Below, one piece after another: positions 1-34,299 of a stretch of DNA of 34,299 bases. Each line of letters opens with the position of its first letter. Within the stretch, counting starts at the first letter, position 1. This DNA comes from Spirochaetales bacterium (GTDB lineage Bacteria > Spirochaetota > Spirochaetia > DSM-2461): NCBI GenBank assembly GCA_028532905.1, contig JAQQAM010000214.1, positions 1 through 34,299 of the forward strand, written 5' to 3'. The notes beneath the pieces were generated by a model, which was given only the letters and a program-made list of their open reading frames with translations, ran no database searches and was not told the DNA's origin. The position numbers were made by a program, and so were the translations under genes.

Positions 1-1
1 A

Positions 2-898
2 TGGGGAGCCGGTGGTGGTACCGACACCTGTAACAGAGTTGTAATGCCCGAAATGGCCAAAGAACTGGGTGTTAACATCACTGTCGTAAACAAACCTGGC
101 GGAGTTGCCGGTTCTGTAGGTATGGGTGATGCTTTCGCAAAAGAAGCTGATGGATACACAATCTGCGGTCTGTCCGAGTCCTGTGTAACTTCTGCGGTAA
201 TGGGCGGATTCCCCGAAAGAATGAACGTATGGGATTTCTTTATCATCGGAGGTTCTCCTGACATCGTTTCTGTAACTCCCGATGCTCCCTATAACTCAAT
301 TGAAGATCTGGTTGAAGCTGCCAAAGCCAATCCCGGTTCTATCAGAGCTGGAGCCGGTGGAGCCGGTTCTATCCACCACCTGAACCTCCTTGCTTTCGAA
401 AAAGGTTCCGGAGCCAAGTTTAACTTCATCCCCTACGATGGATCTGCTCCTTCACAGAATGCTGCTATGACTGGAGAAATCACTCTGGTTATTACATCTG
501 TTGCCGAGCAGGCTCAGCTGATCCGCGGTGGAAAACTGAAACCCCTTGGTATGCTCGTACCCGAAGCGTTCGACCTGGAAGGAACAAGCATTCCCTCAGC
601 TTTCGATGCTTACCCCGCAATGAGCGACTACCTGCCTATCTCTCAGGCTATCGGTTTTGCCATCAGAAAAGATGCTGACGATGCAATCAAAGCCAAGCTT
701 CAGAGTGCTTTCGAAGTTGCTATGAAGTCTGACGCTGTAAAAGAGTTCGGTGCCAAGAACTACTACATCCTGTCCGGTGCTTACGGCGATGAAGCCAATG
801 CCGTTTTCGACAGCCTGGAATCCAACTTTGCATGGACCCTCAAAGATCTGGGAGCTGCCAAGGTAGATCCTGCTTCTCTGGGAATCCCCAAACCATAA
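2..898 (+). CDS. tctC: TTT transporter periplasmic substrate-binding protein TctC (5' partial)
   Basis: This is the extracytoplasmic solute-binding protein of a tripartite tricarboxylate transporter, which captures a carboxylate in the periplasm and delivers it to TctA/TctB. The reading frame is open from base 2, so the signal peptide and first residues lie outside the window; the internal ATG at 44 is not the real start. Family features seen are the glycine-rich W-GAGGGTD ligand loop at the very beginning, NKPGG, the YNSIEDL segment and the IRGGKLKPLG segment near the C-terminal lobe. It is followed by tctB and tctA in the same direction, the standard gene order. The ligand cannot be predicted from the sequence; citrate, tartrate or aromatic acids are known for relatives. 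Confidence 0.93.
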   Translation, partial: WGAGGGTDTCNRVVMPEMAKELGVNITVVNKPGGVAGSVGMGDAFAKEADGYTICGLSESCVTSAVMGGFPERMNVWDFFIIGGSPDIVSVTPDAPYNSIEDLVEAAKANPGSIRAGAGGAGSIHHLNLLAFEKGSGAKFNFIPYDGSAPSQNAAMTGEITLVITSVAEQAQLIRGGKLKPLGMLVPEAFDLEGTSIPSAFDAYPAMSDYLPISQAIGFAIRKDADDAIKAKLQSAFEVAMKSDAVKEFGAKNYYILSGAYGDEANAVFDSLESNFAWTLKDLGAAKVDPASLGIPKP

Positions 899-904
899 TT
901 GATC

Positions 905-1007
905 GGGAGCAGTCCATGGACTGTTCCCTGAAAATGGTCTGAAATAACTGCTGTTCCTGAGACAGGATTAATGTAAAATGGCATTGTCCGGGAACAGCTT
1001 TTTTTTT
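905..1007 (+). terminator. Intercistronic hairpins and intrinsic terminator between tctC and tctB
   Basis: Two inverted repeats fill the gap. The first (905-928) pairs GGGAGCAGTCCA with TGGACTGTTCCC around a central CCATGG. The second pairs GCTGTTCC (950-957) with GGAACAGC (991-998) and is followed by nine T residues (999-1007), the form of an intrinsic terminator. The right arm at 991-998 could also pair with CTGTTCC at 921-927, so alternative folds are possible. A partial terminator here would give more binding protein than membrane components. Confidence 0.75.
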
Positions 1008-1036
1008 GGAACTCATATAATAAGGAAATTTTAGTA

Positions 1037-1783
1037 ATGGAAGAAAAAAAACTACGTCAGTACGATTTTCTGACATCGATTATTCTGATTCTTTTCGGGA
1101 TCTGGGATCTGGCGCAGGCTTTTAAAATGCCGATGAAAGACTCATACGGCGGAGTAGAATCTGTATGGTATGTTTCACCTGCCCTCTTCCCCTTGTTCAT
1201 CGGAGGCGGCATTATCCTGATGGGAGCTATTCTGCTCATCAATTCCATCAGAACAGGCGGTGCGGCCCGGTTTATCGACTCACTGAAACACGTCAGTGAA
1301 GCAAAACTCACAAATGAAACCGTCCGGGTACTGACTGTACTCCTGGCTCTGGGCTCATTTATTTATATCCTGATTCCCAACATTGACTTTTTCCTGAGTA
1401 TTACACTCTTTCTCTTTTTTCTGTGTACGGCTTTTTACCCTGACCATGACGAGTTCAGAAGAACCTTCGTCATCCATTTCATCATTGGTATGGCCGTTTT
1501 CCTGATTTTGATAGTAACAGGCCTTTCTGATATCATAAACGGAATCCTGAAATACAATATGGATATTCTGGCTCTTCTTTTTATCATCTACATGAATGTT
1601 GCCGCCAGAAAAATGGCGAAAGCCCGGGAAATCCCCGTCAAACTGATTCGTCAGGTAACCATTGTATCGATTGTTGTACCATTGATCCTCTGTCCCCTGT
1701 TCCGCTACTTCCTGCTGGTACCCCTTCCGGTAGAAGGAGGGATTCTCAAGCTGATGAACCTCCTGTACTACACCATCCGTTAA
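1037..1783 (+). CDS. tctB: TTT transporter small membrane subunit TctB
   Basis: TctB is the small, poorly conserved membrane subunit of the tripartite tricarboxylate transporter and pairs with TctA in the inner membrane. The 248-residue product has hydrophobic segments near residues 12-30, 52-72, 102-120, 125-140, 150-170, 175-190 and 205-230. That is somewhat more than the four usually described, so it may be a longer TctB variant. Identification rests mainly on position between tctC and tctA, together with the YVSPALFPLFIG segment after the first helix, which is typical of TctB. The start has an AAGGA ribosome-binding site at 1022-1026. tctA begins 17 bp after its stop. Confidence 0.85.
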   Translation: MEEKKLRQYDFLTSIILILFGIWDLAQAFKMPMKDSYGGVESVWYVSPALFPLFIGGGIILMGAILLINSIRTGGAARFIDSLKHVSEAKLTNETVRVLTVLLALGSFIYILIPNIDFFLSITLFLFFLCTAFYPDHDEFRRTFVIHFIIGMAVFLILIVTGLSDIINGILKYNMDILALLFIIYMNVAARKMAKAREIPVKLIRQVTIVSIVVPLILCPLFRYFLLVPLPVEGGILKLMNLLYYTIR

Positions 1784-1800
1784 GGTTATAGGAGATAGAA

Positions 1801-3378
1801 ATGAATTTTGTAGAATCATTACAGATATTTTTTGTTAACATCGGGGGAATGCTGATCAGTCCCTCAATCCTGCTGATCCTATTCGGTTCGGTGATTATGG
1901 GGATTATTTTCGGTGCCACCCCCGGTCTGACAGCGACTCTGGGAGTAGCCCTGCTCACAACCCTGACCTATGGAATGGATGCCTCCACAGCCATGGTGGC
2001 CCTGATGGGTATCTATGTGGGTGGTGTATACGGCGGAAGCTATACGTCTATTCTGGTTAATATTCCCGGTACAGCTGCCTCTGCGGCTACGGCCCTGGAC
2101 GGCTATCCTCTGGCCTGTAAAGGACAGGCGGGACGGGCCCTGGGTCTGACGACCACATCATCCGCTATCGGTACATTTATCGGTATGATCTTTGTTGTGG
2201 CTCTGGCTCCTGTTATTTCAGCCCTGGCCCTTCAGTTCACCTCCTTTGAGTTCTTCCTGCTGGCCCTCTTCGGTATTGTTATCAGCGGGACTCTGACAAG
2301 CCACGACCTTGTCTACAAGGGTTGGATCGCCGGATTTATCGGTCTGTTCCTGTCTACCATCGGACGGGACAGCCTTCAGTTCTTCCCCCGTTTTACCTTT
2401 GGTATGAGCGACCTGGAAGGCGGTCTGGACCTGGTGCCTGTTCTGATCGGTGCCTTCGGTATTCCCCAGATCATGACCTCCATCAGAGACAACTTCAAAG
2501 TGGGTGAAACTCACAAGTTTAAACGGATTGTTCCCGACTTTAAGACCATTGCCGGCAACACCCCCTCCATTCTCCGGTCTTCTCTGATTGGTGTGGGAAT
2601 CGGTGCTGTGCCCGGTATCGGTGAAGATATTGCCGGATGGGTATCCTACGGTGCGGCCAAAAGAGCCAGTAAACATCCTGAAGAGTTCGGAAACGGTGCG
2701 GTTGATGCGGTTATTTCAACTGAAACAGCCAACAACTCCTGTATCGGAGGAGCCATGATTCCTCTGCTGACACTGGGTGTTCCCGGATCACCTCCCGCGG
2801 CCATGCTCCTGGGTGCCCTGCTGCTTCACGGCATACAGCCCGGTCCCATGCTGACAATTGATCACCCCACCTTTATTCTGGAAATTACAGCTATCCTGCT
2901 TCTGGCATCTGTTGCCATGTGGGTCTGCGGTATCCTTCTGGCCAAACAGGTGATCAAGGTTCTGAAGATCCCCACATCCATCTTTATGCCTGTTATCGCA
3001 GTTCTCTGTGTAATCGGTTCTTATGCTCTGGGTATGCGTGTTTTCAATCTGTACCTGATGCTCCCCCTCGGTATTCTGGCCTATCTCATGTCTGAGATGA
3101 AATATCCCATTGCACCCCTTATTATCGGTGTTATCCTTGGTAATATGTGTGATGCCAACCTGAGAAGGGCTCTGATGGTATCCAAGGGAAGTTTTGAACC
3201 CGTGTTTACACGTCCTGTGTCTCTGGTCCTCTTCCTGATCATTGTTCTGATGATTGTTGGACAGATCCCCTATTTCCAGAATCTGCAGAGAAAGCTGACT
3301 TCCCGTCTCTCCTTTCTGAGAAAATCGGAAATTGAGGGTAATGCAGAAGCGACAGCTGACTGCCAGGATCACGAATAA
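1801..3378 (+). CDS. tctA: TTT transporter large membrane subunit TctA
   Basis: This is the large permease subunit that carries the substrate across the inner membrane using an ion gradient. The 525-residue length and roughly a dozen hydrophobic helices fit the family. Recognisable conserved parts are GATPGLTATLG near residues 38-48, the YGGSYTSILVNIPG stretch around 78-91 and the mirrored second-half motif GAVPGIGEDIAGW around 268-280, followed by GVPGSPPAA. The start is set by an AGGAG site 7 nt upstream. It is the last gene of the operon; a terminator follows at 3403. The last 25 or so residues are charged and probably cytoplasmic. Confidence 0.96.
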   Translation: MNFVESLQIFFVNIGGMLISPSILLILFGSVIMGIIFGATPGLTATLGVALLTTLTYGMDASTAMVALMGIYVGGVYGGSYTSILVNIPGTAASAATALDGYPLACKGQAGRALGLTTTSSAIGTFIGMIFVVALAPVISALALQFTSFEFFLLALFGIVISGTLTSHDLVYKGWIAGFIGLFLSTIGRDSLQFFPRFTFGMSDLEGGLDLVPVLIGAFGIPQIMTSIRDNFKVGETHKFKRIVPDFKTIAGNTPSILRSSLIGVGIGAVPGIGEDIAGWVSYGAAKRASKHPEEFGNGAVDAVISTETANNSCIGGAMIPLLTLGVPGSPPAAMLLGALLLHGIQPGPMLTIDHPTFILEITAILLLASVAMWVCGILLAKQVIKVLKIPTSIFMPVIAVLCVIGSYALGMRVFNLYLMLPLGILAYLMSEMKYPIAPLIIGVILGNMCDANLRRALMVSKGSFEPVFTRPVSLVLFLIIVLMIVGQIPYFQNLQRKLTSRLSFLRKSEIEGNAEATADCQDHE

Positions 3379-3402
3379 GATTTTATTCTAAGATGAATAG
3401 CC

Positions 3403-3435
3403 GCCGCATGCTTTGAAGAGTATGCGGCTTTTTTT
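3403..3435 (+). terminator. Terminator of the tct operon
   Basis: GCCGCAT (3403-3409) pairs with ATGCGGC (3422-3428) and is followed directly by seven T residues. It ends the tctCBA transcript 24 bp after the tctA stop. Confidence 0.85.
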
Positions 3436-3448
3436 ATGGGAAAGGGCG

Positions 3449-3478
3449 AAAAAAAAGCCGCCCGGTGAGGGCAGCTTT
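3449..3478 (-). terminator. Terminator of the histone-fold gene
   Basis: On the minus strand, AAGCTGCCC pairs with GGGCGGCTT (one U-G pair) around a 5-nt loop and leads into a run of eight T residues (plus-strand A run 3449-3456). It sits about 20 bp past the stop codon of the small minus-strand gene, and is separate from the tct terminator just upstream. Confidence 0.8.
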
Positions 3479-3498
3479 CTTCTTTTTGAAAAAATATC

Positions 3499-3684
3499 CT
3501 AGAAATCTTTTTCCTGAACAGTTTTTCTTTTATCGTTTTTTGCATTTTCGATTGCAGCGTCACACATTTCTCTGATCTTGTCTGAAAGAACATCGATCAC
3601 TTTTGCGGAACACTTAAGATCCCCATTACTTTTGATGTAATTCTTAACTTTAGATGACACCACCAGGGTTTCTTTTTCAGCCAT
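3499..3684 (-). CDS. Bacterial histone-fold protein (Bd0055-like)
   Basis: The 61-residue basic protein matches the single-histone-fold bacterial proteins of the Bdellovibrio Bd0055 type, which bind DNA and can be abundant chromatin proteins. The fold can be read directly: helix 1 near residues 7-19 (VVSSKVKNYIKSN), a long central helix near 25-50 (AKVIDVLSDKIREMCDAAI), then KRKT (52-55), the histone loop-2 motif, followed by a very short third helix ending at residue 61. Arg53, Thr55 and Asp60 sit where the conserved R-T pair and the Asp of histone folds lie. The ATG at 3684 is chosen because AAGGAG lies 7 nt upstream; the longer in-frame extension to 3852 has no ribosome-binding site and runs into the divergent gene. 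It is monocistronic with its own terminator. DNA binding is inferred from the family. Confidence 0.85.
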   Translation of the reverse strand: MAEKETLVVSSKVKNYIKSNGDLKCSAKVIDVLSDKIREMCDAAIENAKNDKRKTVQEKDF

Positions 3685-3832
3685 AAATTGCTCCTTATGC
3701 CGTTTGTTGGTGCTTATTCTATCACAGAATCTCAATTCAAATAAATAGATTTTTGCAAAACGCTGGATAAAATGGGCTCCCTGCAATAATATTAAGCCGT
3801 AAATAAGGCTAAAACACCACCGGAGGCCGGTC

Positions 3833-5029
3833 TTGAGACGATTCCTGTTCATTCTTCTGCTGTTGATTACTGCCCTTCTCCCCCTTTCCGGGGAGGATAT
3901 AATGAATTGTTATTTAGTCACCGTAGGTCCCGGAGAGCCTCTGTACTCCTGGTTCGGACATACGGGGATCATTATTGAAGAAGGGAACAGCAGCCGCTTC
4001 TATGATTTTGGTAACTTTTCCTTTGAATCGGAGAATTTCTACGGCAATTTTGCCATGGGACGGCTGATCTATCTGAAAATAGGAGTCTCCGGAAGAGCCT
4101 ATCTGAACTATATTGTCCGTGAAAACAGAAATGTAACCGTCCAGCAGCTCAATATCCCACAGGACAGAATAAAAGACATGCAGATTTTTCTGGAGAATGA
4201 GATACAACCGGAGAACAACACCTATCTGTACCATCACTACCGGGACAACTGCTCCACAAGACCCAGAGATATTATAGACAAAGCCCTGGATGGACAGTTG
4301 TATGCCGCCAGTGCTGTTCCCTCGGGGGAAACCTACAGAACCATGTTCCGCAGCAGAACCAGTCACAGCTTTTTCCCGGACTGGCTCCTCTCCCTGCTGC
4401 AGGGGCATTCTATTGACGATGAGATCAGCTGGTGGGATACCATGTTTCTTCCGGATGAACTGATGCGGCAGCTGGATGAACTGACTATTGCGTCCGACTC
4501 AGGTCCGGTCAGTGCTGTTCTGGCCAAAGAGCAGCTGGCCGAATCCACCGTACAGAGGGCTATCCCGGAGAAGATACCCGCCAATACAGCCGGAGCTCTG
4601 CTCACAGGCCTTCTGGGGGGACTGATCCTGCTATTTCTGCAAAGAGCATCATCCTCATCATCCCGGCGGGCCAGGATTTCAGGACGCGCCGCTTATACCC
4701 TGATTATGACGGCCCTTTCCGTATTCGGATTGGTATTTTACTTTATCACCTTTTTTACCAACCATGATGTGGCTTCCGGCAATATAAACATACTCCTGAT
4801 TCATCCCTTCTACCTTGTTCCGGCGATTTGTCTTCTCCGGGGAAAGAGGAAGGGATTCAGCCGGTTCTGGCTGGCTCAGCAGATTGTGTGGCTCCTGATG
4901 CTCCTGGTCAATCTGACCTTCTGGCATCAGGGCAACCTCAGAACCGCTGTGGTTTTTGAGCTTCTGATTCTCTTTTCCCTACTGGGGCAGTTCTACCCGG
5001 TTCGCCTTAAGCCCGGGAAAGCGGATTGA
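3833..5029 (+). CDS. DUF4105 (Lnb N-terminal periplasmic domain) membrane protein
   Basis: The product has a signal peptide (residues 1-20) followed by a DUF4105 domain to about residue 160, carrying SWFGHTG (39-45) and HYRDNCSTRPRDI (135-147), the conserved His and Asn-Cys-x-Thr-Arg signatures of this family. The domain resembles NlpC/P60-like papain folds; a hydrolase role is possible but unproven. The C-terminal third holds about five membrane helices (roughly 250-268, 285-307, 317-335, 343-365, 370-388), so the periplasmic domain is tethered to a membrane bundle. The start is TTG at 3833, supported by GGAGG 6 nt upstream. Its last 51 bp overlap the end of the convergent M16C peptidase gene. 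Confidence 0.85.
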   Translation: MRRFLFILLLLITALLPLSGEDIMNCYLVTVGPGEPLYSWFGHTGIIIEEGNSSRFYDFGNFSFESENFYGNFAMGRLIYLKIGVSGRAYLNYIVRENRNVTVQQLNIPQDRIKDMQIFLENEIQPENNTYLYHHYRDNCSTRPRDIIDKALDGQLYAASAVPSGETYRTMFRSRTSHSFFPDWLLSLLQGHSIDDEISWWDTMFLPDELMRQLDELTIASDSGPVSAVLAKEQLAESTVQRAIPEKIPANTAGALLTGLLGGLILLFLQRASSSSSRRARISGRAAYTLIMTALSVFGLVFYFITFFTNHDVASGNINILLIHPFYLVPAICLLRGKRKGFSRFWLAQQIVWLLMLLVNLTFWHQGNLRTAVVFELLILFSLLGQFYPVRLKPGKAD

Positions 5030-7936
5030 TGCCTTATCCAGCTTTTCAGGATGAGCCATAACGGTTATACCGTCTTCATTCCAGCGGGATAAAAGAGTGT
5101 CTCCGGCTTTCCGGATCTCTTCGGTTCCGCAGTTCATCAGGTAATCCCGCTTATTCTGCCGCATTTCATCACTGATATTATACAGCCGGCGTTTCAGGAC
5201 AATCATCCCCTTCTCTGAGGGAGACAGGGGTTTCATCTCCTTTCCCACAACCGAAATCAGAGCCTTTTCCAGCTCTTCATCATCCGAGAACTCCAGGTAC
5301 TCTTTGAGGCTCTCTTCAAAAGCATCCAGGGACTTCTCTATTTCGGGATCCCTGTAGGTGGCAAAGGAAAAAATCCGGTCCAGACCGGAGAGATGACTGA
5401 AGGCTCCATAGGCGCCTCCCTTCATTCTGATTTTCTCCCAGAGGGGTCCGGTCTTCAAAAGGTGGCTCAAAAGAGAATCGGCCGCATGGGCTTTCTCTTC
5501 CAGTGAGCTGCCCCGCACTGCCTTCCCGACAAAACCGATGGAGGCTCCGATTCCCAGTCCTTCTGCTTCCGTAAGAGCGGGTGCCGGAGCAGGCATGTCA
5601 ATATCAGATGCCAGGTCTGATCTGACGGGGCTTTCGGCAGCTGAGTCAGGGAGGGTTTCCATCCAGAACTGCACCATGGCCTCCCTGTGATCCTGTACGG
5701 CCTGCTCATCCATGGTGAGGTTGAGGATCAGATGATCAGCATTGAATATGACGGCTCTCAGATCCTTCATCAGGGCAGCCAGCTCCGGCAGTCTGTCCTT
5801 CCGGTTCAGCAGCTGTTCTAGAAACTGGACCTGTCCGATTCCGAACATCCGATCCTCCAGTGCAGCCGAAGAACTGAAACGGCTGGCCCCCCGGATCAGA
5901 ACATAGGAGTGCCCTCCGGGAACCAGGGAAGACTTCATATCATTCCACAGCTCCATCAGAATCTGCTCAATGCGCACCAGGTTATCAAAATCTGCATTCA
6001 GCATGAGCGAGGAGGCCAGCTCAAGGGCTTCCTGTCTCTGTCCCTCCAGCATTTTCAGCCGGGTATAGAGGAAGACTTCCGGCTGCTGATCAGGTGCATC
6101 ACCCACCTTGTGTCCCGCCTCCAGATTGGCGGCAAAACCTCCGGTTTTCAGAGACAGTTCCCGGGTAATTCTGTCATAGGAGACACCGGGAAGGCCGCAG
6201 CCTGCCAGAAGTTTGGAAAACAAGGGCAGATAGGGATAATACGCCGGATCCAGATGTTTCAGAGAAAAGGCCATATCGTTGTACAGGATGCCGTTGGTAA
6301 ACACGGACTGCCCCAGTACGGTCCCCCGGTTTGAGGGAATCTCTTCAAAGGGAAGCCGCTTCACCTTTACAGGGATATCTGATTTCCGCAGGAAGGGAAC
6401 AGCACCTGTATCCTCTGCATCCTGGAAAGCCTGGAGGGCCTTGTTCTTCTCTTCCAGGACCTTGAGATCCTCTTCGGAAAAATCCTTCTGCAGCCGATCC
6501 AGCTCCTCTCTCAGGGCTTTCTCCTGACGGCTCTGCAGTTCTGTGTCAGGGCGGACGGTGACACGGGTCCAGTGATGATTCTCAAGGACCCACTCCCTGA
6601 GAATCGATTCAAAGTACCCCGGTTCTTCCGCCCTTTTCCTGATCTCTTTGATCACAGGAGAAAAACGGATGGACTGCTCGGGAGCCAGCCCGTAGTTCCA
6701 GCCTTTCATTACCTTCCGGAGCAGCCTCATCCCGAAGGGACCGCCTCCTTTGATCTCTCTGTCCCGGAATTCAACCAGCCGGAGACAGCTTTCTTTCAGA
6801 TCTTCTTCAAACCCCTTCTCTGCCAGATCCCCGAGGGTCCGGAACACCAGCTTTTGCAGGTCATCCGCCTTGTCCGGGTCCGTTCCCCGGAGAGCCACGC
6901 TGAAAACCGCTTCATTCAGATCGAAGTCCACACCGCTCACAGGAGACAGATCGTCACCCAGACCGGATTCAAGCAGGGCCTTGGACAGAGGGGCTCCCGC
7001 ATTTCCGATCAGCATCTCCGCCAGAATGGACATACTCAGCTGCCGGACCGGATCTCCATGCCCAAAGAGTTTCCAGTTCAGACTGATGGTGCTTTTGCCC
7101 TTTGTATCCTCCCCTTTTCCCAGGGGCCAGGATTTCTCGAGAGCGGCAGGAGCTGACCATGAGGACTGCAGAGCCACCCGGGAGTCAATGTCCCTTTTAT
7201 CAAACTCATGAAGAAACCGTTCTTCAATAAAGTTCAGAGTCTTCTGCGAAGGAATGTCCCCATACAGAAAGATCCGGCAGTTTGAGGGGTGGTACAAATT
7301 CTTATGAAATTCCAGAAACTGCTCATAACTCAGAGAGGGAATATGCTCCGGATCTCCGCCGGAGTCCACACCATAGGGATTATCGGGAAACAGAGACCGG
7401 ATGGACCATTCGGAAGCGATGCCCTCCTGGGAGGAATAGTTGCCTTTCATCTCGTTGTAGACAATACCGGTTCTCTGAAGAACTCCCTTCTCATCCAGCT
7501 CCAGACGGTGTCCCTCCTGACGGAAGACCTCTTCCTTCAGCATGGGGAAAAAGACGGCATCACCATACACAGCCATCAGATTGAAAAAATCTTTTTCCAG
7601 AACACTGGCTGCGGGATACAGGGTTTTGTCGGGATAGGTCATGGCATTCAGAAATGTGTTGACACTGCCCTTCATCATGGAAAGAAAGGGATCTTTCACA
7701 GGGAAATTCCGGGAGCCGCACAATACGGAATGCTCCAGAATATGAGCTACCCCGCTGCTGTCTGCCGGGGGTGTCCTGAAATTGAAAGAAAAAACATTCT
7801 CCTCATCGTCATTGTGAACATGATAAATTTCACAACCCGTAGCTTTATGTTTAAAGTAGTATCCTTTTCCCCTGTATTCCTCCAGCTCATCTGTGGAAAT
7901 AAGCTCAAAGGCGGGGGGACAGATCTTATCTGACAT
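4979..7936 (-). CDS. M16C zinc metallopeptidase (PreP/CYM1-type, insulinase family)
   Basis: This large (985 residues) M16C peptidase is of the presequence-protease type, a two-halved clamshell enzyme that degrades short unstructured peptides. The inverted zinc motif HILEH is at residues 65-69, followed by SVLCGSRNFPVKDPF, the hallmark context of PreP-like enzymes. The downstream glutamate region GIVYNEMKGNYSS supplies the third zinc ligand. No signal peptide is visible, so it is probably cytoplasmic. The ATG at 7936 has AAGGAG 7 nt upstream. The C-terminus overlaps the DUF4105 gene by 51 bp in convergent orientation. Length and motifs show no sign of damage. Confidence 0.95.
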   Translation of the reverse strand: MSDKICPPAFELISTDELEEYRGKGYYFKHKATGCEIYHVHNDDEENVFSFNFRTPPADSSGVAHILEHSVLCGSRNFPVKDPFLSMMKGSVNTFLNAMTYPDKTLYPAASVLEKDFFNLMAVYGDAVFFPMLKEEVFRQEGHRLELDEKGVLQRTGIVYNEMKGNYSSQEGIASEWSIRSLFPDNPYGVDSGGDPEHIPSLSYEQFLEFHKNLYHPSNCRIFLYGDIPSQKTLNFIEERFLHEFDKRDIDSRVALQSSWSAPAALEKSWPLGKGEDTKGKSTISLNWKLFGHGDPVRQLSMSILAEMLIGNAGAPLSKALLESGLGDDLSPVSGVDFDLNEAVFSVALRGTDPDKADDLQKLVFRTLGDLAEKGFEEDLKESCLRLVEFRDREIKGGGPFGMRLLRKVMKGWNYGLAPEQSIRFSPVIKEIRKRAEEPGYFESILREWVLENHHWTRVTVRPDTELQSRQEKALREELDRLQKDFSEEDLKVLEEKNKALQAFQDAEDTGAVPFLRKSDIPVKVKRLPFEEIPSNRGTVLGQSVFTNGILYNDMAFSLKHLDPAYYPYLPLFSKLLAGCGLPGVSYDRITRELSLKTGGFAANLEAGHKVGDAPDQQPEVFLYTRLKMLEGQRQEALELASSLMLNADFDNLVRIEQILMELWNDMKSSLVPGGHSYVLIRGASRFSSSAALEDRMFGIGQVQFLEQLLNRKDRLPELAALMKDLRAVIFNADHLILNLTMDEQAVQDHREAMVQFWMETLPDSAAESPVRSDLASDIDMPAPAPALTEAEGLGIGASIGFVGKAVRGSSLEEKAHAADSLLSHLLKTGPLWEKIRMKGGAYGAFSHLSGLDRIFSFATYRDPEIEKSLDAFEESLKEYLEFSDDEELEKALISVVGKEMKPLSPSEKGMIVLKRRLYNISDEMRQNKRDYLMNCGTEEIRKAGDTLLSRWNEDGITVMAHPEKLDKASIRFPGLKANRVELPQ

Positions 7937-8068
7937 GCATTGCTCCTTCAGTTCTGCTCATAAAATCAAAATTCAGAGGGATCGGAGGACTCCCTGAATG
8001 AGGCAGAAGATACCATAAAATATAATCAACAATTGAGAGAGAGGACAGAAATAGTTTTAAAGGCTGAG

Positions 8069-8518
8069 TCAGGCAGGAGACGAGCTTGTGTCTTTCTTCC
8101 CGTCCCCGCTGTTCAGGCCGCGGCTCACCGGTCCCCGCCACTTGAAGATGGGACCAAAGCTGGTCACATTAAAATATCCGGCATCACTGAGGATGGCGGC
8201 AGCCCGGCTGGACTGGATGGGGGATCGGCCGTAAACCACCATATTGGTAAACAGTTTATCTGTGGGGAGGAAGGACCCCAGATTCCCGTAGGGAACATTG
8301 ATGGCTGTGGGAATATGCCCCTTTCTGTATTCTGCTTCCGACCGTACATCAATAAGATAATACTCATACTGATCCTGATTGATCAGCTTCTGAAGAGTAC
8401 TGTTGAGAGTCAGGTTTTTCTGCTGTTCCCTGTTCCGGCGGACTCTGAAAATAACAGCCAGAATGATAAGGGAAAAAGCGGCAAGAAATAAAATGAGGTA
8501 CTGCAGCCAGGAGTTCAT
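8069..8518 (-). CDS. Membrane-anchored rhodanese-like protein lacking the catalytic Cys
   Basis: A 149-residue protein with one N-terminal membrane helix (residues 5-25) followed by a rhodanese domain: YYLIDVRSEAEYRKGHIPTA (53-72) is the classical DVR/GHIPGA region. In active rhodaneses the loop after the central strand reads YCRSGxRS and the Cys carries the sulfane sulfur. Here it reads VVYGRSPIQSS, with Gly97 in place of Cys. Sulfurtransferase activity is therefore not expected; non-catalytic rhodanese domains are known as binding or regulatory modules. It lies 132 bp upstream of the M16C gene on the same strand and may be cotranscribed. The ribosome-binding site is weak (AAGG). Confidence 0.88.
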   Translation of the reverse strand: MNSWLQYLILFLAAFSLIILAVIFRVRRNREQQKNLTLNSTLQKLINQDQYEYYLIDVRSEAEYRKGHIPTAINVPYGNLGSFLPTDKLFTNMVVYGRSPIQSSRAAAILSDAGYFNVTSFGPIFKWRGPVSRGLNSGDGKKDTSSSPA

Positions 8519-8635
8519 GGCCTTATTCTAACACGGAAAATAAAATTAGGAAAAGGAGTTCAGCGATTACTCCACAGTCAGCATATACGTACCTATACCT
8601 GTTCCCTCAATAGGCAAACCGGTGATCCGTGGTGC

Positions 8636-8674
8636 AAAAAAAAGAGGCTGTTTCAAATAAATGAAACAGCCTCT
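8636..8674 (-). terminator. Strong intrinsic terminator after rpsU
   Basis: On the minus strand a perfect 13-bp stem (AGAGGCTGTTTCA with its complement, plus-strand arms 8643-8655 and 8662-8674) with a 6-nt loop is followed by eight T residues. It closes the pdp-recJ-M23-rpsU cluster. Confidence 0.9.
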
Positions 8675-8688
8675 GCTAGTTTAAGTGA

Positions 8689-8895
8689 TTATCTCCGGTG
8701 GTTCTCAGTTTTTCTGAGTTTCTTAGCCTGCTTTCTGATCATGGCTTTTTTCTTCCGGTTTTTAATAGTGGAGGGTTTTTCAAAGTATTCCCGTTTTTTC
8801 CATTCACGGATAATACCTTCCTTTTCCACCATACGCTTGAACCTTTTGATTGCCTTTTCCAGGGGCTCGTCATCACTAATTCTTATGTTGGCGAT
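8689..8895 (-). CDS. rpsU: 30S ribosomal protein S21, apparent ATC start
   Basis: This 68-residue frame encodes bS21, the small basic protein of the 30S platform that helps mRNA binding at initiation. Seen in the sequence: [19 protein letters not shown], then [21 protein letters not shown] and a Lys/Arg-rich tail, all typical S21 blocks. No ATG, GTG or TTG lies between the in-frame TGA (8902-8904) and the conserved region. The only start that gives the expected M-A-N-I-x-I N-terminus is ATC at 8893-8895. It is preceded by GGGAGG, a strong Shine-Dalgarno, 9 nt upstream inside the last codons of the M23 gene, whose stop is 6 nt away. Translation is probably coupled. ATA or ATT a few codons later are possible but would remove conserved residues. 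Confidence 0.9.
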
Positions 8896-8901
8896 ACTGA
8901 A

Positions 8902-9864
8902 TCACCTCCCTTGTTCGTTAGTATCGTTTATTATGGCTAATATTTCATCTTTGTCAATAAGGGGGCGGGAAAGATATCTCTCCGGGTCAACAGGAATTGT
9001 ATTCACTCTCAGCTCCCAGTGAAGATGGGGTCCCGTAACCAGTCCGGTGCTCCCCAGGGTTCCCAGCAGATCTCCCTGAACAAGCTCATCTCCCTTCTTC
9101 ACGGCAATGCTGTCCATATGATAATACAGGGTGTAAACCCCGGGAAGATGCTCCAGAACAACCGTATTTCCTGTGATGATTCTGTTTTCTGTCATCACTA
9201 CGGTTCCTTCCATGGGCGTCAGAATTTCCGTCCCGGTTTCAGCGGCCATATCCAGGCCGTTATGAAGAGAAGCGGCCTCGCCCCCGTCGGAATAAAGATA
9301 GACACGCCGGTCTCCGTACCAGGTGGTGGGAATAAACTCCTCAACAGGAGAGAGAAAAACGCCTTTCACCGGTGCCCCCCCGGCAGACCGGGTATTCAGA
9401 AGTGCCCAGAGCCGGCGGGCCTGATCCCTTCTGGCTTCAGAATCATCGGTCCGGAGGCTGCTCATCTTCTGATTGAGGGGGATATCCTCCTGTTTAAAAT
9501 CCAGGGAACGGATGAGCACCGGTCTTTCATAGACCGAAAGGCCCCTGCCATTGCGGATTTCAGCCCTCAGCTTGTAGGTTCCTGCTTTCAGATCGGAGTT
9601 CAGTCCCAACAGGCCTATATAACTGTTTCCGGACAGTTCCTCCATTTCAAAAGGAAGCCCCGGGGCATTGGAGCGGACCGTACCATTACTGTCTTCCAGC
9701 ATAAAAAGAATCTCATCCCCTGCTTCCCCCTGATACACCACAGCCGTAAGAATATCGCCGGGATAGGCATGGGGTGTGGAAAGAAGAGTTTCCGCCGTAA
9801 GGCTGAAAGCCGGCAGAAAAAGCAGTAATAGACAAAACAGGGCGGATAGAATTGTTTTTTTCAA
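8902..9864 (-). CDS. Secreted M23 (LytM-type) metallopeptidase
   Basis: A 320-residue exported protein with a signal peptide (residues 1-24), a beta-rich N-terminal region (25-120) and a C-terminal M23 domain. The zinc ligands are complete: His201 and Asp205 in HNGLDMA, His249 in YYHMD, and His280/His282 in GPHLHWE. Family members cleave peptide cross-links in peptidoglycan or act as LytM-type activators; the intact ligand set favours activity. The start overlaps the recJ stop as ATGA (4 bp), so translation is probably coupled. The last codons contain the Shine-Dalgarno of rpsU. Confidence 0.95.
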   Translation of the reverse strand: MKKTILSALFCLLLLFLPAFSLTAETLLSTPHAYPGDILTAVVYQGEAGDEILFMLEDSNGTVRSNAPGLPFEMEELSGNSYIGLLGLNSDLKAGTYKLRAEIRNGRGLSVYERPVLIRSLDFKQEDIPLNQKMSSLRTDDSEARRDQARRLWALLNTRSAGGAPVKGVFLSPVEEFIPTTWYGDRRVYLYSDGGEAASLHNGLDMAAETGTEILTPMEGTVVMTENRIITGNTVVLEHLPGVYTLYYHMDSIAVKKGDELVQGDLLGTLGSTGLVTGPHLHWELRVNTIPVDPERYLSRPLIDKDEILAIINDTNEQGR

Positions 9865-11984
9865 TTGGCAGGCTCCATATCAATAACGGTTATCTGAAGG
9901 GTTTCTCTGTTCATATAGCTGTTGCGATTTACATGATACAACAGGTTCACCCTGTTGTCAGGACGCATAAACTCCTGAAACTTTTCGGCAGCATTCCAGT
10001 ACAGAGCCGGAAATTTGCTGATCTCTGTGCTCAACAGAAATTTTAAGTGATTCTGGGGCTCTTTTCCTATGAGTTCCGATTTTTCAATGAGAATATCCCG
10101 GCTCAAAAAGGTCAGAGGTCTGAATCCTTCACCGTAAGGTCCCAGCCGGCTGACCATATCCCAGAGCTCGGGTTTCAGAAAATCAGAGGGAACTTCGGCA
10201 TCCACTTCGGGAATATCCTCCCGAATATCAGGCTTCCATTTCCGGCAGTATTCCTTGAGCATGGCCAGAAAGTCTTTTTCCCTTGATGCTTCCATACTGA
10301 ACCCCGCAGCACAGTCATGGCCGCCGTAATCGGTGAACAGGTCTGCATGGTGCCCCAGCAGATCCTGAATGGAACAGCCCCGGGGACTGCGGATGGAGCC
10401 TGAAAGACTGCCGTCGGGCTGCCGGGCCAGGATCAGGGAGGGGACGGAAAAGGCATTGACCATTCTGGCCGCCAGAATACCGGTGATCCCCCGGGGAATA
10501 TCCTGAGACCGTACCAGGGTCAGTTTACTGCTGTACTCTTCCAGGCTCTCCCGGCTCTCTTCCAGAACCTTTTCACCCAGAGAGTCCCCCAGCTTTTTCC
10601 TCTCCTGATTCAGGTTGTGGAGTTCATCCGCCAGAGCGGACCTCCTGGCTTCATCCTCTGTGATAAACAGCTCTACAGCTTTATCGGCCTGTCCCATGCG
10701 CCCGGATGAGTTGATCCAGGGAGAGATAGACCAGGAGACATCGTTACTCTCCAGGGGCTTGCCCAGTATCCGCTGACGGATAAAGAGCTCTCTCAATCCG
10801 GGCCGCTGTGCCTTAGCCAGAAGAGGAACCCCCCGTTTCACGGTGATTCTGTTCTCGTCCACCAGGGGCATCAGATCCGCCAGGGTTCCCAGAGCCACAA
10901 GATCGAGGCTGTTTTCATAAAAACTGAAGGCCGAACTGTAGCGCTTGAGCATAAGACCGGAAAAAAGATGGAGAAAAGCCTCGCCGTTATCCGGGGCATC
11001 CAGACTGTACCGGGCCAGCCGGCTTTTATCCCGGAGGGTCTGAAAACTCATGCCCTGAAGAGAGGGAAAATCCCGGCACACTTCAACGGCCAGGTCGGTC
11101 AGATGCAGATCCGCCGCACTTCCGAAAAGATCATCCAGAGCCTGCTTCTGCCCGGGCAGATCATAGCTGAACAGGGGCCAGCCCCTGAGGGTTTCGGATA
11201 GTTCCTCCAGGGGCAGGGGCTCATCCAGGGCGTAGGTTTTCCTGCCGGTTTCCACAAGATTGACGTACTGGTAGATTTCCAGCTGCCCTTCAGAACTGTT
11301 GACATAAAAAAAACAGTATCCCTGATTGTAGAGTTCGGTCCGGGAAAAGCAGAGAGCCCAGATGAGCTTGGAAACCACGGCACAGCCTGCCAGTCCTTCA
11401 AAGGGATACCGGTCTTCGGCTACTTTGGGATTGATGATGCACAGGGCGTCCGGCAGCTCATCTCCCCTGGGGTTGTGATGATCCAGAACAACCACATCGA
11501 TTCCCAGTTCCCCCGCCAGGGCGATCTCCTGGAAATCGGAGATGCCGCAGTCCACACAGAAAATCAGCGAACCGTCCCGGGAGGCAAAGTCGCGGATCAC
11601 CTCGGGATTCAGACCGTAGGCATCATCCCCCACAGGCACCCGCCACTCAGCGGTGATTCCCGCTTCCTTCAACGCTTCATACAGAAGAACAGTGGAGGTG
11701 ATCCCGTCCACATCCCGGTCGCCGCAGATCAGAACATGTTCTTCTTCCTCGGCGGCCGTATGAATCCGGTCCACCACATCCGCCATATGCCGGAAGAGGA
11801 AAGGATTATGAAGATACCTGAGATCATCCTCGCAGAAGAACCGGCTGTCCTCAAGGGAAAATCCCCGGCGCAGCAGTATGGATGCCTGCAAAAGGTCCAT
11901 ACCGGTTCTTCCGGCCAGGTCTCTCACCGGCTGATTATCAATAGCTTTTTTATTCCACTTCATTATTACAGTTTCAGGCTCCAA
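9861..11984 (-). CDS. recJ: Single-stranded-DNA-specific exonuclease RecJ
   Basis: RecJ degrades single-stranded DNA 5' to 3' in recombination and mismatch or base-excision repair. DHH-phosphoesterase motifs are present: GDRDVDG (88-94), VDCGISD (144-150) and LDHHNP (167-172). The DHHA1 glycine motif GGHDCAAGFSM lies further on and is followed by an OB-like C-terminal region. At 707 residues it is longer than E. coli RecJ (577), with an insertion around residues 215-330. The frame can start at TTG 11984, overlapping pdp by 11 bp, or at ATG 11963; neither has a strong ribosome-binding site, and the ATG gives a conventional N-terminus (MKWNKK). It lies between pdp and the M23 gene in one overlapping transcription unit. 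Confidence 0.95.
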   Translation of the reverse strand: MEPETVIMKWNKKAIDNQPVRDLAGRTGMDLLQASILLRRGFSLEDSRFFCEDDLRYLHNPFLFRHMADVVDRIHTAAEEEEHVLICGDRDVDGITSTVLLYEALKEAGITAEWRVPVGDDAYGLNPEVIRDFASRDGSLIFCVDCGISDFQEIALAGELGIDVVVLDHHNPRGDELPDALCIINPKVAEDRYPFEGLAGCAVVSKLIWALCFSRTELYNQGYCFFYVNSSEGQLEIYQYVNLVETGRKTYALDEPLPLEELSETLRGWPLFSYDLPGQKQALDDLFGSAADLHLTDLAVEVCRDFPSLQGMSFQTLRDKSRLARYSLDAPDNGEAFLHLFSGLMLKRYSSAFSFYENSLDLVALGTLADLMPLVDENRITVKRGVPLLAKAQRPGLRELFIRQRILGKPLESNDVSWSISPWINSSGRMGQADKAVELFITEDEARRSALADELHNLNQERKKLGDSLGEKVLEESRESLEEYSSKLTLVRSQDIPRGITGILAARMVNAFSVPSLILARQPDGSLSGSIRSPRGCSIQDLLGHHADLFTDYGGHDCAAGFSMEASREKDFLAMLKEYCRKWKPDIREDIPEVDAEVPSDFLKPELWDMVSRLGPYGEGFRPLTFLSRDILIEKSELIGKEPQNHLKFLLSTEISKFPALYWNAAEKFQEFMRPDNRVNLLYHVNRNSYMNRETLQITVIDMEPAN

Positions 11985-13281
11985 TTTCTTTCAGAATAAG
12001 AGATTTTGCTTCCAGGGGGGCAGAACCGATGGTAACGATGGACTCCAGGGCTGTAAGAGCCTTATCCGCATCCCCCTCGTTCACGGCAAAGAGTTCACAG
12101 ATCACATCGCCCTTTTTGACCGGAGCGCCCCGTTTTTTCAGAAAATGGATTCCCGTATGAGGCTGAACAGAATCTGTGGCCTTATTGCGGCCGACCCCCA
12201 GTCCCAGAGCGCACATTCCTGTACCAAAGGCATCAATATCACGGATATATCCGTCCCGGTCCGCCCGGAAATCGGCTTTCACCGGTGCCCGCCAACTGCC
12301 GCAGCGGCTGAGAAACCAGTCCCAGTCGGCTCCCTGGGCCATCATGTTCTTTTTAAAGTAATCGGCCCCTTCTCCGGAGCTGATTTTACTCCGGCACAGA
12401 GCCGAAGCTTCTTCGCTGTCACCGCAGATTCCTCCGGCCACCAGCATACGGGCACACAGGGCTGTGGTGACTTCCATAAGATCCGGAGCGCCGACCCCTG
12501 TCAGACAATTCCAGGACTCTTCCACTTCCAGAAAATTTCCTACCATCCGTCCCAGAGGCTCTTCCATTTCTGTAATCAGCGCAATGACCCGCCGGCCCAT
12601 GCTCTCTCCCGTTTTCACAAGAGACGCAGCCAGTTCCTCGGCCTGGGCCAGGGTTTTCATAAAAGCCCCGGAGCCGCATTTCACATCAAATACCAGGGAA
12701 TCCGCCCCTTCGGCCAGTTTTTTACTCAGAATACTGGCTGTAATCAGGGGAATGGATTCTACAGTGGATGTCACATCCCTTAAGGCATACATCCGGCGGT
12801 CGGCGGGAACAATTTCCTCCGTCTGACCGATCACAGCATAACCGGCTGCGGCGATAATGTCCTTCAATTCATCCTGAGAAACGGAGACATTATATCCTTT
12901 TACAGATTCCAGTTTATCCAGGGTTCCGCCGGTATGGCCCAGAGCCCGGCCGCTCATCATGGGCACCTGGGCACCGCAGGCCGCCGCCAGGGGAGCCAGG
13001 ATCAGGGATGTTTTATCTCCCACACCACCGGTGGAATGCTTGTCCACAAGAGGCCCTTTCAGAGAACTGAGATCCATTACATCACCCGATTCCATCATCA
13101 GCCGGGTCAGATGTCCGGTCTCTTCGGGATCCATACCCTGAAAATAGACGGCCATCAGCCAGGCGGAAGCCTGATAATCGGGGATTTCACCGCTGACAAA
13201 GCCCTGAATAAAAAAACGCAGTTCTTCCTCAGACAGTTTTCCGCCGTTCCGTTTTTTCATAATAATATCAGCTGTCCGCAT
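11974..13281 (-). CDS. pdp: Pyrimidine-nucleoside (thymidine) phosphorylase
   Basis: The enzyme splits thymidine, uridine or deoxyuridine with phosphate into base and (deoxy)ribose-1-phosphate in cytoplasmic nucleoside salvage. Length (435 residues) and motifs match: IPDYQASAWLMA (34-45), VDKHSTGGVGDKTSL (phosphate loop), MSGRALGHTGGTLDKLES, PADRRMYALRDVT and CGSGAFMKT. The sequence resembles Bacillus Pdp at least as well as E. coli DeoA, so base specificity is left open. The ATG at 13281 follows GGAGG by a few bases. It is the first gene of the pdp-recJ-M23-rpsU chain and overlaps recJ if the TTG start of recJ is used. Confidence 0.95.
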   Translation of the reverse strand: MRTADIIMKKRNGGKLSEEELRFFIQGFVSGEIPDYQASAWLMAVYFQGMDPEETGHLTRLMMESGDVMDLSSLKGPLVDKHSTGGVGDKTSLILAPLAAACGAQVPMMSGRALGHTGGTLDKLESVKGYNVSVSQDELKDIIAAAGYAVIGQTEEIVPADRRMYALRDVTSTVESIPLITASILSKKLAEGADSLVFDVKCGSGAFMKTLAQAEELAASLVKTGESMGRRVIALITEMEEPLGRMVGNFLEVEESWNCLTGVGAPDLMEVTTALCARMLVAGGICGDSEEASALCRSKISSGEGADYFKKNMMAQGADWDWFLSRCGSWRAPVKADFRADRDGYIRDIDAFGTGMCALGLGVGRNKATDSVQPHTGIHFLKKRGAPVKKGDVICELFAVNEGDADKALTALESIVTIGSAPLEAKSLILKEIGA

Positions 13282-13408
13282 GGCAACTCCTCCGACTGCA
13301 GCAGGGTCTCCCGGGGCTGCGTCATCCTTTCATCTCTTTATCGCATTATCTATTAAAATACTCTTAAAAAGCCGATCCTGTCAGCCCTTATATTGTACCG
13401 GTCAATCC

Positions 13409-14005
13409 TTATCTTCCCTTCCGAATGCCTGCATCCCGGCCTGTTAAGGGTACACAGTACACAGGATTGTACACAGCGCCCTCGGGTCTGAGTACAGATT
13501 CAAACAGAACCAGTTCATCCAGAGACAGTTCCAGAGTGCTGCCCCCGGCAGTAAATGTATCCAATGGAACCGGATTTTTCCTGCCCCCTCCTGCCTGGCC
13601 TCTGATTCTGGCTGTTGTGATGTGAGGTCTGAACCGTTTTTTCTCAAGGGAAAATCTGCTCTGCAGGGAGACATACAGAAACTGTCTGAAAGCCGCCAGA
13701 GCCCCGTCCCGGGTATCATCAAGCCTCTCGATCAGCACACGGGGCTGCCCCCGTAAAGGGAACTGACCGGCTCCTCCGGTGTTCAGTGTAAAAGGGGGGT
13801 ACAGGGCGGCAGCCTCATCCATCAGAGTGCAGATCCCGGGGAGATCCCCCTTGTCCAGTTCACCGAAAAAGATGAGAGTCACATGATACTGATGTGCCGG
13901 AATCCAGCGCACGAAAGGAGATGAAAAACGGCGGGCGTCCCATCTTTCATAAAGGAGTGAGCCATCCTTATCAGAAAGAGGGAGAGCCAGAAAAAGTCTT
14001 ATCAT
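13409..14005 (-). CDS. thpR: RNA 2',3'-cyclic phosphodiesterase (2'-5' RNA ligase family)
   Basis: A 198-residue member of the 2H phosphoesterase superfamily. The two catalytic HxT motifs are present, HVTL at 41-44 and HITT at 128-131, in the expected spacing, with [10 protein letters not shown] at the N-terminus typical of ThpR. Relatives open 2',3'-cyclic phosphate ends of RNA and can join tRNA halves with a 2'-5' bond in vitro. The ATG overlaps the stop of the upstream MCP gene by 4 bp (ATGA), giving translational coupling to a chemoreceptor; this looks like gene packing rather than a functional link. Confidence 0.92.
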
Positions 14006-16092
14006 ACCTCATATTTTGAGGCATCTGCCCGTACAGCTTCAATATTATTTCTGTTTTTCTCCGAAAGGGCGGCAATATTGTTCACAGACTGATTGATCTC
14101 ATTTATACCGTTGTTGATCTCTTCCATAGCCTGGAGCACCTGAATACTGACCGTACTCAGCACATCCACAGATCCTCTGATAACCTCATTGCCCCGGCTC
14201 ATTTCATGAGACTGGTCTTTTACGTTGACCGTAATCCGTTTCATATCACCCAGGGTTTCCAGTACATCCCGGCCTCCGGCAGCCTGCTCCTCCATGGAGG
14301 AACGTATTTCACCGGTAATCCGGTTCATTCTGCCGATCCCGTCCTGTACCGCTTCAAAGGATGATCCCGATTCCCGGGAACCATCCACAACCTCCAGTAT
14401 GCCTGCATTGATCAGGTTGATGGATTCCTTCACTTCCTTGGAACGCTGGGAGGACTGCTCGGCCAGCTTTCGAATCTCATCGGCCACAACCGCAAATCCC
14501 CGGCCTGCATCTCCGGCATGGGCGGCCTCAATGGCGGCGCTCATGGCCAGCAGATTGGTCTGGGAAGCGATGCTGGAGATCAGCTTATTGGCGTCTTCCA
14601 GCTTGTGGGAGCCTTCGGAAATTTCATCCACCAGGACTCCCACCTGGTTCAGCTTCTCCCGTCCTGTCCGGGAAGCGGCAACAAGCTCTTCCATACACTC
14701 CCGAGCTTCTTCGGTGGATTTGGAGATAGCCGTTATCTGGGCTATCAGTTCTTCAACAGAGCTTGAGGAATCCAGGACGCTGCTGCTCTGCCGGTCGATG
14801 GCTTTTTCAAGAGAGTCAATATTACTGCTCAACTGGGTCACAGCCGTGGCGGTCTCCCGGACACTGGTATCCTGGGTTCTGATCTGTTTCATGGAACTGT
14901 CGATGTTGGCTTTTATCTGATGGACCGATGCAGCTGTTTCCTCCATATTGGCGGCCAGATCCGCTCCACCTTCCTCCATATCGGCCATCCTGCCTTTGAG
15001 TTCTGAGAAGAAACCGCCCAGTGATTCAATAAGGCCGTTGTAGCTTTCGGTGATACTGGCCAGTTCATCATTCCCCTGACTGATTCCTCTCTCAGTCAGG
15101 ATGCCTTCCGAGGCCTGACCCATAAGCTGTTCCAGAGGCAGAAGGCGGCTGGTAATTCTTCTTCTAACGATAAATCCCAGAAAAAAGATAAGGAAGATAT
15201 CGGCTGCCAGGAGGAGTATTATCAGAATCCTTGTAATATATCTGGAAATACGGAAGACTTCGCTGTCATCTACAGTTGTGACAACAAGCCAGTGAGGATT
15301 TTCCATCCTGACAAAAGCACCCTGTTTCTTAACGCCCCTATCTTCATAGGCCAGGTAGAGACTCTGTTCTCCCGATTCCCGCACTTTGTTAATAAAATCA
15401 AGACTGTAGGAATTGAGAAAGATATTCTCAGGGTCGGGATGAATAAAGACCACCCCCCGGCTGTCGATTACATAGGAGTACCCGGTTTCGCCGATCATCC
15501 GGCTGACAATCAGCTCATCACCAAAGGCCTGCATATTTATGGATATGACAAGAACCCCCACATTGGCACCGTTATGGACAACTGGAGCACTGACCATTGA
15601 GGCCGGATAGCCGGTGACACCTGCTTTCAGAACAACAGGATCTATACGAAAATGATTGGAAGTGCGCATTGTTTCCAGAAAATAGTCCGTATTGGAATAA
15701 TCCTGATTCCGCAGTCTCTGATCCGTTGTGCCGATGACAATACCATTTTTATTCATAAGAAACACATCTTCAAAAAAGCTGCTCTGTCTTTTCAGCTTTG
15801 TCAATGCCGTATCCACCTGATAAAAATCACCCCTCACAAGGCTTTCGGAAAAAACCGGATTGATGGAGTGGGCATAGGCAAGCTCACCCACACTGTTGAT
15901 CTGCAGGTTCAGCATATCGGTAATGGAATCGGACAGTCTGATCAGATTCGCTTTCTGTTCTTCCTTTATGAGGGTATTGGCCGTCCTGATAATGGAATAT
16001 CCCAGAACTCCGAAAATAACTGTCAGAAATATAAGGAAATAGATATTAAGCCGAAAGGCCAGCGTGCCTCTGAGGCGGCGTTGATTTCTCAT
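14002..16092 (-). CDS. Methyl-accepting chemotaxis protein with periplasmic Cache domain
   Basis: A 696-residue membrane chemoreceptor. Order of parts: membrane helix 1 (about 14-36), a periplasmic sensor (about 37-282) with double-Cache features such as [15 protein letters not shown] and [17 protein letters not shown], membrane helix 2 (about 284-308), a HAMP-like linker, then a long signalling coiled coil. The hairpin tip, which binds CheA/CheW, reads [39 protein letters not shown] around residues 500-538; the usual AMNAA Asn is Ser here. The ligand is unknown; Cache sensors often bind amino or carboxylic acids. No flagellar sigma-28 promoter was recognised upstream, but a TATAAT box lies 13 nt before the start. 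Confidence 0.96.
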
Positions 16093-16135
16093 GAAAAAAC
16101 CCCATTATATGTTAGATTTTTAACTTTAATGAAAT

Positions 16136-16157
16136 TATATGGTCATAATGCCATATA
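16136..16157. promoter_or_regulatory. Inverted repeat between recO and the MCP gene
   Basis: TATATGG (16136-16142) and CCATATA (16151-16157) form a perfect 7-bp dyad with an 8-nt centre, in the 72-bp gap between the recO stop and the MCP start. It lies upstream of the MCP TATAAT box and could be an operator, or a weak hairpin after recO. No T-run follows on the minus strand. Confidence 0.35.
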
Positions 16158-16164
16158 CGCAAAT

Positions 16165-16908
16165 CTACAAATCTGTTTTCAGGATAATTTTTAATGAATT
16201 TTCATCCATTCTGATACGAAACAGAGACTTGAGAATAGAAAGGAGGTAGGAAGCCAGCTCTTGGGCGGTTCCGGCGGATAATTCTGCTGCCTTCTGAAAG
16301 TTATCCAGAAGGAGATCCCGGGCCGGGCCGCTTAACACGGGAAGGCTGTGCATGCGGCAGTCCGAGCAGATAACCTGCCCTTCCGGACTGTAGCAGACAG
16401 CTCTTGTATCCGGTGCTTTCCGGCCGCAGCGGGAACAGGCAGACAGATCCGGACGGATACCTTCAAAGCCCAGATAGATCCAGATTGTTTTCAGAAAGAT
16501 CAGGGGAATACGGGAGCTCTCCTCTGTGTCCAGCGCCCTGAAGTAATCTGCAGAGATCTGAAAAAACTCCCGGCTCCCTCCTCCCGCATGACTTTGAATG
16601 ATCAGATCGGCCCAGAAGAGAGCTCCGTAATAGCGGTTCAGATGCTGATGATAGGTATCACGGCTTTCCAGACATTCCCCCTCATCCAGACGCCACAGTT
16701 TTTTTACCGGATCATAATAGAAATCTCCCCGGCACAAAGAAAAAGGCTGAATCAGGACCCGTTTACTTCCCCCCTTCTTCCCTTTGACCCCAAAAACGGC
16801 CGTTCTGATAAGTCCCTGTTCCGGAGTCAGAACCAGGACCAGCTTGTGATTTTCTCCCAGATCGGAGGTTTTCAGAGGGATGTAATTTTCCTTGATATGT
16901 CGATTCAT
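16165..16908 (-). CDS. recO: DNA repair protein RecO
   Basis: RecO loads RecA onto SSB-coated single-stranded DNA together with RecR in the RecFOR pathway. The 247-residue protein starts with an OB-fold segment (YIPLKTSDLGENHKLVLVLTPEQGLIRTAVFG, about 9-40), then a helical domain with a zinc-finger pair CSRC (158-161) and CSDC (181-184), as in many RecO proteins. The ATG at 16908 is preceded by GGGAG about 5 nt upstream. It is divergent from lon across a 115-bp intergenic region. Confidence 0.93.
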   Translation of the reverse strand: MNRHIKENYIPLKTSDLGENHKLVLVLTPEQGLIRTAVFGVKGKKGGSKRVLIQPFSLCRGDFYYDPVKKLWRLDEGECLESRDTYHQHLNRYYGALFWADLIIQSHAGGGSREFFQISADYFRALDTEESSRIPLIFLKTIWIYLGFEGIRPDLSACSRCGRKAPDTRAVCYSPEGQVICSDCRMHSLPVLSGPARDLLLDNFQKAAELSAGTAQELASYLLSILKSLFRIRMDENSLKIILKTDL

Positions 16909-16964
16909 CAGTACTCCCGCTTCAGTATAGGGAAAAGACCGGAGGTGGAAAAGAGAGAAATCAC

Positions 16965-16993
16965 TTGCCTTTAAGGGTCAGAAAATTTAAATT
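16965..16993 (+). promoter_or_regulatory. Candidate sigma-70-type promoter of lon
   Basis: TTGCCT (16965-16970) and TAAATT (16988-16993) are separated by 17 bp in the AT-rich lon upstream region. The predicted start would leave a leader of about 25 nt holding the GAGGT ribosome-binding site. The -10 box is only a 4/6 match. No CIRCE element was seen. Confidence 0.4.
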
Positions 16994-17023
16994 CTAAATT
17001 GAATATTAAAATAGAGGTTAAGC

Positions 17024-19369
17024 ATGCCAGAAAAAGAGATCATTGTTGCAGAACAGGCATTACCGGATAAATTATTTATAGTCCCCCTTCTTGGAAAACC
17101 GATTTTCCCGGGAATCTTCACACCCATCATGATCACTTCAAATGATGATATTGATATTGTGAACCAGGCCATGGAAAACGATAAGGTTATAGGACTGATC
17201 CTTCTGAAGGAGGAGGATGAGAGCGCCACGGGACCCGAAGATATCTATCAGATTGGTACTGCCGCCAAAATTGTCAAGAAAATAAACCTTCCCGACGGGG
17301 GAGTCAATATTTTCATCTCCACGGTCAAACGGTTTAAAATCCGGAAGTTCTTTACCAGCGAAGCCCCCCTGATTGCGGCGGTGGAGTACCTGGATGATAT
17401 CATTGAAGATGAGCAGAAGGATGAACTGAAAGCCCTGACCCGTTCGGTCATATCCGAAATGAAACAGATTTCCGAAGACAATCCTCTTTTTTCCGAAGAG
17501 ATGCGCCTGAACATGGTGAACATCGACAATCCCGGAAAAATTGCCGACTTCATCACATCCATCCTGAATATTGACAGGGATCAGCAGCAGCAGATACTGG
17601 AGCAGCTGGATGTAAGAGCCCGGATGGAACAGGTTCTGGTCTATATCAAAAAGGAACAGGACCTTCTGAGGATTCAGAAAAAGATTGCCTCCCAGATCAA
17701 TGAGAAGATTGAAAAGAGTCAGAGGGAATACTTTCTACGGGAAGAGATCAAAGCCATAAAGAAAGAACTGGGAGAACCGGTGGATTCCAAGTCCAGCGAG
17801 TACCTTAAGTTCAAGGAAATGGTGGACAAGCTCGATTTTGAAGGAGAGATCAAGGAACAGGTGGAACGGGAACTGGAGAAGTTTTCTCTGATGGACCCCT
17901 CTTCCTCTGAATATATTGTCACAAGAAACTATCTGGAAACCATAGTGACCCTCCCCTGGGAAGATCCGGAACCGGATGTCATAAACATTGCCAAAGGGGA
18001 AAAGATCCTCAACCAGGACCATTACGGTCTTGAAGATGTGAAGGAAAGGATTCTCGAATATCTGTCTGTCCGTAAACTCAAGGAAGATACCAAAGGATCC
18101 ATCATCATTCTGGTGGGACCTCCGGGAGTGGGAAAAACGTCCATTGGCAAGTCAGTGGCCAGAGCCCTGGGAAGAGAGTTTTTCCGCTTCTCTGTAGGGG
18201 GAATGCGGGATGAAGCAGAGATAAAGGGTCACCGCCGGACCTATGTGGGCGCCATGCCCGGTAAAATCATACAGGGTCTGAAAATCGTCAAGAACAAAGC
18301 CCCTGTTTTTATGATTGATGAGATTGATAAACTGGGGCAGTCCTACCAGGGCGATCCCTCATCAGCCCTGCTGGAAGTCCTGGACCCCGAGCAGAATATT
18401 GCCTTCCGGGATCACTACCTGGATCTCCCCTATGATCTGTCCCATATCCTCTTTATTGCCACGGCCAATACCCTGGATACCATTCCCCGTCCCCTGCTGG
18501 ACAGAATGGAGATCATCAGGCTCTCGGGATATATCACCGACGAGAAAATTGAAATTGCCAAGAAATATCTCATTCCCAAATCCCTGAAAAAGCATGGTCT
18601 GAAGAAAGGACAGATTGCCTATAACAAGACAGCCCTCAGGGCCATTGTGGACGGCTATGCCCGGGAAGCAGGAGTCAGAACCTTTGAAAAATGCATCGAC
18701 AAGATTCACAGAAAAGCAGCCAGAAAAATTGTTATGGAGACCGAAGAGCTTCCCATCAGAATCTCAACGGCCAATCTGGAAGAGTATCTGAAAAAGCCCA
18801 TTTTCCGGGACGATGAGATCAAAAAGGTCAGCATACCCGGAATGTCCGTCGGCCTGGCCTGGACCAGTCTGGGGGGGGATACCCTGATCATCGAAGCCAT
18901 CAATGTTCCCGGCAAGGGCGGTCTGCAGCTCACCGGACAGATGGGAGATGTGATGAAAGAATCCGCCAGCATCGCCTTCAGCCGGGTGATACAGATTGCC
19001 TCCTCCTACGGAGTGGCGGAAGACTTTTTCACCAAGAACACCATTCACCTCCATATCCCGGAAGGAGCCACTCCCAAGGACGGACCTTCAGCGGGAATCA
19101 CCATGGCCACAGCCCTTCTCTCCCTGGCCATGGGTAAGGTGATGAAGAAGAATCTGGCCATGACCGGAGAACTGTCTCTTACAGGGAAGGTTTTGCCCAT
19201 CGGGGGCCTGAAAGAAAAAACCATTGCCGCCCGGCGGAACAAGGTGAAGGACATTATCATCCCCAAACAGAATGAGCGGGATCTGGATGAGATACCCGAG
19301 CACATCCGCAAGGGAATCACATTCCATCCTGTGGAAAAACTGGAAGAGGTTCTGGAGATTGTGTTCTAG
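17024..19369 (+). CDS. lon: ATP-dependent protease Lon
   Basis: Lon is the cytoplasmic hexameric ATP-dependent serine protease that removes misfolded and regulatory proteins. The 781-residue product has the N-terminal substrate domain (LFIVPLLGKPIFPG, about 16-30), a coiled middle region, an AAA+ domain with Walker A GPPGVGKT at 365-372 and Walker B FMIDEIDK, and a C-terminal protease domain with Ser689 in PKDGPSAG and the Lys of GGLKEK about 43 residues later. Both catalytic residues are present. The ATG is supported by GAGGT 5 nt upstream. It is monocistronic, with a terminator 30 bp after the stop. Confidence 0.98.
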   Translation: MPEKEIIVAEQALPDKLFIVPLLGKPIFPGIFTPIMITSNDDIDIVNQAMENDKVIGLILLKEEDESATGPEDIYQIGTAAKIVKKINLPDGGVNIFISTVKRFKIRKFFTSEAPLIAAVEYLDDIIEDEQKDELKALTRSVISEMKQISEDNPLFSEEMRLNMVNIDNPGKIADFITSILNIDRDQQQQILEQLDVRARMEQVLVYIKKEQDLLRIQKKIASQINEKIEKSQREYFLREEIKAIKKELGEPVDSKSSEYLKFKEMVDKLDFEGEIKEQVERELEKFSLMDPSSSEYIVTRNYLETIVTLPWEDPEPDVINIAKGEKILNQDHYGLEDVKERILEYLSVRKLKEDTKGSIIILVGPPGVGKTSIGKSVARALGREFFRFSVGGMRDEAEIKGHRRTYVGAMPGKIIQGLKIVKNKAPVFMIDEIDKLGQSYQGDPSSALLEVLDPEQNIAFRDHYLDLPYDLSHILFIATANTLDTIPRPLLDRMEIIRLSGYITDEKIEIAKKYLIPKSLKKHGLKKGQIAYNKTALRAIVDGYAREAGVRTFEKCIDKIHRKAARKIVMETEELPIRISTANLEEYLKKPIFRDDEIKKVSIPGMSVGLAWTSLGGDTLIIEAINVPGKGGLQLTGQMGDVMKESASIAFSRVIQIASSYGVAEDFFTKNTIHLHIPEGATPKDGPSAGITMATALLSLAMGKVMKKNLAMTGELSLTGKVLPIGGLKEKTIAARRNKVKDIIIPKQNERDLDEIPEHIRKGITFHPVEKLEEVLEIVF

Positions 19370-19398
19370 GATATTTGCAGATTTGTAATTGAAATCAG

Positions 19399-19428
19399 GG
19401 CTGCCGGTTTATTCGGCAGCCTTTTTTT
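19399..19428 (+). terminator. Terminator of lon
   Basis: GGCTGCCG (19399-19406) pairs perfectly with CGGCAGCC (19414-19421) around a 7-nt loop and is followed by seven T residues. Confidence 0.92.
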
Positions 19429-19443
19429 AGGCTATTTTCTTTT

Positions 19444-19553
19444 GGGCGCCCCTGCTCCTTTCAGGCGGCAGTCGGGCTCGTCAGGGGTTCCGTCCTTCCG
19501 GCCCGGGGGCCGGCAGGACCGGCTTTGCCGCCCTTATGATCCCTGGCGCAGGA
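19444..19553. repeat. GC-rich nested palindromic intergenic element
   Basis: A roughly 110-bp stretch much richer in GC than its surroundings, with no credible reading frame. Four nested arms can be paired by eye: GCGCC (19446-19450) with GGCGC (19545-19549), GGCGGCA (19464-19470) with TGCCGCC (19526-19532), GTCCT with AGGAC, and CCGGCC (19498-19503) with GGCCGG (19508-19513). The edges (GGGCGCCCCTGC and CCCTGGCGCAGG) look like element ends. It resembles dispersed intergenic repeat elements or a structured RNA; copy number cannot be seen from one window. Confidence 0.5.
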
Positions 19554-19590
19554 AATCATAGAAAACGTGGTGATACTAACCAAAGTTAGC

Positions 19591-19624
19591 AAGTAAATAC
19601 CGAAAAAGTACTTTTATTTTACTT
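19591..19624. promoter_or_regulatory. Imperfect inverted repeat upstream of the rhuM-like gene
   Basis: AAGTAAATA (19591-19599) and TATTTTACTT (19615-19624) are near-complementary and enclose a perfect 12-bp palindrome AAAAGTACTTTT (19603-19614). It lies about 70 bp before the gene start and is a reasonable operator candidate. No regulator is adjacent. Confidence 0.35.
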
Positions 19625-19693
19625 CCGCTGGAGTAATATAGATATGTGCGGTTAAGGCTTCTCAATATCTCGGCAAGGAGTTTGGAATTTCAT

Positions 19694-20728
19694 ATGAATA
19701 CAAATCAGAATGACCTTCAGCCTCTGAATAATTATGTTATATTTCAGACCGATTCCGGAAAAGTAAACATAGACGTTTTCTTTTTTGAGGATACTCTCTG
19801 GCTTACACAAAAAAAAATTGCCGAATTATTCGAAAAAGGGCGAAGTACAGTAGCTGAACATCTAAAGCAGATCTTCATCGATGGAGAACTGGAAGAACAA
19901 GTGGTATGTCGACATTTCCGACATACCACTCCGCACGGAGCCATTGATGGGAAAACTCAGGAACATGATGTTAAGTATTATAACCTGAAAGCTATTACAG
20001 CTGTTGGCTATAGAGTAAACTCTCAAAGGGCAATAGAATTCAGAAAGTGGGCAACAGACGTTCTGCATGAATACATCATCAAAGGTTTTGCCATGGACGA
20101 TGAGAGGATGAAATCTCTACAGCATTTCGGCCAGGATTACTTTGATGAACTTCTTGAACGTATCAGGGAAATCCGTCTTAGTGAAAGAAGGTTCTATCAG
20201 AAAATCACAGACATCTATGCTCTTTCTGCCGATTACGACAAGAACTCTGATGTAACAAAAGAATTCTTTGCAACGGTTCAGAATAAATTGCACTGGGCCA
20301 TTCAGGGAAAAACTGCAGCTGAGATAATCTACACAGAAGCAGATGCATCAAAAATCTATATGGGGTTAAAAACATGGAAACATGCCCCTGACGGCAAGAT
20401 TCTTAAATCAGATGTTACTATTGCTAAAAACTATCTTGAAACGGAACATCTGAAAGAACTGGAAAGAATAGTATCAGCCTATCTTGACCTTGCTGAAAAT
20501 AGAGCCAAACGCAGTATTGTGATGAATATGAAGGACTGGGTTGTGTTTCTTGACCGCTTTCTTGAACTATCGGATTACCCAATACTACTGGATCAGGGAA
20601 AGATATCGGCTCTTAAAGCAAAACTAAAAGCGGAAGCAGAATATGACAAATACAGAGTCATTCAGGACAGAGACTATATCTCTGATTTTGATAAAGAAGT
20701 AAATAAATTATTAAAGGATAAACATTAA
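19694..20728 (+). CDS. RhuM-family protein
   Basis: The 344-residue product belongs to the RhuM (virulence protein RhuM / Fic-neighbour) family, found on genomic islands and beside restriction or toxin genes in many bacteria. Family blocks seen: DTLWLTQKKIAELFEKGRSTVAEHLKQIF (winged-helix-like DNA-binding segment near the N-terminus), FRHTTPHGAIDGKTQ, and YYNLKAITAVGYRVNSQRAIEFRKWATDVL. The molecular function is not established. The ATG at 19694 is preferred because homologues start a few residues before the NYVIFQTDSG strand and AAGGAG lies upstream, though 14 nt away. A GTG at 19646 would add 16 residues. Codon use is more AT-rich than neighbours and the flanks hold a repeat and a gene remnant, so horizontal acquisition is likely. 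Confidence 0.88.
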   Translation: MNTNQNDLQPLNNYVIFQTDSGKVNIDVFFFEDTLWLTQKKIAELFEKGRSTVAEHLKQIFIDGELEEQVVCRHFRHTTPHGAIDGKTQEHDVKYYNLKAITAVGYRVNSQRAIEFRKWATDVLHEYIIKGFAMDDERMKSLQHFGQDYFDELLERIREIRLSERRFYQKITDIYALSADYDKNSDVTKEFFATVQNKLHWAIQGKTAAEIIYTEADASKIYMGLKTWKHAPDGKILKSDVTIAKNYLETEHLKELERIVSAYLDLAENRAKRSIVMNMKDWVVFLDRFLELSDYPILLDQGKISALKAKLKAEAEYDKYRVIQDRDYISDFDKEVNKLLKDKH

Positions 20729-20755
20729 AACCAATATCATCCGGGTCCCCCAGAT

Positions 20756-20982
20756 TCAACTGCTTATTACAACAATGCCTTCAGGACCGCCGCAATCTTC
20801 CGGGGGACAGGCTCCGGCACCCTCCAGACACTCGATAACATAAGGAGAATCCACGGCTTTTCCAACCGGAAACTCCTGAACCGACTCTACACAGGTTTTA
20901 TGATGCCAGCCTTCAGGCAGATCATGATGGTAGTGCAGAAGATCATCCTCATTTTCCAGGAGAGTCTGAATAAGGCAGCCTT
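20756..20982 (-). pseudogene. Truncated copy of the pRiA4b ORF-3 family gene
   Basis: Bases 20777-20982 align without gaps to 22335-22540 inside the intact pRiA4b ORF-3 family gene on the same strand. I count about 14 mismatches in 206 bp (roughly 93% identity), and weaker similarity runs on to about 21028. The reading frame of the fragment is still open (GCLIQTLLENEDDLL to CGGPEG), with about 7 amino-acid changes from the intact copy, then diverges and stops at 20756-20758. There is no start region and the N-terminal two thirds are missing. It is a remnant of a duplication or of a second, related gene. Confidence 0.85.
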
Positions 20983-21075
20983 TTTAGGGCACCCTGAATT
21001 CCCGACTTTTTTACTCATCATTTTTTTTATGATTTCTGCTGTAAAATAAACACAAACACCACTAAAGGAGAAATC

Positions 21076-22098
21076 ATGAAGAATTTTTGCCTGCTCCTGC
21101 TGACAGCATTGAGTTTATTGCTGTATTCCTGCGGAGACACAGAATCACTAGTAGATGCGGAACTGATTGGAACATCAATAGAAGATGGAGCCACAGGCGT
21201 ATCCGTACAGACTGACAGGATTGTTCTGGAGTTTTCTGAAGCCATGGGAATGGGATACAGCTTTACCAGTGCCTTTGCTTCTACCGAATACGAGTGGACA
21301 TCGGATACGGAATTCACCATTTATTTCACCAGATACCTGAATTATGATACAACCTATGAACTGGTTTTGAATCCTACAAATCCCGGGAGGGCTTTTGCTG
21401 ATGTTGAGGGCAATGATTCCCCGGCGGATAAAACAATCAGCTTTACAACCGAGTCGGCACCGGATCTGAATGTTAAAGCCTATTCCAAATTCCGCCCCGA
21501 GAGTGATCAGTATCTTGTCTGGGCTGAGATAGAAAATAATACAGACTCAATTATTACGGATATCAGTGCAATAGCCATAACAGGGGAAGGCATCGGGGGC
21601 ACTTCGGTTTTTGATGCTGATTCTGAAAATTACGAGCTTAATCCTACCACTGACGACAGTCATTCCTACATTCAAACCACCCTGAGCGGAACGTCCTCCA
21701 GAGGAGATGAGTACAGCTATGAATTTCAGTTTGATGACGGAAGCAGCGAGACTGTCACAACCAGCCTCCACTATGTGTACGATGAGGGCCCCCAGCTGAG
21801 CTCTCCGGTGGATGGAGCCAATGTCAGTACCACACCGACAATATCCTGGCAGGAAAACGGTTTTTTTGATCTGAATGATGCCAGTGCCTACTGTGTACAG
21901 GTGGAGAAAACCTCAGATAATTCAAGAATCTGGTATAAATGGTTCTATGAACCCGCATCATCAACTTCTATGGAATTTGACTATGATGGTACGGCAACTG
22001 AGGATATGGTTTCAGGGCAGTCTTACTATATTGTGATCAATGCCTATGGACAATCCGGCAGCTGGACCTCCAATGTTATTACCGTAGAGGTTCCTTAA
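21076..22098 (+). CDS. Lipoprotein with bacterial Ig-like (Big_5-type) domain
   Basis: The 340-residue product has a lipoprotein signal peptide with lipobox LYSC; Cys19 is the predicted lipidated residue, followed by GDTES. An Ig-like domain of the Big_5/SbsA type occupies about 30-130 (GTSIEDGATGVSVQTDRIVLEFSEAM, then YDTTYELVL and ADKTISFTT). A middle beta-rich domain follows, and then a fibronectin-like repeat from about 235 (GPQLSSPVDGANVSTTPTISW). It is probably a cell-surface or periplasmic lipoprotein; no enzymatic motif was seen. AAGGAG lies 6 nt before the ATG. It sits between the remnant and the intact copy of the pRiA4b ORF-3 gene, as a stand-alone gene. Confidence 0.85.
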   Translation: MKNFCLLLLTALSLLLYSCGDTESLVDAELIGTSIEDGATGVSVQTDRIVLEFSEAMGMGYSFTSAFASTEYEWTSDTEFTIYFTRYLNYDTTYELVLNPTNPGRAFADVEGNDSPADKTISFTTESAPDLNVKAYSKFRPESDQYLVWAEIENNTDSIITDISAIAITGEGIGGTSVFDADSENYELNPTTDDSHSYIQTTLSGTSSRGDEYSYEFQFDDGSSETVTTSLHYVYDEGPQLSSPVDGANVSTTPTISWQENGFFDLNDASAYCVQVEKTSDNSRIWYKWFYEPASSTSMEFDYDGTATEDMVSGQSYYIVINAYGQSGSWTSNVITVEVP

Positions 22099-22105
22099 AA
22101 TACTT

Positions 22106-22140
22106 TTACAGGGATATAGACGGTTCTGTATCCCTGTAAA
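22106..22140 (+). terminator. Hairpin after the lipoprotein gene
   Basis: TTTACAGGGATA pairs with TATCCCTGTAAA (12-bp perfect stem) just after the stop. The T-rich tail is weak (TTCTC), so termination is likely but not certain. Confidence 0.55.
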
Positions 22141-22199
22141 TTCTCAATGACTTCAGGCTGGATCATGCCTGTAATCCCTCTGTCGGATCTATTGATTTA

Positions 22200-23318
22200 T
22201 CACAAAAGAGCCTTCAGCTCCTTGTTGGTATCGGCAACGGAAAAGGCATCGGGTTCAAAATCACCCACCCAGGCGAAGTCCGCCTTCAGATCGGGAGAGG
22301 CATCCTCTTTCAAAGAGGCGATAAGCATCCGAAAGCCTTCAGGACCGCCGCAATCTTCCGGAGGACAGGCTCCGGCACCCTCCAGACACTCGATAACATA
22401 GGGGGAATCCACGGCTTTACCAGCCGGAAGCTCCTGAACCGACTCCACATAGATTTTATGATGCCAGCCTTCAGGCAGATCATAATGGTAGTGCAGAAGA
22501 TCATCCTCCTCTTCCAGGAGGGTCTGAAGAAGGCAGCCTTCCTCATCCTGAATATCCTTTTTATCATCATCACTTTTTTTGCCCCAGAACTGGCCGGCCT
22601 GCTCAAACTGATGTCCGTAGAGATCCCACCATCCCATGGTTTTCTGAAGAACCAGGTGAAACTGGGCCAGGTTGATCTGCCCCGAGACTTTAAGTCGTCT
22701 CCACACCGGCCGGGACAAGTCGGCCAGTGAGATTTTCAGGGTCAGAATAATTTCTTTTCCTTCGGGATGGACATGGGGCTGCCGGGGGTTCAGAATCTCA
22801 TCGATCTTCTCCATAATCCGTACCAGGACCTCTTCACTCTGCTGTGTCAGAAAATCAAGCTCGCCCAGGGATTCGCCGTTTTCATCCGCCGGATGATTCA
22901 CCCTGTCCAGAAGACCGTGCACAAACTGAAGCAGTTCATCCATCTCCCGGACAATTTCATCCCGCCCTCTCATATCGCTCTGCTTGTCCTCCTGCAGAAA
23001 ATCAGTGAGCAGGGTCCAGCGGTCCAGAAGGGTCAGAAGGCGTTCCCGCATGGGAGCCACCAGGTCATCATCATCCTGATCAAAAGCCTTTTTCTGTTCC
23101 CGGAACAGGTCGAATATGATCTGCTCAAACAGGAGGGAAGCCTCTTCTCCGGGAGGAACGGAACCGGCAAGATTGTATATTCTGGTGGTAACGTCGTCGG
23201 CATTCTCACCACGGCCGGCCAGATCGTCTCTGATCAGAGCCTCCACCAGGGGATGACGGAAGGGAAGATCCATCGACTCGAGATAGCCGTTCAGTTCATT
23301 CAGTTTTTTTTCGTCCAT
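22200..23318 (-). CDS. Plasmid pRiA4b ORF-3 family protein
   Basis: The C-terminal half carries the PRiA4_ORF3 domain: ILTLKISLADLSRPVWRRLKVSG, then FHLVLQKTMGWWDLYGHQF, and later DLPEGWHHKIYVESV and YVIECLEGAGACPPEDCGGPEGF. This is a widespread domain of unknown function, often in mobile or defence-rich regions. The N-terminal 190 residues are acidic and helical and are not recognised. The start at 23318 (MDEKKLNELN) has GGAAGG/AAGGTG upstream; the longer frame to 23450 lacks a ribosome-binding site. Part of this gene is duplicated at 20777-20982. It is divergent from the YfcC-type transporter across about 290 bp. Confidence 0.85.
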   Translation of the reverse strand: MDEKKLNELNGYLESMDLPFRHPLVEALIRDDLAGRGENADDVTTRIYNLAGSVPPGEEASLLFEQIIFDLFREQKKAFDQDDDDLVAPMRERLLTLLDRWTLLTDFLQEDKQSDMRGRDEIVREMDELLQFVHGLLDRVNHPADENGESLGELDFLTQQSEEVLVRIMEKIDEILNPRQPHVHPEGKEIILTLKISLADLSRPVWRRLKVSGQINLAQFHLVLQKTMGWWDLYGHQFEQAGQFWGKKSDDDKKDIQDEEGCLLQTLLEEEDDLLHYHYDLPEGWHHKIYVESVQELPAGKAVDSPYVIECLEGAGACPPEDCGGPEGFRMLIASLKEDASPDLKADFAWVGDFEPDAFSVADTNKELKALL

Positions 23319-23607
23319 AATCACCTTCCTTCCTATACGCGCCCATTTTCCGGCTCCCTGAGTCGGCCTTCCTGAAAAGGAATTTTCCGACTCCCCGGGA
23401 TAACAGTTTTTTAATTCGGGCTTGCAGATTAATAGCGCTCCAATATACACTAACAGCAGTTAATTACTCAATCTAATCATCACAAGAGGATCGAAAACAT
23501 GCCCCTATCTATTATTATTCTCTTTTTTCGTCCTCTTTTCATACCGTATTTCCAATCTGAATCTGAAATCCTTAAAGCAGAACAGTAATATAAACAGGAG
23601 AGTGAAC

Positions 23608-25116
23608 ATGAGCAGCGAGATGGCAGCCGAATTAACCATGCCCGCCGGGAGTATGGAGGAAAAAGATGATTCCATGCTGAAAATCGGGGTAAAACCCTTT
23701 CTGACAGCCTTCGGAATTCTTCTGGCTCTGATTATTTTATCCGGATTTCTGACACGATGGATTCCAGCAGGAAATTATGAGCGGATCTTTGAAGGGGGCC
23801 GGGAAAAAGTTGTGGCCGATTCTTTCACCTATATTGATTCAGCCGATTATCCTGTATGGCGCTGGTTTACATCTCCTGTAGAGGTGATCTGGGGGGACAA
23901 CTGGCTGATGGTGCTGGTCCTGTCTCTTTTTATGATCTTTTTAGGAGGGTCCTTTACGGTTCTTGAAAAAGGGGGTGTCATGCAGGAGCTCCTGGCGGTG
24001 GCTGTTAGGAAATTCAAGGACAGAAAATATACCCTTATGGCTGTCATGATCTTCGCCATGATGTTCCTGGCTGCCTTTGTGGGGGTATACGAGGGGCTGG
24101 TTCCCCTGATTGTCATCATCGTTCCCCTGTCCCTGGCATTGGGATGGGACTCCCTGACCGGTCTGGGAATGAGCCTTCTGGCCCTGAGTTTCGGCTTTGC
24201 CGCAGCCGTAACCAATCCTTTCACCATTGCCGTGGCTCAGCAGCTTTCCGGCCTTCCCCTGTTCTCGGGAGCCTGGTTCAGAATTGTGTTTTTCATAGCC
24301 ATCTATTTTCTTTGTTTCTTTGCTGTCAGGAAGTACGCCCTGAAAATTGAAAAGAACCCGGAACTGTCTCCTGTGTATGAGGCTGATCTGGCGGTGAAGA
24401 ATAAATTCTCCCCCGAAAAAGTTCTGGAAGCCGGCAGCGGTTCCAATCCGGCACAGGTGAAAGCGGCTCTGTTTTTCGGAATATGCCTGGGAATTGCCAT
24501 CGTTTTTATGATTCTGGCCGGACTCATCCCGGCTCTTCCCTCGGATGCTGCGTTTCCGGCTGTGGCGCTCCTGTTTCTTATAGGCGGCGCCGGTGCGGGT
24601 GTGATCATCGGATACAAGGGAAAGGAGCTGCTGAAGATTCTTATATCCGGTGCCATGAATATGCTCCCCGGTATTGTCCTGATTCTTATGGCCATGAGTG
24701 TTCCTCATATTATGACCAGGGGTAAGGTTATGGATACCATCCTCTTTCATGCCAGTGAAATCATAAGCGGCACCAATCCCTACCTGGCGGCCTTCTACAT
24801 TTATCTGCTCACCCTGTTCCTGAACTTTTTCATCAGCAGTGCTTCGGCCAAAGCCTTCCTGGTCATGCCGATCATTGCCCCTCTGGCAGACCTTGTCGGG
24901 CTGACCAGGCAGACGGCAGTCTTCGCTTTTGACCTGGGAGACGGTTTTTCCAATATGATTTTCCCCACCAATGCCCTGCTTTTGATCGGTCTCAGCTTCA
25001 CAGTGGTCAGTTACCCCAAATGGATGAAGTGGACCTGGAAAATGCAGCTGTCCATAGCCCTGTTGTCCATGGTATTCCTGATGCTTGCAGTGGGTATCGG
25101 CTTCGGTCCCTTCTAG
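23608..25116 (+). CDS. YfcC/DcuC-family membrane carrier
   Basis: A roughly 500-residue inner-membrane carrier of the C4-dicarboxylate anaerobic carrier (DcuC) superfamily, YfcC branch. It has about 12 hydrophobic segments and a large loop after the first helix. Typical stretches are RWIPAGNYER after helix 1, FVGVYEGLVPLIVIIVPLSLALGWD, and FFISSASAKAFLVMPIIAPLADLVGLTRQTAVFAFDLGDGFSNMIFPTNALL near the C-terminus. Annotated relatives are proposed to move basic amino acids or peptides, but substrate assignments are weak. The ATG at 23608 has AGGAG at 23596-23600, 7 nt upstream; a GTG two codons earlier is possible. The product ends 9 bp before a hairpin region. Confidence 0.88.
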   Translation: MSSEMAAELTMPAGSMEEKDDSMLKIGVKPFLTAFGILLALIILSGFLTRWIPAGNYERIFEGGREKVVADSFTYIDSADYPVWRWFTSPVEVIWGDNWLMVLVLSLFMIFLGGSFTVLEKGGVMQELLAVAVRKFKDRKYTLMAVMIFAMMFLAAFVGVYEGLVPLIVIIVPLSLALGWDSLTGLGMSLLALSFGFAAAVTNPFTIAVAQQLSGLPLFSGAWFRIVFFIAIYFLCFFAVRKYALKIEKNPELSPVYEADLAVKNKFSPEKVLEAGSGSNPAQVKAALFFGICLGIAIVFMILAGLIPALPSDAAFPAVALLFLIGGAGAGVIIGYKGKELLKILISGAMNMLPGIVLILMAMSVPHIMTRGKVMDTILFHASEIISGTNPYLAAFYIYLLTLFLNFFISSASAKAFLVMPIIAPLADLVGLTRQTAVFAFDLGDGFSNMIFPTNALLLIGLSFTVVSYPKWMKWTWKMQLSIALLSMVFLMLAVGIGFGPF

Positions 25117-25127
25117 AAAACCATACG

Positions 25128-25155
25128 CCGGGCAGGTTGAATCTGCCCGGTTGTT
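25128..25155. terminator. Hairpin between the carrier gene and a minus-strand small ORF
   Basis: CCGGGCAG and CTGCCCGG form an 8-bp perfect stem with a 7-nt loop about 12 bp after the carrier stop. T-rich tails are modest on both strands (TTGTTC on the plus strand, GGTTTTC further on the minus strand), so it may act on either strand. Confidence 0.65.
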
Positions 25156-25165
25156 CGAGTGTTCC

Positions 25166-25321
25166 CTATCCCTGGAAAGCCCTGACCAGAAACAGTCTTT
25201 TCAGAAAGCTCTTAAACGCCGGTTCCATTTTTCCTGAGACCCGGGAATCACAGCCGTTGAGATTCACAGACCCCTTTCTGATCAGTTCGTCAAAACAGTC
25301 TCTGCCTGCTCTTTTTTTCAT
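25166..25321 (-). CDS. Possible small protein, 51 residues, unrecognised
   Basis: A short open frame (starts MKKRAGRDCFDELIRK, ends FLVRAFQG) lies in the 360-bp gap between the carrier and the MocR-type gene. Its support is a canonical AGGAGG 10 nt before the ATG and a hairpin just after the stop. It is basic, with two Cys residues (9 and 24) and no membrane segment. No family was recognised, and it may be spurious. The rest of the gap holds only the MocR-gene promoter. Confidence 0.35.
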   Translation of the reverse strand: MKKRAGRDCFDELIRKGSVNLNGCDSRVSGKMEPAFKSFLKRLFLVRAFQG

Positions 25322-25392
25322 TTTTTCTCATCCTCCTGTCATTTGCACCTGTATCTGATACGGCACAAGTCTGAGGCCTGACTCAGAAAATC

Positions 25393-25422
25393 TTGCCTGA
25401 GCCGGCTATATACTGTTATACT
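25393..25422 (+). promoter_or_regulatory. Sigma-70-type promoter of the MocR-type gene
   Basis: TTGCCT (25393-25398) and TATACT (25417-25422) with an 18-bp spacer, about 55 bp before the start codon. Both boxes are close to consensus. Confidence 0.6.
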
Positions 25423-25476
25423 AGCGAATGTGGCTCTATTTAAGATCCAATTACTCCTTTTTCTAAGGTACCACTT

Positions 25477-26907
25477 ATGATATTGTCTCTTGATAAACAG
25501 TCTGATCTCACCCTGCATCGGCAGATCTGCAGCCAGATCAGGGAGATGATCAGGAGCGGCCGCCTGCCCCCCGGTCTGAAATTACCCTCCACCAGAACAC
25601 TTGTTGCCGAATACGCCGTTTCCCGGAACGTTTTTCTCGGAGCCTTTGAACAGCTCCAGGCCGAAGGATATCTGTTGAGCCGCAAGGGAAGCGGAACCTA
25701 TGTATCTGATAAAATCGATCCGGCCCTCTTCCCCGCTCCCCCGGAAAACAGAAATGTTGAAAAACATAAAAGAGATTACAAAGTTCACTATGATTTTTCT
25801 GTAGGAAATCCGGATCTGTCCGAATTTCCCCTGACCGAGTGGGGCAGATGTCTCAGGAAAGCCGTTTCTCAGCTGAAAGGTCCGGAAATGACCTACGGAA
25901 ACCCGGGGGGAACCCTCCGGCTGAAAAGAGCTCTGAAAAAGCATCTGCTTCTCAGCAGGGGAATGAATATCGAAGAAGATCAGCTGTTTATCTGCTCCGG
26001 ATCCCATCAGGCTCTTCTGCTGGCGGTTCACAGCTGTCTGGATAAGACTGAAAAAACAGCTGTGGCTCTGGAAAATCCCGCCTACAATGCCCTGACCCGA
26101 AGCATTATTCAAGCCGGAGCCCGACCTCTCCCGATCCTCAGCGATGATGAAGGAATAAGCCCTTCCCATATCCCTGCCGGAGAAGATACGGCCATGATCT
26201 GCGTCACGCCCTCCCATCTTTTTCCCACAGGAACTGTACTGCCCATACACAGACGTCTGGAGCTCTGCGCCCGTGCGGATGAGCTGGACTGCTTTATACT
26301 GGAAAATGAATTTGAAGGAGATCTCAGACTAAAGGGTTCTCAAATCCCGTCCATGCACTTCATCAGGGAGGAGCGTATCCTCTCGGCAGGAACCTTCAGT
26401 CAGATTATGTATCCCGCTATCCGTCTGGGATATCTGATTGTACCGGAAAATATGATTTCCAGAACCGCCCTCTGGTACAGACTGCTGGGCTACGGGGTTC
26501 CGGTTTCTGTACAGAACGGCATGGCTCTGTTTATGGAAGAGGGTCTTCTGCTGCGGCACTACAGAAAGATGAAGCGCCTGTATCAGGAGAAACAGGAGGA
26601 ATTCATCACCCTTTTGAAAAAGGAATTCCCCGAGGAGCTGACACTCCGGGGAACCGATACAGGAACCTACCTGTGTGCCTCATTCAATGGGATGGAGTTT
26701 AACGACAAGACAGCCGAAATCCTGTCCGCTGCCGGGATTACGGCGGATTTTGAATTCCGCCACTACTGGCCTCCGGGCACTGTGGATAAGGCTCCGGGAA
26801 TCATACTCGGGTTCGGAAACATGGAGAATGAGACCATGGAGAAAGGAGTCAGAGCCCTGGGCAGAGCTGTCAGATCCGCCTTTCAAAGGCAGCTGGAGAA
26901 CCATTGA
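25477..26907 (+). CDS. MocR/PdxR-type GntR regulator with altered PLP site
   Basis: A 476-residue MocR-family regulator: an N-terminal GntR winged helix (about 10-78; LTLHRQICSQIREMI, LPSTRTLVAEYAVSR, GSGTYVSD) fused to a fold-type I aminotransferase-like domain. In active members PLP is held by the Lys of GTFSK and the Asp of EDDYD. Here those read GTFSQ (Gln309) and ENEFE (Asn277, with Phe279 for the stacking Tyr). A Schiff base with PLP therefore cannot form at the usual place, although other motifs (VTPSHLFPTGTVLP, RLGYL) are intact. It probably senses something else or works without a cofactor. It may control the upstream YfcC-type carrier; this is inference from position. Its last 38 bp overlap the convergent tocopherol cyclase-like gene. 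Confidence 0.92.
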   Translation: MILSLDKQSDLTLHRQICSQIREMIRSGRLPPGLKLPSTRTLVAEYAVSRNVFLGAFEQLQAEGYLLSRKGSGTYVSDKIDPALFPAPPENRNVEKHKRDYKVHYDFSVGNPDLSEFPLTEWGRCLRKAVSQLKGPEMTYGNPGGTLRLKRALKKHLLLSRGMNIEEDQLFICSGSHQALLLAVHSCLDKTEKTAVALENPAYNALTRSIIQAGARPLPILSDDEGISPSHIPAGEDTAMICVTPSHLFPTGTVLPIHRRLELCARADELDCFILENEFEGDLRLKGSQIPSMHFIREERILSAGTFSQIMYPAIRLGYLIVPENMISRTALWYRLLGYGVPVSVQNGMALFMEEGLLLRHYRKMKRLYQEKQEEFITLLKKEFPEELTLRGTDTGTYLCASFNGMEFNDKTAEILSAAGITADFEFRHYWPPGTVDKAPGIILGFGNMENETMEKGVRALGRAVRSAFQRQLENH

Positions 26908-27811
26908 AAACACGGGTGGTTCCTCCGGCATCTGTGTACTCCAGGCGGATTTCAGAATTGATACTTTCCTTGATCACCCGGCTCATGGCTCCTCCCGACG
27001 GGGCTTTCAAAGGGCCTCCCGGTTTACCGTGTATATGACAGACAATAGACTCGTCTCCTCCTGACAGGAGAATCCTTCCGTTAAGGGGGTCTGAAAAACT
27101 GACATCCCTGACCTTCCAGCGGTTCCAGGTGCCAAAAGCCCTCTGGACGCCATCATATGAGAAGAATCCCAGGAATCCGGTAAATTTGACCGGCCCCAGG
27201 GGTATGGAGGCCACGGCAAGCATAAATGAGCTGTCTTCCTCTTTAAAATGATTACAATGAACCCAGGTATACACTCCGGGGAAATTCCACCCCCAGTCTT
27301 TCTCTATATATCCCTTCCCGCCGCTGTAACTGAAGTGTTCTCCATTCACTTGAAGATGTCCTGAGAGAGTATGACTCATGGACAGCACATCATGACGGCA
27401 CTCCATTCCGGGAACAAAAGAAAACCATCCCATAATACCCGGATGAGTCAGACTCCGGGGATATTCCAGGATGGAACTGTACGCCAGCTCCCCGTCAATA
27501 GAGAGCCCCTCACAGTCAATACTGATCCGGCAACCCTCCAGAGAAAACCGGGAGTCTCCCACTTCCACGGAGAATGTCTTACGGTCTGCTCTGAATGATT
27601 CCAGAGGATAGGCGGCATACCATGTCTCTCCGGTAATTCCGTTTATGATCTGAATAAAGGAGTGCCTGTCTCCCGGAGAAAGGGAAATACCCGGTATAAA
27701 GGAGTATATACTGCCGCAGTCTGCAGAAACATGCTTTAAATACCAGCCTTCAAAATACCTCTTCTTCCGGAAGTTTCCCCTGAAGGGAGCAGGATTGATA
27801 ATAGTTTTCAT
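26870..27811 (-). CDS. Tocopherol cyclase-family protein
   Basis: The 313-residue protein shows the signature blocks of the tocopherol cyclase family (PF14249): KKRYFEGWYLKHV (16-28) near the N-terminus and GGKGYIEKDWGWNFPGVYTWVHCNHF around 165-190, followed by beta-strand-rich sequence. Plant and cyanobacterial members close the chromanol ring of vitamin E. Many bacterial relatives live in organisms without tocopherol synthesis and have unknown substrates, which is the likely case here as no prenylquinone genes are nearby. No signal peptide is evident. The C-terminus overlaps the MocR-type gene by 38 bp, tail to tail. Confidence 0.85.
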   Translation of the reverse strand: MKTIINPAPFRGNFRKKRYFEGWYLKHVSADCGSIYSFIPGISLSPGDRHSFIQIINGITGETWYAAYPLESFRADRKTFSVEVGDSRFSLEGCRISIDCEGLSIDGELAYSSILEYPRSLTHPGIMGWFSFVPGMECRHDVLSMSHTLSGHLQVNGEHFSYSGGKGYIEKDWGWNFPGVYTWVHCNHFKEEDSSFMLAVASIPLGPVKFTGFLGFFSYDGVQRAFGTWNRWKVRDVSFSDPLNGRILLSGGDESIVCHIHGKPGGPLKAPSGGAMSRVIKESINSEIRLEYTDAGGTTRVFNGSPAAFERRI

Positions 27812-27911
27812 AATTCTCCCTGATGCAAAGTGCTTTAAACCTACATTATCGTATGAAAAATCATTAAAATACCACCCAGGTTCATATTTGAGAACTGATC
27901 CGGAAAGGTTA

Positions 27912-27940
27912 TTTACAATTTCCCCGACACCCCCTAGTAT
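27912..27940 (+). promoter_or_regulatory. Candidate promoter of the second MCP gene
   Basis: TTTACA (27912-27917) and TAGTAT (27935-27940) with a 17-bp spacer, about 35 bp before the ATG. The -10 box is a 4/6 match and other AT-rich boxes overlap, so this is tentative. Confidence 0.35.
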
Positions 27941-27974
27941 AACTGTTTAGTAATATATTATTTGGAATATTTTA

Positions 27975-29903
27975 ATGAAATTAAAAACACAGCTTTTTTT
28001 CAGCACTTTTCTTGTGATAATTCTTTTTGTCCTCACTCTTGCCTTCACCATGGCAGATTTCAATAAACTTCAGAGGCTTCAGGATCTCTCACTGAAAGCC
28101 ACGGAACTGCAGGTCAGCGCCAATGAGTTCAAGCTGTACACCAATGCCGTCTTTCTTGAAAAGAACGATTTTGCCGTGCTGGTAAAACGCTGGAACAGAC
28201 AGGCTCTGCTTCTGGAAGAAGAGATTCACAGCCTTCTGATAATGAGTAATGGAATCAGCCTCCCCGATTCTGTGCTCTCCTCCTTTAGCTCGCTCAAAGA
28301 GGGTGTGGAAGCCCAAAGCCTTTACAGGGAACCCTTTAAAAAATCGACCCATGAAATACAGAAAAGAGGAGCCCTCTCCTCCCAGGTACAGTACAACGGT
28401 CTCTACGGATACTTTCTCACTCTGAATAGGGATGAGAACAGCGCCTGGAGACAGCTTTTAAGAGATCTGGTCAGTAATGCGGAAGCCGTTAATGCCGGCA
28501 GCAATACGGTGAGCAGAAATCTTATGATTCTTACTGACAGGCTGAATACTTACAGACAGGAGATGATCAGAACCACATTTCTGCAGGTTCTGATTATCAG
28601 TGCGGTGATAGCCCTTTTCAGCGCTGTTTATATGGCTCTGTTCAGCAACAGACTCTCCCGGGGCTTTACAGGTCTGGAACAGACTATGAAGCAGATGGCT
28701 GAGCGGAATCTTGCCCATCGCACCCTTCTGAAAGGGAGCAGAGAAATGAATGCCCTGGGCTCTCATATCAATGAAGTCAACAGTTCCTTCGGGACATTCA
28801 TCAATGAAGTGAAGGAGGTCTCCTTCCAGAGTCTGAGTCTGCAGGACACCCTGGCGGCAGGAACCGCGGAAACTCTGGCAGCCCTCCAGCAGATCAACAA
28901 AAATATTGAAATTCTGGAAGAGAGTCTGAAAGGGATTGAAGGAGATACAGGAAACTCGGAACAGTCAGTCCGCTCCATCAGCCTGCAGATAAAAGAACTG
29001 AATACCAACCTGAACCGCCAGTCCTCTTTGATTCAGAATAACCTGAATGCCGTTGAAAAGATTTCATCCTCCATTACCGGACTCAGCCTTCTTACTGAAA
29101 AAGGAAGAGACAAATCCTCTGTTATGACAGAACGTCTGGAAGAGGGCGGATCAAAAGTGGAACTGTCCCACAGTATTATTCTCAAAGTGGCAAAATCCAT
29201 ACAGGATGTGATGGAGATTACCCATATCATCAATGAAATCTCCGATCAGACCAATATACTCTCCATGAATGCAGCCATAGAATCAGCCCATGCGGGAGAG
29301 GCGGGTAAAGGATTTGCCGTTGTTGCCGAGGAAATCAGGAACCTGGCAGAATCCACTGCTGAAAATGCACATCAGATTGACGAAACTCTGAAGAATGTTG
29401 CAGACCGGATTGATGCGGCCATAGAGTCCAGTACGGCCAGCTTTGAATCAATGGATTATCTGAATGCCGGGCTGGCGGAGCTCAGTACAACCATGGAGAC
29501 CATCAACCAGGGGATGAAAACCCTCAACAGCGAAGGCGAAGAGATTGTCAGGTCTTCCAGAAGCCTTAAAACAGTTACAGCCAATATTACTGAATCATCA
29601 CAAAAGATAAGCAGCCACGCCGTAGAGATCACAGATGTGATCTCCGGAGTCAGAGAAAATACGACCTTTGCTTCAGGCAATATTGAAGAGATCGCTCTGG
29701 GGAGCAGGGAGATAATCTCCACTATGAAGGAAGTTCATTCTGTGAGTGAAAACAACAGGGAAGGACTCCATAATCTAGAGGCCATGATCAGCACTTTCAA
29801 CACACAGCCTGATGAAGATACTCTTGAACAGATAGAAGAACTGACAGAAGAACCGGCGGTCGCACTACCGGATTTTCCGGATTCGGCAGATAAGCCTGCC
29901 TGA
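27975..29903 (+). CDS. Methyl-accepting chemotaxis protein
   Basis: A 642-residue chemoreceptor. Membrane helix 1 is at about 8-28 and a mostly helical periplasmic domain at about 29-198 is of four-helix-bundle type rather than Cache. Membrane helix 2 (about 200-224) is followed by HAMP (about 225-280) and the cytoplasmic signalling hairpin. The tip reads [42 protein letters not shown] around 417-458. The acidic tail ([22 protein letters not shown]) has no CheR-docking pentapeptide. The ligand is unknown. The only ribosome-binding signal is a weak GGA about 9 nt upstream. It is divergent from the tocopherol cyclase-like gene. Confidence 0.95.
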
Positions 29904-29963
29904 CAATTTCCTTAAGGGGTCCGGAAACGTAAAGGGTGTATACGGAAAAACAGAGGATACCAC

Positions 29964-29992
29964 TTGCCATCCCCTGTATTTTTCGTTAACCT
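29964..29992 (+). promoter_or_regulatory. Candidate promoter of the biotin operon
   Basis: TTGCCA (29964-29969) and TAACCT (29987-29992) with a 17-bp spacer. The -10 box lies inside the left arm of the BirA-type operator, so repressor binding would block it. A start near 29999 would leave a leader of only a few bases before the ATG at 30005. The -10 match is weak (3-4/6). Confidence 0.35.
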
Positions 29993-30013
29993 TCCAAACC
30001 ATCCATGGTTAAC
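29985..30013. promoter_or_regulatory. BirA-type operator overlapping the start codon
   Basis: GTTAACC (29985-29991), a 15-bp spacer, and GGTTAAC (30007-30013) make a perfect 7-bp dyad, extended by C-A rich flanks (right flank AAAA). This matches the known bacterial BirA operator form, TTGTTAACC-N15-GGTTAACAA, in both half-site sequence and spacing. It covers the ATG of the BirA-like gene (30005-30007) and the first two codons. Confidence 0.85.
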
Positions 30014-30802
30014 AAAACGTCAAAACAACAGATTCTCTCACTCATAAAGAAATCGGACTCCCCCTTGTCGGGAGAGGAAATCAGCAGAGAAATCGGTATC
30101 ACCAGAGTCGCCGTATGGAAGCAGATTCAGTCTCTTATAGAAGAAGGATACGCCATAGAGTCCAGCTCCAAAGGGTACAGACTCAACCGGGAGGGAGACT
30201 ATCTTTCAAAGCTGGAGTTCAGCGGCGATCAGGATATTCTGTTTTACAGAGAACTGAACTCAACCATGGATGAAGCGGTCAGGCAGCTCTCGGTCCAGCC
30301 GGAGGAAGCCCGGAGCTTCACCGTTCTCGCCGATCACCAGAATGCCGGTCTGGGCCGGGACGAAAATACCTGGGAATCTCCCAGCGGCGGTATCTACATG
30401 ACCTTCGTTATACGGGAGAATCTCCCTCTGGATGCAGCCGGGCAGCTGAAAAAGAAAGGCATTTATACGGCTTTGAGTGCTCTGCAGACCCTGGGCGGTA
30501 TCCCGGGCAAAATGCTTTCCTACACATATGAAGGAAATTTATTCCTCCGGGAAAAGAAGATCGGAGGTCTTCTGGAAGAGTACCTTGTCCGGGGTGACAG
30601 GATGCTCTGGTACACCCTGGGACTGGGGATTCACCTGAATGATTCCCCCTCCCCCCCTCTGTACTCCGTCAGATCTCTTCTGGACAGAGACCTGAACAGG
30701 GTTGCTGTTATAAAAGAAATCAAACAGATCTGGGATTTGTCCCGGAAGAAAGATATGAAAGAAATTACAGATTCATTGGAGAAAGATTATGTCAAAAGAT
30801 AA
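30005..30802 (+). CDS. birA: BirA-like biotin regulator with degenerate ligase site
   Basis: A 265-residue two-domain protein: BirA-type winged helix (about 8-60; LSGEEISREIGITRVAVWKQIQSL, SSKGYRL) and a biotin protein ligase fold (about 78-260; ELNSTMDEA, WESPSGG, KKIGGLLEE, LGLGIHLND). The two catalytic signatures are lost. GRGRRGRKW reads GLGRDENTW (115-123), and KWPND, with the Lys that contacts biotinyl-AMP, reads TYEGN (174-178). Ligation is doubtful. It heads a biotin-uptake operon and its start lies inside a BirA-type operator, so autoregulated repression is likely. No Shine-Dalgarno precedes the ATG; no better start exists without cutting the helix-turn-helix. bioY overlaps the stop by 14 bp. 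Confidence 0.88.
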   Translation: MVNKTSKQQILSLIKKSDSPLSGEEISREIGITRVAVWKQIQSLIEEGYAIESSSKGYRLNREGDYLSKLEFSGDQDILFYRELNSTMDEAVRQLSVQPEEARSFTVLADHQNAGLGRDENTWESPSGGIYMTFVIRENLPLDAAGQLKKKGIYTALSALQTLGGIPGKMLSYTYEGNLFLREKKIGGLLEEYLVRGDRMLWYTLGLGIHLNDSPSPPLYSVRSLLDRDLNRVAVIKEIKQIWDLSRKKDMKEITDSLEKDYVKR

Positions 30803-31349
30803 AATCAGAAAAACCGTACTGGCTGCGGTGTTTACGGCTCTTATTGCCGCCAGTTCATTCTTTACCATTCCCGTGGGGCCTGTTCCGATTGTTCTGACAA
30901 CCATGTTTGTCGTGCTGAGCGGTATGCTGGGAGGGCCCTGGGTGGGACTTTCGGCTGTGGGCAGTTACCTTATACTGGGAATTATCGGACTTCCCGTCTT
31001 TGCCGGCGGAACAGCGGGCATTGCCAAACTGATGGGGCCCACCGGAGGCTTTCTCATCGGATACCTCCTCGCCCCTGTGGCAGGGGGTTTCATCTTCAAT
31101 CCTCCCGGGGACAAGGCAAAAGGACTGAAGGTTCTTCTGGCAGTTCTGGGTGCCTTTACAGCGGGGGCTCTGATCTATGTTCCCGGCATCCCCTGGCTCA
31201 AATACAGTCTGTCCATGGACTGGCCTTCGGCTCTGCAGGCGGGTCTGATTCCCTTTATTCCCGGATTTATCATCAAAAATGCAGCTGCCGCAGCCCTCGC
31301 CTTTGCCCTGAAAGAGAGATTTCAGAATTTTCTTAAATCAGAAGAGTAA
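30789..31349 (+). CDS. bioY: Biotin ECF transporter S component BioY
   Basis: BioY is the membrane protein that binds biotin and, with the ECF energy module, carries it into the cell. The 186-residue length and about six helices fit. Seen motifs are FTIPVGPVPIVLTTMFVVLSGMLGGPW (25-51) and the conserved GLPVFAGGTAGIAKLMGPTGGFLIGY (67-92), whose VPIVL/T and GGxxGxxxLxGPTGGYL elements define BioY. The ATG has GGAGAAAG upstream and overlaps the birA stop by 14 bp, so translation is coupled. Confidence 0.97.
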   Translation: MSKDKIRKTVLAAVFTALIAASSFFTIPVGPVPIVLTTMFVVLSGMLGGPWVGLSAVGSYLILGIIGLPVFAGGTAGIAKLMGPTGGFLIGYLLAPVAGGFIFNPPGDKAKGLKVLLAVLGAFTAGALIYVPGIPWLKYSLSMDWPSALQAGLIPFIPGFIIKNAAAAALAFALKERFQNFLKSEE

Positions 31350-31363
31350 GGCGGAAACAGACC

Positions 31364-32110
31364 ATGCTGGAAGTACAGGGGCTCACTAGAACCTACACAG
31401 AGGGCAGGAAGGTGCTGGATAATATCAATCTCAGCTTCTCCGAAGGGAGCTTCACCATTATTGCCGGCCCCAACGGTTCAGGAAAAACACAGTTGATGCG
31501 TCATTTGAACGGTCTGCTCAAACCCCAGAGCGGGAAAATCCTGCTCCGGGGCAGGGACATCAGGGAAAACCTGACAGAGACCAGAAAACGCATCGGCCTC
31601 GTTTTTCAGAACGCAGACAGCCAGATCGTGGGCCAGACAGTTGCGTCGGACATCTGCTTCGGAGCCGAAAACCTGAAATGGTCCCGGAAGCGGATCAATG
31701 AAAAGCTGGAATCCCTGCTCCGGGAATTTTCCATTTCAGAACTGCGGAACAGGCGTCCCCATACCTTGTCGGGGGGAGAAAAAAGGCGCTGTGTTCTGGC
31801 GGCGGTTCTGATTATGGAACCCGAAATAATCGTACTGGATGAGCCCTTCACCGGTCTGGACAGAGACGGCGTTCAGGATGTTCTTAAAGATATTACCCGT
31901 CTCCACAAAGAGGGAAAGACCATTATCCTTATTACCCATGACCTGGAAAAGTCCCTGGCTCATGCGGACAGACTGGTTCTTATGGACAAAGGATCAGTCG
32001 TGGAAGACGGCCGTCCGGCGGATCTGCTGGACAGGCTGGAGAGTGCGGGGATCAGAAAACCCTGGGGTGAAAACCGGGATCTGGAGAGTATGACATGGCT
32101 GGCTCCCTGA
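31364..32110 (+). CDS. bioM: ECF transporter ATPase (BioM/EcfA)
   Basis: The ATP-hydrolysing subunit of the biotin ECF transporter. The 248-residue ABC ATPase has Walker A GPNGSGKT (35-42), Q-loop Gln82 (FQNADSQ, typical of EcfA), signature LSGGEK (135-140), Walker B IIVLDE (155-160) and switch His192 (THD). A single ATPase gene implies a homodimer, as in BioMNY systems, not the EcfA/EcfA' pair of shared group II modules. The start is 15 bp after the bioY stop; bioN overlaps its end by 16 bp. Confidence 0.96.
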   Translation: MLEVQGLTRTYTEGRKVLDNINLSFSEGSFTIIAGPNGSGKTQLMRHLNGLLKPQSGKILLRGRDIRENLTETRKRIGLVFQNADSQIVGQTVASDICFGAENLKWSRKRINEKLESLLREFSISELRNRRPHTLSGGEKRRCVLAAVLIMEPEIIVLDEPFTGLDRDGVQDVLKDITRLHKEGKTIILITHDLEKSLAHADRLVLMDKGSVVEDGRPADLLDRLESAGIRKPWGENRDLESMTWLAP

Positions 32111-32871
32111 TGTTTCAGTACCAGCCGGGATCATCGGTTCTCCACCGTTCCGACATAAGGGTAAAACTGATCATCATGATTGCCCTGAGTCTGGTCCTGA
32201 TTCAGGTAAGTGTCTTCAGACTGTCCCTGCTCCTGCCGTTCCTGTTGCTGCTGCAATGCTCCCTCAAACGAAGACCTCTCCCTCCTCCCCTTCCCGTCCT
32301 GTTTATGCCGGCCTTGATTTTTACCGGGAATTTTCTGTCTCTGGCAGCAGGCGATGCCCTTTTAAGTTCTGCCCTGATCACGGCAGGGCTCCGGACAGTC
32401 CGGTTTACCTTTATTTTGTGGATGGCTCAGCTTTTTACAGAGACCAGTGATCCCATGTGCCTCACTCCCGCTTTTTACCGGCTTCTGAAACATATTCCTC
32501 TGATCCCTGCCGGGCGCATCAGCACACAGCTGGGCCTGTCTCTCACCCTGATTCCGGTGATTCTGGAAGAGATGAACGAAATCAGAGATGCCATGATATC
32601 CCGCTGCGGCTGGAATCCCCGCAGCCCCCTGAAAAACCTTGTCCATATGGGACAGCCCCTCCTCAATGGTGTTCTTTTGAAGGCAGAAGCTCTGTCGGAT
32701 GCCATGGAAGCCAGACTCTTTACAGAAGACTCAACAGAACCGGAGCTCCTGGGCAGTTCATCAGTCCTTCTGCCCCTTCTGGCTGGGTCATTGTTTATCC
32801 TGATTCTGCTGGCAGGAGAATATGTGCTTTCCCGCTCCGGAAGCAGCTCTTTTTTTGTTCAGTTTTTCTGA
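32095..32871 (+). CDS. bioN: ECF transporter transmembrane protein (BioN/EcfT)
   Basis: The 258-residue membrane subunit that couples the ATPase to BioY. About five hydrophobic helices are seen (38-60, 70-88, 100-118, 145-160, 222-242). The cytoplasmic coupling region carries two EcfT-type signatures, AMISRCGW (first A-x-x-x-R-x-G helix) and DAMEARLF (second); the second lacks the usual Gly after Arg. N-terminal FQYQPGSSVLHRSDIRVKLI matches the family opening (hxxDPRxKL). GGAG lies 8 nt before the ATG; an alternative ATG at 32110 would give a TGATG junction with bioM. It is the last gene of the operon. Confidence 0.92.
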   Translation: MAGSLMFQYQPGSSVLHRSDIRVKLIIMIALSLVLIQVSVFRLSLLLPFLLLLQCSLKRRPLPPPLPVLFMPALIFTGNFLSLAAGDALLSSALITAGLRTVRFTFILWMAQLFTETSDPMCLTPAFYRLLKHIPLIPAGRISTQLGLSLTLIPVILEEMNEIRDAMISRCGWNPRSPLKNLVHMGQPLLNGVLLKAEALSDAMEARLFTEDSTEPELLGSSSVLLPLLAGSLFILILLAGEYVLSRSGSSSFFVQFF

Positions 32872-32927
32872 TCTATACAATTAAAACTTATAAATACAAT
32901 CACTTCAGTAATAATACAAATTTAACC

Positions 32928-32956
32928 TTGCATTACATCCTACATATATGTATGAT
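32928..32956 (+). promoter_or_regulatory. Sigma-70-type promoter of the NifA-like gene
   Basis: TTGCAT (32928-32933), 17-bp spacer, TATGAT (32951-32956). A start 7 nt on would fall at 32963, exactly at the ATG. The perfect palindrome TACATATATGTA (32941-32952) overlaps the -10 box and may be an operator. Confidence 0.55.
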
Positions 32957-32962
32957 CATCCC

Positions 32963-34299
32963 ATGTCAGAAACAATGAATTCCAAACATTACCGCAGAAA
33001 AATAAAGGAGCTGACTCTCCTATTCGAAATCAGTCAGATTCTGGAGCAGGATCTTGACCTGAAAGAGGTCATCAATCCCCTTCTTGAACCCCTAGCCGAA
33101 AACATAGGTATGGAGCGGGGAACCATAACGCTCCTGAACAGAAAAACCGGCGAAATATCCATTGAAGCAGCCTACGGCCTTTCAAGAGAAGAGCAGATCA
33201 AGGGCCGTTACAAAATTGGAGAAGGTGTTACGGGAAAAGTTGTTCAGACCGGTCAGCCCATGATCATTCCCGATATTGATGAAGAACCCTCCTTTCTGGA
33301 CCGTACGGGGGCCAGAAAAAGCAGAAAGAAGACTTCCTTTATCTGTGTTCCCATTAAAAGCGGGAATTCTGTGATCGGTGCATTCAGTGTTGACAGACCC
33401 TATCAGGAATCCAGCCTGGATCTTGAAGATGATGTCCGGCTTCTGACAATTGTAGCCTCCATGATCGCCCGGGCGGTAAAGCTCAGACAGCGTTCGGAGG
33501 AAGAGAAAGAGAAACTTGTAGAGGAAAATACAAGACTCCAGAATGAACTGAAAGACCGTTTTCAGCCGGATAATATGATCGGCAGCTCCCCTGCCATGCA
33601 GGAAGTGTTCGACCTGATCGCCCAGGTGTCAAAAAGTGAAGCCACTGTCCTGATCAGAGGAGAGAGCGGAACGGGTAAAGAACTCGTAGCCCATGCGATC
33701 CATTACAACAGCCTGCGGGCGGAAAAACCTTTTATAAAGGTGAACTGTGCAGCCCTTCCGGAAAGTGTCATCGAAAGCGAACTCTTCGGCCATGAGAAAG
33801 GAGCCTTCACGGGGGCCCTGGCCACCAGAAAAGGACGTTTCGAGATGGCTGACGGGGGTACCATTTTCCTCGATGAAATCGGAGAGCTCTCGGCCATGAC
33901 TCAGGTCAAGCTTCTGAGAGTGCTGCAGGAAAGAGAAATTGAACGTGTGGGCGGTTCGGAAACCATCAAGGTCAATGTCAGGGTCATTGCGGCCACCAAC
34001 AGAAACCTGGAAGAGGAAATTGCTGCCGGCTCCTTCCGGGAAGACCTCTACTACAGGCTGAATGTTTTTCCCGTTCATATTCCCCCCTTGAGAGAGAGAA
34101 AAACGGATATAATGCTCCTGGCCGACTTTTTTACGGAAAAATACAGCAGAAAGAACAGGAAAACCGTTAAAAGAATCTCCAGTTCAGCCATAGACCTGAT
34201 TATGAGCTACCACTGGCCCGGCAATGTACGGGAACTGGAGAACTGTATTGAAAGAGCCTCCCTCCTCAGCACCGATCAGGTCATCCATGCCTATCATCT
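32963..34299 (+). CDS. Sigma-54-dependent activator with GAF domain (NifA-like), 3' partial
   Basis: An enhancer-binding activator of RNA polymerase sigma-54. Order of domains: N-terminal GAF domain (about 10-175; [47 protein letters not shown]), short linker coiled coil (about 178-200), then the AAA+ domain beginning at [12 protein letters not shown]. The AAA+ part has Walker A GESGTGKE, the sigma-54 contact loop GAFTGA ([13 protein letters not shown]), Walker [13 protein letters not shown] and the arginine region [13 protein letters not shown]. The window ends in the C-terminal part of the AAA+ lid ([15 protein letters not shown]), so the Fis-type DNA-binding domain is missing. The layout is that of NifA/NorR-like regulators; the target genes are outside the window. 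ATG choice: 32963 fits the promoter; 32948 and 32975 are alternatives. No Shine-Dalgarno is visible for any. Confidence 0.93.

What the first reader, a model, noticed from the sequence alone, without database searches (positions are those of the whole stretch)
3499..3684. Bacterial histone-fold protein in a spirochaete
A 61-residue monocistronic gene with strong ribosome-binding site and terminator encodes a single histone fold with the KRKT motif and conserved Arg, Thr and Asp. Bacterial histones of this size (Bdellovibrio Bd0055 type) were only recently shown to be chromatin proteins with unusual DNA binding. The third helix here is almost absent, which may change the dimer or DNA interface.
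Basis: partly seen in the sequence, partly recalled or inferred. Interest (0 to 1): 0.7.

Follow-up and report, generated by a model that had tools for sequence, protein, structure and literature searches.

The report
HBb-type histone in an Oceanispirochaeta genome
This is a genuine, highly conserved 61-residue bacterial histone of the same kind already solved from Bdellovibrio; its short third helix is normal for that family and the group had already been reported in this class of spirochaetes, so it is a solid but not surprising find.

Summary
The gene is real, on the minus strand (coding 3684-3502, stop 3501-3499), with a Shine-Dalgarno site, a conserved extended -10 box and its own terminator. 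The genome is an Oceanispirochaeta.

The protein is a single histone fold of the published "bacterial dimer" (HBb/Bd0055) group of alpha3 histones: 52% identical to HBb (phmmer 1e-11), above the Pfam PF00808 cut-off, AlphaFold model best matched by HBb in Foldseek. It lacks both residues that make the Leptospira "face-to-face" histones tetramers. The short third helix is family-wide, not a peculiarity, and Spirochaetia were already listed as carriers of this group in 2024.

Added here: one copy in 25 of 26 genomes of its family, in fixed synteny; dN/dS 0.01-0.06 within the genus; codon usage as biased as ribosomal proteins; HU present alongside; and a Cys where HBb has a DNA-contacting Thr (T23 -> C25) in 50 of 52 main-clade Spirochaetia sequences, against 1 of 38 other dimer-type histones.

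Most likely it is an abundant, non-specific, DNA-bending nucleoid protein working beside HU. Dimerisation, DNA binding and abundance were not tested. New member of a known kind; interest low to moderate.

The parts
3499..3684 (-). Histone gene, 61 aa, HBb-type bacterial dimer alpha3 histone (coding 3684-3502, stop 3501-3499). Model: alpha1 residues 5-21, alpha2 29-50, alpha3 58-60
3691..3696 (-). Shine-Dalgarno AAGGAG, 6 bases before the ATG; GGCATAAGGAGC is invariant in six genomes of the genus
3716..3724 (-). Extended -10 box TGATAGAAT (TGnTAGAAT in six of six genomes of the genus); probable promoter of the histone gene
   Evidence: not found by the generic scan, so inferred from conservation
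3739..3749 (-). Conserved TCTATTTATTT element; its last hexamer TTTATT is a weak -35-like site 17 nt from the -10 box
   Evidence: function inferred
3449..3483 (-). Intrinsic terminator of the histone gene, hairpin running into a T run
   Evidence: analogous hairpins in the other genus members
3833..5029 (+). Divergent neighbour: Lnb_N / 5TMH_Lnb membrane protein, adjacent to the histone in all 24 other family genomes that have the histone; context only
4979..7936 (-). M16C/PreP-type peptidase, part of the conserved neighbourhood; context only

Best explanation
A chromosomal, HBb-type 'bacterial dimer' alpha3 histone. Two 61-residue chains pair head to tail through their alpha2 helices. The dimer grips the phosphate backbone across minor grooves with alpha1 (S11, K12, K14, K18), loop 1 (K24, C25, S26) and loop 2 (K54, T55, with R53 clamped by D60, and K59), and bends DNA without sequence preference. 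It is probably an abundant nucleoid protein acting beside HU. SHOWN: the gene, its family, the predicted monomer fold, conservation, purifying selection and biased codon usage. INFERRED from HBb: dimer, DNA binding and bending, abundance, importance for viability.
For: phmmer to HBb 1.1e-11 and 52% identity over 56 residues; PF00808 above gathering score; AlphaFold2 histone fold, pLDDT 84, five HBb chains as the best Foldseek matches; FtF tetramer residues absent, N47 and D51; tree separates it from the FtF clade with 100/100; S11, K12, K14, K54, T55, D60 invariant in 61 relatives, matching DNA contacts or the RD clamp of HBb (PMC11317129); dN/dS 0.008-0.055; codon adaptation 0.77 in O. crateris, above all 103 background ORFs; near-universal single copy with fixed synteny in the family; Schwab et al. 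list bacterial dimers in class Spirochaetia (PMC11390915).
Against: No dimer model, DNA-binding assay or proteome could be obtained. Net charge is only +2, though HBb and HLp fragments are similar. PF00808 is passed by only 1 bit. HBb's own binding mode is disputed: straight sheath (PMC10627809) or bending (PMC11317129). Three HBb contact residues differ (N22 to K24, T23 to C25, R57 to K59).
Confidence: 0.82

Rival explanations
1. A face-to-face (FtF) tetrameric histone like Leptospira HLp and archaeal HTkC, wrapping about 60 bp of DNA.
For: Same phylum as Leptospira; second-best sequence match is HLp, 8.7e-10; VIA-align scores HLp, HTkC and HBb as tied (Z 6.4-6.8).
Against: Both dyad residues that hold FtF tetramers are missing: N47 and D51 instead of Arg and Asn, which all 12 FtF sequences sampled here have. 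Separate clade, 100/100.
Confidence: 0.06
2. A histone-fold protein with a local regulatory or non-chromatin role (a specific regulator of its neighbours or a subunit of a complex), not a general nucleoid protein.
For: Divergent arrangement with a conserved intergenic region and linkage to the same Lnb_N gene in the whole family; patchy in the class, 61 of 297 genomes; HU is already present.
Against: HBb DNA-contact residues are kept; codon usage predicts high expression, unusual for a local regulator; outside the family the neighbours differ while the protein stays 75-85% identical.
Confidence: 0.1
3. A recent horizontal acquisition or mobile-element passenger with little role in the host.
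For: Patchy distribution across the class and phylum.
Against: Present in 25 of 26 family genomes, including closed isolate genomes O. crateris K2 and T. perfilievii P; conserved synteny; strong purifying selection; no match in phage, plasmid or viral collections.
Confidence: 0.02

Closest known systems
HBb / Bd0055 of Bdellovibrio bacteriovorus (PDB 8CMP, 8FVX, 8FW7, 9EZZ, 9F0E), bacterial dimer alpha3 histone
   Same: Length, single fold, shortened alpha2 and one-turn alpha3, SK motif in alpha1, RKTV loop, RD clamp with the extra Asp (D51 = HBb D49), alpha2 Cys (C41 = HBb C39); 52% identity
   Different: Ends right after the alpha3 turn, without HBb's few extra C-terminal residues; N22/T23/R57 of HBb are K24/C25/K59; host is a free-living spirochaete, not a predator
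Bacterial dimer histones of class Spirochaetia listed by Schwab et al. 2024 (PMC11390915)
   Same: Very probably the same group: same class, same motif, same lack of the FtF residues
   Different: Individual members could not be compared because supplementary tables were not available; the Cys in loop 1 and the synteny are not mentioned in the main-text passages read
HLp of Leptospira perolatii (PDB 9QT0-9QT2), face-to-face histone
   Same: Alpha3-truncated histone fold, AEK.TL.V.SKVK N-terminus, KRxTV loop
   Different: HLp has the Arg and Asn that build the tetramer; this protein has N47 and D51. Separate clade
HU (PF00216) in the same genome
   Same: Expected to do a similar job: non-specific DNA bending
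   Different: Unrelated fold; coexists with the histone

Membership tests
Bacterial dimer alpha3 histone (HBb type) | Sequence clustering with HBb/Bd0055 (the category is defined by sequence, PMC11390915) | tested here: met
   phmmer 1.1e-11, best solved match; falls with HBb, away from FtF, in the tree
Bacterial dimer alpha3 histone (HBb type) | Alpha3 of 3-4 residues and shortened alpha2 | tested here: met
   alpha2 29-50, alpha3 58-60 in the model
Bacterial dimer alpha3 histone (HBb type) | RKT motif with Asp clamp, and alpha1 lysines | tested here: met
   R53 K54 T55 D60; K12, K14, K18
Bacterial dimer alpha3 histone (HBb type) | Absence of the FtF tetramer residues Arg(-8) and Asn(-4) relative to the loop-2 Thr | tested here: met
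   N47 and D51
Bacterial dimer alpha3 histone (HBb type) | Forms dimers only; binds and bends DNA | not testable with these tools
   Only single-chain structure prediction was available; no assay
Face-to-face (FtF) alpha3 histone | Conserved Arg and Asn for dimer-dimer contacts | tested here: not met
   N47, D51; all 12 FtF sequences in the sample have R and N
Archaeal nucleosomal histone (HMf type) | Full-length alpha3 (about 10 residues) and the tetramerisation His | tested here: not met
   Alpha3 is one turn; the protein contains no His
DUF1931 pseudodimer | Two histone folds in one longer chain (Pfam DUF1931) | tested here: not met
   61 aa, one fold; DUF1931 14.6 bits, below its 21.8 cut-off

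The most novel reading that the evidence does not exclude
The Spirochaetia HBb-type histones have swapped a DNA-contacting loop-1 Thr for a nearly invariant Cys (C25), in addition to the family-wide alpha2 Cys (C41), so that DNA binding responds to thiol oxidation, sulfide or metal in these largely anaerobic, sulfur-associated spirochaetes: a redox-tuned bacterial histone.
Probability: 0.06. Interest if true: 0.6.

Novelty: new member of a known kind. Interest (0 to 1): 0.27.

Why it matters
It gives a clean case of a dimer-type histone in free-living spirochaetes with cultured relatives (O. crateris K2, T. perfilievii P), in the same phylum as the tetramer-type histones of Leptospira. One phylum would therefore allow a direct comparison of how two histone architectures organise a nucleoid, here beside HU. 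The clade-specific Cys in the DNA-contact loop is a testable handle.

Tried and rejected
Upstream in-frame start giving 117 aa: rejected, no conserved protein upstream of the SD. FtF assignment: rejected on the two tetramer residues and the tree. Mobile-element origin: no phage, plasmid or viral-contig match. Rfam and tRNA scans of the window: nothing. Generic sigma-70 scan: no site, so the promoter rests on conservation. The NCBIfam archaeal histone model matches but below its cut-off (26.7 against 50 bits). One search is a mis-oriented alignment, replaced. The first residue count by clade mislabelled duplicate sequences and was redone. Ribosomal protein L2 was not found in this incomplete genome, so codon usage was calibrated on O. 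crateris K2, G003. A literature search for a redox-active bacterial histone found nothing relevant.

Full report
WHAT IS THERE. The finding's interval holds a 61-codon gene on the minus strand (the plus strand is closed by stops). Upstream lies AAGGAG six bases before the ATG and, further up, an extended -10 box TGATAGAAT with a weak -35-like TTTATT 17 nt away. In six genomes of the genus the block GGCATAAGGAGC and the TGnTAGAAT box are invariant while much of the rest of the intergenic DNA drifts. A generic sigma-70 scan did not call this promoter, so it rests on conservation. Downstream is a hairpin of -21.5 kcal/mol (z -2.85) running into U residues, and the other genus members have hairpins of different sequence at the same place.

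WHICH ORGANISM. The genome is 4.98 Mb in 296 contigs. A same-genus relative, G003, has one contig of 4,012,482 bp, exactly the size published for Oceanispirochaeta crateria K2 (PMC7380536); family member G008 has a 3,667,739-bp contig, the size of Thiospirochaeta perfilievii P in the same paper. I therefore place the window in Oceanispirochaeta; this is an inference from size identity.

WHICH FAMILY. phmmer against solved structures gives HBb/Bd0055 at 1.1e-11, then HLp of Leptospira at 8.7e-10; identity to HBb is 52% over 56 residues. PF00808 is passed by one bit. The AlphaFold2 model (61-row alignment, pLDDT 84) has alpha1 5-21, alpha2 29-50 and one turn of alpha3 at 58-60. Foldseek puts five HBb chains first; a second aligner ties HBb with HLp and HTkC (Z 6.4-6.8), so fold alone does not decide the oligomer type. 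Residues do: face-to-face histones carry an Arg 8 and an Asn 4 positions before the loop-2 Thr (PMC11390915). Here these are N47 and D51. All 12 distinct Leptospira-type sequences in my sample have R and N, which is also how I sorted them; none of the 52 main-clade Spirochaetia sequences has the pair. A maximum-likelihood tree, which does not use that sorting, separates the two groups with 100/100 support and gathers the main Spirochaetia clade with 100/99, though 62 columns leave many inner forks unresolved.

THE THIRD HELIX. It is not a peculiarity of this protein.

HOW IT PROBABLY WORKS. HBb contacts DNA with T8, S9, K10, K12, K16, N22, T23, S24, K52, T53 and R57, and braces loop 2 with R51, D58 and D49 (PMC11317129). 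With the +2 offset these become S10, S11, K12, K14, K18, K24, C25, S26, K54, T55, K59 and R53, D60, D51. The dimer core V11, L31, I35, L38 becomes V13, L33, I37, M40. S11, K12, K14, K54, T55 and D60 are invariant across 61 relatives. I infer a dimer that bends DNA without sequence preference, as HBb is reported to do, noting that HBb's mode is itself disputed (PMC10627809 reports straight, sheathed DNA). Dimer prediction with two chains was not possible with the tools.

IS IT IMPORTANT TO THE CELL. Within the genus dN/dS is 0.008-0.055, with dS mostly 0.4-1.7. Codon adaptation relative to the ribosomal-protein locus is 0.77 in O. crateris, above all 103 background ORFs and above the median of the ribosomal locus itself (0.70); 0.2% of synonymous versions with background codons score as high. 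The window's own gene scores 0.72 on the same scale. This predicts high expression, as measured for HBb and the L. interrogans histone (PMC10627809), but is not a measurement. HU is also present: four HU/IHF-family matches in this genome, and HU in all 39 good-quality genomes of the sample, with or without histone. The histone adds to HU; it does not replace it.

DISTRIBUTION. One copy in the window's genome and in 24 of 25 other family members (the miss is a 77%-complete genome), 61 of 297 genomes of the class, 41 of 296 of the phylum counting both types. No genome or 68 gave two matches. In all 24 family genomes the histone sits beside the same divergent Lnb_N membrane protein, and in those whose sequence reaches far enough the M16/PreP peptidase and the next ORF are usually found as well; outside the family these neighbours were not found. 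No copy was found in phage, plasmid or viral collections. This speaks for vertical descent within the family.

ONE FEATURE WORTH KEEPING. HBb's DNA-contact T23 is a Cys (C25) in 50 of 52 main-clade Spirochaetia sequences, against Thr in 35 of 38 other dimer-type sequences, of which one has Cys; C41 in alpha2 is common to both groups (49/52 and 36/38). One of the two scan patterns contained that Cys, so loci from that scan lean towards it; the whole-genome searches use no such pattern and show the same split. A redox or metal effect is possible but has no direct support, and a conservative Thr-to-Cys drift fixed by descent is the simpler reading.

NOVELTY. Bacterial dimer histones were already listed for class Spirochaetia in 2024 (PMC11390915), so this is a new member of a known kind, with modest interest.

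Noticed in passing
L102, L103, L106, L108, L110, L113, L114 (Bacteriovoracaceae and related MAGs; e.g. L102:4797-5192): Genes of 132-149 codons encode two HBb-type histone folds in tandem in one chain. Two of them have no Pfam match at 0.001, so they are not the DUF1931 pseudodimer: a covalent dimer made of HBb-type folds. Doublet bacterial histones as such are known.
   Followed up: partly
L126 (G242:C54:38059-38229): One genome in family f63, whose other members carry the Leptospira-type face-to-face histone, has a dimer-like one instead (R at -8 but D at -4) grouping with Bdellovibrionales. Could be transfer or a contaminant contig; genome is 78% complete.
   Followed up: no
window 3685-3832: The divergent intergenic region between the histone and the Lnb_N gene keeps a TCTATTTATTT block and other short blocks across the genus, more than the one promoter seems to need.
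   Followed up: no
G000:C144:9535-10084 (not in the window): Two adjacent HU/IHF-family matches in this genome, the second inside a long open frame of about 438 codons; the same pair recurs in other genus members.
   Followed up: no
window 19646-20728: RhuM-family protein gene (PF13310), standing alone between lon and an Ig-like-domain protein gene.
   Followed up: no
window 30789-31349: BioY biotin transporter gene (PF02632) followed by what reads as ABC ATPase and transmembrane genes, an ordinary biotin ECF transporter by gene order.
   Followed up: no

Follow-up and report, generated by a model that had tools for sequence, protein, structure and literature searches.

An eroded BirA-type protein as a probable dedicated repressor of biotin uptake in a spirochaete

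Background

In the textbook BirA, the co-repressor is the intermediate of the protein's own reaction, an arrangement that couples the control of biotin genes to the demand for protein biotinylation. Another vitamin regulator likewise joins a helix-turn-helix (HTH) to a biosynthetic-enzyme domain, with a vitamin and a fold that differ from those of the protein described here. NiaR, a niacin sensor with a ligand domain unrelated to that of BirA, was matched in our profile search (HTH_11 plus 3H domain, "biotin repressor family" fold) and shares the BirA-like HTH.

We analyzed a stretch of 34,299 nucleotides (the window) from contig JAQQAM010000214.1 of a Spirochaetales bacterium, in which a gene at positions 30005-30802 of the forward strand, with an ATG start, encodes a BirA-type protein of 265 amino acids. 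Judged from its sequence, the locus appears to share with the Group II biotin protein ligases (BPL/BirA) of E. coli, S. aureus, and B. subtilis a winged helix fused to a BPL core, a palindromic operator of the GTTAAC type, and the control of biotin uptake. The 265-aa protein departs from those enzymes in that the KWPND motif, R116, R121, N208, and the C-terminal domain are all missing, and in that the same genome encodes a separate BPL. Automatic annotation would probably label it a bifunctional ligase.

The locus is also similar to the BirA1/BirA2 pair of L. lactis, a biotin auxotroph in which an HTH-bearing BirA binds a bioY operator and a separate monofunctional BPL is present (PMC4861984). 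However, neither domain has been lost from L. lactis BirA1 (323 aa), which has measurable ligase activity (PMC4861984) and represents an earlier stage than the 265-aa protein. As far as the account cited in PMC4861984 goes, Francisella BirA/BplA is a further system with two ligases, one of them carrying a regulatory domain, but there BirA is said to be bifunctional and BioY was not detected. In both two-ligase systems (Lactococcus and Francisella), the regulatory BirA is thus held to be a ligase, either active or bifunctional, which sets the present case apart from them, and our search of papers available without subscription found no BirA that represses only and is not a ligase. We estimate a probability of about 0.72 that the 265-aa protein descends from a bifunctional BirA, has lost ligation, and now serves solely as an auto-repressor of biotin uptake, with protein biotinylation carried out by the separate BPL. 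The case for a repressor is built on the eroded motifs, the missing domain, the separate ligase, the conservation of operator and promoter, and the operon.

Architecture of the protein

The protein consists of a winged helix (residues 1 to about 66) followed by an eroded biotin-ligase core. The winged helix, noted in the first-pass annotation from the sequence alone, was borne out by a profile match to HTH_11 (PF08279) at residues 8-59 (E 6.2e-14), and the core was matched by BPL_LplA_LipB (PF03099) at residues 85-192 (E 5e-7; 30.1 bits against a cut-off of 21). The protein scored below the cut-offs of TIGR00122 (56.2 bits, cut-off 70) and of the curated ligase model TIGR00121 (63.7 bits, cut-off 83.1). 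The structure predicted from 17 relatives had a mean pLDDT of 92.9, and its best match among solved structures in Foldseek was the S. aureus BPL 3rir (E 2e-19, TM 0.74 over the query).

The same annotation had held the rest of the ligase fold to be intact, which is wrong. Only 3 residues follow the ligase core, whereas the count is 53-66 in those BirA and BPL relatives from the family that are complete and intact; the C-terminal SH3-like ligase domain is missing, and the predicted structure finishes with two helices. The Pfam BPL_C profile is uninformative on this domain, with no match even in the intact BPL paralogue of the same genome. As bifunctional BirA ligases are defined, the 265-aa protein falls outside them.

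Biotin-uptake operon and separate ligase

Three transporter genes follow on the forward strand, namely bioY for the biotin-specific S-component of an ECF transporter (30789-31349; PF02632, E 3.2e-35), which overlaps the end of the repressor gene, an ECF transporter ATPase (bioM/ecfA; 31364-32110; PF00005, E 1.5e-32), and a T-component (bioN/ecfT; 32095-32871; PF02361 CbiQ, E 1.5e-14). The ATPase scored 233 bits with TIGR04520, under the cut-off of 315. With S-, A-, and T-components adjacent and only overlaps or short gaps between the operon genes, the cluster forms an ECF biotin transporter of the BioY-BioM-BioN type, in agreement with the earlier proposal that a BirA paralogue heads a biotin-uptake operon. 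The order birA-bioY-ecfA-ecfT recurs across the family together with operator and promoter. No bioB was found above the curated cut-off in a profile search of the genus genomes, so uptake appears to be the sole source of biotin.

Outside the operon, a gene with GAF and AAA+ domains (by eye NifA-like, of the sigma-54 activator type) lies directly 3' at 32948-34297 and runs off the window, and a gene that by eye resembles RhuM is found at 19646-20728, downstream of lon.

It had also been predicted that a second BirA/BPL with intact motifs must exist elsewhere in the genome, and we found one on contig C208 (L001:1456-2202). This monofunctional BPL of 248 aa carries SGRGRGLNRTW and KWPND and reaches 111.8 bits with TIGR00121, against the cut-off of 83.1; without an HTH, with intact GRGR...W and KWPND motifs, and with the C-terminal domain present, it is a Group I BPL. 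A lipoate ligase was identified on contig C216 of the same genome. Biotin acceptors with the AMKM motif are present as well, so a ligase is needed. An intact BPL was identified in 5 of the 6 genus members and, at the family level, in each of the six genera; none was found in the remaining genus member, G004, the genome of which is 85% complete. On the tree, BirA and BPL form separate clades; the BPL is therefore not a recent copy.

Operator and promoter

A BirA-type operator, of which the first-pass annotation made no mention, is predicted at 29985-30013 as the palindrome GTTAACC-N15-GGTTAAC, which overlaps both the -10 region and the start codon, with its portion ATGGTTAAC encoding MVN at the N-terminus of the repressor. 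The predicted sigma-70-type promoter (29964-29992, forward strand) consists of the -35 hexamer TTGCCA (29964-29969), a 17-base spacer, and a -10-like TAACCT (29987-29992) that sits within the left operator half.

The operator is the sole exact match in the 4.98-Mb genome, and, with looser spacing allowed, four further genus members had one operator each, so that it was unique in all five members searched. Perfect GTTAAC halves occur in 19 of 19 family loci and in all 6 genus members, although the spacers have diverged; the halves lie 15-17 bases apart, always at the start codon of the repressor, and most of the proteins start with MVN because the operator encodes it. Further, the TTG core of the -35 hexamer is located exactly 21 bases 5' of the operator in 15 of the 19 loci and within one base of that position in 16, whereas the runner-up offset accounts for 4. 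A Shine-Dalgarno-like sequence before the ATG is absent in 18 of the 19. From this arrangement, the left operator half probably carries the -10 element and the mRNA of the operon would be nearly leaderless, in which case a repressor sitting on the operator would obstruct initiation as well as the start site. The intact, conserved predicted operator supports the control of bioY-bioM-bioN that had been suggested from the gene order.

A chance origin of the operator was ruled out by its being the only exact match in the genome and by its recurrence in all relatives with diverged spacers. A wider regulon of boxes with 2-3 mismatches was dismissed, with 53 sites found against 49 in a reversed-pattern control.

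Eroded ligase motifs and the likely co-repressor

Both ligase signatures had been described as replaced, and the replacing sequences were found exactly as reported, with GLGRDENTW at residues 115-123 (30347-30373, forward strand) in place of the biotin-binding-loop motif GRGRRGRKW, and TYEGN at residues 174-178 (30524-30538, forward strand) in place of KWPND, by which the phosphate-contacting lysine (E. coli K183) is lost. The first motif, however, is only partly eroded, as it matches at G115, G117, R118, and W123 and has lost R116 and R121. Residues G115, R118, and W123 are unchanged in all 6 genus members, and the KWPND positions vary freely within the genus (TYEGN, SEEGG, TTGGD, SPAGD, and SDSGD). 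Of 20 BirA proteins of the family, 10 lack K183, 12 lack R121 (with K scored as retained), and 11 lack the adenine contact N208, and every one of the 20 has the biotin-pocket residues S89, T90, Q112, G115, G204, and G206 (E. coli numbering). Each of the 21 family BPLs has R118, R121, W123, KWPND, and N208 unbroken. When the motif columns are left out of the tree, the presence of K183 needs at least 6 changes.

In S. aureus BPL, the phosphate is held by K187 and R125 and the adenine by N212 and S128 (PMC5039522). The contacts lost in the eroded BirA proteins are the equivalents of these, and the ureido-ring contacts, a serine, a threonine, and a glutamine (roles as given in PMC5039522), are kept. 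Mutation of E. coli R118 gives a 100-fold higher biotin off-rate, and biotin is also contacted by W127 (PMC5039522); the retained R118 and W123 also serve biotin. Because the parts that handle ATP have gone and the biotin pocket has been retained together with its lid, the co-repressor is more likely to be free biotin than biotinyl-AMP. Among the points against a repressor of this kind are that the adenine-stacking W123 is kept genus-wide, as it would be in a sensor of biotinyl-AMP, that R116, a ureido-ring contact in S. aureus BPL, is lost, and that G004 yielded no separate BPL.

In the main rival reading, a dedicated repressor would instead capture biotinyl-5'-AMP made by the separate BPL in trans, and the sensor would then report unmet demand for biotinylation. 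We regard this as unlikely, albeit consistent with the invariance of W123 and R118 in the genus and with the use of biotinyl-5'-AMP as ligand by BirA repressors already characterised, among them those of E. coli and B. subtilis, the latter of which needs both biotin and ATP to bind its operator (PMC4016012). According to structure titles, archaeal BPL from P. horikoshii with a mutation of the KWPND lysine (K111A/G) was crystallised in complex with biotinyl-AMP, so loss of the lysine alone need not abolish binding of the adenylate. In the 265-aa protein, however, the phosphate contacts K183 and R121 and the adenine contact N208 are all replaced, and the C-terminal domain is gone. Further, biotinyl-AMP normally stays tightly bound to its producing enzyme, and little free adenylate would be expected.

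Slow synthesis of biotinyl-AMP by the protein itself, as a weak ligase or biotin-adenylating enzyme with the kept pocket, R118, and W123, is improbable to a greater degree. L. lactis BirA1 offers a parallel in retaining weak activity beside a second BPL (PMC4861984), and the lysine of the KxxG motif (K185), termed catalytic in PMC3048393, is invariant here. Against such activity, K183, R116, R121, and N208 have been lost along with the entire C-terminal domain, and the KWPND positions drift freely in the genus; the sequence points to a protein that has probably lost its ligase activity.

In the favoured reading, that of a dedicated auto-repressor, the protein would bind biotin, most likely in free form, when biotin is plentiful, and would dimerise and occupy the operator at 29985-30013. 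As this site covers the -10 region, the transcription start, and the start codon, binding would silence the repressor gene together with the bioY-ecfA-ecfT importer. When biotin is scarce, the repressor would leave the operator and uptake would be induced, with the separate BPL performing all protein biotinylation and the repressor none. A BirA unable to make biotinyl-AMP must sense something else, and sensing of biotin and of biotinyl-AMP should be directly separable here, since the protein is a natural one and has one target operon only.

Conservation and recurrence

The 265-aa protein is common to all 6 genus genomes at 45-62% identity, with one copy frameshifted. Comparison with the nearest relative gave dN 0.29, dS 1.65, and dN/dS of about 0.18, which indicates purifying selection, and the repressor gene evolves faster than bioY and ecfA. 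A decaying pseudogene, retained merely as the first gene of the operon, would fit this faster evolution and the frameshift in one genome (G003), but it is highly improbable and was rejected on the purifying selection and on the operator, which is perfect in all members, the gene being open in the other five, the winged helix 57-67% identical between species, and the biotin pocket invariant. In the G003 orthologue (L071:5010-5601), the frameshift splits the winged helix from the core and reflects either an assembly error or recent decay.

A single-sequence search of the genome contigs with the 265-aa protein returned no relatives, and an alignment-based search returned 26 loci, mostly of intact BirA. 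In a second family (f8) of the same class, we identified 2 genomes, G200 (a single-contig assembly) and G248, with a BirA that lacks both motifs and the C-terminal domain. Both have a perfect operator at the start codon, bioY and an ECF ATPase downstream, and an intact BPL elsewhere in the genome. In G188, a relative from this family, the GRGR motif, RWPND, and the C-terminal domain have all been retained. The erosion in this family and that in the genus are probably independent losses; the tree disfavours one shared origin, although the AU test does not reject a single one (p 0.245). We tentatively suggest that, on more than one occasion in the spirochaetes, BirA has turned into a pure sensor and repressor with free biotin as its signal, and that in every case the same ATP-handling half and the C-terminal domain were lost in the presence of a separate ligase. 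If true, this repeated conversion would uncouple the control of uptake from biotinylation demand. The 265-aa protein is a clear graded case of an enzyme becoming a dedicated regulator, and sister genera show the stages in between.

A second perfect site, GTTAAC-N16-GTTAAC, was found in G200 away from birA (L204, G200:C1:717141-717168). The BirA proteins of genus g5 (L076, L077, and L023) carry GISKDG..F and WPF[ED] and keep the C-terminal domain, apparently by a separate route away from the ligase motifs. In other spirochaete families (L144-L156), many HTH-bearing BirA proteins have R or H for the KWPND lysine and odd residues, such as Q or H, at R116/R118, and relaxed ligase motifs appear from these sequences to be common across the phylum.
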